Positions 1 through 62,372 of a DNA stretch of 62,372 nt are shown here, piece after piece. The DNA lies in contig NZ_KB899429.1 of NCBI RefSeq assembly GCF_000378205.1, forward strand, positions 1-62,372. The letters are read 5' to 3'. The notes below the pieces were generated by a model that had not been told where the DNA came from, made no database searches, and saw nothing but the letters and a program-made list of their open reading frames with translations. This DNA is from Sediminispirochaeta bajacaliforniensis DSM 16054 (GTDB lineage Bacteria; Spirochaetota; Spirochaetia; DSM-16054; Sediminispirochaetaceae). Each line of letters opens with the position of its first letter. Position 1 is the stretch's first letter. A program made the translations under genes and the position numbers.

Positions 1-1183
1 CGTAGTTAGTTATTGTAAGAACAGCCAAAAAAGGAGAAGTTCATGAACCATCCCCCCTTCTGCCCCAATCCCTATTGTCCCAACCATTTCCAGGCTGCAG
101 GACCCTGGTTCATAAAAACAGGGTCGTACCACTCAAAAACAGCTCCCCGTATTCAAAAGTTCAAATGCAAAACCTGCGGGCTCTCCTTCTCAACCCGTAC
201 CTTTAGCATCGACTACTGGACACACCGCCACATCTGTTACCACACCATTCTCTGCCACCTCGTCACCAGCTCCGGTATCAGAGACCTTTCCCGCATCCTC
301 AACGCCTCCTGCTGCACTGTTACAGATCGTATCAGGCGTCTTGCCCACCAATGTCTTGCAGCCTCGGCGTCCCTCTCCTGTAACATGGAGATAGCAGAAG
401 ACCTTGTCGCAGACGGATTTGAAAGCTTTGTCTGTTCTCAATACCTTCCGAATAACATCCATATCCTCGCAGGAAAAAAGTCTCAATTCTGGTTCCTTTC
501 CGACTATGCCCAGCTGACGAGGAAGGGGCGAATGACTGATTATCAAAAGAGGAAAAACAAACTGATCAAGGAGCATCTAAAGCTATACAAAGGAAGTGTT
601 TATCACTCCTTCCAAAGGGTGGTGGAAAAAACCCTGGAACTCCAAAACCATTCGAAGAAAAAGCTTTTGTCGCTGTACACCGATGAACATAAGCAGTACC
701 AACAGGTGATGAAGGACTTACCGGCAGTGGCGACCGGGAGAATCGAGCATCACCGAATAAGCTCGAAAAGAATCCGCGACCTACACAATCCGCTATTTAG
801 TGTAAATTACCTTGATCGGGAGATCAGGAAAGATAACTCAGACCATGTGAGGCAGACGGTTCAGTTTGCCCGGAATACAGGGAATATGATGGAGCGGCTT
901 GAAGTGTATCGGTTTTATCACAACTTCATGAAGCCGTACCGGATCAGGGGGAAGGGGGATGGGAAAGGACCGACTCATGGGCAAGTGGCAGGGATCGATG
1001 GAAGGAAGATAGCCTGGCAGCTGAGGAGTTTATTTACCCAAAGGAGGTTTTTCCTGAGAAATCAGCCTATGCCACCTTCAAGTCGGGAGCTATGGCTAAA
1101 GGGAGTGCAAACGCCACTGCGTTGGAAGGCTGACTATCTTCCCTCATATGCGTGGGCATGATAATCACCACGATTCAGGACAC
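1..1183 (+). mobile_element. Insertion sequence copy A (left end outside window)
   Basis: This is an IS carrying one transposase gene. The right terminal repeat is at 1165-1183 (tcaccacgattcaggacac) and is followed by TA. The left end is outside the window: copy B at 62257 has the matching leader, and comparison puts the left repeat of copy A about 44 bp before base 1. The full element would be about 1.23 kb. The leaders of A and B share a cgtagtta..tta..gtaagaac block and a Shine-Dalgarno. They differ at several positions, so the two copies are not a recent duplication. Confidence 0.85.
43..1161 (+). CDS. IS transposase, zinc-ribbon N-terminus, DDE type
   Basis: A 372-residue transposase. 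The N-terminus has two Cys pairs (CPNPYC near residue 7 and CKTCG near residue 46) that look like a zinc ribbon, followed by a helix-turn-helix-like region (residues about 65-105). A plausible acidic triad is Asp124 (VADGFE), Asp214 (LYTDEH) and Glu284 (MMERLEVYR); this assignment is by eye. The C-terminus (LPSYAWA) is also encoded by the remnant at 17521-17662. The start follows an aaaaaaggagaa ribosome site. The gene is intact, and the right terminal repeat begins 4 bp after the stop. I cannot assign the IS family with confidence. The zinc ribbon recalls the IS1 and IS1595 groups, but TA dinucleotides at the ends do not fit either group well. Confidence 0.8.
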   Translation: MNHPPFCPNPYCPNHFQAAGPWFIKTGSYHSKTAPRIQKFKCKTCGLSFSTRTFSIDYWTHRHICYHTILCHLVTSSGIRDLSRILNASCCTVTDRIRRLAHQCLAASASLSCNMEIAEDLVADGFESFVCSQYLPNNIHILAGKKSQFWFLSDYAQLTRKGRMTDYQKRKNKLIKEHLKLYKGSVYHSFQRVVEKTLELQNHSKKKLLSLYTDEHKQYQQVMKDLPAVATGRIEHHRISSKRIRDLHNPLFSVNYLDREIRKDNSDHVRQTVQFARNTGNMMERLEVYRFYHNFMKPYRIRGKGDGKGPTHGQVAGIDGRKIAWQLRSLFTQRRFFLRNQPMPPSSRELWLKGVQTPLRWKADYLPSYAWA

Positions 1184-1291
1184 TACCCTTTTAACAATCT
1201 CTCCCCTTTTCCCCAGACAAAGCAGAACAAATGCCCTATACCAATTGCGGAAATTCTCTCAGAGCAATACTATATCGTGGAGGAAATTTTT

Positions 1292-2158
1292 ATGAATGTG
1301 CAAAGCCTTTCTATTGTTGTCCCCGGAGGATGTCCAAACGCCTGTAAATTTTGTGTATCCCGTATGAAGGCAGATGAATACAAAGACCATATCGAACGAA
1401 ACCTTCGTTTTCGAGATCTTTATGAGCGCGATTACATGGACAGATTGGCATTTGCAAGAGACAACGGTTGCAATACGGCCATACTGACGGGAGACGGAGA
1501 ACCACTAGTAAACATAGACTTCTTAAACGACTTTGCATCCTGGAACGCCCGTCTTTCAAGCCCATTCCGCTGGCTCGAAATACAAACCTCAGGTGTCGGT
1601 CTTGATGAAGAAAAGCTACGCTGGCTTCGAAATACCATCAGGGTATCAACTATTTCACTCTCTTTATCGTCGATATTCGATAATGATGAAAATGCCAGCT
1701 ATAACGGAACACCTGAATCAAAAAAAATTGATATCAAGCGACTGACTCAGGAAATCAAACGTTACGATTTCAATTTGCGGATATCGGTCAATATGACGGA
1801 TTTTCTCGATGAAATCCCCACCCCGGCCATTTTTGAACGCCTTCAAAAGATGGGAGCCAATATGGTTACCTTTCGCCAGCTCTTCGCAGAAGGAGAGAGC
1901 GAACAAGCAGCATGGGTACGGGAACATGGAGCATCGGAACAGACACGAAAAAAAATCGACGATTATATCCTCTCACACGGATCCCCCCTCGGAATCCTCC
2001 CCACCGGCCTTATGCGCTACTCGGTCCACGACATGTCCATCGTCCATGACGGTGATTGTATGGCCAGGCAGCAAAGAGGGGCGATTCGATACCTCATTCT
2101 CCGGCCCAACTGCAAGCTTTATACCCGTTGGGACGACAGCGGCAGCATTCTGTTTTAA
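1292..2158 (+). CDS. Radical SAM protein of unknown substrate
   Basis: A 288-residue radical SAM enzyme. The cluster motif is close to the N-terminus (CPNACKFC, C-x3-C-x2-C) and is followed by the SAM-binding glycine motif in the form GDGEPL. This makes it a [4Fe-4S]/SAM enzyme that generates a 5'-deoxyadenosyl radical. No extra Cys-rich SPASM or twitch domain is visible; only a couple of scattered Cys lie near the C-terminus. The ATG at 1292 is preferred over upstream in-frame codons because a ggagg lies about 8 bases before it and the upstream residues are low-quality sequence next to the IS. The gene stands alone, 108 bp after IS copy A. I do not recognise the substrate. Confidence 0.75.
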   Translation: MNVQSLSIVVPGGCPNACKFCVSRMKADEYKDHIERNLRFRDLYERDYMDRLAFARDNGCNTAILTGDGEPLVNIDFLNDFASWNARLSSPFRWLEIQTSGVGLDEEKLRWLRNTIRVSTISLSLSSIFDNDENASYNGTPESKKIDIKRLTQEIKRYDFNLRISVNMTDFLDEIPTPAIFERLQKMGANMVTFRQLFAEGESEQAAWVREHGASEQTRKKIDDYILSHGSPLGILPTGLMRYSVHDMSIVHDGDCMARQQRGAIRYLILRPNCKLYTRWDDSGSILF

Positions 2159-2233
2159 TTTCACTATTTTCTATTGTAAAAAATGTAAACTGGAAGTAGT
2201 ATCAACCAAAATTACTTAAAAAAAGGATTGAAT

Positions 2234-2984
2234 ATGAAAAAGCTTTTCTCTGTTCTGTTAGTCATTTCTGTTATTATGTTTTCCTCCTGCAGCATGTTCG
2301 GGAATGATGATGACGACGATGATTTTGCGGGTGATGCAGCCTTCTTTGGCACCTGGGTATGGGACGATTATGAAGCCCTTCCTAATTCTGATGTCTCGGA
2401 GTTTAAATCAGATGGTACCCTTATTATTTATGAATCGTATGCACAAAACGGGGATACCGATACCATCTCGTGGTCGACATCCGGAAATGTATTGACCTTT
2501 GACTGGGGTGGCGAACACACAAACGAATACGAATATGAGATAGAAAGCAAAAATGAGATATTACTTACTTTCCTATTACGGTGATGAAGGAGAATACTCA
2601 GATGAAACAACTATTTATCGCAAAGGCTACGAACCCGGGGGATATATTCTTGATTACCCGGCCACTTCTGTTTCGGTAGGAAATCTTTATACGGGAAATT
2701 TTTCCAATGATACGCCTCAGGTTTTTAAAGTCAGCGTCACTACAGGGGAGTCGTATAAAGTCATGTGGGAAGACGATGAAGATCATGGCTCTACGACTTA
2801 CACCGGATCAATTTACACCTATGCATATCCTGGCAGTCAGTCAACTCCCTATTTTGAAGAAGAAAGTGGAGGTTATACAGATCCACAGGATATAACGGCT
2901 GTGGACGATACCCTTTATATTATCGTTTACACGTTTGAAGATGATATGATGGGATCCTTTTCTTTAAAAGTAGAGGAGCTCTGA
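2234..2984 (+). pseudogene. Lipoprotein gene split by a frameshift (lipocalin-like + PPC-like domains)
   Basis: Two overlapping frames read as one protein. The first (2234-2584) has a lipoprotein signal peptide ending VIMFSSCSMF, an Asp-rich linker and a domain with the pattern GTWVW...F..DGT typical of small lipocalin-like proteins. The second starts inside the first, lacks its own signal peptide and start region, and continues from SYYGDEGEYSDE. It carries a beta-rich domain resembling bacterial pre-peptidase C-terminal (PPC) domains: GNLYTGNF, YKVMWED, LYIIVYTFE, FSLKV. The frame change falls at about 2560-2580, near a short T run. The fused product would be about 248 residues. A sequencing error, a genuine mutation or a phase-variable gene are all possible. 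Confidence 0.65.
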
Positions 2985-3028
2985 TCTCAGAATATTAGTG
3001 CTGAAAATTTGATTTAGCTTGGCATTTG

Positions 3029-3058
3029 AACGGGCATGGAATCTTCTGTGCCCGTTTT
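3029..3058 (+). terminator. Intrinsic terminator after the lipoprotein gene
   Basis: An 8-bp stem, aacgggca pairing with tgcccgtt, closes a 12-base loop and is followed by a short T run. It lies about 45 bp after the lipoprotein stop and about 70 bp before the convergent adenosyltransferase stop, so it may serve the plus-strand transcript. Confidence 0.65.
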
Positions 3059-3129
3059 CATGATAAATATAATGTCAAGGAGCTGGAGCATATATAGTGA
3101 TAATCGGACCGAAGACAACAAGCAACTAA

Positions 3130-3690
3130 TCACCCTTGGCCAACCTGCTCCACCCACCGGGCAAGGACAAAGAGAAAATCGCTGAGCCGGTTCAGGTAGT
3201 TCTGCCCGAGGGCAAGATGGCCAAGATAACTATTTCTGATGCAGGTAACGACCCGGCGCTCGGCCCTGCGGCATACGGTCCTGGCAATATCGATCTCCGC
3301 GGAAAGGTGAGTCTGGCCGGGAACAACGAAGGCACTGCCGATGTTCGTCTTTTTCAAAAGCACAGCTTCTGAGGCTTCCAGTGTTTCCAGGTCCCGTTGG
3401 GAAAGGTGGGATATCTTCTCATAGAGTTTGTCTTTTTTGGGAGTGGCTATCTGTCCGGAAAAACGCATGAGGATGTTCTGTATTTCATGAAGCTGAGAAG
3501 AAAAGGCCGAAAGGCCGGAAACAGGCGAGGCAAAAACATCGGCCTTTACCAGGCCAAGCCAGCTTACCAGCTCATCGATATCCCCCAGGGCCTCAAAAAT
3601 AGCATCATCTTTTACCCTTCGCTCCCCGTTGAAAAGGGAACTTTCGCCCTTATCCCCACCCCTTGTGGTGACACGCTCAAATTCAATCAT
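3130..3690 (-). CDS. ATP:cob(I)alamin adenosyltransferase, PduO/MMAB type
   Basis: A 186-residue enzyme that transfers the adenosyl group of ATP to cob(I)alamin to make coenzyme B12. The N-terminal ATP-binding motif TRGGDKGESSLFNGERR is clear and is followed by ALGDIDELVSWLG. The typical C-terminal helices FVVPG...AEIDIARTVCRRAERR and LNRLSDFLFVLAR are present. The start at 3690 gives MIEFERVTTRGGDKG, the usual N-terminus; upstream in-frame residues are not family sequence. It is the last gene on the purine operon strand, 88 bp after purND, with a stable hairpin between (3705-3722). No good Shine-Dalgarno is visible. No other B12 gene is near. Confidence 0.88.
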   Translation of the reverse strand: MIEFERVTTRGGDKGESSLFNGERRVKDDAIFEALGDIDELVSWLGLVKADVFASPVSGLSAFSSQLHEIQNILMRFSGQIATPKKDKLYEKISHLSQRDLETLEASEAVLLKKTNIGSAFVVPGQTHLSAEIDIARTVCRRAERRVVTCIRNSYLGHLALGQNYLNRLSDFLFVLARWVEQVGQG

Positions 3691-3704
3691 GGTTTCATGG
3701 TATA

Positions 3705-3722
3705 ACCGGCCCGAAGGCCGGT
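3705..3722 (-). other. Perfect UUCG-capped hairpin between purND and the adenosyltransferase
   Basis: On the minus strand this reads accggcc-ttcg-ggccggt, a 7-bp GC-rich stem capped by a UUCG tetraloop. It lies 56 bp after the purND stop and ends 14 bases before the next ATG. No U run follows, so it is not a standard terminator. It could stabilise the 3' end of the purine mRNA or weaken translation of the downstream gene. Confidence 0.55.
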
Positions 3723-3778
3723 CAATCGGGTTTCGATCGAAGATAAGATCAAAGCTACCTGTTCTATGCCCATCGACC

Positions 3779-5644
3779 TTAGAACAAGCCGATATCGGAG
3801 CGAACATGCATCCCCCTAAAAGAGACCCTTTGCACCAGATCGTAGGCAGCCGTTCGCGCCGCGGCGGCATCCTCTCCCCAGGCAGTCAGGGAGAGGACCC
3901 TCCCCCCTGCCGTAACAAGCGATCCGTCAGGCTTACGCTCTGCACCGGAGACAAAGGAGACCGAATGGTCGGAGGCTGGGGGCAGCGGGGAAATAAGATC
4001 TCCACGTTCGGCAGACTCCGGATACCCTTCGGCAACGGCAACGACGGTACAGGCGTGCAGCCGCTCCTTTCCCCGGTCAGCAGCAAGGGAAGCAGGAAGA
4101 TTTCCCCTGGCACAGTCGAAAAGCAGCCGGGCAAAATCCGAGGGCAGCAGGGGCATCAGAGATTGGGTCTCAGGATCACCAAAGCGGACATTGTACTCCA
4201 ATAGCTTGGGTCCCTTTGAGGTAAGCATCACCCCGAAAAAGAGCACCCCACGAAAAAGGATGGCATCCTCGTGCAATCCCCGGAGGGTCGGAAGCAGAAT
4301 GGCTTTGGTAAAGGCCTCTTCGATGTCGGATGAAAGGCCCGGGGCCGGGGCAACACTCCCCATGCCGCCGGTGTTAAGCCCCCGATCACCGTCGAGGGCC
4401 CGCTTATGATCCCGGGCAGAGGGCAAAAGGAGGTAATCGATACCATCGGTAAGGGCAAAAAAGGAAACCTCAGGGCCGGTAAGAAGCTCTTCGATCACCA
4501 CGGTCCGCCCGGCACCACTGAAACCGCCTCCGAAACAGGTATCAAGGGCCTTTTCCACCTCCTCACGGGATGAGCAAAGCAAAACCCCCTTTCCGGCGGC
4601 AAGACCGTCCGCCTTTACCGCAACCTTCCAATCCAGAGATGCGGCATAACCGAGAGCCTTCTCCTGCTCACCTGCCAGGAAAACCTGATAATCGGCGGTT
4701 GCCACCCCGTGGCGGACCATGAAATCCTTGGCAAAGGCCTTGCTGCCCTCAAGTCGGGCACCTTCGATATTAGGCCCAAAGACGGCAAAACCCGCCTTAC
4801 GAAGCCGCATTCCAAGCCCCTCGACCAGGGGTACCTCCGGTCCCACGACCACAAGGTTCACCTCCCGACCGCGAAGCAGGTCGATAAGGGCGTCTTCATC
4901 CTCAGGCATGGGAAGATTGTCGCAGCCCTCCAGCAGGGCGGTGCCTCCGTTCCCCGGCAGCGCCGCGAGGGAGCAGATATCCTCATCCTGCAACAACTTC
5001 CAGCAGAGGGCGTGTTCCCGTCCACCCTTGCCGATCACGGCCGCACGAATTTTCGCAGCAGAGGGATGCTCTTCTCCGGCAAAAAAAGCATTGATGGTTT
5101 CCAAAAGCAGGGGCTTCTCCTCTTCTCCCACCCGGGAAGCAAGAGCTTCGGGGCTATCGCCGGAAAAAACAGGGACCCTGCGTCGTGCCAGAACCCTCCC
5201 GCTATCGATCCCGTCATCTACCAGATGAACCGAACAGCCGCTGCAACGGCATCCCGATTCGATGACCGCCCGATGCACATGCATACCGTGCATTCCCATA
5301 CCACCGAAATCGGGCAAAAGCGACGGATGAATATTGATGATCCTCCCGCGAAAGGCCTTAAGCAATGGATCGGTCAGGATCGACAGAAAACCGGCACAGA
5401 CGATGAGGTCGACCTTCCCGTCAAGGCTCTCGGCGATCTTTCGGCTCAGCACCGAGGAGCCCTCCTTTCGATCCAGAAGCAAAAGAGGGATCGAGGCTTT
5501 CTCGGCTATGGAGGCCGCCCCGGTAGACGGACGGTCCACGACAACCATGGAAATCTCAGCCTTGAGTGCGCCGGAGGCCGCTCCTTCGACGAGATAGGCA
5601 AGGGTACTCCCTCGTCCGGAGGCAAGAACCGCTATCGAAGCCAT
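3779..5644 (-). CDS. purND: PurN-PurD fusion: GAR formyltransferase + GAR synthetase
   Basis: A 621-residue fusion of two purine enzymes. Residues 1-192 are PurN (glycinamide ribonucleotide formyltransferase): GRGSTL near 10, catalytic Asn104 and His106 in INIHPSLLP, and Asp144 in VDDGIDSG. Residues 198-621 are PurD (GAR synthetase, ATP-grasp): GKGGREHAL near 206, GPEVPL, the ATP-binding KADGLAAGKGV, and NVRFGDPETQ. The join is short (EEHPSAAKIR). PurD makes GAR from phosphoribosylamine and glycine, and PurN formylates it, so the fusion joins consecutive steps. The start ATG overlaps the purM end by 13 bp. This is the last purine gene of the operon. Confidence 0.93.
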   Translation of the reverse strand: MASIAVLASGRGSTLAYLVEGAASGALKAEISMVVVDRPSTGAASIAEKASIPLLLLDRKEGSSVLSRKIAESLDGKVDLIVCAGFLSILTDPLLKAFRGRIINIHPSLLPDFGGMGMHGMHVHRAVIESGCRCSGCSVHLVDDGIDSGRVLARRRVPVFSGDSPEALASRVGEEEKPLLLETINAFFAGEEHPSAAKIRAAVIGKGGREHALCWKLLQDEDICSLAALPGNGGTALLEGCDNLPMPEDEDALIDLLRGREVNLVVVGPEVPLVEGLGMRLRKAGFAVFGPNIEGARLEGSKAFAKDFMVRHGVATADYQVFLAGEQEKALGYAASLDWKVAVKADGLAAGKGVLLCSSREEVEKALDTCFGGGFSGAGRTVVIEELLTGPEVSFFALTDGIDYLLLPSARDHKRALDGDRGLNTGGMGSVAPAPGLSSDIEEAFTKAILLPTLRGLHEDAILFRGVLFFGVMLTSKGPKLLEYNVRFGDPETQSLMPLLPSDFARLLFDCARGNLPASLAADRGKERLHACTVVAVAEGYPESAERGDLISPLPPASDHSVSFVSGAERKPDGSLVTAGGRVLSLTAWGEDAAAARTAAYDLVQRVSFRGMHVRSDIGLF

Positions 5645-6675
5645 AAACGTTCCCCCCCTTTATCGGAATCGGGGACGGCCACGACCCTGCCAATGGGATA
5701 GGCATCGATACCAGAGGCCTCGATACGGCTGCAGATACCATCAGCATCCCCAGGAGAGACGACAAGCACCATGCCGACCCCCATATTAAAGGTACGAAAC
5801 ATCTCCTCATCGCCTATGCCGAGGGAGGCCAGGTAAGCAAACACATCAGGGGTCCTGATCAGGCCGCGATCGACCTCCGCAGCCAATCCCGCAGGGATGG
5901 TCCTGGGAAGATTTTCGAAAAGCCCTCCGCCGGTGATATGGGCAACACCGTGGAGGAGCGAATCCTCGATAAGAGGACGAAGCGCCTTAACGTAGATCCT
6001 CGTCGGCTCTAAAAGCAGCTCTCCCAGACTCTTTCCGCCGATTTCCCTCCGGTAGCCGTCCTTCTTTTCATCGGCGGTGGCCATGCGGATGAGGGAAAAG
6101 CCATTGGAGTGGGGTCCGCTGGAAGCAAGGGCGATCAAGGTATCGCCAGCCCGGACTCTGGAACCGTCGATAAGTTCTTTGCGCTCCACCACACCGACGG
6201 AGAAGCCGGCAACATCGAAGTCGCCGACGCGGTAAAGCCCTGGCATCTCGGCGGTCTCCCCGCCCACAAGGGCGCATCCCGCCTGAATACAGCCGCGGGA
6301 AACACCTTCCACAACCCTGGCCATGGTTTCGGCCTCAAGCTTTCCGGTGGCAAGGTAGTCGAGGAAGAAAAGGGGCCTGGCACCGTGACAGAGGATGTCG
6401 TTGACGCACATGGCCACACAATCGATACCGACCCCTTCGAGACGATCGAGAAGGATCGCCAGTTCCAACTTTGTCCCTACCCCGTCGGTCCCCGACACGA
6501 GAACAGGTTCTTTGTAGGAGGCGGGCATGGCAAAAAGGCTGCCGAAGCTTCCCAGGCCGGCGAGAACCCCGTCACCATCCTGTCTGGTTCGATCGCAACT
6601 CTCCCTGATCAGGGAAACGGTTCGGTAGCCCTCTTCCCTGTCGACCCCGGCCTTGCGATAATCGATTTCTTTCAT
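5632..6675 (-). CDS. purM: Phosphoribosylformylglycinamidine cyclo-ligase (AIR synthetase)
   Basis: A 347-residue enzyme that closes the imidazole ring, turning FGAM into AIR with ATP. Recognised by DYRKAGVD near the N-terminus, VSGTDGVGTKL, CVNDILCHGARPLFFLDY, ALVGGETAEMPGLY, ASSGPHSNGFSLIR and HITGGGLFENLPR, in the usual order. The start at 6675 (MKEIDYRKAGVD) has a ggag about 6 bases upstream; the longer in-frame extension runs back into purF. It begins 11 bp after the purF stop and overlaps the start of purND. Confidence 0.95.
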   Translation of the reverse strand: MKEIDYRKAGVDREEGYRTVSLIRESCDRTRQDGDGVLAGLGSFGSLFAMPASYKEPVLVSGTDGVGTKLELAILLDRLEGVGIDCVAMCVNDILCHGARPLFFLDYLATGKLEAETMARVVEGVSRGCIQAGCALVGGETAEMPGLYRVGDFDVAGFSVGVVERKELIDGSRVRAGDTLIALASSGPHSNGFSLIRMATADEKKDGYRREIGGKSLGELLLEPTRIYVKALRPLIEDSLLHGVAHITGGGLFENLPRTIPAGLAAEVDRGLIRTPDVFAYLASLGIGDEEMFRTFNMGVGMVLVVSPGDADGICSRIEASGIDAYPIGRVVAVPDSDKGGERLWLR

Positions 6676-6686
6676 ATTTTTCTCCA

Positions 6687-8132
6687 CTAATCCTCCCGAC
6701 CGGGCTTCGGGGCTCCCATCGGATAGACGCCGGTAAAGCAACCGGTACAAAACCCCATTGTACCCGAGAGGGCCTGGACAAGCCCTTCAACCGAGAGAAA
6801 GGCCAAAGAATCGGCACCGACCCGTCTGGCAAGCTCCTCGATATCGTATTTATTGCTAACCAGATCCTCCCGGTAGGGTGTATCAATGCCGAAGTAGCAG
6901 GGAAAGGCCACGGGCGGGGCGGCAATTCTGATATGCACTTCGGTCGCGCCCGCCCCTTTCAGCTTCGAAACAAGGGAGCGCATGGTTGTTCCCCGGACGA
7001 TGGAATCGTCGATAAGGACAATACGCATTCCTTTGACAGCCTCTTTCAGGGCGTTGTGTTTCAAGGCGACCCGTCGCTCCCTGTCGTCCTGACTCGGAGC
7101 GATAAAGGAGCGTCCCACATAGCGATTCTTTACCAGGGACATGCCGTAGGGAATGCCTGAAGCCTCGCTGAAACCGGCGGCCGCCGGGATCCCGGAATCG
7201 GGGACACCGGTGACAAGATCGGCCTTTACCGGGGCTTCCTTAAAAAGTTGGCGACCGGAACGTACCCTGGCACCGTAGACGCCGATGCCGTCGATAACCG
7301 AATCCGGCCGGGCAAAGTAGATGTATTCGAAGCTGCAGGTCCGCGTCTCGGTTTTTTCTTCCTGATTGCTGCCGGCAATACCTTCACCATCGGCCACAAT
7401 GATTTCTCCCGGTTCAACATCCCGCAGAAATTTTGCTCCTATGGCATCGAGAGCACAGGTTTCAGAGGAAACCACCCAATACTCCTCAAGTTCTCCCACA
7501 CAGAGGGGGCGAATTCCGTTTTTATCCCGCGCCGCAATCAATTTGCCGTCGGCAAGCACCGCCAAGGCATAGGAGCCCTGGACCGTTCGGACCGCATCCC
7601 TGACAGCCTCGAGGGCGCTCTTTTTTGCAAGACTCCTGGCAATCAGGTTGAGCATCACCTCCGAATCACTTTGCGTGCGAAAAACACTCCCGCCTTCCTC
7701 AAGAAGTTCCCGAAGAAGCTGAGAATTTACCAAATTCCCGTTATGTGCCAGGGCAACCGCCCCTTTTTTCGTGTGAGCAACCAGAGGTTGAGCATTTTCG
7801 ACCCCGCTTCCCCCGGTTGTGGAATACCGAACATGGCCGAGAGCGACGGTCGAACCCTCTCTGTCGAGTTTCAGGACCTCTCCCGAATCGATCAAAGAGG
7901 CGACAAGCCCTGCAGACTTTGCCACCTCGATTCGAGCAGGATCCTCAAATCCACCCAGAATAATCCCCGAGCTTTCCTGACCACGATGCTGGAGAGCCGT
8001 AAGGCCTCCCAGCACCACATGCACGGGATCGACGGAAGGAGCGAAATCTTTTTTTGCGCAGACGGCGAATACCCCGCATTCTTCGTGCAGCTTATCATCC
8101 GCAGCTTCCGCCGAAGCAAAAAGACTATTCAC
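6687..8132 (-). CDS. purF: Amidophosphoribosyltransferase
   Basis: A 481-residue enzyme for the first committed purine step, PRPP + glutamine to phosphoribosylamine. The mature N-terminal nucleophile is Cys19 in HEECGVFAV, preceded by an 18-residue propeptide as in the Bacillus-type enzymes. Glutaminase residues ([17 protein letters not shown]) and the PRPP-binding loop ([14 protein letters not shown]) are present. The C-terminal [12 protein letters not shown] fits the class with a structural [4Fe-4S] cluster. The start is taken as GTG at 8132 because ggag lies 7 bases upstream and this gives a normal propeptide; it overlaps the purC end by 8 bp. Confidence 0.93.
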
Positions 8133-8838
8133 CAGCGTTCTCCATGCGGGAAAGAACCTCATGATAGGCATCTTCCACAGAACCAAGATCTCGTCGGAAG
8201 CGATCCTTGTCAAGCTTCTTTCCGGTGGCGGCGTCCCAGAAGCGACAGGTATCGGGACTGATCTCATCGGCGAGCAACAGCTTACCATCACTGGTTTTGC
8301 CGAACTCCAGCTTAAAATCGATCAGGGTAATACCGATCTTCAGGAAAAAGGCGCTCAGCACCTCGTTTACCTTTGCGGCCATGTTGTAGATCGCCTTCAG
8401 CTCGTCAAAAGTGGTCAGGCCGATGGCAACGGCATGGTGATCATTAATAAGAGGATCCCCAAGGTCGTCGTTTTTATAGCTGATTTCGAAAACCGTGGTC
8501 TTGAGTTCGGTTCCCTCCTTAAGGCCCAGTCGCTTTGCCATGCTTCCCGCCGCCTTGTTACGGACAATCACCTCAACCGGTACGATCTCTACCTTACGGC
8601 AGAGCTGCTCCCGGGGACTGATCTTTTCGATAAAGTGGTTTTCAACACCATTTTTCGCAAGCAGGGTAAAAAGGAGCGTGGTGATGGCATTATTCATCTC
8701 TCCCTTTCCGGTGATCGTTCCCTTTTTCTCTCCATTGAATGCGGTTGCATCGTCCTTATATTCTACCAGTACAACCTCGGCATCATCGGTGGCGTACAAC
8801 TTTTTGGCTTTTCCCTCATACAGCAGTTTTCCTTTCAT
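8125..8838 (-). CDS. purC: SAICAR synthetase
   Basis: A 237-residue phosphoribosylaminoimidazole-succinocarboxamide synthase, which joins aspartate to CAIR with ATP. Recognised by [15 protein letters not shown] at the N-terminus, [14 protein letters not shown], the [12 protein letters not shown] segment and [14 protein letters not shown] near the C-terminus. Length is normal for the short bacterial form. The start codon overlaps the purE stop (ATGA), indicating translational coupling. Confidence 0.95.
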
Positions 8839-9320
8839 TTCAAAACCTCCCCATGATATTGTGTAAGCAGTTTTTCTTTTTTTTCAGATCGATAGCCTGC
8901 CAGCGCCTTTCGCACCTTGGCATCGGAAGATCCGATGATGGCGGCGGCAAGGAGTGCACCATTCGTTCCGTTGTCGATTCCCACGGTGGCTACAGGAATC
9001 CCCGGAGGCATCTGCAGCATCGACATGACTGCATCCATCCCCTCCATGGCCGCTGTTTTAGCTTTCAACGGAACACCAACCACGGGGATCAGGGTTTTTG
9101 CCGCAATGACACCCGGCAGGTGAGCCGACAGGCCCGCGGCGGCTATGATTACCTGACATCCCCTTTTTTCAAGGCCGGCAATATAGGAGTCCAGGGCCTC
9201 AGGAGTCCGATGTGCCGAAAGGACCCTGGACTCCCATTCGATGCCGAGGCTATCAAGGAGCTGCGCACAGCCCTCAAGCTGGGGAAGATCGGAACCGCTT
9301 CCCATGATGATTGCAACCAT
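8835..9320 (-). CDS. purE: AIR carboxylase / N5-CAIR mutase
   Basis: A 161-residue PurE. Signature segments are [14 protein letters not shown] at the N-terminus, [25 protein letters not shown] and [13 protein letters not shown]. The start at 9320 ([11 protein letters not shown]) is chosen because ggagg lies 5 bases before that ATG; the ATG at 9332 would place the Shine-Dalgarno inside the gene. No purK is adjacent, although the rest of the cluster is compact. Treponema denticola PurE is known as a class II AIR carboxylase that uses CO2 directly, so this enzyme may be of that class; this is inference. Confidence 0.93.
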
Positions 9321-9343
9321 TCCATCCTCCATACAAAAAAATC

Positions 9344-12300
9344 TTAGAGAAAATAGTCGATTCCGGCACGAAAGATGGGCTGCCATCCGGCACCGGGGAT
9401 ATTTTTTGCAACATATCTTCCGCTTCGCTCGCAGTGGCCCATCTTTCCGAGGACCCGTCCATCGGGACTCAAAATGCCTTCGATACCTCGCATTGAAGCG
9501 TTGGGATTATCGGGATAGTCCAAAGCAACATGGCCCTCATTATCGCAGTAGCGGAAGGCAACCTGCCGATTCTGTTCGAGTTCGTCGAGCAGAGCATCGG
9601 ATGCTACGAAACGCCCCTCCCCATGGGAGACCGGAACCACCTGCAGATCGCCCGGAGACATGAGTCTCATCCAGGGGCCGAGGTCGGATTCACAGCGGGT
9701 ACCACAGTAGCGTGAAACGTGTCTGCCTATCTGATTGGGGGCAAGAACGGGATCCCTCTCTCTTCTTGCCGTCACCCTGCCGTAGGGTAAAAGTCCGGAG
9801 CGGACCAGGGCCTGAAAGCCGTTACAGATGCCGAGCATCAGGCCGTCGCGGTGATAGAGAAGCTCTTCAAGGGCCCCTGCGATGCGAGGATTACCGAGAA
9901 CCGCCGCAATATACTTTGCTGCCCCGTCAGGCTCATCTCCTGCACTAAATCCCCCGGGAATGACCACGATTTTTGCCTTGGCAATCGCCTTTTCCATCGA
10001 TTCCAAAGATGAGGGAGGACCTCCAGCACAGCGAGTTCGGAAAAGGAAGTGAGAAACCTCTCCACCCTCCCGCCGGAAGGCGGCTGCGGTCTCTTCTTCG
10101 CAGTTTGTCCCGGGAAACGAGAGAACAAGGACCTCTGGCCCCCGTCTGGTAAGGAGCCTCGGCGCAGGGTATGCCCCGGAAGAAGGAACGGCAGGAAGGC
10201 CGGCGGAACTCCCCCGACTTCCGCCGGGACCGGGATAGAGCTCGGCCTTTCTGCTGCGCCATGCCGCCAGGGCCCGATCCATGGAAATATTCATCCCGCC
10301 GATCCTGAAATTTTGTTTCTCGGTGGTAGATCCAATGGCAATAAGGAACGACTCGCCATCCTCAGGCAAAACCGCTCCACCATTCCATTCAATGAGAAAT
10401 GAACCGTAGGCGGGATCAAAGGAATCCAATCCTTTCGGAAGATCGCCGTCAAAGCCGATTCCGTTTCCGAATCCCATCTCTGCCACGGCCTGAGCCACAC
10501 CGCCGAAACCAACCGATCGACATGCCAGCACATTTCCATCCTGCATCAACTGCTCAAGGAAGGCTGCCTGCCTGAGAAAGAGAGAAAAATTCGGTTCTCC
10601 GTTTTCGAGACGGGAGTGATGGATGAGAAAAACCTTTGAGTCGATCTTCTTGAATTCGGGGCTCTGTACCGATGCGGCGGAAACGGGGGCCACGGCAAAG
10701 GCGGCCAGGGTCGGCGGGACCTTCAACGCCATCCAGCTCCCGGACATGCTGTCCTTTCCTCCAATAGCCGGGATTTCCAAAGCAAGCTGAGCTCGCAAAG
10801 CGCCTAAAAGAGCCGATGCAGGTGCTCCCCACCCTTGGGCATCCTCCCCGGGAGGGGGAAAATATTCCTGAAGGGAGAGCCGAATCGATCCTAAAGCGGC
10901 GCCGGTGGCAAGTCCGCGGCACACAGCCTCAAGGATGGCATAGATGGCTCCGTGATAGGGGCTCCAAAGGCCGATCTCCGGGGCGTAACCGCAACTCATT
11001 ATCGAGGCGGTAGACACGTCCTCCCGTTTCGATGGGATGAGGGCTGCCATTGCCTCGGCCGGGGTCAGCTGATACTTGCCACCCAGGGGAGAAAGCACCG
11101 ACCGGGCCCCTACCGAAGAGTCGAACTGCTCGGTAAGGCCTTCTGAACCGGCGACATTATCCTCGGAGAGGAGAAGAGCCCAGCGTCGATCCTCCTGCAC
11201 CGCATTCCTGCGACGAAGAATTTCATCGAAGAAGGAGGTTTCAGAGGGAGCCGGAACCCTGGCCTCCGCCCGGGAATCGCCTCCGGCCGCATCAAGCAAC
11301 TGCCTCGGCAGCTGTGCAACAATGCCGTCACGAGAGGCGATCGTAAGCAGCGGCTCTTCGGTAACCTCGGCAATAATCGAGGCGATAAGATCCTCTTCGG
11401 CAGCGAGGGCGATGAAGGTGTCCGCATCGCCGGCGGCCACGACAACCGCCATGCGCTCCTGACTTTCCGAGAGGGTTATTTCCAAGGGAGAAAGATCGCG
11501 ATATTTCAGGGGGACGGCCGAAAGATTAATAGAGAGCCCGGGGGCAAGTTCTCCGACAGCCACGGCCACACCACCGGCACCGAAATCATTACACCGTTTT
11601 ATGAGAGCTGCGGTTTCCCTCTTTCGAAAGAAGCGCTGAAGAGCACGCTCTTCCGGGGGATTCCCCTTCTGGACCTCGGCTGCGCTACGATGGATGGATT
11701 CCGCATCGTGGGCCCGGGAAGAGCCGGTGGCCCCTCCAATGCCGTCCCGTCCTGTAGCACCGCCGACAAGGATCACCACGTCTCCGGCAACGGGTCGCTC
11801 CCTCCTGATCGACGAAAGGGGCACGGCGCCGACCACGGCGCCTGCCTCGAAACGCTTAGCACGAAAGCCCTCGGCATATAGCTCCCTGACGAGTCCGGTG
11901 GGGATTCCGATCTGATTGCCGTAGCTGCTGTAACCGTGTGCCGATTCCCTGGCAAGGGTCGTCCTTGAAAGTTTTGAGCTGCGAAGCAGTTCGTCTTCCA
12001 ACTCTTCCACATTGGGATCGGGAAAGGCCGCACCGGAAAGGCGCATGGCCTGGTGGACATAGGACCTGCCGGAAAGCGGGTCCCTGATAGCTCCGCCGAT
12101 ACAGGTCGCCGCCCCCCCGAAGGGCTCGATCTCCGTGGGATGGTTGTGGGTCTCGTTCTTGAACATCAAAAGCCAGGGTTCACCCGTCGCGGCCTTTTCC
12201 TCCCCGCCTTCGTGGCTGACCGCTATTCTGATGGAAGCGGCGTTAATCTCCTCCGAAATATCGAGATCGGGGATCTTCCCCTCAGCAGAGAGGATTTTCA

Positions 12301-13066
12301 CCCCGGCGGTCGCCATGTTCATGAGGGAAAGCTCATCTCCGAAACGATCGTGATAGGAATGAAGCGTCTCTTCAAGCCCAGAAAGGTAGTGACTTTTCGC
12401 CACCGACACATGGGTAAGGGGTGTATTGAAGGTGGTATGACGGCAGTGATCACTCCAGTAGGTTGCAAGTATGGCAAGTTCGGTCAGCGTAGGGTCGCGA
12501 TCAAGTTTATCTCGGAAATAATTTCGGCAAAATCGCAATTCGGATGGAGCCATGACGATACCATGCCGCTTGCCAAGCTCTTCAAGAGCGGCATCGGAGA
12601 GTAAGCGAAAACCTCGCAGCAACCCCTCTTCTCCGTCGAGATCGATCTCATAAGAATCCACAGGATTCACCAAATTTTTCCGGATACTCTGCCGATCTTT
12701 TTCGCTTAGTTCTCCATAAAAGAGACAGCAGGAAATGCTGCGAACAGCTTCGACAGCGCCGCCTTGAAGTTCGACGGCTTCCTTCGCAGACGCACCTCGC
12801 TGATCGAACTGTGCGGGAAGCAGGCCCCAGGCAAAGCTCCAGCATGCAGCATCGTCAAAAGGGGGATCAGTCAACGGCCCGAGGTCAGTAACAGGATCAC
12901 GAAGGGCACGCGCGACGACTTCGACGGAAAGATCTCCACTTATCCGGTATCCAGAGAACAGCCGTATTCTCGAGAGCCCGTCGATTCCAAGGCGCTGGTG
13001 AAAATCCTGTAGTAATTCATCAGAAGAAGTCCGAAAGGACTCCCGCTTTTCAAAAAAGATGAACAT
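9344..13066 (-). CDS. purL: FGAM synthetase, large single-chain type
   Basis: A 1240-residue formylglycinamidine ribonucleotide synthetase that converts FGAR, glutamine and ATP to FGAM. It is the large one-chain form (as in enterobacteria), not the PurS/Q/L complex. Visible parts: an N-terminal PurS-like region, the catalytic core (YWSDHCRHTTFNT, KNETHNHPTEIEPFGGAATC, GGATGRDGIGGATGSS, FGAGGVAVAVGELA) and a C-terminal glutaminase with the Cys nucleophile in GICNGFQALV. The start at 13066 (MFIFFEKRESF) has ggaggggg just upstream. It is the first gene of the operon, behind an attenuator-like leader. Confidence 0.94.
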   Translation of the reverse strand: MFIFFEKRESFRTSSDELLQDFHQRLGIDGLSRIRLFSGYRISGDLSVEVVARALRDPVTDLGPLTDPPFDDAACWSFAWGLLPAQFDQRGASAKEAVELQGGAVEAVRSISCCLFYGELSEKDRQSIRKNLVNPVDSYEIDLDGEEGLLRGFRLLSDAALEELGKRHGIVMAPSELRFCRNYFRDKLDRDPTLTELAILATYWSDHCRHTTFNTPLTHVSVAKSHYLSGLEETLHSYHDRFGDELSLMNMATAGVKILSAEGKIPDLDISEEINAASIRIAVSHEGGEEKAATGEPWLLMFKNETHNHPTEIEPFGGAATCIGGAIRDPLSGRSYVHQAMRLSGAAFPDPNVEELEDELLRSSKLSRTTLARESAHGYSSYGNQIGIPTGLVRELYAEGFRAKRFEAGAVVGAVPLSSIRRERPVAGDVVILVGGATGRDGIGGATGSSRAHDAESIHRSAAEVQKGNPPEERALQRFFRKRETAALIKRCNDFGAGGVAVAVGELAPGLSINLSAVPLKYRDLSPLEITLSESQERMAVVVAAGDADTFIALAAEEDLIASIIAEVTEEPLLTIASRDGIVAQLPRQLLDAAGGDSRAEARVPAPSETSFFDEILRRRNAVQEDRRWALLLSEDNVAGSEGLTEQFDSSVGARSVLSPLGGKYQLTPAEAMAALIPSKREDVSTASIMSCGYAPEIGLWSPYHGAIYAILEAVCRGLATGAALGSIRLSLQEYFPPPGEDAQGWGAPASALLGALRAQLALEIPAIGGKDSMSGSWMALKVPPTLAAFAVAPVSAASVQSPEFKKIDSKVFLIHHSRLENGEPNFSLFLRQAAFLEQLMQDGNVLACRSVGFGGVAQAVAEMGFGNGIGFDGDLPKGLDSFDPAYGSFLIEWNGGAVLPEDGESFLIAIGSTTEKQNFRIGGMNISMDRALAAWRSRKAELYPGPGGSRGSSAGLPAVPSSGAYPAPRLLTRRGPEVLVLSFPGTNCEEETAAAFRREGGEVSHFLFRTRCAGGPPSSLESMEKAIAKAKIVVIPGGFSAGDEPDGAAKYIAAVLGNPRIAGALEELLYHRDGLMLGICNGFQALVRSGLLPYGRVTARRERDPVLAPNQIGRHVSRYCGTRCESDLGPWMRLMSPGDLQVVPVSHGEGRFVASDALLDELEQNRQVAFRYCDNEGHVALDYPDNPNASMRGIEGILSPDGRVLGKMGHCERSGRYVAKNIPGAGWQPIFRAGIDYFL

Positions 13067-13090
13067 CGCCCCCTCCAAAGGAATGAAAAC

Positions 13091-13145
13091 AAAAAAACCC
13101 CGAACCGGCATGATTCCGCAACAGGGCGGATCGCCGACTCGGGGT
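13091..13145 (-). terminator. Leader terminator (attenuator) 25 bp before purL
   Basis: On the minus strand a stem of 12-13 bp (ccccgagtcggc with gccggttcgggg, including two G-U pairs) encloses 23 bases that contain a small ccgc/gcgg hairpin. Seven U follow directly. The U run ends 25 bases before the purL ATG and lies inside the transcribed leader, so this is an attenuator rather than the end of an upstream gene; the upstream gene ends at 13346. A GGGG at 13162-13165 could pair with the CCCC at 13141-13144 that forms the foot of the terminator, giving a possible competing fold. Confidence 0.75.
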
Positions 13146-13265
13146 GGCAGGCCGGAAAAGGCCCCTATCATCCCAGGGCCCAAGAGCCCCTTTATCTCGT
13201 AACGATTGTATCGGATAATGGCATTCCATGTCCGGGTTGTACCCGAGACAAAGAAAAGAGTCAAC

Positions 13266-13297
13266 ATTATCTACAACGAATTCTAATACTTTTTCAA
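13266..13297 (-). promoter_or_regulatory. Candidate promoter of the purine operon
   Basis: The minus strand reads ttgaaa (13297-13292), an 18-base spacer, then tagata within tagataat (13273-13266). Transcription would start near 13260, giving a leader of about 195 bases containing the terminator at 13091-13145. A 19-bp repeat (13294-13312) overlaps the -35 element. A second possible -35 (ttgact) lies just downstream, so the exact start is uncertain. Confidence 0.45.
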
Positions 13298-13312
13298 TTT
13301 TGTTGCATAACA
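13294..13312. repeat. Direct repeat, copy 1, overlapping the pur promoter -35
   Basis: The sequence is tcaattttgttgcataaca. It matches 18 of 19 bases with the copy at 13346-13364 in the same orientation. The two copies are 52 bp apart, about five helical turns. It overlaps the candidate -35 box of the purine operon, as an operator would. Confidence 0.6.
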
Positions 13313-13345
13313 CCAAAAAACCTACGTAAAAACGGTTTCATTGAT

Positions 13346-13364
13346 TCAATATTGTTGCATAACA
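13346..13364. repeat. Direct repeat, copy 2, at the 3' end of the methyltransferase gene
   Basis: The sequence is tcaatattgttgcataaca. It differs from the first copy by one base. It includes the last codons and the stop of the methyltransferase gene, so it is partly coding. Being on the same helical face as copy 1 makes a cooperative protein-binding site plausible. Confidence 0.55.
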
Positions 13365-14101
13365 TCCCCGGGCTTGCGGGCAGAGATCACGAGAGGGAGC
13401 TTCTCTTCGTCCGGTTCTGATCTGTCAAATCCTCCAAAGCAGGTAATATCCTCAAAGCCACTTTTTTCAAGAACCAAACAAATATCATCACGGGTAAAGG
13501 GAGAAAGCTCCAGACGACGTTCATCCAAAAGCTTACCGTTAGAATCCTCAAGTCTTGTGGTAAATAGTATGGTAAGGGGAAGCCGGCTGTAATCATACAA
13601 CCGGAGAAACCGAAGGTTAGATTTGACAATTGGAGGTAGCTGGACAGGACGCCGCCGAAGGATCATGTCGTAATTTAATACCTGGAGCAGAAGAGAGCCG
13701 GAAGGGACAAGTAGGTCAAATGCCACATGAGAAAACTCCAATAAACCGTTCTTGTCACGAAGATGGGCAATAGTGTTTCCAATACAGGTGATAAGGGAAA
13801 AGGAGGAACCGACAAAACATCCCTTTAGCTTTTCCATGGCTAAAAGAGTAAAGTCTATGCCGCAAAGTCCTCCGGAACGTTCTTTTGCCCTCTTTATCAT
13901 CGACGGATCACTGTCTATACCAACAACATCAAATCCTCTTTGCCTGAGAGCAAAGGCAAGCTCTCCTGTGCCGCACCCCACATCCAAAACCCGTTTTTCG
14001 GCCGTTTTCACATAGGCGGCAGCACAATCAAGGGCTTGAGACGAAAGGGGAAAAAGCGATTCATAGATTGCGGCAATGTGATCATAGTTACCTTTCAACA
14101 T
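13346..14101 (-). CDS. Class I SAM-dependent methyltransferase
   Basis: A 251-residue methyltransferase. The SAM-binding motif I is VLDVGCGTGELAFAL near residue 37, followed by the acidic motif II in VVGIDSDPSMI and a third strand around FSLITCIGNTIAHL. The substrate-determining C-terminal half (VLNYDMILRRRPVQLPPI, RLELSPFTRDDI) is not one I recognise, so the methyl acceptor is unknown. The ATG at 14101 is chosen over an upstream ATG because it has ggag about 10 bases before it and begins with the usual YDHIAAIYE-type segment. It is divergent from the M48 protease gene and lies upstream of the purine operon on the same strand. Confidence 0.8.
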   Translation of the reverse strand: MLKGNYDHIAAIYESLFPLSSQALDCAAAYVKTAEKRVLDVGCGTGELAFALRQRGFDVVGIDSDPSMIKRAKERSGGLCGIDFTLLAMEKLKGCFVGSSFSLITCIGNTIAHLRDKNGLLEFSHVAFDLLVPSGSLLLQVLNYDMILRRRPVQLPPIVKSNLRFLRLYDYSRLPLTILFTTRLEDSNGKLLDERRLELSPFTRDDICLVLEKSGFEDITCFGGFDRSEPDEEKLPLVISARKPGDVMQQY

Positions 14102-14187
14102 ACCATTAATTCTCCCGCAGAGAGGCAGCAGGATCAAGGCCATGAAGCACTCTTTTCTCCTGTTCGCTTTAGTGCTAAGCTCTGCTT

Positions 14188-15408
14188 ATGCATACATTGT
14201 CATTTCCACTCATAGTTCTGACGACACTTGTTTTAATCCCGGCAATACTTTCCATAATTGCAATGGGATTCGATTATCAGAGGTTGCCGGAAGATGCTGC
14301 CTACCAACGGGAACAAAAACGTTTCTCAATGATCAGAGAGGCTTGTACTACCCTTGTGTTTATTCTTTTCCTTTTACTCGGCGGTTTTTCGCTCTCTGCA
14401 AGGATCTCCCATGATCTCTCGTATATCATCGGAGGAGGAGAGGTTGTGCAGGGAATCTTCTTTGCTCTTATCCTTGTCTTCTTGGAACGACTTCTTGCCC
14501 TCCCCTTCGCCCTATATGCAACTTTTTCGATCGAAGCACGATATGGTTTCAACAAGACAAGCCCCAAGACCTTTTTTACCGATGAAGTAAAAGGCTTTTT
14601 TCTCCTTTGTCTTATCGGTCTCCCAATCTTTCTGCTGATATATGCTTTTTATGATCACTTCGGCCCTTCCGGATGGCTACTTGCCTGGATCGGGTATACG
14701 CTTTTCTCATTACTCCTCTCCATTATCGCGCCGACCGTCATATTGCCTCTCTTTAATCGTTTCACTCCTCTGGCCAACGAGGCACTGAAAACGAGGATCT
14801 CGGGAATTGCAGAACAAGCGGGAATCAAGGTAAAACGTGTCGAGGTGATCGACGGTTCAAGACGATCTACGAAGGCCAATGCATATGTGGCAGGGTTCGG
14901 GAGCAGCAAGCGAGTTGCCTTGTACGATACCTTCATAGACAAACATTCGGAAGAGGAAATAGTAGCTGTTCTTGCCCATGAATTCGGCCATATTGCAAAG
15001 AAACATGTTGTCAAACAGTTTATCTCTCAGACAATCCTTTCAGCACCAATCTTCTACCTCCTTTTTTTGGCGGTTGCCTCACCGATTCTTCCCGAGGCAG
15101 TCGGCTTTCCAAGCACAGAGATTTACACAGCACATGCAGTATCACTGATAGTGCTTGTCATTGTCATAGGCTTCCTCTCCGCATTCTTTACTCCCCTTTT
15201 CCTTTTATTTTCGAGAAAGAGGGAAAGAGAGGCCGATTTCTTTGCCGCAAAACTGATGGGAACCGGAGACGAATTGGTGTCGGCCCTTCTCTCTCTGGAA
15301 AAGCAAAATGGCGGTCATCCTGATCCCCACCCACTTTCGGTATTTCTCCACTATTCCCACCCTCCGACACGACAAAGGGTTGCTCTGCTGAAATCTTTTT
15401 CCCCCTGA
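14188..15408 (+). CDS. M48 family integral-membrane zinc protease (Ste24/CAAX-protease-like)
   Basis: A 406-residue membrane metalloprotease. The zinc motif HEFGH is at residues 264-268 and the third ligand is the Glu of REREADFFAAKL, about 80 residues later. Hydrophobic segments are near 5-27, 55-75, 85-110, 135-160, 165-190, 285-305 and 320-345. The segment ANAYVAGFGSSKRVALYDT before the active site is typical of Ste24-like enzymes. In bacteria these act in membrane protein quality control; the substrate here is unknown. Gene order is divergent with the methyltransferase, and a membrane protein gene follows 57 bp later. Confidence 0.88.
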   Translation: MHTLSFPLIVLTTLVLIPAILSIIAMGFDYQRLPEDAAYQREQKRFSMIREACTTLVFILFLLLGGFSLSARISHDLSYIIGGGEVVQGIFFALILVFLERLLALPFALYATFSIEARYGFNKTSPKTFFTDEVKGFFLLCLIGLPIFLLIYAFYDHFGPSGWLLAWIGYTLFSLLLSIIAPTVILPLFNRFTPLANEALKTRISGIAEQAGIKVKRVEVIDGSRRSTKANAYVAGFGSSKRVALYDTFIDKHSEEEIVAVLAHEFGHIAKKHVVKQFISQTILSAPIFYLLFLAVASPILPEAVGFPSTEIYTAHAVSLIVLVIVIGFLSAFFTPLFLLFSRKREREADFFAAKLMGTGDELVSALLSLEKQNGGHPDPHPLSVFLHYSHPPTRQRVALLKSFSP

Positions 15409-15465
15409 CGAACTTTGGCATAGCTACTTTACACGGAAAGAGAGGGCGGTCTATGATCTCCATCG

Positions 15466-16326
15466 ATGCCGCAAGAGTATATCGCCTCACTCATAGGTTT
15501 GATTGCCACAACACAGATACACATTGCGAAGGGCCTGCAGCGGTTCGGTATCGAAGGTTATTCCTCAAAAACTTCCGATTCCGATGGGGCAAAAAAAAAG
15601 AAGCGACGCCTATATGTTTTTTCGCTGATCTTGAACAACGGGGCTTTTCTGTGGGTGCTTATCGCAAATATGTTCGCCCCGCCAGCGGCTTATACCAGCA
15701 TGTTTGGTTTTGGTCTCATTGTGCTGATGTTCTTTTCCGAACGCTATCTCGGAGAACCAGTAGGAAAAACACGTCATGTTGGTGCGTTAATCCTTGCCGC
15801 CGGAACCTTTTTTCTTGGATGGGCAGAGGGAACAGCAAGTTCAAATAGCGGTGGAATGGTGATGGCATCCATCAATGTGAGGCTTGTTTTTTGTATCGTG
15901 GGAGCATTTTTTGTGATTGCCCTGCCGGCATTGGCCATGGTCAAAAAATACAGGGCCTCTTCCGGCATTCTCGGCACGATTGCAGGATTAATTACGGGCG
16001 TCTCTGGGGCGTGTGATCCCCTGTTTAAGTCAATTGCGCAGCATTATAGGGGAACATCAGGGTTGCTTCCCTCTACCGGTATCGGATGGGCATTATTTGC
16101 CTGCAGCATCGGATTCGGCACCATTGCTATGGTTCTCACGCAAGTTGCCTTTGCCTGGAAAGCAAAGGCAACGGTCATTGTCCCCGTTCATAATATGGCT
16201 CTGATTCTCTTTCCGCCTTTCCTGCTGGAAATAACGCTTTCCGATTACCACCTGACCCTATTCCACCTACCCGGAATCATTCTGATAACCGTCGGAATGC
16301 TTTTTTTGTTTGTTTCCAAACGATAG
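15466..16326 (+). CDS. Multi-pass membrane protein, DMT-transporter-like
   Basis: A 286-residue protein with about eight or nine hydrophobic segments and little soluble sequence, apart from a basic loop with five Lys/Arg in a row near residue 45. The overall pattern of evenly spaced helices with small-residue-rich cores (GILGTIAGLITGVSGA, IGFGTIAMVLTQVAFAWKA) resembles drug/metabolite transporters of the EamA or NIPA type. The substrate cannot be judged. The start is uncertain because no clear ribosome site precedes 15466. It is followed 39 bp later by a glycosyltransferase gene, suggesting co-transcription. Confidence 0.7.
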   Translation: MPQEYIASLIGLIATTQIHIAKGLQRFGIEGYSSKTSDSDGAKKKKRRLYVFSLILNNGAFLWVLIANMFAPPAAYTSMFGFGLIVLMFFSERYLGEPVGKTRHVGALILAAGTFFLGWAEGTASSNSGGMVMASINVRLVFCIVGAFFVIALPALAMVKKYRASSGILGTIAGLITGVSGACDPLFKSIAQHYRGTSGLLPSTGIGWALFACSIGFGTIAMVLTQVAFAWKAKATVIVPVHNMALILFPPFLLEITLSDYHLTLFHLPGIILITVGMLFLFVSKR

Positions 16327-16365
16327 CCTCATACAATCCTTATTCCATAGGACCATCCTCTGATC

Positions 16366-17373
16366 ATGAGAATCGGAGTGGGAATAAACGGAGAGGGGAA
16401 AGGTCATGTGACAAGAATGATTGCCCTTTCTCAGAGATTACAAGAACGACACGAACTTTTTTTCTGGGCCCCTGAGACAGTTGCCCCCATGATTGCCGCA
16501 ACCTTTCCAGATTGTCTATTGATGCCGCTTCCTCTGCTAAAATTTGTCATGAATAAGGAACGAATCGATTTTTTCCGTACCGGTATCGACAACATCGATA
16601 CCATTTTTCAGGCCCCCGCAGCAATAAAGCAAATCAGCGACCAAATGAAGTTACTTCGCATTGAAGGGGTACTGAGTGATTTTGAACCCTACAGCTCAAA
16701 AGCCGCAAAACATGCTGGGATTCCGGTACTTCAACTCAACCATCCGGGAATTGTGCTAAGGGCCCAAACCATCATGCCGGACGCAATCATCAGTAAAATA
16801 GTCGCAGGTTCCATGATGGGAGAATATGACGAATCACTTATCAGTTCCTTCTACCACGGCGATATCGGTCCGATACTTCGCAACAACATACGAACAAAAG
16901 AGCCTTACTATGGAAATCATATCATCGTCTATGTCAAAAAGAGTATGGAAAAAAATGTTCTCGATGCCTTACACCATGTTACAAAACGTGAAATACGGGT
17001 ATTTCCCAGCGAACGCTTTGATTTCGCGGATTCTCTTGCCACAAGTGCCGCCGTCATCGCAACCTCGGGACATCAGCTTAGCTGCGAATCTCTTTATTTA
17101 AAGAAACCGATATGTTCCATTCCGGTAGAGGGACAATTTGAACAAAGGCTTAATGCGATGATGATAGAACGGTCTGGTCGTGGTCTCTACGCCAAGATGG
17201 ACCACATCACAAGTGATATGAAACGGTTCTTTAAAAACTTGGACACGTATCAAGAGGAGAGCGAAAAGCCCGCACCAGAGGGGTACTGCTTCCATGATGA
17301 AAGTGGCAAGGCGGCGTTTCTCACGGAACGTTTTTTTGTGAGCGGGGGATTGCCGCTTGCAAAGAAGGCTTAA
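16366..17373 (+). CDS. Glycosyltransferase, GT28/MurG-like fold
   Basis: A 335-residue protein. The N-terminal GINGEGKGHVTRMIALSQRL is the glycine-rich donor/acceptor loop seen in MurG/GT1-like enzymes (G-x-G-H). The middle has SDFEPYSSKAAKHAGIPVLQLNHPG, and the C-terminal half has TSGHQLSCESLYLKKPICSIPVEGQFEQRLNA, the nucleotide-sugar end of the GT-B fold. The donor and acceptor are unknown; a glycolipid role is possible given the membrane protein gene just upstream. A miniature element begins 3 bp after the stop codon. Confidence 0.78.
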   Translation: MRIGVGINGEGKGHVTRMIALSQRLQERHELFFWAPETVAPMIAATFPDCLLMPLPLLKFVMNKERIDFFRTGIDNIDTIFQAPAAIKQISDQMKLLRIEGVLSDFEPYSSKAAKHAGIPVLQLNHPGIVLRAQTIMPDAIISKIVAGSMMGEYDESLISSFYHGDIGPILRNNIRTKEPYYGNHIIVYVKKSMEKNVLDALHHVTKREIRVFPSERFDFADSLATSAAVIATSGHQLSCESLYLKKPICSIPVEGQFEQRLNAMMIERSGRGLYAKMDHITSDMKRFFKNLDTYQEESEKPAPEGYCFHDESGKAAFLTERFFVSGGLPLAKKA

Positions 17374-17376
17374 CTA

Positions 17377-17520
17377 CTGTTCCGAATCGTGGTGATAATT
17401 TGTTCTTTTTCCAGGAAAAATCCTTTGTTTTTCCCTCTTGCTTGACTTTTATATGTATATCTTTGTAATTGACGATAAGAAAAAGAATTGTATGCTGCAG
17501 ACCACCAATATTCGTAACAC
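17377..17520 (+). mobile_element. Miniature IS-related element 1 (MITE, 144 bp)
   Basis: Bounded on the left by ctgttccgaatcgtggtga (17377-17395) and on the right by accaccaatattcgtaacac (17501-17520), imperfect inverted repeats that match the IS ends. TA flanks both sides (17375-17376 and 17521-17522). There is no coding capacity. Size, end sequences and the asymmetry of the two ends match the elements at 24597 and 33378. Just downstream is a piece of the IS itself. Confidence 0.75.
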
Positions 17521-17662
17521 TAATCTTTTCTTACGGAATCAGCCCATGAATCGGAGTGGAAGGCAGCTGTGGGCCAGGTGTATTCCTCTCACAGCCTTAC
17601 GGTGGACGATCGCCTATCTTCCCTCTTATGCCTGGGCATAAAATCACCACGATTCCGGACAG
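17521..17662 (+). mobile_element. 3' end fragment of the IS with its right terminal repeat
   Basis: Corresponds to the last ~137 bp of IS copy A (about 1047-1183). It still encodes a tail matching the transposase C-terminus (LFLRNQPM...LRW..AYLPSYAWA) and ends in the terminal repeat tcaccacgattccggacag (17644-17662), followed by TA. The rest of the IS is missing. Either element 1 inserted into an IS and the 5' part was lost, or an internal deletion joined the two. It sits about 90 bp upstream of the inositol-phosphatase-like gene. Confidence 0.75.
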
Positions 17663-17751
17663 TAAGCACAAAAAAAGCACATCTTTTTCAAGGTGCCTTT
17701 TCGGGGACACTAACTATACGATATACTACTCGTAGAAGGAGTAACCCCATT

Positions 17752-18549
17752 TTGACGCAGTATTCAAAACTCATCGAAAAAGTTATAGAAGCCGGAGACA
17801 TGGCAGCTGAAAATCAAAAATCAGTGAGGAGAAATTTCAAACCAGATGGTTCGGTTCTTACCGAGACAGATCTTGCGATAGATCAGCTCCTTTCTGATAC
17901 TTTGAAAGAACTCTTCCCCGACGCAAATATCGTCAGTGAAGAGAATCCAAGGGATCTTTTTCCCGACAGAAAATTAACCTTTGCCTTGGATCCCATCGAC
18001 GGTACCGATGCTTACAGCCAGGGGATGCCGGGATGGTGTGTTGCATTAGGAATCCTCAACGAGCAACTGATTCCTGTCGGCGGTATCATATATGCTCCCC
18101 GTTGGGGAACGGATCGGGAACGGGGCGTGCTGCTGACAGCCCTTCCCGATCAGGAAGTACGTTACAATGGCTCCCCGCTGAAGATGGACGCCGATGCAAA
18201 AAGGCAGAAGCAGTGTTTACAAATGATGATATCCAGTAAGCTTCACCGAACCTTTGATTTATCGCTCTACCCAGGGAAATTGCGTAGTATCGGTAGTTCC
18301 ATACTGCACCTCACAGCACTTCTCCTTCATCCGGGAGTAACGGAAGTGCTGCTTGCTCCTTGCTTCATATGGGATATTGCTGCAGCACATGCAATTATCG
18401 AGAGGAAAGGATTTCAGGTATCATATCTGAATGGGAAAGCAATTGATTATTCAGTTTTGATTCATCGAAAAAAAGCCGCCGGGCATATTGTTGCGGGAAC
18501 TAACGATTCGATTTCTGCGTTACGTTCCTATTTCACAGAAAAACAGTAA
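17752..18549 (+). CDS. Inositol monophosphatase family protein
   Basis: A 265-residue Mg-dependent phosphatase of the IMPase/FBPase fold. The metal-binding Glu is in VSEENP, motif A is LDPIDGTDAYSQG, and motif B is CFIWDIAAAHAIIE. Substrates of the family include inositol phosphates, 3'-phosphoadenosine 5'-phosphate and sugar bisphosphates; which one applies here is unknown. The start is taken as TTG at 17752 because gaaggag lies about 12 bases before it and there is no ATG between the IS remnant and the conserved region. It forms an operon with the acyl ligase 32 bp downstream. Confidence 0.8.
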   Translation: MTQYSKLIEKVIEAGDMAAENQKSVRRNFKPDGSVLTETDLAIDQLLSDTLKELFPDANIVSEENPRDLFPDRKLTFALDPIDGTDAYSQGMPGWCVALGILNEQLIPVGGIIYAPRWGTDRERGVLLTALPDQEVRYNGSPLKMDADAKRQKQCLQMMISSKLHRTFDLSLYPGKLRSIGSSILHLTALLLHPGVTEVLLAPCFIWDIAAAHAIIERKGFQVSYLNGKAIDYSVLIHRKKAAGHIVAGTNDSISALRSYFTEKQ

Positions 18550-18581
18550 ACGGCGAGAATTGTTATAACGTGGAGACAGGT

Positions 18582-20321
18582 ATGGAAAATTCATGGGATT
18601 ATCTTGATTCATATCGGGGAACACTCATAAAAGGCCAATGGCCGACTATTTGTGAGATATTCACGCTTAATGTGAAGCTCTTTCCGGAACGCATCTGCTT
18701 TACCCGCTTTAGCCCTGAAAGGGAGAGCTTTACCTATAGGGAGGCGGATCTCAAAATCAGATCCATAGCTGCATTTTTTCGGGAAAGCGGAATAGAGCCA
18801 GGGCAGAGGGTGGTAATTTCAGGGAAAAACAGCCCGGAATGGGCAATAAGCTATCTTGCGATCCTTTTTGCAGGTGGGGTCGTGGTACCCATTGATTATC
18901 AGCTGGAAACCGATCGGATTGTTTCACTCAGCCAGTTTGTCGATGCAAAGTTTGTCTGCATTGATGAAGAACGTTTCGAGGACTTTCAGAAGAAGAAACC
19001 GACTGCTGTCTCTCACATGTTCAGCCTCTCCCCCAAAAAGGACCACTATATTTTGAACATGGAATCATCGTCGCCAGTCGCTCCTTCGGAGGTTGGCAGG
19101 AGTGAACACGATATTGCGGCGATTCTGTTTACCAGCGGAACAACAGGAAATGAAAAGGGAGTTATGCTGACTCATGCCAATTTGATGAGTGATGTATTCC
19201 AGGCTTGTCACCCGATGTTCATGACCGCAACCGAAAAAGATGTCTGGTATGCTCTTCTCCCGCTTCATCACAGTTATACCATGACGGCCGTTTTTCTTGA
19301 ATCAATCAAACATGGTTCCGAGTTGGTCTTCGGCAAGCGAATGGTGGTGAAAGAAATGATGAGAGACCTGAAAGAGGGACACATCACCATGTTTATGGCT
19401 ATTCCCCTGCTATACAATAAATTATTAAAGGGAATGATGAAGGAAGTACGTGGAAGGGGGTTACCGACTCATTTAACGGTAGGCCTATTCATGCGTATCA
19501 GCGGAGTGTGTAAGCGTTTTTTAAGAATCAACATTGGGAAAAAGCTTTTTAAGCCTCTTTTACGTGAGGTTGGTCTGGATAGAATTAGAATCTGCATCTG
19601 TGGAGGCGGACCGCTGGCTCCCGAAACGTTCCGTCGCTACAACGAACTGGGACTTGACTTCGTCCAGGGTTATGGACTGACAGAAACATCTCCCATTATT
19701 ACCCTCAACCCGCTTCACCAGTTTAAACTAAAATCTGTGGGCAAGGTCTTTCCGCTGGTCGACATGAGAATTCTTGACCCGGATGAAGATGGTGTGGGCG
19801 AAATTGCGGTAAAAGGCCCGAATATCACATCGGGATACTATCGGGATCCGGAAGCAACCAAGGATCTATTTACAAGTGATGGATTCTTACGAACAGGCGA
19901 TGTAGGGTATCTCGACAAAGAACATTATCTGTTTCTCACCGGTCGTAAAAAATCGCTGATTGTTACCGAGGGCGGGAAAAATGTTTACCCCGAAGAGATT
20001 GAAGATCATTTTCAACTTTTTCAGGAGATCGATCAGATCATGATCAAGGGCTACATCCAGAAAAAAGAAACCCTTGCCGAAGGCATTGAGGCAATCATTT
20101 ATCCGAGTGAAGAGTTTTTTAAGGGCTGGGTACCTGAGGAACGAAAAAAACGGCTGGAAAAAGCAGTCGCAGAGGTTAATAAAGAGCTTCTTCCCTATAA
20201 ACGCATAACAAAGATGACCATCTTGGAAAAAGCGATGGAAACTACCACCACAAAAAAGATCAAGCGAAATCTGGTGCTTCGTCAGCTGGACCAGCTTCTC
20301 GAACGGAGCGGCAGAAAATGA
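18582..20321 (+). CDS. AMP-forming acyl-CoA ligase / long-chain fatty acid ligase
   Basis: A 579-residue adenylate-forming enzyme. The ATP loop is LFTSGTTGNEKG (about residue 180), followed by YALLPLHHSY, the adenine motif GYGLTETSP, the Asp of LRTGDVGYLDKEHYL and the hinge GRKKSLIV. A C-terminal Lys-rich TTTKKIKRN contains the likely catalytic Lys. It activates a carboxylic acid, most likely a fatty acid, as an acyl-AMP and passes it to CoA. The ATG at 18582 has ggaga 6 bases upstream. The stop overlaps the nitroreductase start (ATGA). Confidence 0.88.
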   Translation: MENSWDYLDSYRGTLIKGQWPTICEIFTLNVKLFPERICFTRFSPERESFTYREADLKIRSIAAFFRESGIEPGQRVVISGKNSPEWAISYLAILFAGGVVVPIDYQLETDRIVSLSQFVDAKFVCIDEERFEDFQKKKPTAVSHMFSLSPKKDHYILNMESSSPVAPSEVGRSEHDIAAILFTSGTTGNEKGVMLTHANLMSDVFQACHPMFMTATEKDVWYALLPLHHSYTMTAVFLESIKHGSELVFGKRMVVKEMMRDLKEGHITMFMAIPLLYNKLLKGMMKEVRGRGLPTHLTVGLFMRISGVCKRFLRINIGKKLFKPLLREVGLDRIRICICGGGPLAPETFRRYNELGLDFVQGYGLTETSPIITLNPLHQFKLKSVGKVFPLVDMRILDPDEDGVGEIAVKGPNITSGYYRDPEATKDLFTSDGFLRTGDVGYLDKEHYLFLTGRKKSLIVTEGGKNVYPEEIEDHFQLFQEIDQIMIKGYIQKKETLAEGIEAIIYPSEEFFKGWVPEERKKRLEKAVAEVNKELLPYKRITKMTILEKAMETTTTKKIKRNLVLRQLDQLLERSGRK

Positions 20322-21070
20322 ACGAAGTAATCGATTCCATGATGTCGAGAAAATCGGTACGGGCCTTTCTCGATAAAACCGTAGAAGAGGAAAAGAAGGC
20401 CCTTCTCATCGAGGCTGCCCGACGGGCCCCTACAGCGGGAAATCTTATGCTCTATTCAATCATCGATGTGACCGACCAGGAACTCAAAGAAAAATTGGCG
20501 ATCAGCTGCGACCATCAACCTTTCATTGCAAAGGCCCCAATCGTACTGATATTTCTTGCCGACCCTAATCGCCTTTGGGATCTTTACCGTGCAGGACAGG
20601 TACCGGAAAGCTGTAAAGAGAGTGGAGAAGCATTTATTCAGGAGCCTGCACTTTCCGATCTCATGCTTGCAAGCTGCGATGCCATGGCAGCAGCCCAGAA
20701 TGTCGTTATTGCGGCTCAGTCCCTTGGATTAGGCTCCTGTTACATCGGCGACATCATGGAGCGAATCGAAGAACATCGTGAAATACTTGGTCTTCCCCCT
20801 TCCGTATTTCCCCTTACCATGCTCGTTATCGGCTACCCCACCGAAGCGGCATCACGACGAAAACAGACCGACCGATATCCAATGTGGGCAATGACCTTCG
20901 AGAATCACTACAAAAGCCTCACTCCGGAGGAACTGGCGACAATGACTGGTAAGGAGGATGTAAAAAAGGAAGCCCTGCGCATCTACAAAAAGAAGACCGG
21001 GGCGGATTTCTCTTTCGAAATGCGCAGATCGGTAAAAAAAGGGCTCATGCCTTTTACCGAGACTCCATAA
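20318..21070 (+). CDS. Nitroreductase family FMN protein
   Basis: A 250-residue NADH/FMN oxidoreductase of the nitroreductase family. It has the N-terminal SRKSVRAFLDKTV motif, the FMN-contact segment AARRAPTAGNLMLYS, and AAQSLGLGSCYIGDI. The C-terminal 55 residues (from TGKEDVKKEALRIYKK) extend past the core, with many basic residues. Natural substrates in the family range widely, so no specific role is assigned. It overlaps the ligase stop by 4 bp and converges with the YhhQ gene, overlapping it by 17 bp at the 3' end. Confidence 0.85.
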   Translation: MNEVIDSMMSRKSVRAFLDKTVEEEKKALLIEAARRAPTAGNLMLYSIIDVTDQELKEKLAISCDHQPFIAKAPIVLIFLADPNRLWDLYRAGQVPESCKESGEAFIQEPALSDLMLASCDAMAAAQNVVIAAQSLGLGSCYIGDIMERIEEHREILGLPPSVFPLTMLVIGYPTEAASRRKQTDRYPMWAMTFENHYKSLTPEELATMTGKEDVKKEALRIYKKKTGADFSFEMRRSVKKGLMPFTETP

Positions 21071-21746
21071 GCTCCGCTCGCTCCCGCCAGCTACTGGCAA
21101 GATAGATAAACGGTGTATCGCAGACCGCAACGATCCATTTGAGGATGTAGGTAGAGATGGTAATCTCGACCAAAACATGAGTGGGGAAGGTACCGAAGAA
21201 GGCAATCATGGTAAAGATCACCGAATCAATGAGCTGGCTGATCATGGTGCTGATGTTATTTCGAAGCCAAATAAAACGCCTTGCAGGCAGTTTCTCTTTC
21301 CACATGTTATACGACCAGACATCATGCAGCTGGCTTACTCCGTAAGCGATAAGACTGGCAAGAACGATTCTCGGCATGGGAGAAAAAAGTGTGACAAGAC
21401 TCTCTTGAGCAAAATCATCTGCGCCGGGACGAAACCAAAGAGCCATATTCATGAGAACCATCATGGCGATAAGAGAAAAAAAGCCGATTCCGACGGCCTT
21501 GCGGGCATCCTTTTTCCCATGGTTTTCATTGAGAATATCCGTTACCAGAAAGCTTCCCGCATAAACAATGTTTCCAAGAGTAGCAGTCAGGCCGAAAAGA
21601 TCGATAGTCTTCGTAACCTGAATATTGGCGACAATCGAAGCGATCGGTATCCAGATAAAAAGTCCGATTTTGCCCCAGAACCGATATGCCAGGATGATCG
21701 CCCCAAAATTAAAAAGAAGCATCAGAGCCCAAAAAAGTTCATTCAT
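21054..21746 (-). CDS. Queuosine precursor transporter (YhhQ/DUF165)
   Basis: A 230-residue protein with about six membrane helices. Recognised by the conserved NIVYAGSFLVTDILNENHGKK and by SQLHDVWSYNMWKEK...FIWLRNNISTMISQLIDSVIF. The YhhQ family takes up queuine precursors such as preQ0 and preQ1 for tRNA modification. Two ATG codons are adjacent; the second (21746) is favoured since gggag lies 6 bases before it. The preceding gene's TGA at 21739 overlaps the start, suggesting coupling. Confidence 0.88.
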   Translation of the reverse strand: MNELFWALMLLFNFGAIILAYRFWGKIGLFIWIPIASIVANIQVTKTIDLFGLTATLGNIVYAGSFLVTDILNENHGKKDARKAVGIGFFSLIAMMVLMNMALWFRPGADDFAQESLVTLFSPMPRIVLASLIAYGVSQLHDVWSYNMWKEKLPARRFIWLRNNISTMISQLIDSVIFTMIAFFGTFPTHVLVEITISTYILKWIVAVCDTPFIYLASSWRERAELMESR

Positions 21747-22617
21747 CATCAACTCCCATACTATGTAAACGGGCCTCAAGCTTCAGCAACCTGGCCCGTA
21801 TTTGTTCCATCTTTTGCTCCAGGCGAAGCTTCTCCTTTTGAAGCCGCTCAACGGCAAATGAAGCATTATTGTTATCGCTTCCCTCTTCGGTATTTGCCTC
21901 ACGGCGAAAAGGCGGGCGAAAATCCGATTCAACGGCCTTTGGGGATCTATCCCCCGAAACAACGGCCGCCTCGGCTTCCCGACGATGCTCTTTCGGAATT
22001 TTCAACAAACTCTTCATGGCATCAAAGCCGATTTTTGGGGAAAGGCCTTCATGATGAGCTCGTAACATCCGCTTTGCATCAGCCAAATCAGCCCCTACGG
22101 CGTCCTCAAGCCATTCTTCAAGATTGTAGCCCTTCTGCGCACACAAGCGTTCGGCTTCGGCATATTGTGCCCCCAACTCTAAAGCGATGCCACCATACTG
22201 CGGCAACAATGTACCGCGGATACGGTCCGCCACGGCACTGAGTTCCGGGTCCACATCCCATGGGGCCCCGGCAACCCCGGCATCCGTCCCGGCAGCCTTG
22301 GATAAAAGCCTGTGATAGCAAGCACTAAATCTACTACCGTGATGTCGGGCAACCTCTTCTCGGGGTTCGGCAAGAGGAACGGGATCCTGGGCTGTCCCAT
22401 ATATCAGCAGGTGATGGGTATATTGGTGAATCGCCATTCGCAAAAGAAACGAAGGCTCCTGCATCGAAGCGTTTCGGTTGTGAAGAATGATGGTACGATC
22501 AAAGGGCTTGTAGAGACCATCGACTTTTTCACTGCTTTTCCCGCTCTGCACTACGGTAACTTCCGTGGCAGGAGCTTCCAGGGAGACAAGGAAATCGACT
22601 ATAGCTTGGTTATCCAT
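21739..22617 (-). CDS. Unknown protein with HxxxH segment and C-terminal coiled coil
   Basis: A 292-residue soluble protein that I do not recognise. Near residue 60 the segment MAIHQYTHHLLIYG resembles a metal-binding helix of zinc peptidases, and a Glu-containing stretch (PREEVARHHGSRFSACYHRLL) follows, typical of SprT-like layouts. The middle is Ala-rich helical sequence. The last ~45 residues (VERLQKEKLRLEQKMEQIRA) form a probable coiled coil. It starts 3 bp after the lipoprotein stop and overlaps the transporter start, so the three minus-strand genes are one operon. A metal-dependent activity is only a suggestion. Confidence 0.65.
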   Translation of the reverse strand: MDNQAIVDFLVSLEAPATEVTVVQSGKSSEKVDGLYKPFDRTIILHNRNASMQEPSFLLRMAIHQYTHHLLIYGTAQDPVPLAEPREEVARHHGSRFSACYHRLLSKAAGTDAGVAGAPWDVDPELSAVADRIRGTLLPQYGGIALELGAQYAEAERLCAQKGYNLEEWLEDAVGADLADAKRMLRAHHEGLSPKIGFDAMKSLLKIPKEHRREAEAAVVSGDRSPKAVESDFRPPFRREANTEEGSDNNNASFAVERLQKEKLRLEQKMEQIRARLLKLEARLHSMGVDDE

Positions 22618-22620
22618 TAC

Positions 22621-23499
22621 TCACTCATGGCTCACAGGATATATAGCAAGAGAATAGTAGTTGTTTTCATCCAAAGAACGCCACCGGGCAATAATGTATG
22701 CACCTTTCAACTCGATATCGGAGACCTCGAGGTTGACACTCCGGTGGGCAGTGGAACCTTTGCTGTCTTCATAATTTTCCTGTTTTTCTTTTACATCAAT
22801 CGCCATCTGCCGTGCGATCCCGGCCATGGCCATTCTATCCGCCTGATAGATCGACTCAGCCACATAACGGTAGCGTCCCACAGCCCCCAAACCGGTAATG
22901 TAACCGGGAATTTCAGGTACAGCCGTTACCCAGACAGGAAGTCCATTGTGAAGACCACTTTTTACCGATACCCCTTTCAAAGAAAAACCGGAAAACTCAA
23001 ATACAACGTAACTTGCCTCCCGGTCCCGAACGTAAGCAACAGGATCAAGCGAATCTCGGAAAGATGCTGCAGCATCGACATCAAAACTTACATCAACATC
23101 CTCAAGGTGACCGAAGTCTCTCCCCTGGGTCAAGGTCGCAAACTTCGCTACGACTCGAGTCGAAACAAACCGTGAAACCTGGACGGCAGCCATATCCAGA
23201 CACCGATCGTATTCGGCCTCACGATCGGCCATTCGCGGCACCGTTGCAAAAAAACGAGGTTTGCCGTCAACGGGAGAGGTATTCCAAAGCTGAGCATAGC
23301 GTAAGTCGGAGAAATCGATAACATCATCAATAATAATAGGTCTCAACCGGCCCGACTCATCATAACGATCATCTATTATCGTCTCCAGGGCCTTTGGCGA
23401 AACATTCTCGCCGTCGGACAAACACCCCGAAAAGAATAAAAGAAGAACAGCAGGAATCAAGAGAAAACATCGCTTTCGGTATCGCTTGTCCAGCATCAT
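22621..23499 (-). CDS. Lipoprotein, LPP20-like
   Basis: A 292-residue exported protein. The N-terminus is basic, then a hydrophobic stretch ends in the lipobox LLFFSGCLSDG, with the lipidated Cys at residue 26. The central part (AVQVSRFVSTRVVAKF...VAESIYQADRMAMAGIARQMAIDVKEK) resembles LPP20/FlgP-like lipoproteins, whose function is mostly unknown; FlgP of that family is a flagellar outer-membrane component. It is the first gene of a three-gene operon and divergent from the next lipoprotein gene. There is a ggag about 12 bases before the first ATG. Confidence 0.72.
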   Translation of the reverse strand: MMLDKRYRKRCFLLIPAVLLLFFSGCLSDGENVSPKALETIIDDRYDESGRLRPIIIDDVIDFSDLRYAQLWNTSPVDGKPRFFATVPRMADREAEYDRCLDMAAVQVSRFVSTRVVAKFATLTQGRDFGHLEDVDVSFDVDAAASFRDSLDPVAYVRDREASYVVFEFSGFSLKGVSVKSGLHNGLPVWVTAVPEIPGYITGLGAVGRYRYVAESIYQADRMAMAGIARQMAIDVKEKQENYEDSKGSTAHRSVNLEVSDIELKGAYIIARWRSLDENNYYSLAIYPVSHE

Positions 23500-23635
23500 A
23501 GCACACTACTCCTTATCAATTACTATACCGGAAAACCATTCCAAGGCAAGGCCCTCTCTTTCTTTTTGTGCAAAGAAAAAAGTAACAGGGTGAGCTATAC
23601 TTTGATCGACACGTCATAGCAGGAGGAGATCTCGA

Positions 23636-24469
23636 ATGCATAATCAAAGGAGCGGAATATTCAAACTACTGGTCGTATTTGTTGTGATTGCCTTTGCGTT
23701 ATCAAGTTGTACTGCAATAAGTAACACAGTTTCCAAGGCCAAAAGTTCGATAAACCGACAGGCAGAGAATGCCATACTATCAGCGACCGGCATAACCGGA
23801 TTGCAGGATTCGATGCTGGCAATGGTGGTCTATACACATGCCTTTTTTGCCGGCGGTTTTATGTACGGTTATGAAAACTTCAACGAAGGCGAAGGAGTAG
23901 AATGGAGGATACAAGTCTCCACAGATGATGAAGAAAGCCATTTAACCGTGGAACGGGCCCTACTCAAACGTAATGAAGACGGAAGTGGTTGGTGGCAGCT
24001 CCGTTATTCCGACGATGAATCCGACCTTCTCTCCGAAGCTCTGATCGGCAAGGATTATGAGCTACGTGCCTTCAGATATCGCGACCAGGAAAGCGGCCAA
24101 ATCAGAGAGTGGATACCCGAGCAGAACGATACCAACGATCAAGAAGATGCGGAAGAAGAGGAAATCCCCGAGTATTATCAAGGCTCATGGGAATCGCATG
24201 TGGTGGGGACCTCTGTGATACAGGTTCCGGCAGGCACCTTTAACGCACAAGAGGTCCTTCTGGAAGAAAAAATCGAAAGCCATTACACCGATGAAGCCGG
24301 AAACGATCAAACAAAAACAGGGATACTTCGGTATCAATGGTGGATTAGCGACAAGGTTCCGGGGAAGCTTATAAAATACCGATGGGAAGACAGCTCCGAG
24401 GGATCTGTGTTTACAGGAGAACTCATTTCTAACAAAACAGGTTATAAGACCCGACTTTCATCTTTTTGA
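23636..24469 (+). CDS. Lipoprotein of unknown function
   Basis: A 277-residue protein. The signal peptide ends in VIAFALSSCTAIS, a good lipobox. A Ser/Lys-rich helix follows (SNTVSKAKSSINRQ), then a beta-rich domain with a highly acidic insertion of about 25 residues (QNDTNDQEDAEEEE). The C-terminal part (STDDEESHLT..., VIQVPAGTFNAQEV, YQWWISDKVPGKLIKYRW) resembles the fold of periplasmic DUF3108-like proteins, a weak resemblance by pattern only. A strong aggaggag ribosome site precedes the ATG. It stands alone. Confidence 0.7.
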   Translation: MHNQRSGIFKLLVVFVVIAFALSSCTAISNTVSKAKSSINRQAENAILSATGITGLQDSMLAMVVYTHAFFAGGFMYGYENFNEGEGVEWRIQVSTDDEESHLTVERALLKRNEDGSGWWQLRYSDDESDLLSEALIGKDYELRAFRYRDQESGQIREWIPEQNDTNDQEDAEEEEIPEYYQGSWESHVVGTSVIQVPAGTFNAQEVLLEEKIESHYTDEAGNDQTKTGILRYQWWISDKVPGKLIKYRWEDSSEGSVFTGELISNKTGYKTRLSSF

Positions 24470-24596
24470 GACACAGGCATCCGGCTGCATCGTTGTTGCA
24501 GCGGGTGTTGGCGGGATTTCCTGAAATTTCCTAAAAGGCAGCCATTCATGCAATTCGCCAAAGCAGCCTTTGTTATGGCGTTATCTTGGGAAGCTA

Positions 24597-24741
24597 GTGT
24601 TCTGAATATTGGTGATATATGGCGGGTAAATCCTTTCTCCTTTGTACATTGTAAGCTCTATTGTGAAAATAGCGGGCTAACAGCAAAAAACAAAGGAATT
24701 CACCATCACAATAACCGACACATCACCAGGATTCCGGACAC
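24597..24741 (-). mobile_element. Miniature IS-related element 2 (MITE, 145 bp, inverted)
   Basis: Left end gtgttctgaatattggtga (24597-24615) and right end tcaccaggattccggacac (24723-24741) are inverted repeats like the IS ends. TA flanks both sides (24595-24596 and 24742-24743). The canonical 'gattccggacac' end is on the right here and the variant 'aatatt' end on the left, so it lies in the opposite orientation to elements 1 and 3. It fills most of the gap between the lipoprotein gene and hisZ. Apart from it, 24470-24827 holds only a bulged hairpin at 24478-24510 without a T run. Confidence 0.75.
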
Positions 24742-24827
24742 TACATACTCTTTTCCTCGCCTGCCATTATTGGTATAGTAGCTTCAAACCGCAAAAGGAA
24801 ACCAGCCATCGGGCGGGAGGAGTATCC

Positions 24828-25916
24828 GTGAGGGACAATCAGGACAGACTATTACAGATTCCGCTGGGAACCGAAAGTTTTTATCTCGAGGAAGCATATC
24901 GCCACCGAGAGATTACCTATAAACTCCATCGGCTTTTTGCTTCCTGGGGATATCTACCTGCAGAAACTCCGGTGTTTGACTTTTTTGATACCTACCGGCA
25001 TCTCCTGAACGAAAACAAGAAACATATCTACCGCCTCATCGATAGAGAGGGCGACCTGCTGATGCTTCGGTCCGACATCACCCTTTTCCTGGCTAAACAG
25101 ATGGGATTGCTGTTGCGACAAGAGGATCTCCCGGCCAGGATTTGTTACAGCGACACCATTCTTCGGCACCAGAACAGGGAAGATATCAGCAGAAATGAGT
25201 TTTTCCAGGTCGGGGCCGAGCTGATCGGAAAAGAAAAGATAGAAGGTGATCTGGAAATTCTGCTCCTGCTGTTGGCAACTTTCGATTCCCTGCATGTGAA
25301 GCCCCTTATCCATATCGGGAGCAGGCGCCTCGTAGATGCTATTTTTACAGATCTCTGTTCGGCAGAACGGGAATCGGCAATTGCGGATGTTCGCAACCGC
25401 AATAGAGCAGACACGGCCGAGCTTTTGAAGAAGTTGTACGGAAAAGAAGCGGGTTCGGCCATTGCCGCGATGCTTCGCTTTATTGGAACACCGGAGGAGC
25501 TTAAAAGCGTAAAATCTCGTTTTACTGCTCATCTTAACGATGCGGCAAGGCAAGCAATGGAAGAGATGGAGGCAATGTTCACGATTCTGGAACGACTTAA
25601 CAAGGTGGAACAACTGCGCATCGATTTCTCCGAGGTTGGAGAGCAGCCATATTACACGGGCATTGTGTTTCAAGCCTATATTGATACTCTGGACGACGCA
25701 ATCGCTTCGGGAGGGCGTTATGATAAGCTGTTGGAGAGCTTCGGCTTTAATGCACCTTCCGCCGGCTTTTCCATCATGTTGAGAAAAATAGAGCCGCTGC
25801 TTGGAGATGACTTTCTCCCCCCCCGTCCGGTCACATCGGACCACTATGGAAGCTTTGAAGAGGCCTTTAAAGCAGCGGAAAAGCGGAGAGCAGCAGGCGA
25901 ATGCATGACACTATAG
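24828..25916 (+). CDS. hisZ: ATP phosphoribosyltransferase regulatory subunit
   Basis: A 362-residue HisRS-like protein without tRNA ligase function; it partners the short HisG to form active ATP phosphoribosyltransferase, the first histidine step. It has class II synthetase-like segments: PAETPVFDFFDTY, MLRSDITLFLAKQ, ICYSDTILRHQNR.. and SGGRYDKLLESFG near residue 300. Its length and missing anticodon domain separate it from HisRS. The start is GTG with gggaggag just before it. It is followed 9 bp later by a short hisG, as expected. Confidence 0.9.
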   Translation: MRDNQDRLLQIPLGTESFYLEEAYRHREITYKLHRLFASWGYLPAETPVFDFFDTYRHLLNENKKHIYRLIDREGDLLMLRSDITLFLAKQMGLLLRQEDLPARICYSDTILRHQNREDISRNEFFQVGAELIGKEKIEGDLEILLLLLATFDSLHVKPLIHIGSRRLVDAIFTDLCSAERESAIADVRNRNRADTAELLKKLYGKEAGSAIAAMLRFIGTPEELKSVKSRFTAHLNDAARQAMEEMEAMFTILERLNKVEQLRIDFSEVGEQPYYTGIVFQAYIDTLDDAIASGGRYDKLLESFGFNAPSAGFSIMLRKIEPLLGDDFLPPRPVTSDHYGSFEEAFKAAEKRRAAGECMTL

Positions 25917-25925
25917 GAGAAAGCG

Positions 25926-26567
25926 ATGAATGAGAAATCACAGGAAGCCCCTTTGAGCCTTGCTTTGCCAAAGGGACGGCTGCTGGATGAAATACAAGAG
26001 CGATTTGCAGAAAGGGGAATGGCCTTTTCCTTTGAAAAACGAAAACTTGTGGCCCGCGACGAAAGCGGAACGCTTGAGATCTTTCTGGTAAAAAACAGCG
26101 ATCTTCCCACATATGTGAACCATGGTATCGCAGGTCTCGGCATCTGCGGTTCCGATGTTCTGTATGAATCCGAATATCGTTTTTTTCGCCTCAAGACCTT
26201 TGATTTCGGCGGTACATCGATGTGCATTGCAGGCAGGCGGGACGAGCCCTTTTCACTGGATAAGCGAGGAGTCGCCGTTGCAACCAAATTTATCAATTTT
26301 ACAAGGGATTACTTTCATCAAAGGGGGATTCCCGTTCAGATTATCAAGCTAAACGGTTCGGTGGAGCTTGCTCCGGTTTTAGGCTTGGCACCCTACATTG
26401 TCGATCTTGTTGAAACGGGAAACACGCTCAAGGCCAACCATCTTGAAGTGAAGAAGAAGCTGGAGGATATTCATGTTCACCTGATTGCGAACCCCTCCTA
26501 CTATAAGCTCCACCACCGAAAAATCGATCATTTCATACAGATGATTGAGGAGGACAACCATGAGTGA
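25926..26567 (+). CDS. hisG: ATP phosphoribosyltransferase, short form
   Basis: A 213-residue catalytic subunit that joins ATP and PRPP. The short form lacks the C-terminal regulatory ACT-like domain and needs HisZ, which is encoded just upstream. Recognised by LALPKGRLLDE at the N-terminus, the VNHGIAGLGICGSDVLYE segment, VATKFINFTRDYF, and LAPYIVDLVETGNTLKANHLE (the PRPP-binding Glu-Thr-Gly-x-Thr loop). Its end overlaps the hisB start by 8 bp. Confidence 0.93.
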   Translation: MNEKSQEAPLSLALPKGRLLDEIQERFAERGMAFSFEKRKLVARDESGTLEIFLVKNSDLPTYVNHGIAGLGICGSDVLYESEYRFFRLKTFDFGGTSMCIAGRRDEPFSLDKRGVAVATKFINFTRDYFHQRGIPVQIIKLNGSVELAPVLGLAPYIVDLVETGNTLKANHLEVKKKLEDIHVHLIANPSYYKLHHRKIDHFIQMIEEDNHE

Positions 26568-27150
26568 AACCATTCGCATCGAAAGAAATACAAAGGAAAC
26601 CGAAATCTGTGTCAGTTTCGAGGGGCCGGAATCTCTACCGGGAACAATTTCAACGGAAGTTCCCTTCTTCGACCACCTCCTTACCTCTATGGCGTTCCAT
26701 GGGGAACTGGGCTTTACGATTTCCGCCCGGGGTGATATCGAAGTGGATCCGCATCATCTTGTCGAAGATACAGGGCTCGTACTGGGGGATGCCGTCAGAA
26801 GCTATGTTCTGAAGAAGAATGCGATCGAACGCTTCGGACATGCGGTTATCCCCATGGATGATGCATTGGTTGAGGTAACCATTGATGCGGGAGGGCGTCC
26901 CTACTTTTATATGAATGCCCTTTTCCCCCAAAGCATGTGTGGAAATTTCGACACTGCGCTTCTGAAAGAATTCTTCCGTGCCTTTGCCGTTCGCGGAGGT
27001 TTAAACCTCCATATAGATGCACGCTACGGCGAAAATAGTCATCATATTGCAGAAGCTGCCTTTAAGGCCCTGGGAAAAGCACTGGGAAACGCCCTAAAAA
27101 AGAAGGCAAAAGGTATAACCCCCTCGACGAAAGGAACGATTAGCGTTTGA
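26560..27150 (+). CDS. hisB: Imidazoleglycerol-phosphate dehydratase
   Basis: A 196-residue Mn-dependent dehydratase for the histidine pathway, monofunctional (no phosphatase domain). The metal ligands are in the conserved FFDHLLTSMAFHG, DPHHLVEDTGLVLG and GENSHHIAEAAFKA segments. The ATG at 26560 has gaggagg about 7 bases upstream. No other his gene follows; the remaining pathway genes must be elsewhere. Confidence 0.95.
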   Translation: MSETIRIERNTKETEICVSFEGPESLPGTISTEVPFFDHLLTSMAFHGELGFTISARGDIEVDPHHLVEDTGLVLGDAVRSYVLKKNAIERFGHAVIPMDDALVEVTIDAGGRPYFYMNALFPQSMCGNFDTALLKEFFRAFAVRGGLNLHIDARYGENSHHIAEAAFKALGKALGNALKKKAKGITPSTKGTISV

Positions 27151-27165
27151 TAGGGGCTTAAGACC

Positions 27166-27194
27166 TTGCTTTTCTTCTATTTTTTCCCTATAGT
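27166..27194 (+). promoter_or_regulatory. Candidate sigma-70 promoter for the TPR operon
   Basis: ttgctt (27166-27171), a 17-base spacer and tatagt (27189-27194). Transcription would start near 27201, about 27 bases before the ATG at 27228. It lies 15 bp after the hisB stop. Confidence 0.5.
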
Positions 27195-27227
27195 TACAAG
27201 AAAACTTGGCCTTATGGTTAGTGTGGA

Positions 27228-27563
27228 ATGAAAAAAGAGGAGTTATCAAAGTTGCTCCCCCGGGAAGGATTCCTCAAGATCGGAAAAACCGGGAACAGGC
27301 CCTTATCGTCATCCGATCGAGCCGCACTCATCAGGAAGGGAAACGAACAATACAATTCCGGGAACGTTGAACTTGCGAAAAGAATTTTCATCACTACTGG
27401 ATATTCAGATGGTTTGATCAGGGTCGGTGACCGGTGCATAGAAAATGGGGATCCTTTGGAGGCCCTAAGACTCTACTGGCTCGCATCTGCACCAGGAAAG
27501 GTTGATGCATTGCTTGAACAAACCGCATCTGTTATTAGACGGTGGTTGAGCGAAGGGGAATGA
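27228..27563 (+). CDS. Small unknown protein upstream of a TPR protein
   Basis: A 111-residue basic, helical protein without signal peptide or membrane segment. The middle (IRKGNEQYNSGNVELAKRIFITTGYSDGLIRVGDRC) and the following ENGDPLEALRLYWLASAPGK resemble two degenerate TPR-like helical hairpins. The stop overlaps the start of the TPR gene (ATGA), so the two are translationally coupled. The function is unknown. Confidence 0.65.
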   Translation: MKKEELSKLLPREGFLKIGKTGNRPLSSSDRAALIRKGNEQYNSGNVELAKRIFITTGYSDGLIRVGDRCIENGDPLEALRLYWLASAPGKVDALLEQTASVIRRWLSEGE

Positions 27564-28714
27564 TAGATATGATGGATATGAATGAACCAGACGAAAGAGA
27601 TTTTTCCGATGCCTCGGGTCAATTTGAAGAATCTGTTCTCAATGAAATTTCTGAGCTCTCGAAAAGAGGCTATCAGCTGCTGAAAGAAAATCTCACAGGA
27701 GAGGCGGAGCGTTGCTTCGAAAAAATCCTGCAGCATGATGAGTTTAATAATTATGCACTTGTAGGGATGGGGGATGCTTCCCGTAAACGGGGACATTTCA
27801 GAGATGCCATCACCTACTATCAACGCTGTCTTCAACATCACGACGGTAATAATTATGCACTCTTCGGGCTTGCAGACTGTTATAAGGCCCTGAATAAATA
27901 TGATGATGCAATTAAGATATGGGAGCGGTATCTTCAACACGACGAGAAAAACGTCACCGTCCTTACCAGAGTTGCGGATGCCTATCGAAAGGTGAAGGAC
28001 TTTCGCCATTCGAAAGAGGTATATCTCCAGGTCCTGGAAATCGAACCTGACAACCCATATGCGCTCATCGGCCTGGGGCATCTCCACTATGATTTCAGAG
28101 AATACGAGCAGGCCCTTCAGTATTGGGAGAGAATGCTGCAAGTCAAGAAAGAAAGCGTCGATATCAGGGTTCTCACCAGCTTGGGAAACTGTCACAGAAA
28201 GCTGAAAACCTACTCACAAGGGCTTGAATACTTCCATAAGGCATTGGAACTGGAACCGCAAAATTTCTACGCCCTCTTCGGGATGGCGGATTGTTATCGG
28301 GGAATGGATCATCATGCCGATTCTCTTGAGTATTGGCATCGAATTCTCAAGCTCGATCCTCACAACAAGGTAATACTCACCCGAGCCGGCGATGCCTACC
28401 GCTGCATGGGAGACTACGATAATGCCGAGGAATATTACCGCAAGGCTCTCAACATCGAATTTGACGTTTATGCTATTCTTGGTTTGGCACTTATCAACAA
28501 AGCACGGGGCAATTACGAGGAGGCCATCGAAAGCCTTTACGGGCTTTTGAAAGATGACCCCAAAAACCACCGTCTGTACACCGAGGTAGCGGAGTGTTAC
28601 CTTGCCCTGGGACAAAAGTATAAGGCCCTCGAGGTTTTAGGGGATTTTCAGCGTCTTGGTATCCGCAACAGCTACGTTTCGTCTCTCGTTGAAAAGATTC
28701 GTCAAGGCGGATGA
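27560..28714 (+). CDS. TPR protein with eight to nine repeats
   Basis: A 384-residue protein made almost entirely of 34-residue tetratricopeptide repeats from about residue 35. Several repeats carry a recurring start (NNYALVGMGDA, NNYALFGLADCY, NPYALIGLGHL, NFYALFGMADCY), suggesting recent internal duplication. No signal peptide, so probably cytoplasmic. TPR arrays bind other proteins; no partner is evident. The start at 27560 overlaps the previous stop and has aagggg before it. The stop overlaps the rlmN start (ATGA), so three genes are coupled. Confidence 0.85.
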   Translation: MIDMMDMNEPDERDFSDASGQFEESVLNEISELSKRGYQLLKENLTGEAERCFEKILQHDEFNNYALVGMGDASRKRGHFRDAITYYQRCLQHHDGNNYALFGLADCYKALNKYDDAIKIWERYLQHDEKNVTVLTRVADAYRKVKDFRHSKEVYLQVLEIEPDNPYALIGLGHLHYDFREYEQALQYWERMLQVKKESVDIRVLTSLGNCHRKLKTYSQGLEYFHKALELEPQNFYALFGMADCYRGMDHHADSLEYWHRILKLDPHNKVILTRAGDAYRCMGDYDNAEEYYRKALNIEFDVYAILGLALINKARGNYEEAIESLYGLLKDDPKNHRLYTEVAECYLALGQKYKALEVLGDFQRLGIRNSYVSSLVEKIRQGG

Positions 28715-29781
28715 GCCCGTCACATTTCCCCTTCCCGGAAGGCACCGACTGCGCTTCCGGCTTAGTCTCCGATGAAATCTGCCGCGTATTTCACCTCTCC
28801 CCCGCTTTTCGGGGGAAACAGGTGTTCAAGGCACTCCAGCAAGGAGTATCTGCCTGGACGCAAATATCAACCCTGTCACTGAATGATCGGAACCGCCTGA
28901 GTGAAGAAGCCCCCCTTTTTTCTTCCATGCCTGTGCGGTTCGACGAGGCCTCTGACGGCAGTGCAAAGTTATTGCTGCAACTCATCGACGGCCGCTTTGT
29001 GGAATCGGTGCTCCTGGTAGATGAAAACGGTCGTAAAACCTCCTGTCTCTCCAGCCAGGTCGGTTGCGCCATGGGATGCGCCTTCTGCCGGACCGGGACC
29101 ATGGGTCTTTTGCGGAATCTCAGTACAGGAGAAATTCTCGAACAGTATTATCACCTAAAAAATCATTATGGAGAGATATCGAATATCGTCTTTATGGGGA
29201 TGGGAGAGCCCCTTGCAAACCTTCCCCGGGTACAAAAGGCAATAGCGATTCTTAACCACCCGGAGGGCCCAGGTATCGGCATAAGGAAAATAACGGTCTC
29301 CACCTGCGGCATTATCGACGGAATTCGCTCTCTTAGTGAAACAGCACTAATTCCCCGTCTTGCCTGTTCCCTGGTAACCGCAGATCCAAAGTTACGACAG
29401 AGGCTTATGCCGATTAGCAAAGCAAACCCCTTACCGGAACTAAAACAGGCATTACAGTTCTACCAAGAGAAAAGCAAGCGGCGAATAACCCTGGAATGTG
29501 TGCTTCTCGGCGGCATTAATAGTGCAGAGGAACAGGCCCAAGGCGTAGCTGAGTTTGCAAAGGGTTTGTCGGTATTGGTAAACGTCATCCCCTGGAACCC
29601 CACGGAAGGGCTTGATTTCCGGCCGCCGAGCGACCAGGAGATTATCCGATACAGAAAACGCCTTGAACAGGCCGGTATCGCTGTTTCCAGGCGTTACCGG
29701 CGTGGTTCGGAAATCAACGGCGCCTGCGGCCAGTTAGCGGTCCTCGAGAACCGCCCTGATTCGTCTGACCCCTGCAGATGA
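28711..29781 (+). CDS. rlmN: 23S rRNA (adenine2503-C2)-methyltransferase
   Basis: A 356-residue radical SAM enzyme that methylates A2503 of 23S rRNA, and A37 of some tRNAs in the family. The cluster cysteines are Cys119, Cys123 and Cys126 (CAMGCAFC). The two mechanistic cysteines of RlmN are present: Cys112, seven residues earlier (SCLSSQ), and Cys339 in NGACGQL. Other family parts: GMGEPL, TVSTCG, RRYRRGSEI. One unusual point is SLVTADPKLR where most relatives have SLHAPNDxLR. It ends inside alaS, with a 48-bp tail-to-tail overlap. Confidence 0.93.
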   Translation: MSPSHFPFPEGTDCASGLVSDEICRVFHLSPAFRGKQVFKALQQGVSAWTQISTLSLNDRNRLSEEAPLFSSMPVRFDEASDGSAKLLLQLIDGRFVESVLLVDENGRKTSCLSSQVGCAMGCAFCRTGTMGLLRNLSTGEILEQYYHLKNHYGEISNIVFMGMGEPLANLPRVQKAIAILNHPEGPGIGIRKITVSTCGIIDGIRSLSETALIPRLACSLVTADPKLRQRLMPISKANPLPELKQALQFYQEKSKRRITLECVLLGGINSAEEQAQGVAEFAKGLSVLVNVIPWNPTEGLDFRPPSDQEIIRYRKRLEQAGIAVSRRYRRGSEINGACGQLAVLENRPDSSDPCR

Positions 29782-31527
29782 GGATTGCTCCTTCGTAATC
29801 TTAAATCGCCCCAATTGGCCGGTATGCTCTACATGTGGACCGCCGCAGACCTCTTTTGAAAAATCACCAATAGAATAGACCTTTACCTGTTCGCCGTACT
29901 TGCTTTCAAAGAAAGCAAGGGCACCGGCGGCCCGGGCCTCCTCCAGGCCCATCATCTCCATGGTAACAGGGAGATCGCGGTCGATTTGTTGATTGACAAT
30001 CTCCTCAACCCGACGTACCTCTTCATCGCTCATCTTCTCGGGATGCACAAAATCGAAGCGAAGCCGTTCGGCGGTGATATTACTTCCCTTCTGCTGTACG
30101 TGCTCGCCCAGCACCATCCTAAGGGCCTTATGGAGGAGATGCGTGGCGGTATGGAGTGCAGTAGTCCGCTCGGAATGGTCGGCAAGGCCTCCCTTGAAGC
30201 TCTTCTCGGCTCCCTTTTTAGAAAGCTCCTGATGCTTTTCAAAGGATTTCTCGAATCCCTCCCGATCGACCGTCAAACCATGCTCGGCGGCAAGCTCCTC
30301 GGTTATTTCCAGCGGAAAACCGTAGGTATCATAGAGACGAAAGGCAACCCGACCAGGGATAACACCGCTTTTACTCTTCTTGAGATTGGGAAGAAGTTTC
30401 TCAAATTCGTGCTCACCCTTCTTTAGGGTTTCAGAAAAACGCCCCTCTTCCGCAGTCAGCTCTTCACGAACAAAGGCCCTTGCAGCAATCAGCTCGGGAT
30501 AGGGAAGACCATACCGTTCGAAAACAATATCCGCAAGTTCGGAAAGAAAAGCACGGTCGATACCGAGTTTCAGCCCATGCCGAACGGCGCGGCGAATGAG
30601 GCGCCTGAGAATATAGCCTTGTCCCAGGTTGGAGGGCTTCACTCCCCGTTCGTCGCCAAGAATGAAAACAGAGGTTCGGACATGATCGGCAATGATCCTG
30701 ATGGAGGTATCATCCCCCTCGTCCTTGCCATACTGTTTTCCGGAAAGCCGCTCAATGCCTGAAATCAGCGGGGTAAAGGCCTCGGTTTCATAGACCGATC
30801 GTTTTCCCTGCAGTACGGCAACGGTACGCTCTATGCCCATTCCGGTATCGACACATGTACGTTCAAGAGGAATAAAACTTCCGTCAGCCTGCTTATTGTA
30901 CTGCATGAAGACATCGTTCCACACCTCAAAGTACTTTCCGCAAGGGCAACCGGGTCGGCAATCGTCTCCGCAAGCATCCCTTCCAGTGTCGATAAACATC
31001 TCTGTATCGGGGCCGCAGGGACCGGTCTCGCCGGCAGGCCCCCACCAGTTGTCTCCCCTACCGAGAAAGAAAATTCTATCTTCAGGGATTCCCATACGCT
31101 TCCAGACGGAAGCCGATTCTTCATCCCTGGGAACCTCGTCGTCACCGGCAAAACAGGTAACCGAAAGCTTTTCCACCGGGATTCCCAGCCACTTGGGGCT
31201 TGTAAGGAATTCAAAACTCATGGAAATGGCATCTTCCTTAAAATAGTCCCCAAGAGACCAGTTTCCAAGCATCTCAAAAAAGGTAAGGTGATGGGGATCC
31301 CCTACCGCATCGATATCACCGGTTCGGATACACTTCTGATAATCGGTAAGGCGGGTTCCTGCAGGATGAGGCTCACCCAGCAGATATGGAACCAGGGGAT
31401 GCATACCCGCAGTAGTAAAAAGCACGGTGGGATCATTTTCAGGAATAAGGCTCTGGCCCGTAATACGGGCATGTCCTTTCGAAACAAAAAAATCGATGTA
31501 TTTATTACGGAGTTCGTCAGAATTCAT
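29734..31527 (-). CDS. alaS: Alanyl-tRNA synthetase, short form without C-Ala domain
   Basis: A 597-residue enzyme that charges tRNA-Ala. The N-terminal catalytic domain has KGH at the start, FTTAGMHPLVPYLLG, TFFEMLGNWSLGDYFK and GQGYILRRLIRRAVRHG. The C-terminal third is the editing domain with its zinc motifs HTATH and CGGPHVEHTGQLG. It ends there (RRIRAVLEDR): the ~270-residue oligomerisation/C-Ala part of most bacterial enzymes is missing. Short AlaRS is known in spirochaetes, so this is not a truncation. There is an internal Cys-rich insert (DACGDDCRPGCPCGKYFEVWN), also a family feature. The gene stands alone. Confidence 0.93.
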   Translation of the reverse strand: MNSDELRNKYIDFFVSKGHARITGQSLIPENDPTVLFTTAGMHPLVPYLLGEPHPAGTRLTDYQKCIRTGDIDAVGDPHHLTFFEMLGNWSLGDYFKEDAISMSFEFLTSPKWLGIPVEKLSVTCFAGDDEVPRDEESASVWKRMGIPEDRIFFLGRGDNWWGPAGETGPCGPDTEMFIDTGRDACGDDCRPGCPCGKYFEVWNDVFMQYNKQADGSFIPLERTCVDTGMGIERTVAVLQGKRSVYETEAFTPLISGIERLSGKQYGKDEGDDTSIRIIADHVRTSVFILGDERGVKPSNLGQGYILRRLIRRAVRHGLKLGIDRAFLSELADIVFERYGLPYPELIAARAFVREELTAEEGRFSETLKKGEHEFEKLLPNLKKSKSGVIPGRVAFRLYDTYGFPLEITEELAAEHGLTVDREGFEKSFEKHQELSKKGAEKSFKGGLADHSERTTALHTATHLLHKALRMVLGEHVQQKGSNITAERLRFDFVHPEKMSDEEVRRVEEIVNQQIDRDLPVTMEMMGLEEARAAGALAFFESKYGEQVKVYSIGDFSKEVCGGPHVEHTGQLGRFKITKEQSSSAGVRRIRAVLEDR

Positions 31528-31595
31528 GATACATGATAGTACGAAGGCTGTACAAGCTTGTCAATAGAGTCCGGAAAAAGAAGCTTTTGGGACAA

Positions 31596-32114
31596 TCAGA
31601 TCTCTTCCAGATCGGGGTGGCTTCCCCCCTCGGAAAATTCCTGGAAGAAATAGACCAAAGCCCCATTTTTCGTTACCCGCAGATCCGCATACCCCTTTTC
31701 CACAAGGAGCTCAAGGGCTTTTTTTACATCATCAAGCCCCTTATCACATTCCAAAGCAACCGAGCTTGGGGTAACAACCCCCTTGTTCTTTTTTGCGGTC
31801 CTCAGGATGGCCTGCTCGAGACTCTCTTTCCGTCCGAGGCTCCGTACACCTCCGGTATGGGTCCTGTCGATCGGCCCATGGGCATCTCCCGCCATGGCCC
31901 CAAGAAAGGCATCGCGGTAACCGACCCTGAGATTTGCCTCCCGAACCTGCATAGGAAGAGTGATGAGATCGTAAAAAGCCCCGATTCCGAAAAGACCACC
32001 GGTAAAGAGGTAGAGAAGTCCGCTCCCCGGTTTTCCAAGATAAAAACGGTGAAATCCAAGCGCACCAAAACCAGAAATGAGCCACAGAAGATATGCAATA
32101 CCGGTCGAATACAC
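31596..32114 (-). CDS. TM2-domain membrane protein with C-terminal winged-helix-like region
   Basis: A 172-residue protein. Residues 1-55 are a TM2 domain: a first helix (IAYLLWLISGFGALG), the linker HRFYLGKPGSG and a second helix (LLYLFTGGLFGIGAFYDLI). The remainder is soluble, with a probable small winged-helix fold (LEQAILRTAKKNKGVVTPSSVALE...VKKALELLVEKGYADLRVTKNGALVYFF). The start is GTG at 32114 with a strong aggagg 8 bases before it. The role is unknown. Confidence 0.75.
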   Translation of the reverse strand: MYSTGIAYLLWLISGFGALGFHRFYLGKPGSGLLYLFTGGLFGIGAFYDLITLPMQVREANLRVGYRDAFLGAMAGDAHGPIDRTHTGGVRSLGRKESLEQAILRTAKKNKGVVTPSSVALECDKGLDDVKKALELLVEKGYADLRVTKNGALVYFFQEFSEGGSHPDLEEI

Positions 32115-32184
32115 GAGAAGCGCCTCCTTCGATTATAAAGCTACTACGAAATAGAGGAAACGACAAGACACTTGTGCTATCGAG

Positions 32185-33318
32185 CTATACCAGAGGGTTA
32201 TGTTCATCGGATAGAACTATCTCCCCCCGTTCGACAAGACCCCTTACATAGGCAAGAAAATCATTTCGAGCCTTATCGACTTCATCACGCCGAAGGGGCC
32301 CCGAGATCTCCAACTCCGATTGGACAAAGAGTTTTCTGCGATCGCTTATACAGGAAAAGAATTTTTCCTTCACAGCATCATTTTGCTCCTTCATAAGAAG
32401 CGCAATCTCCCGATCTTCGAAATCCCTAAGAACACGCTGCATATCACGGTCGGAAATACGAAGCAGATCCTCGACAGTAAAAAGCCGTTTGGAGATTTGT
32501 TCTTTCAATGCTACGTCGCCCTCTCCCAGGGTATCAAGAATGCGCTCCCCTTCTCTGAAGTTCATCTGTTTCAAGATGGAAGCAAGAACCGCTTGACCGT
32601 CGACTTCCTCCGTTATAACTTGCCCCTGAGCGTGTAATCGCTCCTGCAGCTTCATCTCGATAGAGGCGACAACAGAAGGAGATACCCGTTCCATCCGGCC
32701 AAGACGGCGAACCGTTTCAACCTGTAATGATGGAGAAAGCATTTTTACAATCTCTCCCGATTTCTTGCGGGAAAGGAAGCTAAGGACAATGGCAATAACT
32801 GCTGCCGATTCCCGCCGTAACAAAAGGAAGATCTGCTGGCTCTCTATTTCTTCGAGAAAGGAAAAAGGCTTTTGCCCTCCGAAGGGTATAACCTTTTCGA
32901 GCAGCGCATCCCCCTTGTCACGGCCGAAGGCCTTCTCGAGTATGGAGCGCGCCACATCGAGACCACCGCTCACAGCCTTCACTTTATCCTCAGCCTTCCC
33001 AAATTGATCAAGCAGGAGCTTTGCCTCTTCTTTATCAATCCGTTTTATTCCGGCAATTTCTCTGGTAATCTTTTCGATCTCATCGGTAGAAAAATGAGAA
33101 AGGACCCTTGCAGCCTGTTCCTTGCCTAAAAGAAGTAATAATTTTGCTGCCTTACGATAAGGATTTCCCGTAATACCCTTTTTGAGAAATCCCTGGAGCG
33201 AAGAATTTTCATCAGAATGGCTTTGCCCTTTATCCTTCTCTGCGTTCCCTTCTTTTCCTGGTTTTTCCGTTTTTCCGAAACGGCCGTATGCCTTGGCCGC
33301 TCTTTTGGGATCACTCAT
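32185..33318 (-). CDS. FliG-family protein, FliG1-like paralogue
   Basis: A 377-residue homologue of the flagellar rotor/switch protein FliG. After a charged, disordered N-terminus (about residues 1-50), the N-terminal FliG domain starts at YRKAAKLLLLLGKEQAARVLSHFSTDEIEKITREI. The middle domain has ESAAVIAIVLSFL in place of the usual EHPQTIALILS, so the EHPQ motif is lost. The C-terminal torque helix region reads RISDRDMQRVLRDFEDREIALLMK...VKEKFFSCIS. Spirochaetes carry two FliG proteins; the divergent motif suggests this is FliG1, while FliG2 is the main rotor component. It is not in a flagellar operon here. Confidence 0.85.
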   Translation of the reverse strand: MSDPKRAAKAYGRFGKTEKPGKEGNAEKDKGQSHSDENSSLQGFLKKGITGNPYRKAAKLLLLLGKEQAARVLSHFSTDEIEKITREIAGIKRIDKEEAKLLLDQFGKAEDKVKAVSGGLDVARSILEKAFGRDKGDALLEKVIPFGGQKPFSFLEEIESQQIFLLLRRESAAVIAIVLSFLSRKKSGEIVKMLSPSLQVETVRRLGRMERVSPSVVASIEMKLQERLHAQGQVITEEVDGQAVLASILKQMNFREGERILDTLGEGDVALKEQISKRLFTVEDLLRISDRDMQRVLRDFEDREIALLMKEQNDAVKEKFFSCISDRRKLFVQSELEISGPLRRDEVDKARNDFLAYVRGLVERGEIVLSDEHNPLV

Positions 33319-33377
33319 GGTCCTATACTACCTGCCAAAGGGGGGTCTGGTCAATTTCTCATTGTAAAGCTTTTCTA

Positions 33378-33523
33378 CTGTCCGGAATCCTGGTGATTAA
33401 AAGGAGACAATTCCTTTTCTCTGCGTCAATTGAAAGCCAAACCATGGGGGAAAAGTATGTACCGGCATAAAAGAAAGGTGTCTACCTGCTAAACGGCATG
33501 TGCATCACCAATATTCGGAACAC
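33378..33523 (+). mobile_element. Miniature IS-related element 3 (MITE, 146 bp)
   Basis: Left end ctgtccggaatcctggtga (33378-33396) and right end tcaccaatattcggaacac (33505-33523). TA precedes the left end; TG follows the right. Same orientation as element 1, without coding capacity. It lies about 60 bp upstream of the FliG-like gene start, inside the 500-bp gene-free stretch 33319-33819. Confidence 0.72.
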
Positions 33524-33598
33524 TGATATGATGTGACCTTTGTCAAGATTATTTTTCCGTTTCCTACACAATACCCCCCCAATATTGAACAAAGAAAA

Positions 33599-33781
33599 GG
33601 ATTGATAGACAGGAAATCAGTTTTCGGCATCTGACCATTCTGATATACGCATATTGGTTAATGCAGGCCAATGATCCGCCTAAAGCCCTTTCTGTCTAAC
33701 AACGTGAATCACCTCCTGGGTGTCTACATAGTGTCATCGAAGATAGCTGGATCTTTGCCCGATTATCCTGTCTATCAATCC
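33599..33781. repeat. 183-bp segment bounded by a perfect 16-bp inverted repeat
   Basis: ggattgatagacagga at 33599-33614 is exactly inverted at 33766-33781. Inside the arms a further aatc/gatt pairing is possible on the minus strand. The interior holds small hairpins (for example aagat...atctt and cacc...ggtg). There is no open reading frame of note. It lies just downstream of the dead IS110 transposase, so it may be the structured noncoding end of that element or an independent palindromic element. No target duplication is visible. Confidence 0.5.
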
Positions 33782-33819
33782 CTCTCATCCAAAAAACCCT
33801 CTTATCGAAACAGTATTGG

Positions 33820-34754
33820 TCAGTTGATTCTATCGTTCATCATCCCCCAGATGAAGCAGGACAACTCTCTGGCAACAGCGACGGTCGCCTTGTTGTGATG
33901 TACACCGCGAGCTACAAGATTATTGTAGACTTTGTGCAATCTCCTGTTCGCCCTGTCAGCATACGCAATGACATCCGGATTATTTCCTTTCTGCCGTGCC
34001 TGCAGACGCTTTGTTTTCTTTCCATAGATATGACTTCTCAGGGTTGAGTTTGCTCCTTCGATAAGCAGGAGCCGTAAGCGTTCATTCCCGGCCTTTGTGA
34101 TGCTCCCTCGTCGTTCTCTCTGACCACTGGAGTTTTCCCTGGGAACAAGGCCCAGGAACGAGGAGAACTGCTGTGGGTTTGCAAACCGGCAGCAGTCTCC
34201 AATCTCTGAAATAAACGATAAGGCCGTATGCGTCTCTATTCCCCTGAAGCAGCGAAGTTTCGATACCCGGTCCCGGTAGGCATCCAGGGCGGCCAATTCT
34301 TCGATCCTCTGATTATAGCGGTCTACCTTTTCCTGTTGGTCATGTACTTCCTGCAGATATTCATTAAACGTTTCATGGTCGACTTCATCCTGAAACAGTT
34401 GCCCCTTTAGCCATGTATAGTGGGTAATGGTCCAGTAGATCTTTCCCTCGGTGAAACATCGTCCATGACGCAGTAAAAAAGACAACAGGTTCTGTTTTGC
34501 CCGTCCCAGAGCCTTTTTTCGGGTATTTCTCAGCCGTGTATAATTTCTTACCGCTTCATTTTGCGGGGGCGGTATATGTACAGCACTGTGGTCCCCCAAG
34601 CCAGGTGTCTGGCCAGTCCTTCAGCATCTATCCTGTCTGTTTTTACATGATTGCCTGGTGCTTTCGGCAACGTAGTCGGGGCCATAATCACACAAGGGAT
34701 AGCTGCTTTCGCCAAATTGTGGACATCGATTCCAATGTGGATTACAGTATTCAT
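33820..34754 (-). pseudogene. Dead IS110-family transposase gene
   Basis: Two frames together encode an IS110-type DEDD recombinase. The first (34754 back to about 34595) begins MNTVIHIGIDVHN and jumps straight to LAKAAIPCVIMAPTTLPKAPG, so about 50-65 residues that carry the catalytic Glu are missing. VKTDRIDAEGLARHLAWG with the two later Asp is kept. The frame then breaks at a run of five G (34593-34597). The second frame continues from AVHIPPPQNEAVR to the stop at 33820 and includes the C-terminal serine domain (SSGQRERRGSITKAGNERLR). The internal deletion plus frameshift make it inactive. Confidence 0.85.
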
Positions 34755-34757
34755 CTA

Positions 34758-34845
34758 GTGACCTCCATTTGCATGCGGTAGCCGCATACTTTGTTTTTTT
34801 CCCAGTATGCTCGGTGAATCCACGATTTGCAAACTGGGGGTCACT
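34758..34845 (-). promoter_or_regulatory. IS110 leader fold-back that covers the transposase Shine-Dalgarno
   Basis: On the transposase strand agtgaccccc (34845-34836) can pair with ggaggtcact (34767-34758), 9 of 10 positions. Nested inside are tttgca with tgcaaa and gcatac with gtatgc, closing a 14-base loop. The ggagg in the outer 3' arm is the transposase ribosome site, 7 bases before its ATG at 34754, so the fold would block translation. It also has the nested-stem, internal-loop look of a noncoding IS110 end. Confidence 0.55.
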
Positions 34846-34883
34846 TCATATTGTCTAAGGAAAGCTTTTTTTTCCGAGCTGCC

Positions 34884-34912
34884 TTGACATTTTTGGCAGC
34901 ATTGGGTATATA
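34884..34912 (+). promoter_or_regulatory. Promoter of tRNA-Phe
   Basis: A perfect ttgaca (34884-34889), a 17-base spacer and tatata (34907-34912). Transcription would start about 6 bases before the mature tRNA 5' end at 34925, a very short leader. The IS110 end lies only about 40 bp upstream of the -35 box, so the insertion spared this promoter. Confidence 0.8.
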
Positions 34913-34924
34913 TACATGCGTCGC

Positions 34925-34997
<73 letters not shown>

Positions 34998-35002
34998 CAA
35001 AG

Positions 35003-35034
35003 GCTGTCTGAGGTTTTCTCAGGCAGCTTTTTTT
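35003..35034 (+). terminator. Terminator of tRNA-Phe
   Basis: A 9-bp stem gctgtctga / tcaggcagc with a 7-base loop (35003-35027) and seven T directly after (35028-35034). It begins 5 bases after the tRNA, and the convergent phosphoesterase gene ends just beyond it. Confidence 0.9.
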
Positions 35035-35043
35035 GTGCGGTAT

Positions 35044-35697
35044 TTATACCCGTCTCAGTTCGGCCTCGGCTACTCCTCCAACAATTCGAACGACGGCATA
35101 GCGACCATCTTTGAATGCCCCCGGATTAACCAATACCGTCCGTCCGATTCGTCCGACACAGGCAGATTCATGTATATGGCCGCAAAGGTGGGCGATAGGA
35201 GCTACAGCTTCGCTCCAGCGGGCCACGGAGGTACTGCCGACATGTTTCATCTTCATCGCACGATCTGCACAGCTTCCATGAGGCGGCTGATGTGAGACAA
35301 AGATCAACGGCATTCCGTCTTGAGGAAGAGAAATGCTTGAAAGTTCCTGATTAAGGCCCTCCTCATCCATGGTGCTTGGCGTTTCAAGTGGACCGGGTAA
35401 TGATCCGCCAAGCCCGACGAAACGAATTCCGGAAAAATCGCGGGAGACCAGGTGAAGACTGCCTTCCTGTTCACCAATGCATCGGGCCGCTTCTTCGGTA
35501 TCGCAATTGCCGTGAATAAGAAAGAGGGGAAGCCCTAAATTTCGACACCCTTCGATGACGCGAAGGGCATCGGACCGACCTCCGAAATGGGTAAGATCTC
35601 CGGCAACAACAAGAAGATCGGCTGCTTCGGCCTCCTCTTTTAATTTGGATAGTCTATCAATATCTCCATGTAAATCACTCACTAACAGTATAATCAT
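35044..35697 (-). CDS. Calcineurin-like metallophosphoesterase
   Basis: A 217-residue metal-dependent phosphoesterase with all motifs in order: DLHGD at 8-12, GDLTHFGG at about 33, GNCD at about 62, the HQPPHG histidine, and GHIHESA at about 172. The family includes phosphodiesterases such as YfcE-like enzymes; the substrate is unknown. It starts 11 bp after the ABC ATPase stop and is the last gene of a long minus-strand series that begins at gltX. Confidence 0.88.
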   Translation of the reverse strand: MIILLVSDLHGDIDRLSKLKEEAEAADLLVVAGDLTHFGGRSDALRVIEGCRNLGLPLFLIHGNCDTEEAARCIGEQEGSLHLVSRDFSGIRFVGLGGSLPGPLETPSTMDEEGLNQELSSISLPQDGMPLIFVSHQPPHGSCADRAMKMKHVGSTSVARWSEAVAPIAHLCGHIHESACVGRIGRTVLVNPGAFKDGRYAVVRIVGGVAEAELRRV

Positions 35698-35708
35698 CGT
35701 TATTCTCC

Positions 35709-36410
35709 TTATCTTCGGCTGCGCTCATCGATAAGCAGATGATAGAGTTCCGCTTCCAGGGCAAGAAGCCGCGGATCATGGATGCTCCGTCGATCTCTAT
35801 CAACCGGGTTGTCAAAGCGACCGACAAGCTCGACAAGCGGTCCGTCAAGCACGAATATTCTATCACCCAGCACGAGAGCCTCCTGAATGTCATGGGTAAC
35901 AAAAATCGAGGTCCTTGGCTCCTGGCCCCATATATGCCGAAAGGCATTCACGAGTGAAAGCCTAAGGGCAAGGTCAAGCGCCTGAAAGGGCTCGTCCATG
36001 AGTAACATTGATGCATCGAAGGCAAAGGCCCTTGCCATGGCCACACGCTGCCGCATGCCGCCGGAGAGCTCTCCGGGGTAACGTGATACAGAGGAGCTCA
36101 GGCCCACAATCTCAAGAAATCGTCTCACCGCTCCTTCATCTTTATTCACAAGGCAGACATTTTCCAGAACCGTCATCCATGGCAATAAGCGCGGCTCCTG
36201 AAAAAGATAGCTTACGGCCTCTCCGGTATCCCTTCCGATACTACCGGCGGAGGGTCTCAACAGGCCGGCTATGAGATGCAGAAGCGTTGTTTTCCCACAA
36301 CCGGAAGGCCCGAGGATTGCGGTAATCTCCCCTTCCGGGAACTCTAATGAGAAGTGGCGAAACACCTCGATTCCGCTATCATAGGTAAAGGAAACGTTCC
36401 GCCATTCCAT
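35709..36410 (-). CDS. ABC transporter ATPase, NitT/TauT type
   Basis: A 233-residue ATPase: Walker A GPSGCGKTT near 34, Q-loop FQEPRLLPW, signature LSGGMRQR, Walker B SMLLMDEPF, and the switch His in FVTHDIQEA. The QEPRLLPW sequence is typical of ATPases of taurine, nitrate, sulfonate and similar uptake systems. Its ATG shares a base with the permease stop codon (TAATG), so the two are coupled. Confidence 0.9.
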   Translation of the reverse strand: MEWRNVSFTYDSGIEVFRHFSLEFPEGEITAILGPSGCGKTTLLHLIAGLLRPSAGSIGRDTGEAVSYLFQEPRLLPWMTVLENVCLVNKDEGAVRRFLEIVGLSSSVSRYPGELSGGMRQRVAMARAFAFDASMLLMDEPFQALDLALRLSLVNAFRHIWGQEPRTSIFVTHDIQEALVLGDRIFVLDGPLVELVGRFDNPVDRDRRSIHDPRLLALEAELYHLLIDERSRR

Positions 36411-37162
36411 TAGGAACTCCTTTTCCCAAAATGATCTGCCAGGGAAAGAAGTGCCTGAGAGAAGGCTGCTGAAAGCACCACAACGACAGTCCAGGCAAAA
36501 ACAGCTTCTGACTCAAGGCTGAGTTGAGCAAGTTGCATCTGAGCACCCACCCCCGATCGGGGAATGGTAAGGATCTCCCCTGCGACCACAACCTTCCAAC
36601 AAAGCCCGAGGGTTAAATGAGCAGCAGTAAGAATCGAGGGAACAAGCTGAGGAATGATGACTCGCCGCAGGCACTCTGCCGGAGGCACTCGAAAAATATG
36701 GGCCATCTCAACAAGCTTGTTATCGATTCCGAGGATCCCACGCTCGACAGCCCCAATGACCACGGGAAGGGCCATAAGGACCGCTGCAAACACAGGAACA
36801 ACCGTGGAAGGAAACCAGAGTATCGCAATAAGAATAACGGCCATCACCGGCACTGTTCGCATGGTGTGAACAAAGGGAGAAAGAAAGGCCCGAAAGGCGG
36901 AAGAAAGCCCCGAACCTACGCCGAGGAGAATTCCGACAATGAGGGAAAAGAGGAAGGAAACGGCAACCCGTTCTCCTGATGCCGCTATATGTCTAAAAAA
37001 CGTGCGCCTGTCCCCGATGGCGATAAGACGCCGAAGAACCGCCAGAGGAGTGGGGAGTATAATGTCGGCATTCACGATACTCGAAGCAGCCTCCCAGATA
37101 ATGAGAAGCAGCACAACGGATGCCGCTACGAGCACCATGGACTTTGCCGGTGAAATTTTCAT
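36410..37162 (-). CDS. ABC transporter permease, NitT/TauT type
   Basis: A 250-residue inner-membrane permease with about six helices. The coupling-helix region (EMAHIFRVPPAECLRRVIIPQLVPSILTAAHLTLGLCWKVVVAGE) matches SsuC/TauC/ThiX-like permeases. It partners the ATPase encoded just downstream and the binding protein just upstream. Confidence 0.9.
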   Translation of the reverse strand: MKISPAKSMVLVAASVVLLLIIWEAASSIVNADIILPTPLAVLRRLIAIGDRRTFFRHIAASGERVAVSFLFSLIVGILLGVGSGLSSAFRAFLSPFVHTMRTVPVMAVILIAILWFPSTVVPVFAAVLMALPVVIGAVERGILGIDNKLVEMAHIFRVPPAECLRRVIIPQLVPSILTAAHLTLGLCWKVVVAGEILTIPRSGVGAQMQLAQLSLESEAVFAWTVVVVLSAAFSQALLSLADHFGKRSS

Positions 37163-37195
37163 CTAACCGAACCTCGGTTCGTTTCTCTCCCCTTT

Positions 37196-38200
37196 CTACT
37201 GAAAATAGAATCCTTCGTCGGGAAGCTTTCCACCGATCGACGCGGGGTCAAAACCAAGCAGAACCCTGAGAAAATCTTCTACAAGCGGGCGGCTCTCGAC
37301 GGCAGGAAGGAAAACAAGGTTGCAGTTGGGAATTGCCGGGGCGGCAATTGCAGCAGGCATGATATCGAACTTTTCGATAAGGGCCGCGGCATCATCGGGA
37401 TTTGCCCTCACCCATTCGATGGAAGCCTTATATGCATCCAGAAACCTTCGAGCGACCTCCGGATGGCTGTCGATCAGCTTCGATGAAAGGACGACAACGG
37501 TAATGGGATAAGAACGCCCCGCTTCACCCCCATAAAGATCGTTCCAACTCTGCTGGAAATCGATCACAGAGGAAACAGCTGGAGCTTTATTTGAAACCAG
37601 GGTTGCAAAGGGCTCAGGGAGGACCCCGTACTCAACCTTCCCTCCAATAAGAGCCTGGGCAAGTTGGGGGGCAGCGGTGATCGAGTAATCGATATTCACC
37701 TCCTTTTCAACACCTGAACGGGAAAGAAAATAGCGAAGTAAGAAATCGGGCGTTGCTCCCTTGCCCACCGTGTATACGGTTTTTCCCTCGAGGTCGGCCC
37801 AGGAGGCAATGTCGGTATCCGAAGAGAGGAGTTGGAGAATTCCATAGCCGATTACTCCACCGAGGCGGTAACCGGTACCCGCGTTATAAAGTTTGGCAGC
37901 AAGGTTCGTGGGGAAAACGGCGATATCGACCTCCCCGGAGGAAACCCTCGCCACCATCTCCTGGGGAGTGGGAAGCACCTGAAATTCGACGCTGATTCCC
38001 GCTCCAAGCTCAGGAGGATCTTCCAAAAGGCGCACGGCCCCAAAGCCGCTGGATCCCTTATAGACGGCACCACGTATAACAAGGGATTCTTTCTTTTCCT
38101 TTGCCCCACTTCCGAAAAGCGGCAAAGCAGATGCCAGCAAAAATCCTGTCAGCAACAGGGAAAAAGCACGGAAACTACTCCATTGCTTCAAATTCTTCAT
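37196..38200 (-). CDS. Substrate-binding protein of the NitT/TauT ABC transporter
   Basis: A 334-residue periplasmic binding protein of the SsuA/THI5-NMT1-like fold. A signal peptide ends ASALPLFGSGAKEKKE. Spirochaetal relatives often have a lipobox Cys at this place; here Ser stands where Cys would be (codon agt, one base from tgt), so the protein may be soluble or lipidated differently. The body has SGEVDIAVFPTNLAAKLYNAG, WADLEGKTVYTVGKGATPDFLLRYFL and GGKVEYGVLPEPFATL. The ATG at 38200 has aaggg 9 bases upstream. It begins 23 bp after tyrS. The ligand is unknown. Confidence 0.85.
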   Translation of the reverse strand: MKNLKQWSSFRAFSLLLTGFLLASALPLFGSGAKEKKESLVIRGAVYKGSSGFGAVRLLEDPPELGAGISVEFQVLPTPQEMVARVSSGEVDIAVFPTNLAAKLYNAGTGYRLGGVIGYGILQLLSSDTDIASWADLEGKTVYTVGKGATPDFLLRYFLSRSGVEKEVNIDYSITAAPQLAQALIGGKVEYGVLPEPFATLVSNKAPAVSSVIDFQQSWNDLYGGEAGRSYPITVVVLSSKLIDSHPEVARRFLDAYKASIEWVRANPDDAAALIEKFDIMPAAIAAPAIPNCNLVFLPAVESRPLVEDFLRVLLGFDPASIGGKLPDEGFYFQ

Positions 38201-38223
38201 ATCAACTGTCCCTTCTTTTCTCA

Positions 38224-39459
38224 TCATTTCGCAATAACACGGAAAAAACGCTTCTTTCCTGCACGAAGCAAAAGCTCTCCGTCATCATCAAGTTGCTTAT
38301 TTGTAACGATTGCTTCAATATCATCGATTTTTACGTCATTAATAACCGCTCCCCCTTGCTGAACAAGCCTACGGGCTTCACTGCGCGAAGAACAGAGAGT
38401 TGTCATGGCGAAAAGTTCGAGAATACCAATCCCTTCTTCCAGATCCTCGTTCGGGAGCTCGATAAAAGGTATCGCCCCCCGATCTGAGGCCCCGCCGACA
38501 CTGAACGCGGACTTGGCAGCATCCCTGGCCTTATCGGCCTCATCTTTACCATGGATCAGTTTGGTCTGCTCATAGGCGAGGATCTCCTTGGCGCGATTCA
38601 GGTCGGAGCCCTCCAATCTGCCGAGCTTCCTTACCTCTTCTACAGGCAGGAAGGTAAAAAGCATGAGGAATTTCTCTACATCTGCATCGGCGATATTCCT
38701 CCAGTACTGGTAATACTCAAAGGGGGGAAAGAGATTCGGATCAAGGAAAACGGCGCCCTTTTCGGTTTTTCCCATTTTTTTGCCGTCGGAACGGGTAACA
38801 AGGGGAAAGGTAAGCCCGAAGACCTCATTCCCCGACATTCGGCGAATCAGTTCCACACCGGCGACAATATTACCCCACTGGTCGTCTCCTCCAATCTGGA
38901 AGAGACACTTCTCATCCCTATTAAGAACATAAAAATCATAGGACTGAAGGAGCTGATAGTTGAATTCGATAAAACTGAGCCCCGTTTCCAGGCGCTTTTT
39001 ATAGGATTCGAAGGTGAGCATCCTGTTCACCGAAAAATGCCGCCCGATATCGCGCAGAAATTCGATGTAATTCAAATTGGCAAGCCAATCGTAATTGTTC
39101 AGCAGCTTTGCTTTTCCATCGGAAAAATCGACGATCCTGCCGATCTGCTTTTTTATAGCCTCGGCATTCTTCTGTATTGTTTCAACCGACTGGATCTTCC
39201 GCATCTCGGTTTTACCCGAGGGATCTCCGATAAGAGCGGTCCCCCCACCCACGACAGCAAGGGGCTTGTGGCCTGCACGCTGAAGGTGGGCCATGGCAAA
39301 CAGAGGTACCATATGCCCCACATGGAGGCTGATACCGGTAGGGTCGACCCCAACGTAAAAGCTGTTCGGCCCGGAAGCGAGGGCCGTTTCCAGCCCCTTT
39401 TCATCGGTACATTGTTGGATAAATCCCCGTTCCCGCAGGACGGTCAAGGTATCGGCCAT
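38224..39459 (-). CDS. tyrS: Tyrosyl-tRNA synthetase
   Basis: A 411-residue class I synthetase. It has FYVGVDPTGISLHVGHMVPL (HIGH motif as HVGH), the tyrosine pocket segments NYQLLQSYDFY and QIGGDDQWGNIVAG, and the KMSKS loop as KKMGKTEKGAVFL. A C-terminal S4-like RNA-binding domain (SRSEARRLVQQGGAVINDVKI) is present. It starts 1 bp after glyQS. Confidence 0.95.
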   Translation of the reverse strand: MADTLTVLRERGFIQQCTDEKGLETALASGPNSFYVGVDPTGISLHVGHMVPLFAMAHLQRAGHKPLAVVGGGTALIGDPSGKTEMRKIQSVETIQKNAEAIKKQIGRIVDFSDGKAKLLNNYDWLANLNYIEFLRDIGRHFSVNRMLTFESYKKRLETGLSFIEFNYQLLQSYDFYVLNRDEKCLFQIGGDDQWGNIVAGVELIRRMSGNEVFGLTFPLVTRSDGKKMGKTEKGAVFLDPNLFPPFEYYQYWRNIADADVEKFLMLFTFLPVEEVRKLGRLEGSDLNRAKEILAYEQTKLIHGKDEADKARDAAKSAFSVGGASDRGAIPFIELPNEDLEEGIGILELFAMTTLCSSRSEARRLVQQGGAVINDVKIDDIEAIVTNKQLDDDGELLLRAGKKRFFRVIAK

Positions 39460-39460
39460 C

Positions 39461-40792
39461 TCACACTCTCCTGTAGTTCTTAATCTCTACCCTTATTCGG
39501 GAGGTCAATTCATCGATGGGAACCCGAACCTGCTCCATGGAATCCCTGAAACGCAACGTGACGGTCTTGTCCTCTTTCGTGTCATAGTCGATGGTAACGC
39601 AAAAGGGTGTTCCGATCTCGTCCATGCGGCGATAACGACGGCCGATGGCGCCGGATTGATCGTAAAAAACGGCGAACTCCTCACGAAGATCAGAAGCGAC
39701 CCCCTGGGCGATTTCCGCGATGCCATCCTTCTTTACCAAGGGGAGCACGGCAACGGTGACAGGAGCGAGCGAGGGATGGAAATGAAGCACGGTTCTCACA
39801 TCGCCGCCTTCCAACTCCTCTTCTTCATAGGCATCGGAAAGAACCATAAGAACCGAACGGGTAAGCCCTGCCGAGGTCTCTATCACATAGGGTATATAGC
39901 GGGACTTATCATCATCAAGATAGGTGAGATCCTTGCCGCTGTATTCCGCATGACGGCTCAGGTCAAAGTCGGTACGGGAATGGATACCCTCAAGTTCCTG
40001 CCAGCCCATAGGAAACTCATATTCAATGTCAAAGGCATCTTTTGCGTAGTGAGCAAGTTCGTTTTCGCCGTGACGGTGGAAACGGAGCTTCTCTTTTCGT
40101 ATTCCGAGCTTATCGTAATAGGAAATACGTTCGTTTTTCCAAAACTCGAACCATTTGTCATCCTCTCCCGGCTTTACAAAGAACTGCATTTCCATCTGCT
40201 CGAACTCACAGGTTCGGAAGATGAAATTCTTCGTAGTCACCTCGTTGCGAAAGGCCTTTCCGACCTGGGCAATGCCGAAGGGGATCTTCACCCGGCTGGT
40301 CTGAACGACATTACGGAAATTGACGAATATTCCCTGGGCGGTCTCGGGACGCAAATACACGATGCTGCTGTCGTCCTTGACAGGGCCGATATGGGTTGCG
40401 AACATCAGATTGAAATCCCTGGGCTCGGTAAAGGTTCCCGAGTTGCCACAAACGGGGCAGGGAGCCTCAAGATTGATCTGATCGGCCCGAAAGCGGCTCT
40501 TACACTGCTTACAATCCACCAGGGGATCGGAAAAGTTATCGATGTGCCCCGAGGCCTCCCAAACCCTGGGATGCATCATGATAGCGGCATCGAGGCCGAC
40601 GATATTATCATGAAGCTGGGTCATCTCCCTCCACCAATAATCTTTGACGCGGTTCTTCAGTTCAACACCAAGAGGACCGTAGTCCCAGGCCCCGGAAAGT
40701 CCTCCGTATATCTCACTGGACTGATACACAAAGCCTCTTCTTTTGCAGAGCGAAACCAGTTTTTCCATGCTTACTTCACGATTCTCAGCCAT
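39461..40792 (-). CDS. Glycyl-tRNA synthetase, dimeric (alpha2) type
   Basis: A 443-residue class II synthetase of the single-chain type found in Gram-positives, archaea and spirochaetes, not the alpha2beta2 type. Recognised by [22 protein letters not shown], two Cys pairs (CKQC and CPVC) inserted after motif 1, [14 protein letters not shown] (motif 2 region), and [18 protein letters not shown] (motif 3). The C-terminal anticodon domain begins about residue 340 ([16 protein letters not shown]). It lies between gltX (9 bp) and tyrS (1 bp) in one operon. Confidence 0.94.
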
Positions 40793-40801
40793 CAGTCAAC
40801 C

Positions 40802-42271
40802 TCACTTCTTGAGCAATTCTATTCCCCGGTCGATACGATCCAGGGCTTTGTCTATTCCAATCAGTCGAATGGAGCCGAAAAGAGGCGGAGAAACGGTGCT
40901 GCCGGTAATGGCGACACGAAGAGGAGAGAGCATTTGTCCCAACTTGAAACCCAACTCCTCGGATTTTTCTCTGAACATCTCTTCGACGGCATCGTCGTCG
41001 GCCCTTTTCATGGCCTCGATAATTGTTCTACCCGCTTCCATTGCAATGATGGTAGATGCGGCATCCATTTTTTTCGCAATAAGCTCTTCCGCCGTATAGC
41101 CGGAAGGTTCCTCAAAGGCAAATCGGCAGATCTCACCGGCATCGGGAATGAACTTCATCCGTTCCTTTACCAGAGGAACCATCTGCTTCACAAGCTCCAC
41201 TTGAGATGCTTCCGGGGGATCGGAAACCAAACCCGCTTTCTCAAGGAAAGGAAGCATACGTTCGACCAGCTTGGTATCATTCATCCGGCGGATATACTGC
41301 CCGTTGAACCACTCAAGCTTCCGGTAATCAAAAACCCCCGGCGCCTTGTTGATTTTTTCCAGGCTGAAGAGCTTCTCCAGTTCTTCTTTTGTGAAGAACT
41401 CCCGCTCGCCGTCGTAGCTCCAGCCGATAAGACTCACGTAATTGATCAGGGCCTCCGGCAAATAACCGGCCTTTCGGAATTCCCGCACAGCGGTGGCACC
41501 GTGGCGCTTCGATAACTTTTGTCCATCCTTACCCATAACCATGGGAAGATGACAATAGACCGGCGGCTCCCAACCGAAAGCCCGATAAAGCAGCACATGA
41601 AGCGCTCCGGAAGGAATCCACTCCTGTGCGCGCAGGATATGGGTAATCTTCATGAGATGGTCGTCAACCACATTCGCAAGGTGATACGTGGGAAAACCGT
41701 CGCTCTTGAGAATCACAGGATCAGGCGGTATGTCGCGGTTTTTTCTGGTCACCGTACCCAGCAGGACATCATCAAACGAGGTTTTCCCTTCTGCGGGGAC
41801 CTTAAAGCGGACGACAGGATGCTCTCCCGCAGCAATCCGCTGTTTCGCCTCCTCGAAAGGAATCGAACGACAATGACCATCATAGCCCACGCGGGAGGCC
41901 TTGTTCTTCTGCTGCTCCTGCCGAAGTGTTTCAAGCCGTTCGGAACTGCAAAAACAGTAATAGGCATGTCCACTTTCGATCAGCTTCTTGGTATATTCCT
42001 GGTAGAGCTCATGGCGTTCGGATTGAATATAAGGGCCGTAATCGCCACCCTTTTTCGGTCCCTCATCCCACTCTATTCCCAGCCAGCGGAGGGTCTCGAA
42101 GAGATCCTCCAAGGCCTCATCATGATACCGTTCACGATCGGTATCCTCGATTCTGAGGATAAAGGATCCACCGCTGGATCGGGCAAAAAAATAATTAAAC
42201 AGGGCGGTTCTGATTCCCCCGATATGCTGGAGCCCGGTCGGAGACGGGGCATAACGTACGCGTACACTCAT
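40802..42271 (-). CDS. gltX: Glutamyl-tRNA synthetase
   Basis: A 489-residue class I synthetase. APSPTGLQHIGGIRTALFNY holds the HIGH motif, RIEDTDRERY the glutamate pocket, and DGQKLSKRHGAT the KMSKS motif. The C-terminal anticodon-binding domain is bacterial. Charging specificity (discriminating or not) cannot be told by eye. It is the first gene of the gltX-glyQS-tyrS operon, with a good promoter upstream (42302-42331). Confidence 0.95.
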   Translation of the reverse strand: MSVRVRYAPSPTGLQHIGGIRTALFNYFFARSSGGSFILRIEDTDRERYHDEALEDLFETLRWLGIEWDEGPKKGGDYGPYIQSERHELYQEYTKKLIESGHAYYCFCSSERLETLRQEQQKNKASRVGYDGHCRSIPFEEAKQRIAAGEHPVVRFKVPAEGKTSFDDVLLGTVTRKNRDIPPDPVILKSDGFPTYHLANVVDDHLMKITHILRAQEWIPSGALHVLLYRAFGWEPPVYCHLPMVMGKDGQKLSKRHGATAVREFRKAGYLPEALINYVSLIGWSYDGEREFFTKEELEKLFSLEKINKAPGVFDYRKLEWFNGQYIRRMNDTKLVERMLPFLEKAGLVSDPPEASQVELVKQMVPLVKERMKFIPDAGEICRFAFEEPSGYTAEELIAKKMDAASTIIAMEAGRTIIEAMKRADDDAVEEMFREKSEELGFKLGQMLSPLRVAITGSTVSPPLFGSIRLIGIDKALDRIDRGIELLKK

Positions 42272-42301
42272 AGTTGCCTTTCCTTTTGAAAGATATTTGC
42301 T

Positions 42302-42331
42302 ATTATATCGATCACGTCAAGGAAGGGTCAA
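42302..42331 (-). promoter_or_regulatory. Promoter of the gltX-glyQS-tyrS operon
   Basis: The minus strand reads ttgacc (42331-42326), an 18-base spacer and a perfect tataat (42307-42302). The leader to the gltX ATG at 42271 would be only about 25 bases, too short for a T-box riboswitch. Confidence 0.7.
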
Positions 42332-42350
42332 CCAAAGGGAAGGCTGACAG

Positions 42351-43178
42351 TCAGGCCTCTTTCTCGATCTCCTGCTTCGAAGGGTAAAGCCAGTTGAGAG
42401 CATCCTCGGTCAACTTTGCAAGGATGACCGGCACGACCTGTTCCCTGCTTCGCTGGATCTCCTTTTCAAGGGCCGGTCTGGAGTAGCGTTTTTTCATTTC
42501 GGCACTTTCGGCGGAGACCAGCGAGGCAACATCATCCTGTTCGACGGTAAAAGGGGCAAGGGAGTAGAGAAGAAGGAGCCGCACCGTCGGGCCGACGTAA
42601 CCGGAATGAATCATCGATACGAAGTGCCCCATAGCCTCCTCGCGGCGCACCTGCATCAGAAGTGAAAAACCGTACAGGAAATTGATCCATTCCTTATCTT
42701 TCCTCGTTTCATCCCGATGAGGACCGAAAAAGAACTCCAAGCCCTCGGCATCGGTCCGCAGCAGCCGTGGAATACCCAATGAAAGCAAAAAGCGGGAATG
42801 CAGCCTGGGATAGTGTTCCCGGAGATGGCTCTCCAGGCGATCGATCCCCTGCATGTTATTCTTCAAAAGATAGGCGTTGATGAGTATTCGTATCTTTTGA
42901 CCGGATATCCGTCCCCTTTGGTAAAGACGATCCTCAAGATAGGCGATGACCCCATCCCAGTTTTCGTCTTCAAGGTTTCGAAAAAGCCTCCAGTTCAAAA
43001 GAAAGTAGGAATCGATACCGCCTATGATAAGAAAAAAGATGATGGGAAGATACCAGCTGTCGCGCCAAAAGATTGCGGCATATTCATGACCGAGCATAAA
43101 CAAGGGCATAAAAAAGACAACAAAAAACGATAACACGATGACAAGATTGAAAAACAGAAAAATTATCTTAAACTTCAC
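42351..43178 (-). CDS. Membrane-anchored protein of unknown function
   Basis: A 275-residue protein. Two membrane helices are at the N-terminus (IIFLFFNLVIVLSFFVVFFMPLF and LPIIFFLIIGGIDSYFLL), and the rest is soluble helical sequence on the cytoplasmic side, with TPR-like stretches (WDGVIAYLEDRLYQRG, RILINAYLLKNNMQGIDRLESHLREHYP). I do not recognise it. It ends about 80 bp upstream of the gltX start, on the same strand, and is divergent from the HD-GYP gene. Confidence 0.7.
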   Translation of the reverse strand: MKFKIIFLFFNLVIVLSFFVVFFMPLFMLGHEYAAIFWRDSWYLPIIFFLIIGGIDSYFLLNWRLFRNLEDENWDGVIAYLEDRLYQRGRISGQKIRILINAYLLKNNMQGIDRLESHLREHYPRLHSRFLLSLGIPRLLRTDAEGLEFFFGPHRDETRKDKEWINFLYGFSLLMQVRREEAMGHFVSMIHSGYVGPTVRLLLLYSLAPFTVEQDDVASLVSAESAEMKKRYSRPALEKEIQRSREQVVPVILAKLTEDALNWLYPSKQEIEKEA

Positions 43179-43247
43179 CCCAAAATGCTCCTATAATAAT
43201 AAGAGAAAGTGTAATCTATCCTGGAAGGGGGGTCAACGGCGTCGTTC

Positions 43248-44405
43248 ATGAAAAGTATTTCAACCAGTAGCCTTGAACCGCAGATTTATATTAATGCGCC
43301 TCTGTTTCTAGACGAGGGCTATGTGCTTCTCACCCCGGATATTCCCGTTACCCGACGACTGATCGAACGGCTGGAATCATGGTATTTCGAAACGGTTTAT
43401 AGTGACGGAATGCCGGTCGATGCTCCACCGGCTGACGGGACGGGAAAGGTCGGGGTCCTCGATGCAACCATGAAAGAGAGCGAGGCTCTCCAGAATGCCG
43501 TCGATTTCATTACCGAAGAAACCGGGAAACTTGCAAAGGTCTATACCTCCTTTCTCGAACATAATGTACTATCGATAAATGAACTTTCAGACATCGTCAA
43601 AGAGATCATTGCAAAGCTCAAGGAAGAGAGCCGTTATCTTCTTGCCCTTCCCGACAGTGAAGAAGAGGATCAGAACTTTATTGTTACCCATTCGGTAAAG
43701 ACAGCCGTAGTGGCCTTGGCTCTGTCGCTTTTTCTCAATATTCCTCCTCATAAACAGATCGAGATAGGCCTTGCGGCCCTGCTTCACGAAATCGGGATGA
43801 TTCGGATTCCGCCCCAGATCTACAAACACAACAGAAAGCTGACCCCGAAGGAGCGACAAACCATCATCACCCATCCCGTCATCAGCTTCAAGATTCTCAA
43901 AGAGGCGGGATTCCCCAATCCTGTTGTTCTGGCAGTCCTGGAGCACCACGAATATATCGACGGAACAGGTTACCCGAGAAAACTTCGTGGAGATCAGATT
44001 TCCTTGTACGGTAAAATCATAGGCGTTGCATCCTCCTATGCCGCAGCGGTTTCGAAACGGCCGTTTCGGGAAGGAAGAGACGGCCATTCCGGAATCATGG
44101 ATCTGGTAAAGGAGATGGGGCGACGTTACGACGATACAATCCTCAGGGCCCTGGTTCTGACACTTTCGGTCTATCCCGTAGGGACCTATGTGCTTCTTAC
44201 CAACAAGGTCAAGGCCCTTGTCGTCAAGACCGATCAGAAGCGACCTAAGGAGCCGACGGTCCGCCTTTTGGTTAATGAAAACAACACGCTCTATCCGGAG
44301 CAGCCCGTGGTACAGATTCGGGAAGATAATGAGGTAAAGATTGCCCGTCCGCTTTCCCGAAGTGAGATCGAAGAGTTGAAAAAACAGTTACCCCTGCGCC
44401 ATTAG
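43248..44405 (+). CDS. HD-GYP-type protein with HE in place of HD
   Basis: A 385-residue protein with an HD-GYP-like phosphodiesterase domain at about residues 140-320. The first metal His is in IVTHSVKTA, the HD pair reads LLHEIGMIRIP (His180-Glu181, where active enzymes have HDIGK), HHEYIDGTGYP contains the GYP motif (241-243), and further ligands are near YPVGTYV. HD-GYP proteins break down cyclic di-GMP. Glu for Asp and Met for Lys in the core suggest reduced or altered activity. N-terminal residues 1-130 and the C-terminal ~60 residues are not recognised. A signalling role is inferred. Confidence 0.8.
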   Translation: MKSISTSSLEPQIYINAPLFLDEGYVLLTPDIPVTRRLIERLESWYFETVYSDGMPVDAPPADGTGKVGVLDATMKESEALQNAVDFITEETGKLAKVYTSFLEHNVLSINELSDIVKEIIAKLKEESRYLLALPDSEEEDQNFIVTHSVKTAVVALALSLFLNIPPHKQIEIGLAALLHEIGMIRIPPQIYKHNRKLTPKERQTIITHPVISFKILKEAGFPNPVVLAVLEHHEYIDGTGYPRKLRGDQISLYGKIIGVASSYAAAVSKRPFREGRDGHSGIMDLVKEMGRRYDDTILRALVLTLSVYPVGTYVLLTNKVKALVVKTDQKRPKEPTVRLLVNENNTLYPEQPVVQIREDNEVKIARPLSRSEIEELKKQLPLRH

Positions 44406-44462
44406 GGATATCATTTTGTTGACAGAGCAAGGCCTTTCGGTTAGCCTTTCACCACTTTCGTC

Positions 44463-45614
44463 ATGAAACAGCATATGAAACAGGATCAAATACTCAATAC
44501 GATAGGAAAATTCATCCGCCAGGGCCGCCGTAACGAACTGGCTCCCCTGCTCTTCGACCCCTCGGCGATCGAAAAGTCGGAACAAATACCCGACGGTGAT
44601 CAAATAAAAATCGAGGCTCGAATCATTAGCGATGCCCTCGAGTCCGTTACCAACGGGATGTACAATCCGGAGGCGGCAACGGAACTCCTGTCCATAGGGG
44701 AAACATCCCCCTTGGCAAGCTGGAAGGCTCTCTGTCTATCGATCTCGGCCTTCTACAACGGAAATCGAGACGAGGCACTGAACCAGTTATCGCATATTGA
44801 TGACGAAAGTCCGGCCTCCGCCCTCATCCCGGTTGTCACACAACTGTGCGAAAAAAGAGAAGGCAGGGAAGGAACCCTTTCTCCGAAGAGCAAAAGTCTC
44901 TTTACCCAGGTCACCGAGGATCGGTCCTTTATCACCAGCGCCCAAAATCAGCTGAAAGAGTATCTCGAAGGAGAGATGGAGGAACTATTCGTTGAAACGG
45001 CAATCCTCCTCATCCGGGACCTTAAGGGTGACTATCCGAAGGCTGCGAGGTCCCTTGCCATGTGGATCACAAAAACAGCTTCTGTCTACGGATTTTCGCC
45101 CGAAATCATTGTCTCAAATCTGAAACTGATATTCGGGCCGGCCGAAGGAAGCAGGCTCTGCGCACTGGCTCTCCAGGACGAAGAGCCGGAAATAAGTCTG
45201 CTTTTCTGGATCAGAGCACTGATATCACGATTGAAGCAGCATGATATCGAGGAAGCCGAGACCGCCGCTTTCCGGGAAATCATCGCCGAAGCGGCGATGA
45301 GAGTGGAAAAGATGATGTGCTCTCCGAAAGAGGCAGAAGAGGCAGGCTATGAGATCGAGGAATGGAAAACCTATATACAGAGCCTTGCAAGCCTGAGCGC
45401 TGCCTCTGCTTCGCTACTAACCATCTTTGATCCTGCCATCACCTTTCCACCGACTTGGGAAGAGGATTCGTCGACAGTCTTCTCGTTTCTGACGGGCCTC
45501 GGATACGAAGAGGAATGTCGTCCGATGATGAAACGTCATCCTCAGGATCGGCCTTCCATCCCCCAACGGGAACGTCGCCCTGCCCGTCCTGTACAACTCG
45601 AACTCTTCGCATAG
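44463..45614 (+). CDS. Unknown helical protein ending in a QLELF motif
   Basis: A 383-residue acidic, soluble, mainly helical protein that I do not recognise. No signal peptide or membrane segment. The last residues are a basic, Pro-rich tail ending PARPVQLELFA. QLELF matches the sliding-clamp binding pentapeptide consensus (QL-S/D-LF type), in the usual place, a flexible C-terminus; a link to the replication clamp is therefore possible but unproven. It follows the HD-GYP gene by 57 bp, and a small gene follows 27 bp later. Confidence 0.65.
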   Translation: MKQHMKQDQILNTIGKFIRQGRRNELAPLLFDPSAIEKSEQIPDGDQIKIEARIISDALESVTNGMYNPEAATELLSIGETSPLASWKALCLSISAFYNGNRDEALNQLSHIDDESPASALIPVVTQLCEKREGREGTLSPKSKSLFTQVTEDRSFITSAQNQLKEYLEGEMEELFVETAILLIRDLKGDYPKAARSLAMWITKTASVYGFSPEIIVSNLKLIFGPAEGSRLCALALQDEEPEISLLFWIRALISRLKQHDIEEAETAAFREIIAEAAMRVEKMMCSPKEAEEAGYEIEEWKTYIQSLASLSAASASLLTIFDPAITFPPTWEEDSSTVFSFLTGLGYEEECRPMMKRHPQDRPSIPQRERRPARPVQLELFA

Positions 45615-45641
45615 CCACTTTTCTTGGGAGGTAGATGTCGG

Positions 45642-45833
45642 ATGAAAAAGACCAAACATGATTATATGAAAGAATTGCGGTCTCCTGCTCCCTTAGCGAA
45701 TATCGACGATCTGGATAAAGAAATAGAGTCACGCCCCAATTACGTCGGACCGGGGGCCTGGATCGCCGTGGCAAAGGAAAGAATGAAAGAAAGCATAAAA
45801 GAAATCTGTACAAATGATAAGCGCCCGACGTAA
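45642..45833 (+). CDS. Small unknown protein (63 aa)
   Basis: A 63-residue charged protein with a single Cys, no membrane segment. The segment ESRPNYVGPGAWIAVAKERMKESIKE is well ordered, and the ends are basic. The ATG at 45642 has ggagg 10 bases before it. It lies 32 bp before the nucleoside kinase gene, likely co-transcribed. Confidence 0.55.
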   Translation: MKKTKHDYMKELRSPAPLANIDDLDKEIESRPNYVGPGAWIAVAKERMKESIKEICTNDKRPT

Positions 45834-45865
45834 ACTTGATATAGTATGCATCAAGGGGGCAACGC

Positions 45866-47527
45866 ATGAATCAAGTGACGGGGACACTGCCCGACGGCAG
45901 CAGAGAAACAGTTGCTTACGGAACAAGAGTCAGTGAATTTCTTCCATCATCGGAAGCGGATGACCCACAGGGGCCGGTCGTAGCGGCCCTTGTCAATAAC
46001 GATCTGGTTACTCCTTCTTTTAAGATCGAAATCGACGCAACCGTCGAGCCGGTTAAACTCTATAGCAAATACGGCAACAGGATCTATCGGCGTTCCCTCT
46101 CCTTTTTACTCGGGCTTGCTTCAAAAAAGGTCTTTCCCGACCGCCACCTCGTGATCGGTCACAGCCTCGGAGACGGCTACTACTACTATTACAACGGAAT
46201 GGCTGGTGTCGGGGAGGAAGAAATTGCCCGTCTTGAAGCAGAGATGCGTGCAATAGTAAAAGCGGCTCTGCCGATCAAACGTTCGGTGATCAGCTATGAG
46301 CAGGCTCTCGAAATGGTCCGCAAGGAAAATCTTCCGGCAACAGAGCTGCTCCTTCGTTACCGAAACGATCCGAAGATTCCTTTATACATGTGTGATCATT
46401 TTTTCGATATCAGCTATGAACCCTTGCTGGACAATACCTCGCTGCTGTCGCTCTTCGAATTGAGAAACTATCCCCCAGGCTTTCTTCTTCGCTATCCAAG
46501 GTCGAAAGAACCGACAAAGCTCGGATCGTTTGTCGACCATCCCCTCCTTTTTTCAATTTTTAAAGAATATAAGGCTTGGGGAAAAATTCTGGATGTAAAT
46601 TGTACGGGGAGGTTGAATCAGCTTATCGAGGAACGAAACATTGCCCCCTTCATCCAGGTAGCAGAAGCACTTCACGATAAGAAGATCAGCCAGATTGCCG
46701 ACCAGATCGCGCAACGGCGGGATACGGTACGAGTGGTCCTCATTGCAGGTCCCTCTTCATCGGGAAAAACAACCTTCACAAAAAAACTGGCGATACAACT
46801 TCAGGTACTTGGCTTTAATCCCGTCGTTATCGGCCTTGATGATTACTTTCTCCCCAGGGGAAAAACACCTTTGGATGCCGATGGTAATCCCGATCTTGAG
46901 AGTCTCCACGCCCTCAATATCGAGCAGCTTAACAGCCATCTTCTTGCACTTTTTGCGGGTAGAGAAATCGAGGTCCCCATCTTCGATTTTAAAGCGGGGA
47001 AACCGAAAGAGCATGGGAAAAAGCTTCGCTTCGGAAAACGCAATATTCTGCTCATGGAAGGGATTCACGGACTCAACCCCGATCTTACCCCAGAGATACC
47101 GAGAGAACAGAAACACTTGGTTTATATCTCCGCTCTTACCCAGCTCAACCTCGACGACCATAATAGGATCGCGACCACCGACAACAGGCTCTGCCGCCGA
47201 ATGGTTAGGGACCATCAGTTCCGAGGGAACAGCGCACTCTCTACCCTGGAAATGTGGCCTTCTGTCAGACGGGGGGAAGATAACAACATATTCCCCTATC
47301 AGCATCTTGCGGATTCGGCCTTCAACAGTGCCTTAGACTATGAGCTTGCGGTGCTAAAACCTTACGTGGAGCCGCTGTTGAATACAGTCAAACCCTTCCG
47401 CCGGCAGTACAGTGAAGCGAGAAGGCTCCTGGCATTTCTGACCAATTTCTCTTCGATCCCGGTCCAGTATGTCCCCCAACATTCCATCTTGCGGGAATTT
47501 GTGGGAGGAAGCGGCTTTAGCTACTAG
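45866..47527 (+). CDS. Nucleoside (uridine-type) kinase with TGS/ThrRS-like N-terminus
   Basis: A 553-residue fusion. The N-terminal ~60 residues form a TGS-like ubiquitin fold (GTLPDGSRETVAYGTRVSEFL), followed by a region like the second additional domain of threonyl-tRNA synthetase (LVIGHSLGDGYYYYY). From about residue 285 it is a phosphoribulokinase/uridine kinase domain with P-loop GPSSSGKTTFTKKL (from 295), GLDDYF and FDFKAGKP, and the lid-region DNRLCRRMVRD. It probably phosphorylates a nucleoside with ATP. Such fusions occur in Thermotoga, clostridia and spirochaetes. Confidence 0.87.
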   Translation: MNQVTGTLPDGSRETVAYGTRVSEFLPSSEADDPQGPVVAALVNNDLVTPSFKIEIDATVEPVKLYSKYGNRIYRRSLSFLLGLASKKVFPDRHLVIGHSLGDGYYYYYNGMAGVGEEEIARLEAEMRAIVKAALPIKRSVISYEQALEMVRKENLPATELLLRYRNDPKIPLYMCDHFFDISYEPLLDNTSLLSLFELRNYPPGFLLRYPRSKEPTKLGSFVDHPLLFSIFKEYKAWGKILDVNCTGRLNQLIEERNIAPFIQVAEALHDKKISQIADQIAQRRDTVRVVLIAGPSSSGKTTFTKKLAIQLQVLGFNPVVIGLDDYFLPRGKTPLDADGNPDLESLHALNIEQLNSHLLALFAGREIEVPIFDFKAGKPKEHGKKLRFGKRNILLMEGIHGLNPDLTPEIPREQKHLVYISALTQLNLDDHNRIATTDNRLCRRMVRDHQFRGNSALSTLEMWPSVRRGEDNNIFPYQHLADSAFNSALDYELAVLKPYVEPLLNTVKPFRRQYSEARRLLAFLTNFSSIPVQYVPQHSILREFVGGSGFSY

Positions 47528-47540
47528 GGCTATAGATTGC

Positions 47541-48428
47541 ATGATTTTTTCAACCTTTGTTCTGCTGCTGCCGCTTTTTCTCATCATAGGTGCCGGCTAC
47601 CTTTTCGCCAGGTTCTATGCAGTGGGTGAAGCATCATTGATCGCAGTCCTCACAGACTTTTTCATGCCGATGTTGGTTTTCGTTTCACTGTACCGATCTA
47701 CCATTACTCCGTTGGAACTTGGAAGACTTTTCGGGGCTACCAGTACCGTGGTGGTGATCATGTTGCTGCTGGCAGTATTGTATGCCCGTATCGTCCGAAT
47801 AGACCCGAAGAGCTTTGCCTTACCGGTAATCTTCATGAACTCAGGCTTTCTCGGCATCCCCCTTATGCAGATATGGGGAGGCTCGGAGGCGATGAATATC
47901 ATCATCATTTTTGATGAAATTCAGACCCTCTATATCTTCACCCTTGGGCTCGTCATCATTCGGGGAGGGGTAAGCAAAAAGGCCATCAAAGCCTCCCTAA
48001 GCAGCCCGATTCTCTGGGCCGTTATCGCCGGATTCGGGGCAAATGTGGGCGGACTGCCGATCCCTCATCCCATTCTCGACACCTGCGCCTTCGCCGGCGA
48101 TGCAGCGCCCCCGCTTGCGGCCTTTACCCTGGGGCTCTCCATCCATGCCCGCAAACCTCAATTGGAAATACACCTCTTTGCAGGAATCCTTCTCAGGATC
48201 GTCGCCGGATTTCTTACGGCCCTGCTTGTGGTCACCCTCTTCGGCTTCTCAGGAACAGCCCGCACGGTACTTTTGGTAACGGGGGCCTTACCGGCGGCAC
48301 TGTTCAGCTATGTCCTTCCCAGTCGCTACGGCATAGATAGCCGAAGAGCCCAGGGAATTGTTATCGCCACGACGATGCTGAGTATCATCATCATCCCCGT
48401 GGCATTTGCAATTGCCCAGGCACTATAA
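47541..48428 (+). CDS. AEC (auxin efflux carrier) family transporter
   Basis: A 295-residue membrane protein with about ten helices in two five-helix halves. It has the family's TDFFMPMLVFVSL near the N-terminus, FMNSGFLGIPLMQIWGG (the N-x-G-F-x-G motif), FAGDAAPPLAAFTLGLSI and ALPAALFSYVLPSRYG. Bacterial members transport malate and other small acids. The start at 47541 is 13 bp after the kinase stop; its Shine-Dalgarno is weak. Confidence 0.88.
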   Translation: MIFSTFVLLLPLFLIIGAGYLFARFYAVGEASLIAVLTDFFMPMLVFVSLYRSTITPLELGRLFGATSTVVVIMLLLAVLYARIVRIDPKSFALPVIFMNSGFLGIPLMQIWGGSEAMNIIIIFDEIQTLYIFTLGLVIIRGGVSKKAIKASLSSPILWAVIAGFGANVGGLPIPHPILDTCAFAGDAAPPLAAFTLGLSIHARKPQLEIHLFAGILLRIVAGFLTALLVVTLFGFSGTARTVLLVTGALPAALFSYVLPSRYGIDSRRAQGIVIATTMLSIIIIPVAFAIAQAL

Positions 48429-48519
48429 CGACGGCAAAGCGAAACAAGAGGGCGAGCACAAATAGTGCCGCTACTCCGAGAATCAAGGCTATTATCACTA
48501 TCTTGTTGCTGGTTTTCAT
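48391..48519 (-). CDS. Small single-span membrane protein (42 aa)
   Basis: Sequence begins MKTSNKIVIIALILGVAA: a short basic N-terminus, then one hydrophobic helix to about residue 34. The ATG overlaps the TGA of the GntR-type regulator (ATGA), and aaaggag lies about 14 bases before it. The 3' 38 bp overlap the end of the AEC gene on the other strand. Translational coupling makes it likely real. Confidence 0.5.
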   Translation of the reverse strand: MKTSNKIVIIALILGVAALFVLALLFRFAVVIVPGQLQMPRG

Positions 48520-48890
48520 TCTTTTCTCTGCTCCTTTCGGCAGGTTTCATAGGCGTCGATCACTTCATCAATCGTTATATCGAGGGTCTCCATCGCATGA
48601 AACAATGCGGGTAATTCTTCCTCGAAGAAACTTTTTTTCCGCTCCCGTTTGACCCTTTTGGCGCCCTCCGGGGCCACAAAGTAGCCGATGCCCCGCTTGT
48701 TATAGATAACCCCAAGCTCCTGAAGGTAACTATAGGTCCGCATCGCCGTATTGGGATTCACCTGCATCATCCCTGCAAATTCCCTAATGGAGGGAACCCT
48801 CGTTTCTACGGGCCAAGTACCGGTAATAATCTGTTCAAACATAAAATCGGCGATCTGAAGATAAATGGGACGTGTATCATCAAACTCCAT
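48516..48890 (-). CDS. GntR-family transcriptional regulator, YtrA type
   Basis: A 124-residue regulator. The winged helix is at residues about 8-75 (RPIYLQIADFMFEQIITGTWPVETRVPSIREFAGMMQVNPNTAMRTYSYLQELGVIYNKRGIGYFV) and the C-terminal tail is a short helix (FFEEELPALFHAMETLDITIDEVIDAYE). This short effector-free layout is the YtrA subfamily, which represses adjacent ABC transporter operons. The start overlaps the permease end by 11 bp. Confidence 0.9.
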   Translation of the reverse strand: MEFDDTRPIYLQIADFMFEQIITGTWPVETRVPSIREFAGMMQVNPNTAMRTYSYLQELGVIYNKRGIGYFVAPEGAKRVKRERKKSFFEEELPALFHAMETLDITIDEVIDAYETCRKEQRKE

Positions 48891-49641
48891 GGCTCACCTC
48901 TGCCTCTCTGATTCGCAGCCAGGAAACCAACCAGCAGAAAGGCGGAAGAATACCCCAATAAAAGATTTCGGCACAACGGACGACTCCTTCCATCAACCGC
49001 CTGCCGCGAAGGGGACGGAAAATCAAGGGGTCCAAGTGGTTCAATTGATGCAGCCCACCGAAAACAAGCCATTGAGCAAGGAGCCCAAGAAAAGAAAAGA
49101 AAAAAGAGAGCAGTGTAAGTGTAAGTACTGTTTTTAAAAAGTGATTCTTACGAAACCAGGCGGCACCGAGAAAGAAAAGAGACTGGCTTGCAAGATAATT
49201 GGCATACAAAAGTCTCAAGTTTCGTGTAAAAGGCGTAAAGAACGGAATTGCATTACGAAACAAAAGTAAAGTCAGGAAGTGGGCACAGAGGGCGGCAATG
49301 CTGTAACCGAAAATAGCAAGAAGAAGGTAGCCGGGGCCCGAAAAGAGAAGACGAGAGAGGGTTTTTTCCCCTGCCCCGGCAGGCAGAAGGATAAAATGGC
49401 GGGTGGTAGCTTTGCGATGAAGATCGGAGAAGGCCCGGCTGGTAAGTATGTATCCGCCCGGAAGGAATAAAAGAGGGAAAAGGATATCGTGGAACTGCCT
49501 AGTATCTCCCTGCCAGGCAACAAGCACACCAAGAACGATTATCACGGCAATTGCGGCGGCAAGGGCAAGAAAGGCATTGCGCCATTGGGTATGGAGATCC
49601 CGTTTCATGAGAAGTAAGAGGCGGCGAATGGAAAAGCTCAT
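48880..49641 (-). CDS. ABC transporter permease-like membrane protein
   Basis: A 253-residue protein with about six helices and no obvious family motif, as is usual for membrane partners of YtrB/CcmA-type ATPases. Start at the ATG overlapping the ATPase TGA (TGATG), with aggag upstream. It is placed between the ATPase and the YtrA-type regulator genes, so it is inferred to be the membrane part of the exporter or sensor. Confidence 0.75.
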   Translation of the reverse strand: MSFSIRRLLLLMKRDLHTQWRNAFLALAAAIAVIIVLGVLVAWQGDTRQFHDILFPLLFLPGGYILTSRAFSDLHRKATTRHFILLPAGAGEKTLSRLLFSGPGYLLLAIFGYSIAALCAHFLTLLLFRNAIPFFTPFTRNLRLLYANYLASQSLFFLGAAWFRKNHFLKTVLTLTLLSFFFSFLGLLAQWLVFGGLHQLNHLDPLIFRPLRGRRLMEGVVRCAEIFYWGILPPFCWLVSWLRIREAEVSHGV

Positions 49642-50483
49642 CACCCGGCCCTCCTTTGAAGTGCGGCCTCGACCCTTTCCCGAGCTGTCATGACAGCATT
49701 GAAGAAAACCTCGATATCAACCGAACCTTCCTCTCCGCTTTTGTTCTCCTCCACCACGATGTAGCCCCCCAGGGCCTGATCGCTATAAATAGGAGCCGGG
49801 TCGGAAGGAAGCGCCCGAACATAGCGCATCAGTAGCGACCTACCGATTTCTGCAATCGTACGGTTGAGAATAATCGCCCCTGAATCCACAATGACAATGG
49901 GATCAATCAAGTGCCCCATATCCCGTACCTGGTGGGTTGAAATAATAATGGTCTTGGTTTCATCGACTGCGGAGGCAAGCACCCGCCGAAATTGATTTTT
50001 GGAAGGAATATCCAATCCGTTTGTGGGTTCATCAAGGAAAAGTATCGAGGTATTGCATGCAAGGCCGAAGGAGAGAAGAAATTTTTTACGCTGGCCATAG
50101 GAAAAGGTGGTAAGCTTCCGGTTCCCTGGGATATCAAACTCTTCGAGATAAGAGAGAAACTGATGGTGGTCAAAGCGCTCATAAAAGGGAGCATACAGCA
50201 ACTCGTAGGCCTCCCCGGTAAGCGCATTTACATGAAAGTCCTCTGCAAGAAAGAAAATTTCGGCAAGAAGCGAAGGAGAACGCTTGGCAGGTTCCCGCCC
50301 AAGGAGAAGGACCTCCCCGGCCTCAGGGAAAAGCAGCCCCGACATAATCTGCAAAAGTGTTGTCTTCCCCGCACCATTTTTACCAAGGAGTCCGTAGATA
50401 TTACCTGGCTTTAGGTTTAAGTTCAAACCGCGAAAAAGATGGTTTTTACCATACCCAAAATCCATTCCGGATATTCGGATCAT
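49641..50483 (-). CDS. ABC transporter ATPase of the YtrA-regulated operon
   Basis: A 280-residue ATPase: Walker A GKNGAGKTT near 37, signature FSYGQRKKFLLSFGLA, Walker B SILFLDEPTNGLD, switch His in ISTHQVRDM. The last ~70 residues, after the core, are not conserved and may bind the membrane partner. It is the first gene of the operon, behind a promoter with a consensus -35 (50527-50556). Similar operons respond to cell-wall active compounds in Gram-positives; that role is not shown here. Confidence 0.87.
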   Translation of the reverse strand: MIRISGMDFGYGKNHLFRGLNLNLKPGNIYGLLGKNGAGKTTLLQIMSGLLFPEAGEVLLLGREPAKRSPSLLAEIFFLAEDFHVNALTGEAYELLYAPFYERFDHHQFLSYLEEFDIPGNRKLTTFSYGQRKKFLLSFGLACNTSILFLDEPTNGLDIPSKNQFRRVLASAVDETKTIIISTHQVRDMGHLIDPIVIVDSGAIILNRTIAEIGRSLLMRYVRALPSDPAPIYSDQALGGYIVVEENKSGEEGSVDIEVFFNAVMTARERVEAALQRRAG

Positions 50484-50501
50484 TTCAAACCTCCGTATTA
50501 C

Positions 50502-50556
50502 TGTTCTATTTAATTAGTACACCAGAACAATAAAACAAATGTCGTAACAGTGTCAA
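50502..50556 (-). promoter_or_regulatory. Promoter and operator candidate of the YtrA-type ABC operon
   Basis: The minus strand has a perfect ttgaca (50556-50551), an 18-base spacer and tattgt (50532-50527). An inverted repeat tgttct...agaaca (arms 50524-50529 and 50502-50507, 16 bases apart) overlaps the -10 region. It is the natural site for the GntR-type protein encoded in the operon. Between 50484 and 50564 nothing else is visible. Confidence 0.5.
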
Positions 50557-50564
50557 TCCATCTT

Positions 50565-51233
50565 TCAGGAAATAGTTTCCGTTTCCATGTCACGATAACG
50601 GGAAAGAAGGGAAAGGAAGTGTTCTCTGGAGATTTCTTCCGCACCAAAAGAGGCAAGGTGCTCGGTATAGACTTGGCAGTCGATGAGTCGATAGTTCTGC
50701 CGGACAAGAAACCGTACGGCAGTGACAAAGGCAACCTTACTTGCATCACGCCGAAGTGCGAACATCGATTCGCCACAAAAAAGGGCCCCCACAGAAACAC
50801 CGTAAAGCCCTCCCACAAGCTCTCCTTCGAACCAACTTTCAAAGGAATGAGCATAGCCCAGGCTGTGAAGCCTCTGGTATGCCGTAATCATCTCTTCGGT
50901 TATCCAGGTGCCCTCCTGCCCGGGACGAGGCACCTCGGAACAGCCTCGTATGACTTGATCAAAGGCCCGATCCATGGTGACCCGATATTCACCGGAGCGT
51001 ATACGTCGTTCAAGCCGATGAGGCGAGTGGAGTTTTTCAGGAAAGAGGACGAACCGGGGATGGGGGTTCCACCAAAGAATGGGGCTGTCTTCACCAAACC
51101 AGGGAAAGACCCCCTGCCCATATGCGGAGACGAGAATCTCGGGCGAAAGGTTTCCCCCTATGGCAACAATTCCTTCATCATCTTTAGGCGCCGGAAATGT
51201 TACAACCGGCAGCCCTTCGGTAAAAAAAGGCAT
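50565..51233 (-). CDS. aat: Leucyl/phenylalanyl-tRNA-protein transferase
   Basis: A 222-residue enzyme that adds Leu or Phe to proteins with N-terminal Lys or Arg, making N-degrons for ClpAP. Recognised by LVSAYGQGVFPWF, ILWWNPHPRFVLFP, GTWITEEMITAYQRLHSLGYAHSFE and the catalytic-area GGLYGVSVGALFCGESMF. The ATG at 51233 is preferred; a TTG at 51242 is also possible. It is the last of clpS-clpA-aat. Confidence 0.92.
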   Translation of the reverse strand: MPFFTEGLPVVTFPAPKDDEGIVAIGGNLSPEILVSAYGQGVFPWFGEDSPILWWNPHPRFVLFPEKLHSPHRLERRIRSGEYRVTMDRAFDQVIRGCSEVPRPGQEGTWITEEMITAYQRLHSLGYAHSFESWFEGELVGGLYGVSVGALFCGESMFALRRDASKVAFVTAVRFLVRQNYRLIDCQVYTEHLASFGAEEISREHFLSLLSRYRDMETETIS

Positions 51234-51250
51234 GGTAAGCAATGACCTAG

Positions 51251-53500
51251 TTAGAGAACTTCTACCTTGATTTTACCGGCATCAAGGCTTACCCGGGCAC
51301 GGCCGCCGGAGGAAAGATCCCCGAACAGGACCGCATCCACAAAGAAAGTCTTAACGTGTTCCTGAAAGAGCCTTGCAATATTTCTGGCTCCGAAAACAGG
51401 GTCATACCCTGTTTCAGCCAACCAGCGGCGTGCTTCAGGAGTGACTTCAAGGAAAACAGACTTTGCTTCCAGCTGCAGGGCAAAGGCCTTAATCTCTTTA
51501 TCGACGATTTGCAAAACGACGTCGATCGGCAAATGGGCAAATTGGACAATACGATCAAGACGATTCCGAAACTCGGGGCTGAAGGCATCCTCAAGGGCCT
51601 TCCCAAGGGCGGATTCACTCACACTCCGCTCTCCGAAACCGATCATCGGCTTACCAATATCGCGGGCCCCGGCATTGCTGGTCATGATGATAATGATATT
51701 ACGGAAATCGGCTTTTCGCCCCGAGGTATCGGTCAAGGTAGCATAATCCATCACCTGGAGGAGCATGTTGTACACATCCCGGTGAGCCTTTTCGATCTCA
51801 TCGAGGAGAAGCACGGCATGAGGCTCCTTTCGTACCGCATCGGTCAAGAGCCCCCCCTCTTCATAGCCAACATACCCCGGAGGGCTACCGACAAGCCGGC
51901 TCACCGAGTGGCGCTCCTGATATTCACTCATATCAAATCGAATAAGGCCGATCCCCAGGTGTTCGGCGAGTTGTCGGGCGAGCTCGGTCTTTCCGACGCC
52001 GGTAGGCCCGACAAAAAGGAATGAGGCAACAGGACGTTCACCATTACCGAAGCCTGCACGGGAGCGCTTTATGGATTCCACCACCGCGGAAACGGCCTCA
52101 TCCTGCCCGAAGACCACGGACTTCAGACGCTGATCAAGGGTACGAAGCCGCTCAGTCTCATCGGAAGAGACACTACGCTCGGGAATTCGTGCGATCCCTG
52201 CCACAACCTTTTCCACAATCGACCGATCAACTACTCGTCGTTCATCCGCCTCTGAAGGTTCGGAAAGTTGGATCCAGGCACCGGATTCGTCGACGACATC
52301 GATGGCCTTGTCGGGCTGTCGCCGATCGTTGATGTACTGGGTGGAAAGATCGAGGGCCGCCTCTATTGCATCATCGTCATAGCTGACCCCGTGATATGCT
52401 TCATAACGGCCTCGTAAGCCTTGAAGAATCGCAAGGGTTTCATCCCTCGAGGTCTCGGGGATATCGATTTTCTGAAATCGACGACTTAAGGCCCGGTCCT
52501 TATCAAAAAATTTCTTAAACTCCTCATCCGTGGTGGAACCGATACAGCGAACATTACCGCTGGCAAGCACAGGCTTAAGGAGATTCGATGCATCCATCGA
52601 TCCGCCGGAGACCGCCCCGGCTCCGACAATGGTATGAATTTCGTCGATAAAAAGAATAACCCGTTCTTCGGCTTCAAGCTCCCGAAGGACCTGTTTCATG
52701 CGTTCCTCAAAATCACCGCGATACTTCGTACCCGCAAGCATTCCTCCCAGATCAAGGGAGAAAAGCCGATAATCGCGCAAAGGGGCGGGCACGTTCTCTT
52801 CGGCAATACGCGAAGCCAGCCCTTCAACCACGGCGGTTTTTCCGACTCCCGGTTCACCCACAAGAATGGGATTATGCTTAAGCTTCCGGCAAAGGACAAG
52901 ACTCATACGCTTAAGCACATCCTCACGGCCGATAAGGGGTTCGAGCTCACCATCCCTGGCGGCCTGAGTAAGATCCCTGGCAAACAGCTCCAGGGCACGC
53001 CCATGGCGCCTGGACTCCGAATCATCCCCATCCTCGGAATCATCATCCTCCACTTCGCCTTCATCCACCCAGGGAACAGCGGAAGTAACGGCATTCAAAA
53101 GAGCGTATCGGCTGACACCGCTTTTACGGAGGATATAACCGCTTTGGCTCTCTTCCTCATCGAAGATGGCGACAAGAAGATCACCGGGTTCCACAATGCT
53201 GGTGGAAGAACTTTGTGCATGATAGAGGAGGCGGCCGATGACACTCTCAAAGCCGGCACTCTGTATCGGTTCAAAGGCTTCGTCACCCGCTACAGCAGGG
53301 ACCTTCTTGGCTAAATACGCCTCGAGCAACCGGCTGGCCTCTTCAAGATCCGCGCCCGACTCCTCAAGCAGCGTGCGAAGCTCCGGAAAATGAAAGGCGG
53401 CATGAAGCAGGTGCTCCGGCGTAAGATATTCATGGCGCCGTTCCTTAGCCATGAGATAAGCAGTCTGAATTAATTCTTGTACGTCGTCGCTAATTTCCAT
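51251..53500 (-). CDS. clpA: ATP-dependent Clp protease ATPase subunit ClpA
   Basis: A 749-residue unfoldase. The N-domain (double Clp repeat) takes residues 1-145. AAA1 has GEPGVGKTA and LFIDEIHTI, AAA2 has GPTGVGKTELAR, LLLDEIEKAH and the ClpP-loop-like MIGFGE. It has no middle coiled coil, as expected for ClpA rather than ClpB. With ClpS upstream and Aat downstream it forms the N-degron module. ClpP is not encoded in the window. Confidence 0.95.
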   Translation of the reverse strand: MEISDDVQELIQTAYLMAKERRHEYLTPEHLLHAAFHFPELRTLLEESGADLEEASRLLEAYLAKKVPAVAGDEAFEPIQSAGFESVIGRLLYHAQSSSTSIVEPGDLLVAIFDEEESQSGYILRKSGVSRYALLNAVTSAVPWVDEGEVEDDDSEDGDDSESRRHGRALELFARDLTQAARDGELEPLIGREDVLKRMSLVLCRKLKHNPILVGEPGVGKTAVVEGLASRIAEENVPAPLRDYRLFSLDLGGMLAGTKYRGDFEERMKQVLRELEAEERVILFIDEIHTIVGAGAVSGGSMDASNLLKPVLASGNVRCIGSTTDEEFKKFFDKDRALSRRFQKIDIPETSRDETLAILQGLRGRYEAYHGVSYDDDAIEAALDLSTQYINDRRQPDKAIDVVDESGAWIQLSEPSEADERRVVDRSIVEKVVAGIARIPERSVSSDETERLRTLDQRLKSVVFGQDEAVSAVVESIKRSRAGFGNGERPVASFLFVGPTGVGKTELARQLAEHLGIGLIRFDMSEYQERHSVSRLVGSPPGYVGYEEGGLLTDAVRKEPHAVLLLDEIEKAHRDVYNMLLQVMDYATLTDTSGRKADFRNIIIIMTSNAGARDIGKPMIGFGERSVSESALGKALEDAFSPEFRNRLDRIVQFAHLPIDVVLQIVDKEIKAFALQLEAKSVFLEVTPEARRWLAETGYDPVFGARNIARLFQEHVKTFFVDAVLFGDLSSGGRARVSLDAGKIKVEVL

Positions 53501-53511
53501 CTACCTTACCA

Positions 53512-53823
53512 TCAAAGATCCGGCTCTATTTCACAGCGCAGGGGAAACTCCTCTGACTTGGCCATGACAAGAACCTGCCGCTGTTTGGTGACGGCAATAT
53601 CCTGGCTGTAACAACCGACCAGGCCTTTTCCTTTTTTATGCACATCAAACATGATTTTAACGGCCTCTTCACTAGAATGATGAAAAACTTGACGAATCAC
53701 CTTAACGACGAAATCCATAGTGGTGTAGTCATCATTTAACAGCATCACCCGATACATCGGCGGCTCCCGATACTGCTCCTGTGAGCGGTCCTCAAGCTTT
53801 GTCCCGAAACGAAAATCACTCAT
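53512..53823 (-). CDS. clpS: ClpS adaptor for N-degron recognition
   Basis: A 103-residue adaptor. Residues about 22-100 are the ClpS core: YRVMLLNDDYTTMDFVVKVI with the N-end binding pocket, then HKKGKGLVGCYSQDIA and CEIEPDL at the end. The first 20 residues form the flexible N-terminal tail that engages ClpA. The ATG at 53823 overlaps the nifU stop, and clpA begins 11 bp after clpS. The longer upstream reading frame is inside nifU. Confidence 0.93.
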   Translation of the reverse strand: MSDFRFGTKLEDRSQEQYREPPMYRVMLLNDDYTTMDFVVKVIRQVFHHSSEEAVKIMFDVHKKGKGLVGCYSQDIAVTKQRQVLVMAKSEEFPLRCEIEPDL

Positions 53824-54427
53824 GATTTTTCCCGTAAAGGTGCTCCATCTCTTCCAGGATAGCCTCCGTTTTTTCACGGCATTTGCCGCAAACGGTCCCT
53901 GCGCCGGTTGCCGTTTGAATTGCCTCGTAGCTGACGGCCCCGGCCTTGAAGGCTGCCTCGATCGCCTGATCGGTAACGCCTACACACTCACAAACGATGT
54001 TCGCAACGCTTTTGGTAAAGGGATTTTCGAGACCGTTTTTCTCAAGGTAGTCATCAATGGCGGCCCGAAGTCCTTTGTCTCCCAAAACGCTGCAATGGAA
54101 TTTGTGCTCGGGAAGACCGCCGAGAGCCTCGGTGATTTGTTTCGGCGTGATATGATACGCCGCTTCCAGGCTCATCCCCGTCACCATTTCACTCATCATG
54201 GAGGTACTGGCAATGGCACTGGCACAGCCGTAGGTCTTCCAGCGGCATTCGGCTATCTTTCCGTCTCGGACCTTAATGGCGACAAGCATCTGATCACCGC
54301 ACGCCATGCTTCCCACCATTCCGGTTCCGTCGGCCCCAAAGGAGTCCTCATCGTCAAGAACATTTCTCGGATTAACAAAATGATCCTTTACCTTTTCGGT
54401 ATAGACCCACTGCATCTTGGTACTCAT
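53816..54427 (-). CDS. NifU-like iron-sulfur scaffold with [2Fe-2S] domain
   Basis: A 203-residue scaffold protein. The N-terminal IscU/NifU domain has the three cluster-forming Cys: ACGDQM, KTYGCASAIAS and FHCSVLG. The C-terminal ~60 residues are a BFD-like [2Fe-2S] domain: CECVGVTD and GTVCGKCREK. The Nfu domain of classic NifU is absent. It assembles clusters from sulfur given by the NifS-type enzyme upstream. Its start overlaps the nifS stop. Confidence 0.92.
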   Translation of the reverse strand: MSTKMQWVYTEKVKDHFVNPRNVLDDEDSFGADGTGMVGSMACGDQMLVAIKVRDGKIAECRWKTYGCASAIASTSMMSEMVTGMSLEAAYHITPKQITEALGGLPEHKFHCSVLGDKGLRAAIDDYLEKNGLENPFTKSVANIVCECVGVTDQAIEAAFKAGAVSYEAIQTATGAGTVCGKCREKTEAILEEMEHLYGKNHE

Positions 54428-55602
54428 TGATGAACCTCCTTTCTGGAGATCGTGGACATCTTTCGAATCCTCTCGATAATAGGCGGAAGCTTTTCCAAAA
54501 GATAATCGACTTCTTCCTCGGTATTGAAACGGCCAAGGCTGAACCTGATCGACCCATGGGCCAATTCGGCATCCATTCCCGTGGCCATCAATACGTGGCT
54601 CGGTTCGAGGGACCCGGTGGCACAGGCGGAGCCTGTAGAAACCGCAATACCTTCGATATCGAGAGAGAGCAGAATCGACTCACCTTCCGCCGCGAAAAAT
54701 GATACGTCGAGGGTGCCGGGCAGGACATCCTCCGGATGACCGTTGATCATAACATCGGGAACCGAGGCAAGGATACCATCCCGCATTTTGGTTCGCAGAC
54801 GCAAAAGCCTGATGTACTCTTCATCAAGGAGTGAGCCTGCTTTTTCGGCGGCACAGCCGAAGGCTATAATCGACGGCCCATTGATTGTACCGGCCCGAAG
54901 CCCCTTTTCCTGGTGGCCGCCATGGATCAGGGGAAAAAGAGGAGCCCCCTTTCGTCGATAGAGAGCCCCTACCCCCTTTGGAGCATAAAGCTTATGGGCT
55001 GAAGCGGTCAAATAATCGACCTGCAGCTCTTCAACATCCACCGGAATTTTTCCCACACCTTGTACCGCATCGGTATGAACATACGCACCATGCTGCTTCG
55101 CCAGTTTGGCGATATCGGCAATATCCTGAATGGTTCCGATCTCGTTATTTGCCAACATCACGGAAACCAGGGCCACACTATCGTCAAGTTCATCAACATA
55201 ACGATTCATGTCGATCTTACCCTCACTATCAACCGGCAAGATAGCAACAGGAACACCGAACCGTTTCAGAAAGGCTGCCGTTTCAAGAATACAGGGATGC
55301 TCAACGGCGGTGGTGATCACCTTTCCTTTCCGGCGGGGAAAATCGGGATGCAGTACGCTTTTAAGTACTGTATTATTCGATTCCGAACCACCGCCGGTGA
55401 ATAAAATTTCTTCGGGCAAGGAACCCAAGAGCCGGGCGACCTCGCCCCGGGCCCATTCCACCCCCTCATGGGCCTGTCGTCCGAACATATGCATGCTGGA
55501 AGGATTCCCGTAGAGATCAAGCGCCTGGATAAAACGCTCCCTGACATCGGGATCCAGAGGCGTGGTTGCATTATTATCAAAATAGACAAACCTGCTGTTC
55601 AT
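54424..55602 (-). CDS. Cysteine desulfurase, NifS/IscS type
   Basis: A 392-residue PLP enzyme that takes sulfur from cysteine for Fe-S assembly. It starts with FVYFDNNATTPLDP; PLP Lys in LTASAHKLYAPKGVG; the active Cys is in STGSACATGSLEPSHVL. Overlaps the NifU-like gene by 4 bp. The cofactor and catalytic regions are intact. Confidence 0.95.
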   Translation of the reverse strand: MNSRFVYFDNNATTPLDPDVRERFIQALDLYGNPSSMHMFGRQAHEGVEWARGEVARLLGSLPEEILFTGGGSESNNTVLKSVLHPDFPRRKGKVITTAVEHPCILETAAFLKRFGVPVAILPVDSEGKIDMNRYVDELDDSVALVSVMLANNEIGTIQDIADIAKLAKQHGAYVHTDAVQGVGKIPVDVEELQVDYLTASAHKLYAPKGVGALYRRKGAPLFPLIHGGHQEKGLRAGTINGPSIIAFGCAAEKAGSLLDEEYIRLLRLRTKMRDGILASVPDVMINGHPEDVLPGTLDVSFFAAEGESILLSLDIEGIAVSTGSACATGSLEPSHVLMATGMDAELAHGSIRFSLGRFNTEEEVDYLLEKLPPIIERIRKMSTISRKEVHQ

Positions 55603-55631
55603 ATAGAAAAAAGGTACTGCCCGACAGAGAC

Positions 55632-55928
55632 TTAGTCAAGCTTCGCCCGTGAGAAACGAATATGATGGCGCATGGCCCATTCGACATACCCGCAGGAAGC
55701 CGGCAACCATCCGGAAAACATCGCGTGGAAGATCGTCATCTTGTTGCACCCTTCCATCCGGCGGAAGCGTTCATGGTACACTTTACAGCGACCGTTCTCT
55801 TCGTTCAGGTAGACACAGGGACGATCGTGATATACATAGAGAATTCCCTTTACATAGGCCTTCTCATAACAGCAGGCGCCGCACTGCCTGCAAAGAGAGT
55901 CCCATCGGCGGCTAAACGGAGTCCTCAT
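55632..55928 (-). CDS. YkgJ-family Cys-cluster protein
   Basis: A 98-residue protein with the YkgJ/YcgN metal-binding pattern: LCRQCGACCYEKAYV near residue 14, then CVYLNEENGRCKVYHERFRRMEGCNKM. The eight or so Cys are likely to bind zinc or iron. Function in the family is unknown. It begins where the NHL/VWA gene ends, and nifS starts 29 bp later. Confidence 0.8.
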   Translation of the reverse strand: MRTPFSRRWDSLCRQCGACCYEKAYVKGILYVYHDRPCVYLNEENGRCKVYHERFRRMEGCNKMTIFHAMFSGWLPASCGYVEWAMRHHIRFSRAKLD

Positions 55929-58000
55929 CAGCGAAGCGGTGCAAAATAGCCGGATTCCCCGCGGCCGCTTCGACCATGAAGATAGGCCTGAACTTCGACA
56001 GGGAGGAACTTTCTACCGAAATCATCATCGAGGGAGCTGTTATACTCGATCAGATATCTGCCGTCCCTCCGCTGGAGAATGATATCGACAAGGGATGCAA
56101 TCCCTTCCGGCCTAAAAAGGTGTATCACCCGACCGCCGCTCTTTTCGGCAAGATAGCGATACTCATCGGGTACATCGCCATCAAAGGGGTATACGCAAAA
56201 GAAACCAATGTGATTAACTTCCAGATATCTGGCGACTTCTGCAAGCTCGTGACGATCGAAGGCTGAGGCGGGCGGTGGGCCACCTGCAAGGAAAATGATG
56301 GCCCGCTTTTTATTCTTCGCAGTAAGGCCGGAAGCCGCAAGCCGGATCGCCGAATCACACTGCCATTGCCGGCCGGCCTCGCCAGAACCCGACAAAAGCG
56401 CTTCGACAAGGGGATCGGCCCCGTACACCGATGAAACCTCCCGCACGGGAAGGGGGCCGGCACTTACAAATGAAAATTCAAAGCGTCCGGCTGCGCCATT
56501 CGCCAAAGAACCAACGGCCTCTCCAAAGGCAGAGGAGAAATTCCGTCCCGCATCTGAACGTTCGGCAACAATTGCAACGGCGGCCTGATCCAAATCATCC
56601 ACCGATCCGAGATAATGCATTCCGGAAGCCTCGACCCGACCCTCGGTTACAAGGAAATTGGTCTCTTCAAGCCCGACCACGGGTTTCCCGTCCCGCCTGG
56701 AAACCGAAAGCTCCAAAACAATTCGGGGGAAACGGTTCTCGATGATTCGCTCGACATCGACCAAAAGGCTTCCGTAAAGCTGATTGAAATCTGCATAACG
56801 GCACACGGCGTTCGCGGAAAAATCGGAAATCATCAAATTGCCGTTCACATCGAAGGCCCCCTTAATGAAGGAGTCGCCCTCTCCAGCCGCTATCAGGGTT
56901 TTCGAAACCTCCCGTTCCGTATCGAAAAGATGAAGACCCGTGGCATCCGCGACAAGCAGCTTTCCGTCCTCGGCAAGTGTCAAACCTTCCGGCTCACTAA
57001 AGAGATTTTCTCCGCAGGTCCCGAGAAAGTTACCACTTACATCGAAACGGTAGAGGATGTTCCGCCTCCCATCGGCAATAAAAAGTGTATCATCGACCAC
57101 ACATATACCAGTGGGCTCCCGGAAGCCGGGGAAATCGCCCGCCCGCTTTCCAAAAGAAAGAATAAAGTTGCCGTCGGTATCGAATTTCGATATTCTTCGG
57201 TTTCCCTGCTCGCTAACATAGAGATACCCCTCCCGATCCATTGCCAGATACTGCGGGCCAAGCAGTTTACCATCCTCACGTCCCTTTCCCCCGAAGCGGT
57301 GGATGTCCGTACCAGAAGGGGTACAACTGACAATTCGATCCCCCTGGTACTCGGAGATGTAGAGCCGTCCAGAGGGGCCGACAAGAGCATCGAAGGGGCG
57401 ATTCAATCCGTTCAAGCCCCCCCGAATTCTCGTCCGTATCATGCCGTTGATCGAAAGCGAAACGACCTCGTTGGAGGCGAAGGAGACGACATAGCTGCCG
57501 CCGTCGGCCCTGGGGAGGATCGAAGTTGGACCGAGAAAGAGCGTATATTCGTCGGCACTTCCCTCCAAGCGATCGACTTCCACGAATCTCGACTCAGGAG
57601 AGAGGGCGGGCCCAAGGGCCCTTCGATACTCTATACTGTCGATTAAATTCTTAAGGCTCGCTGTTGCAGCCTGACTATCCATCACCGTCTTCCATTGCTC
57701 AAGAGCCGATGCGAGAAGACCTGAACGATAGAAACTGTTTCCCAGCCAGAGGCGGGTGATGCCACGATCGGGCTTAAAAGAGAGGCTGCGTTCAAAGGAA
57801 AGGATGGAACTTGCATACTCGCCGTTGTGATACGACCTGACACCCGACATAAAAGCCTCATCGGCACTCACGGCATCCATATCGATCTTTTGCTCTGGCG
57901 ACGCTTCCTGTTCTGTTTCCTGGCCGAAGAGAAATGGGGTAAGAAACAAAAACATGAGGCAAGGAAGCATCATGCATCTCAAATATCGACCTCTGCTCAT
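55928..58000 (-). CDS. Exported TPR / NHL-repeat / von Willebrand-like protein
   Basis: A 690-residue protein with a signal peptide (CMMLPCLMFLFLTPFLFGQETE). Residues about 45-115 are TPR-like (AFMSGVRSYHNGEYASSILSFERSLSF). Residues about 150-410 are NHL/beta-propeller repeats (PFDALVGPSGRLYISEYQGDRIVSC, PQYLAMDREGYLYVSEQGNRRISKFD, and others). Residues about 430-680 resemble a von Willebrand A domain (VLELSVSRRDGKPV at its start, RAIIFLAGGPPPA in the middle), without a clear MIDAS. It is probably periplasmic; function unknown. It overlaps the TPR gene start by 4 bp. Confidence 0.8.
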   Translation of the reverse strand: MSRGRYLRCMMLPCLMFLFLTPFLFGQETEQEASPEQKIDMDAVSADEAFMSGVRSYHNGEYASSILSFERSLSFKPDRGITRLWLGNSFYRSGLLASALEQWKTVMDSQAATASLKNLIDSIEYRRALGPALSPESRFVEVDRLEGSADEYTLFLGPTSILPRADGGSYVVSFASNEVVSLSINGMIRTRIRGGLNGLNRPFDALVGPSGRLYISEYQGDRIVSCTPSGTDIHRFGGKGREDGKLLGPQYLAMDREGYLYVSEQGNRRISKFDTDGNFILSFGKRAGDFPGFREPTGICVVDDTLFIADGRRNILYRFDVSGNFLGTCGENLFSEPEGLTLAEDGKLLVADATGLHLFDTEREVSKTLIAAGEGDSFIKGAFDVNGNLMISDFSANAVCRYADFNQLYGSLLVDVERIIENRFPRIVLELSVSRRDGKPVVGLEETNFLVTEGRVEASGMHYLGSVDDLDQAAVAIVAERSDAGRNFSSAFGEAVGSLANGAAGRFEFSFVSAGPLPVREVSSVYGADPLVEALLSGSGEAGRQWQCDSAIRLAASGLTAKNKKRAIIFLAGGPPPASAFDRHELAEVARYLEVNHIGFFCVYPFDGDVPDEYRYLAEKSGGRVIHLFRPEGIASLVDIILQRRDGRYLIEYNSSLDDDFGRKFLPVEVQAYLHGRSGRGESGYFAPLR

Positions 58001-58680
58001 GATTCCTCTTCCCCCTCTTCGTCTATTACTTTTCTCAAATGAGAGGCAATGACCCTGTTGCCCTTGGAAAGATCGTAAGCCCGGCCGAGAATACGCCTTG
58101 CTTCCCTAATTCGCCCCATCTTAAAAAGTGCCCATCCCAGGGAATCAAGGTATGCAGCATGTTCGGGCCGAGCTTCAAGGGCCTTTCTGATGTTGTCGGT
58201 TGCTTCCGGCAACTCCCGATCAAGTTCAACCATGGTATAACCAACAGAATTGAGTGCATTGCTGTTTCCCGGCTCCAGATTAAGGGCCTTACGATAATAA
58301 TCAAGGCTGATATCCGTTTTCCCCTGGCTGAAAAGGGCAAACCCAAGGGTTGAATAGACTTGGGGGGACTCAAAGCCGGCATCCAAAAGCTCTCGCATTT
58401 CAAACTCTGCAAGACGATAACGCCCCGTGACATTATAGATATAGCCGAGGACCATACGGCATTGATAAATATGGAGGAAATCATCGTGGTTGGTAACTAC
58501 CTGTTCAAGATAGAGCAGAGCCTCATCATATTTTCCAAGTTTCGTATAGCACAGCCCCAAATAATAGGCAAGGTCGGGATATTCTGCAGGATCTACATCG
58601 AGAGAAGTAAAGTAGTCGAGGGCCTTCTCGTACCGCTTCGCGCGGTAGAAGGCAAGACCCGTTTCAAGTAAATTGTTCAT
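57997..58680 (-). CDS. TPR protein (about six repeats)
   Basis: A 227-residue protein of consecutive TPR units, for example ALDYFTSLDVDPAEYPDLAYYLGLCYTKLGKYDEALLYLEQVV and PEHAAYLDSLGWALFKMGRIREARRIL. No signal peptide. The ATG at 58680 has gaggt 9 bases upstream; it overlaps surE by 17 bp, and its stop overlaps the NHL/VWA gene by 4 bp. The partner may be the downstream exported TPR protein. Confidence 0.85.
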   Translation of the reverse strand: MNNLLETGLAFYRAKRYEKALDYFTSLDVDPAEYPDLAYYLGLCYTKLGKYDEALLYLEQVVTNHDDFLHIYQCRMVLGYIYNVTGRYRLAEFEMRELLDAGFESPQVYSTLGFALFSQGKTDISLDYYRKALNLEPGNSNALNSVGYTMVELDRELPEATDNIRKALEARPEHAAYLDSLGWALFKMGRIREARRILGRAYDLSKGNRVIASHLRKVIDEEGEEES

Positions 58681-59431
58681 GATCCGGTACCTCAAACCGG
58701 GCGGACCGGTACAGTTCACTCTCCTGATGATTCATGGGATGCAAGAAAACCGGAGAAACCGAAATGTTACCGCTGTTCACAGCAGCCCAGTCAGAACCGG
58801 GTTCATCTTCGGCATGAACGGTATCACCGGCCAAGAAATAAAAGTTCTCTCCTCGCGGCCCCTTCATGGCGGCAATGGTATCATCGTAGATTCGTTTGGA
58901 TGGGTGGGTGAAAAGAACCTTATAGGGCCGTTCCCGGCTCGGATTCGGTACATTTATGTTGATAAAATGATCCCGCGCCCAGAGTCGAAGAAAAAGATCA
59001 AGGTTTACCCGAACGAATTCTGCGGCGGCCTCAAAGGGAAAAGGAGGATGCATTGGTGCAACGGAAACAGCAACCGCAGGAACTCCAGAGAGGGCACCCT
59101 GCCGTGCAGCAGCCGCGGTCCCCGAGAAGATAATATCCGTTCCCAAATTCGGCCCCCGATTGATACCACTGACGACAATATCGAATTTTTCGGGAAGTGC
59201 CCCTAAAAGAGAGTAGAGAACGCAATCGGCCGGGGTGCCGCTACACGCATAGATCCGTTCCCCGACCTCTCGAAACCGAACCGGATCCCGAAGGGTAATG
59301 GAATGACTCATACCACTGCGCTCGGTCTCGGGAGCCGCAACCCACACCTCATGTTCACGAGAGAGGGCCCTACGCAAGGTTTCCAATCCGGAACTGGCTA
59401 TACCATCGTCATTACTCAGAAGTATCCGCAT
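58664..59431 (-). CDS. surE: 5'/3'-nucleotidase SurE
   Basis: A 255-residue metal-dependent nucleotidase that removes phosphate from nucleoside monophosphates. The metal site DD is in LLSNDDGIASSG, followed by APETERSGMSHSIT and VVSGINRGPNLGTDIIFSGTAAAARQGAL. Other signature parts follow to about residue 180. It starts 18 bp after galK stop and overlaps the TPR gene. Confidence 0.94.
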   Translation of the reverse strand: MRILLSNDDGIASSGLETLRRALSREHEVWVAAPETERSGMSHSITLRDPVRFREVGERIYACSGTPADCVLYSLLGALPEKFDIVVSGINRGPNLGTDIIFSGTAAAARQGALSGVPAVAVSVAPMHPPFPFEAAAEFVRVNLDLFLRLWARDHFININVPNPSRERPYKVLFTHPSKRIYDDTIAAMKGPRGENFYFLAGDTVHAEDEPGSDWAAVNSGNISVSPVFLHPMNHQESELYRSARFEVPDHEQFT

Positions 59432-59449
59432 GAACCTACTATAACGGAA

Positions 59450-60607
59450 TCATCCCCGTTTTGAAAAGATAATCTTTGCCCCGGAAGAGGGTTCACAGAC
59501 AAAGATATCGGGATGGAAGCCGAAAATACGTTCGTAATCCTCAAGACGCCGCTGATACTCCTCAATAACAGCCTCTTCCAATAGCGTAACGGTGCACCCA
59601 CCAAAGCCGGGTCCAACAAGACGGGAGCCATAACAACCTTCCAGCTCCCCTGCCCGCTTGACAAGCCAATCAATCTCGGGACAAGAAACCTCGAAATTGT
59701 CCCGCAGGCTTTCCTGTGAACGGTTCATAATCTTACCGAATGAGACAAGATCCTGCTGAAGAAGGGCGGACCGAGACTCTATAACCCGTCGGTTCTCACC
59801 GACGACATGGAGACAGAGACGTCGCTCGGCTTCGGAAAGGAGGTCCGTTCCTTGTTTCAGTTCCTGTTCCGAGAAATCGAGAATTGTTTTGCCACTATCA
59901 TGCCCCTGCAGCTTCTCTATCCCCTCCTCACACTGTCTGTAGCGTTCGGCAACCTCTTCCTTTGCATAATTTTGGTTGACGTTACTGTTGGTAACCACAA
60001 AACGGGCATTCCCTATGCGCAGGGGAAGGTGATTGTACTCTAAGGTATGGAGATTAAGGAAAACGGCACTTTCCTGCTTTGCAAAACAGGCGACGAATTG
60101 GTCGGTAATCTGCTCAGGAATACCAATGAAGGCACTTTCGGAAAGATAGACCACCTGCACGAGCTTGATATCTTCGATGTTGTAGCCGAAGAGTTCCCTC
60201 ATGGCAAATGCCGTCGCCAAACCGACAGCGGCAGAGGCTCCGAGACCGATTCCCTGAGGAACGGTACCTCCAAAGCTGATATTCAGCCCACGAAACTGAT
60301 AACCAAGCTGGAGCAGTTCATAGAGCACCCCTTTGAGGTAATTAGCCCAACGATCTTCCCTCTTATACTTGAGATTGGCAACGGTAGTTCTTTTACGCTC
60401 GTGAACATCTGCGGCATAAAAACGGAGAGAGTTGTCTTTTCGCCTGGATATCGCCACTTCGACGGTATGGGGTAAAGCCGTCTGAAGAACATACCCTTCG
60501 GCAAAATCAGTATGTTCTCCCATCAGGTTCAACACACCAGGTGCGGAAGCCATTACTTCCGGCTCACTCCCATACTCCGCCACATGGCGAGCGATTAAAT
60601 CTTTCAT
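59450..60607 (-). CDS. Galactokinase-like GHMP kinase
   Basis: A 385-residue sugar kinase. Motif 1 is SAPGVLNLMGEHTDFAEG, in which Val-Leu replaces the usual Arg-Val; motif 2 (ATP loop) is GTVPQGIGLGASAAVG, where most have GLSSSAA; motif 3 is GPGFGGCTVTL. The second region FGFHPDIFVCEPSSGA ends the protein. The galactokinase signature is near the N-terminus, so galactose is the likely substrate, but the motif changes leave room for another sugar. No galT or galE is adjacent; the gene heads the galK-surE-TPR string. Confidence 0.8.
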   Translation of the reverse strand: MKDLIARHVAEYGSEPEVMASAPGVLNLMGEHTDFAEGYVLQTALPHTVEVAISRRKDNSLRFYAADVHERKRTTVANLKYKREDRWANYLKGVLYELLQLGYQFRGLNISFGGTVPQGIGLGASAAVGLATAFAMRELFGYNIEDIKLVQVVYLSESAFIGIPEQITDQFVACFAKQESAVFLNLHTLEYNHLPLRIGNARFVVTNSNVNQNYAKEEVAERYRQCEEGIEKLQGHDSGKTILDFSEQELKQGTDLLSEAERRLCLHVVGENRRVIESRSALLQQDLVSFGKIMNRSQESLRDNFEVSCPEIDWLVKRAGELEGCYGSRLVGPGFGGCTVTLLEEAVIEEYQRRLEDYERIFGFHPDIFVCEPSSGAKIIFSKRG

Positions 60608-60640
60608 GTAGCGCCCTCTAACAGAACTCGGGTCAAACCT

Positions 60641-60669
60641 ATCTTAAAAGAAATTATCTTTGATTGCAA
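60641..60669 (-). promoter_or_regulatory. Candidate promoter upstream of the galactokinase operon
   Basis: The minus strand reads ttgcaa (60669-60664), 17 bases, then taagat (60646-60641), each 4 of 6 to consensus. The start would be about 27 bases before the ATG at 60607. It shares the 109-bp gap with the divergent lnt gene. Confidence 0.4.
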
Positions 60670-60716
60670 CAGAAAAGCATCTGGAAAGATGCCCCCGCAT
60701 CGGTTAGTATGGTCCG

Positions 60717-62282
60717 ATGAAACGACGTAGCCTTGCGGCCTCGGGCCTTGCAATCCTTTCCGCTCTGTTATATGCCCTGGCCATGCCCAACGAATTCCTT
60801 GCATTCGGTTCTCCAACGATAGCCCTTTTTGCTTTAGCACCACTCTTTGCAGCCATTAGAATGGTCTCAGGCATCGGCCATTCTATGATAATAGGCACTC
60901 TTTTTTCCATTACCATGAGCCTCACCCAATTCTTCTGGCTTCTCTATTTTCAGGATTTTTCAATATGGACCCTCACAGGCGTCGCCTTCGGGCACGTCAT
61001 TTATTTCTTATTATTCACACCGATATTTCATGCCCTTTCCAGGCAGAGCAAGGATGCAGTGCGCCCTTTTTTGCTTGCCGCAGCATGGTGCGGTTATGAA
61101 TACTTTAGGGGTATAGGTTTCTTGGGATTCCCCTGGAACATGGCAGCACATCCCTTTGGGGGGGTATTGCCGTTGGCTCAAATCGCTTCACTGGCCGGAA
61201 TGTGGCCGTTATCCTTTCTTGCCGTACTCTTTTCAGCTCTTGCAGCCGAAATTCCTTTCACAAGAAGTAGAGAGAAACTTCAGGATTTTGCTAAAGGCCT
61301 TGTGACCGCAGTCGCCGTAACCCTGCTTTTCTTTGCCACAGGAGCCGCGCTGCTCCGCCAGGAAAATCAGCGTATCGACGACATGGAGCGACGCGATCTA
61401 TTGTTGGTGCAAACCAATGCAGACTACTGGCGTCCGGGCGAGGCCATAAAGGCTATACAGAAAGGGCAGAATCTTACCCGCGAGGGGCTTAAAGACCATC
61501 CCGATGTCGATCTTGTGGTTTGGAGTGAAAACAGCCTGCAATACCCTTATACAGAAAAAAGCAGAATCTACCACACCAAGCCGGAAGGAGATTCCTTCCG
61601 GAACTTTCTCCGGGATATCTCCGTCCCCTTGCTCACAGGCTCTCCCTATTTTCTCGATAAAGAGGGTTTTGATGCCATGAATGGGGCAATGCTGATACGA
61701 CCGGACGGCTCAGTGGGAGGAGTATACGGGAAAAGCCAGCTTGTCCCCTTTGCAGAGCGGGTTCCTTTCTGGGATTTTGCTCCTTTTCGTAATTTTATGG
61801 AAGAGACGATAGGGCTTGTTTCCGCAGGATGGGTTCCCGGCGACCCGGCTGCATTGATTAGGCTGGATGAGAAAACAACGATGGCCACACCAATCTGCTT
61901 TGAAGACTGTTTTTCTTATCTGACCCGTTATCAAGCCCGTCTCGGTGCAGGATTATTTGTCAATCTGACAAATGATTCATGGTCAAAAACGGTTGCAGGA
62001 GAGACACAGCACTTTGCCGCTGCCAGATTTCGATCGGTGGAAACCGGCAGATCCCTGGTTCGATCTACGAATGCAGGTGTCACGGCTCTTATACTGCCCA
62101 CAGGAAAGGTTACAAAGCATCTCCCTCTTTACACCGACGGTTCCTTATTTGTATCTGTTCCCATAGCCCCGCCCGGATATCAGACTGCTTATATGGTGCT
62201 TGGTGATTGGTTTGTCCAGCTGCTTATTGCGGCTCTGATTCTTTATCGTGTTAATAGTGTCCGGAATCGTGGTGAAAAATGA
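60717..62282 (+). CDS. lnt: Apolipoprotein N-acyltransferase (3' end altered by the IS)
   Basis: A 521-residue membrane enzyme that adds the third acyl chain to lipoproteins. About six helices lie in residues 1-220, then the nitrilase-like periplasmic domain with the catalytic Glu in VWSENSLQYP, Lys in VYGKSQLVPF and Cys in ICFEDCFSYL. A final helix (VQLLIAALILYRV) is complete. The last residues (SVRNRGEK) are encoded by the terminal repeat of IS copy B, which also provides the stop at 62280-62282. The domain is intact, so function is likely kept. Many lipoproteins in the window fit its role. Confidence 0.92.
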   Translation: MKRRSLAASGLAILSALLYALAMPNEFLAFGSPTIALFALAPLFAAIRMVSGIGHSMIIGTLFSITMSLTQFFWLLYFQDFSIWTLTGVAFGHVIYFLLFTPIFHALSRQSKDAVRPFLLAAAWCGYEYFRGIGFLGFPWNMAAHPFGGVLPLAQIASLAGMWPLSFLAVLFSALAAEIPFTRSREKLQDFAKGLVTAVAVTLLFFATGAALLRQENQRIDDMERRDLLLVQTNADYWRPGEAIKAIQKGQNLTREGLKDHPDVDLVVWSENSLQYPYTEKSRIYHTKPEGDSFRNFLRDISVPLLTGSPYFLDKEGFDAMNGAMLIRPDGSVGGVYGKSQLVPFAERVPFWDFAPFRNFMEETIGLVSAGWVPGDPAALIRLDEKTTMATPICFEDCFSYLTRYQARLGAGLFVNLTNDSWSKTVAGETQHFAAARFRSVETGRSLVRSTNAGVTALILPTGKVTKHLPLYTDGSLFVSVPIAPPGYQTAYMVLGDWFVQLLIAALILYRVNSVRNRGEK

Positions 62283-62372
62283 ATAAAATCTCCTTTTCTC
62301 GTAGTTACTTATAGTAAGAACGCTACGAAAAAGGAGTTTTTCCATGTTCCATCCCCCCTTCTGCCCCAATCC
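62257..62372 (+). mobile_element. IS copy B, left end (runs off the window)
   Basis: The left terminal repeat gtgtccggaatcgtggtga (62257-62275) follows a TA (62255-62256). The leader has the same cgtagtta..gtaagaac block as copy A, an aaaggag ribosome site and the transposase start (62344, MFHPPFCPNP). Compared with copy A's MNHPPFCPNP, the N-terminus is one residue different. It is in the same orientation as copy A, so the window is nearly bracketed by direct copies about 61 kb apart. Confidence 0.88.
62344..62372 (+). CDS. Transposase of IS copy B, first codons only
   Basis: The ATG at 62344 follows aaaaaggag with a spacing of about 7 bases and opens MFHPPFCPNP, the zinc-ribbon start seen in copy A. 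Only nine codons are inside the window, so whether the gene is intact cannot be judged. Confidence 0.75.

Follow-up and report, generated by a model that had tools for sequence, protein, structure and literature searches.

In tandem PRPP–guanine aptamers upstream of purine genes, a single terminator stem serves both aptamers (PMC7266159). The LoaP-controlled dfn and mln operons are also long biosynthetic operons preceded by a terminator in the leader, and their leaders carry a UNCG-tetraloop hairpin (PMC12691694). PRPP (ykkC subtype 2b) and ZTP (pfl) riboswitches are likewise sensors of the purine pathway, and generic attenuators bring together a promoter, a leader, an intrinsic terminator, a Shine–Dalgarno sequence and a biosynthetic operon. 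Within the Spirochaetia, the RF00167 purine riboswitch lies before purL in three sampled relatives (G025, G028 and G048, at loci L012, L010 and L011, respectively; 67–76 bits). Because relatives carry this riboswitch at the equivalent place, purL is usually under leader control in the class. In several other relatives, inspection by eye placed the promoter next to the purL start codon, with no leader. One further genome (G045) has an RF00167 riboswitch just downstream of purL (L003 1390–1491, minus strand), apparently before purE. A second RF00167 search recovered all four riboswitches.

We analysed a 62,372-nucleotide stretch of the Sediminispirochaeta bajacaliforniensis DSM 16054 genome (the window), in which purL is the first gene of a complete purine operon (Table 1). 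On the minus strand, the end of a methyltransferase gene (13346) is followed by a promoter-like site, a leader, a hairpin with a T7 run, a short spacer with a GGAGG motif, and purL. The original prediction, made from the letters of the sequence, had described a purine operon leader, and the placement of the terminator between the predicted promoter and purL, with the operon behind it, bears this out. Gene, place and pathway are those of the purine riboswitches in relatives, but the leader has no match to that family even at E = 10. The leader is probably a cis-acting, lineage-specific transcription attenuator of the purL-E-C-F-M-N/D operon that is off by default, a reading that we hold with some reserve. 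At the distal end of the operon, a single open reading frame (3779–5644, minus strand) joins PurN (formyltransferase) to PurD (GAR synthetase), and both parts exceed their NCBIfam cut-offs.

Table 1 Features of the purL leader and the purine operon, in window positions
Feature	Position	Strand	Basis and remarks
Predicted purL-operon promoter	13236..13264	(-)	TTGACT 13264-13259, 17-nt spacer, TACAAC 13241-13236; read from sequence
Upstream leader RNA, possible sensor or antiterminator region	13145..13231	(-)	Identical in genus-mate (G001); without Rfam match
G-rich segment, two mutually exclusive hairpins	13159..13190	(-)	Predicted folds
Intrinsic terminator	13091..13144	(-)	Hairpin 13144-13098 and U7 13097-13091; fold energy against shuffles
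Terminator–purL spacer	13067..13090	(-)	Shine–Dalgarno GGAGG 13076-13072; promoter would not fit; read from sequence
purL, single-chain FGAM synthase, first operon gene	9347..13066	(-)	TIGR01857, 1284 bits, cut-off 1057
purE, purC, purF, purM, purN-purD fusion	3779..9329	(-)	Pfam and NCBIfam, open reading frames

The terminator, described in the original prediction, held up. The hairpin (CCCCGAGTCGGCGATCCGCCCTGTTGCGGAATCATGCCGGTTCGGGG; arms CCCCGAGTCGGC and GCCGGTTCGGGG) has 19 pairs in total, 12 of them basal and two of these G–U, and its U-run ends 24 nt from the purL ATG. Its folding energy of −29.0 kcal/mol compares with a mean of −17.1 (s.d. 2.8) for shuffled sequences, none of which (0/500) was equally stable. 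When both strands of the 62-kb window were scanned for a hairpin followed by a T-run, counting sites at −14 kcal/mol or better, the purL terminator was the top-ranking site; outside open reading frames only one other was found, 3′ of the tRNA at 34925–34997. A simpler terminator scan did not list the purL hairpin, probably because its loop limit and single-stem definition exclude a structure of this kind.

From the sequence we infer a promoter for the operon near 13264–13236, with 9 of 12 consensus matches and 100% conservation in the genus-mate. A promoter scan that requires T at the last −10 position omitted this TTGACT-17-TACAAC site and returned a weaker one (CGGACA-18-TACAAT, 13234–13205). 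With transcription expected to start near 13231–13229, the leader RNA probably measures about 165 nt, shorter than the roughly 195 bases first proposed. Since the best promoter lies upstream and the 24 nt downstream are too short for another, all purL-E-C-F-M-N/D transcripts must cross the terminator. A strong terminator thus stands, unavoidably, between a predicted promoter and the first gene. That it is unavoidable from any upstream start is the strongest argument for attenuation, and we infer that termination at the purL leader is regulated. The case for attenuation in general is good.

However, small RNAs show the same order of promoter and strong terminator. The terminator could be a fixed, unregulated filter, or could end a small RNA of about 140 nt, with purL mRNA arising from incidental read-through. 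We think this unlikely: such an arrangement would be costly where the operon encodes essential biosynthesis, and the sequence identity described below runs through the spacer to codon 6 of purL, past any small RNA, although the chance-level antiterminator pairing (also below) would suit it.

Conservation was assessed against one other Sediminispirochaeta genome (G001); two members of the same family (G002 and G003) were left out because the purL N-terminus is missing from their assemblies. Positions 13050–13275, 226 bp that span from just beyond the −35 element into purL, are 100% identical between the two genomes, against background identities of 94.7% for the whole window and 93.2% on average for intergenic sequence. 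The next-longest identical intergenic run is 100 bp, and the chance of 209 identical intergenic bases is about 4e-7 if sites are treated as independent at 93.2%. The extent of the run matches what a constrained regulatory unit would show, and selection on the leader is likely, as judged from this comparison. It is likely rather than proven because the identity of the leader could stem from recent exchange, as a near-identical his region may show. The his region (25212–27741, about 2.5 kb, with a HisZ-like gene, hisG and hisB) differs hardly at all from its counterpart in the genus-mate, through either recent exchange or unusual constraint. Across the collections searched, the leader is known from two identical sequences only.

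Searches for relatives of the leader RNA found it in this genus alone. Rfam gave nothing relevant on the leader up to E = 10, and on the window as a whole it identified the tRNA alone; two lines naming NsiR1 and anti-hemB were low-scoring matches to the terminator hairpin and were set aside. Up to E = 10 the leader also lacked RF00167, and none was detected in the window's genome or the genus-mate under stricter filters. The ZTP and PRPP/ykkC riboswitch models likewise gave no leader match at E up to 10; in Rfam the PRPP/ykkC and ZTP riboswitches fall under RF00442 and RF01750. The initial failure to recognize a guanine, PRPP or ZTP aptamer by eye was therefore upheld by covariance search, and the suggestion of a divergent ZTP or PRPP RNA was not supported. 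By blastn against 395 genomes of the class, the leader had only short matches outside the genus. Only the two genus members were matched by a covariance model (R1) run on 98 relatives and 393 genomes of the phylum, or by a second (R2) run on 95 loci, mostly purL loci of Firmicutes. A scan of genome contigs also returned mostly Firmicutes purL, and 10 of these loci were without any Rfam match. Neither blastn nor the covariance model found a second copy of the leader in the genome, and no paper on this purL leader was found in the literature collection searched.

These results bear on whether the upstream leader (13231–13145) is an aptamer of a new riboswitch class that binds a purine-pathway metabolite and controls the terminator, which would be a sub-case of the attenuator. 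Gene context and terminator architecture fit, the whole leader is identical in the genus-mate and matches no known family, and relatives have a purine riboswitch at the equivalent place where none was found in the window's genome. Against this, the upstream fold is average, neither unusually stable nor complex and no better than that of shuffled sequence, and the searches found no homologue outside one genus and no second genomic copy. The case for a new riboswitch consists of gene context and two identical copies, and we doubt that the leader is one. Slightly more doubtful still is the narrower proposal of a very rare class, limited to Sediminispirochaeta, that would sense a purine-pathway metabolite from the position held by the purine riboswitch in relatives.

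High sequence conservation without unusual folding would also suit a protein that reads sequence. Bound to the RNA of the leader or to the DNA of the promoter, such a protein could set the level of read-through, with the RNA serving only as its landing site; this too would be a sub-case of the attenuator. The region holds candidate sites. An inverted repeat (CGGGT-ACA-ACCCG, 13232–13247, minus strand) overlaps the −10 element of the purL promoter and is a possible operator. Two direct repeats of TATGCAACAAWATTGAA (13345–13361 and 13293–13309, minus strand), 52 bp apart, lie upstream of the promoter and are possibly regulator sites; one of them overlaps the end of the methyltransferase gene. 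In three relatives (L007–L009), an apparent LysR-type gene, identified by eye, is divergent from purL. Yet the inverted and direct repeats coincide only at the purL locus, and the genome has no further convincing copies: in each of the two genus genomes the 20-bp stretch around the inverted repeat is found a single time when up to 3 mismatches are allowed, and no further TATGCAACAAWATTGAA copy with fewer than 2 mismatches was found in them. Nor does a candidate regulator gene adjoin the purine operon here. We regard control by a protein as rather unlikely.

LoaP, a NusG paralogue that acts in processive antitermination, was a serious candidate because the window's genome encodes a homologue (NF033641, 125.2 bits, cut-off 125). 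Like LoaP-controlled leaders, the purL leader places a terminator ahead of a long operon for biosynthesis. The LoaP-type gene (L157 1501–2055, plus strand) lies on another contig, directly 5′ of a sugar-nucleotide epimerase gene. No UNCG in the purL leader is closed by a stem longer than 1 bp, in contrast to LoaP-controlled leaders. On account of this neighbourhood and the missing hairpin, we rejected LoaP at purL, where its action is highly improbable. The genus-mate also has a second NusG-family gene.

Generic attenuators, with which the purL locus shares its promoter, leader, terminator, Shine–Dalgarno sequence and biosynthetic operon, use alternative folding. In the original prediction, a switch was to arise from pairing between GGGG (13165–13162) and CCCC at the foot of the terminator (13144–13141). 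Both runs exist; the partner favoured by the energy model is a different one. While the RNA is nascent, CCC at the foot (13143–13141) is predicted to pair with GGG (13174–13172) with a probability of 0.82, beside a GGGCC/GGCCU helix, and GGGGCU/GGCCCU is predicted to form upstream while the foot is paired. The GGGG run, for its part, is predicted to join the neighbouring helix or a competing hairpin and not to pair directly with the foot. The antiterminator state is predicted to be preferred when only the 5′ foot has been transcribed; completion of the 3′ arm is predicted to shift the preference to the terminator state, which is then better by about 6 kcal/mol (−55.5 versus −49.6). The gain from foot pairing, however, is −5.0 kcal/mol against a mean of −5.6 for shuffled leaders, 54% of which do as well; pairings of this kind arise easily in a leader with many G-runs and C-runs. 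The GGGG/CCCC pairing is thus not supported as evidence for a switch. As alternative pairing is not above chance and the upstream fold is average among shuffled leaders, we present the antiterminator as a hypothesis and not as a result.

The G-rich segment also contains a canonical G-quadruplex motif (GGGG-N5-GGG-N4-GGG-N6-GGGG, 13190–13162, minus strand), one of two in the window. It is present in 2.4% of shuffled leaders, but a shuffled window is expected to contain 2.6 of these motifs and the energy model prefers a hairpin, so we kept it as a lead only.

Translation of the leader itself would offer another route to read-through. A leaderless open reading frame of 59 codons starting at 13229, its AUG coinciding with the predicted transcription start or lying 2 nt from it, remains open across the terminator as far as 13050 in purL, and ribosomes translating it could open the terminator. 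The frame is unexceptional, as 21% of shuffled leaders keep it open equally long; it has no ribosome-binding site, and two identical copies give no codon-level signal. Leader-peptide control is accordingly quite improbable.

For the attenuator, the likeliest mechanism would be a switch inside the leader. Transcription would start near 13230 and yield a leader of about 140 nt, which by default would fold the terminator hairpin and halt at U7, so that only read-through transcripts would reach purL. When the signal is low, 13190–13175 would pair (GGGGCU/GGCCCU), leaving GGG 13174–13172 and GGGCC 13164–13160 free to engage the 5′ foot and the adjacent GGCC in an antiterminator. With a sufficient purine supply, the competing hairpin GGGCCCU/GGGGCCU (13181–13159) would release the foot, and transcription would stop. 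The purine-related signal might be read by the RNA or by a bound protein. Antiterminator, polarity and signal are our guesses. The occurrence of the leader in two genomes only, the lack of a detected second copy, foot pairing and upstream folding at shuffle level, and recent exchange as a possible source of the identity count against the attenuator as well.

Control of the same operon seems to differ within one class of spirochaetes: by a purine riboswitch in some members, without a leader in others, some of which have a divergent LysR-type-like gene, and by an orphan attenuator in Sediminispirochaeta. If the purL leader senses a metabolite, it would represent a purine-related sensor of a kind that no described family covers. 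If it is instead controlled by a protein, the regulation of an ancient pathway would appear to be easily swapped between lineages.
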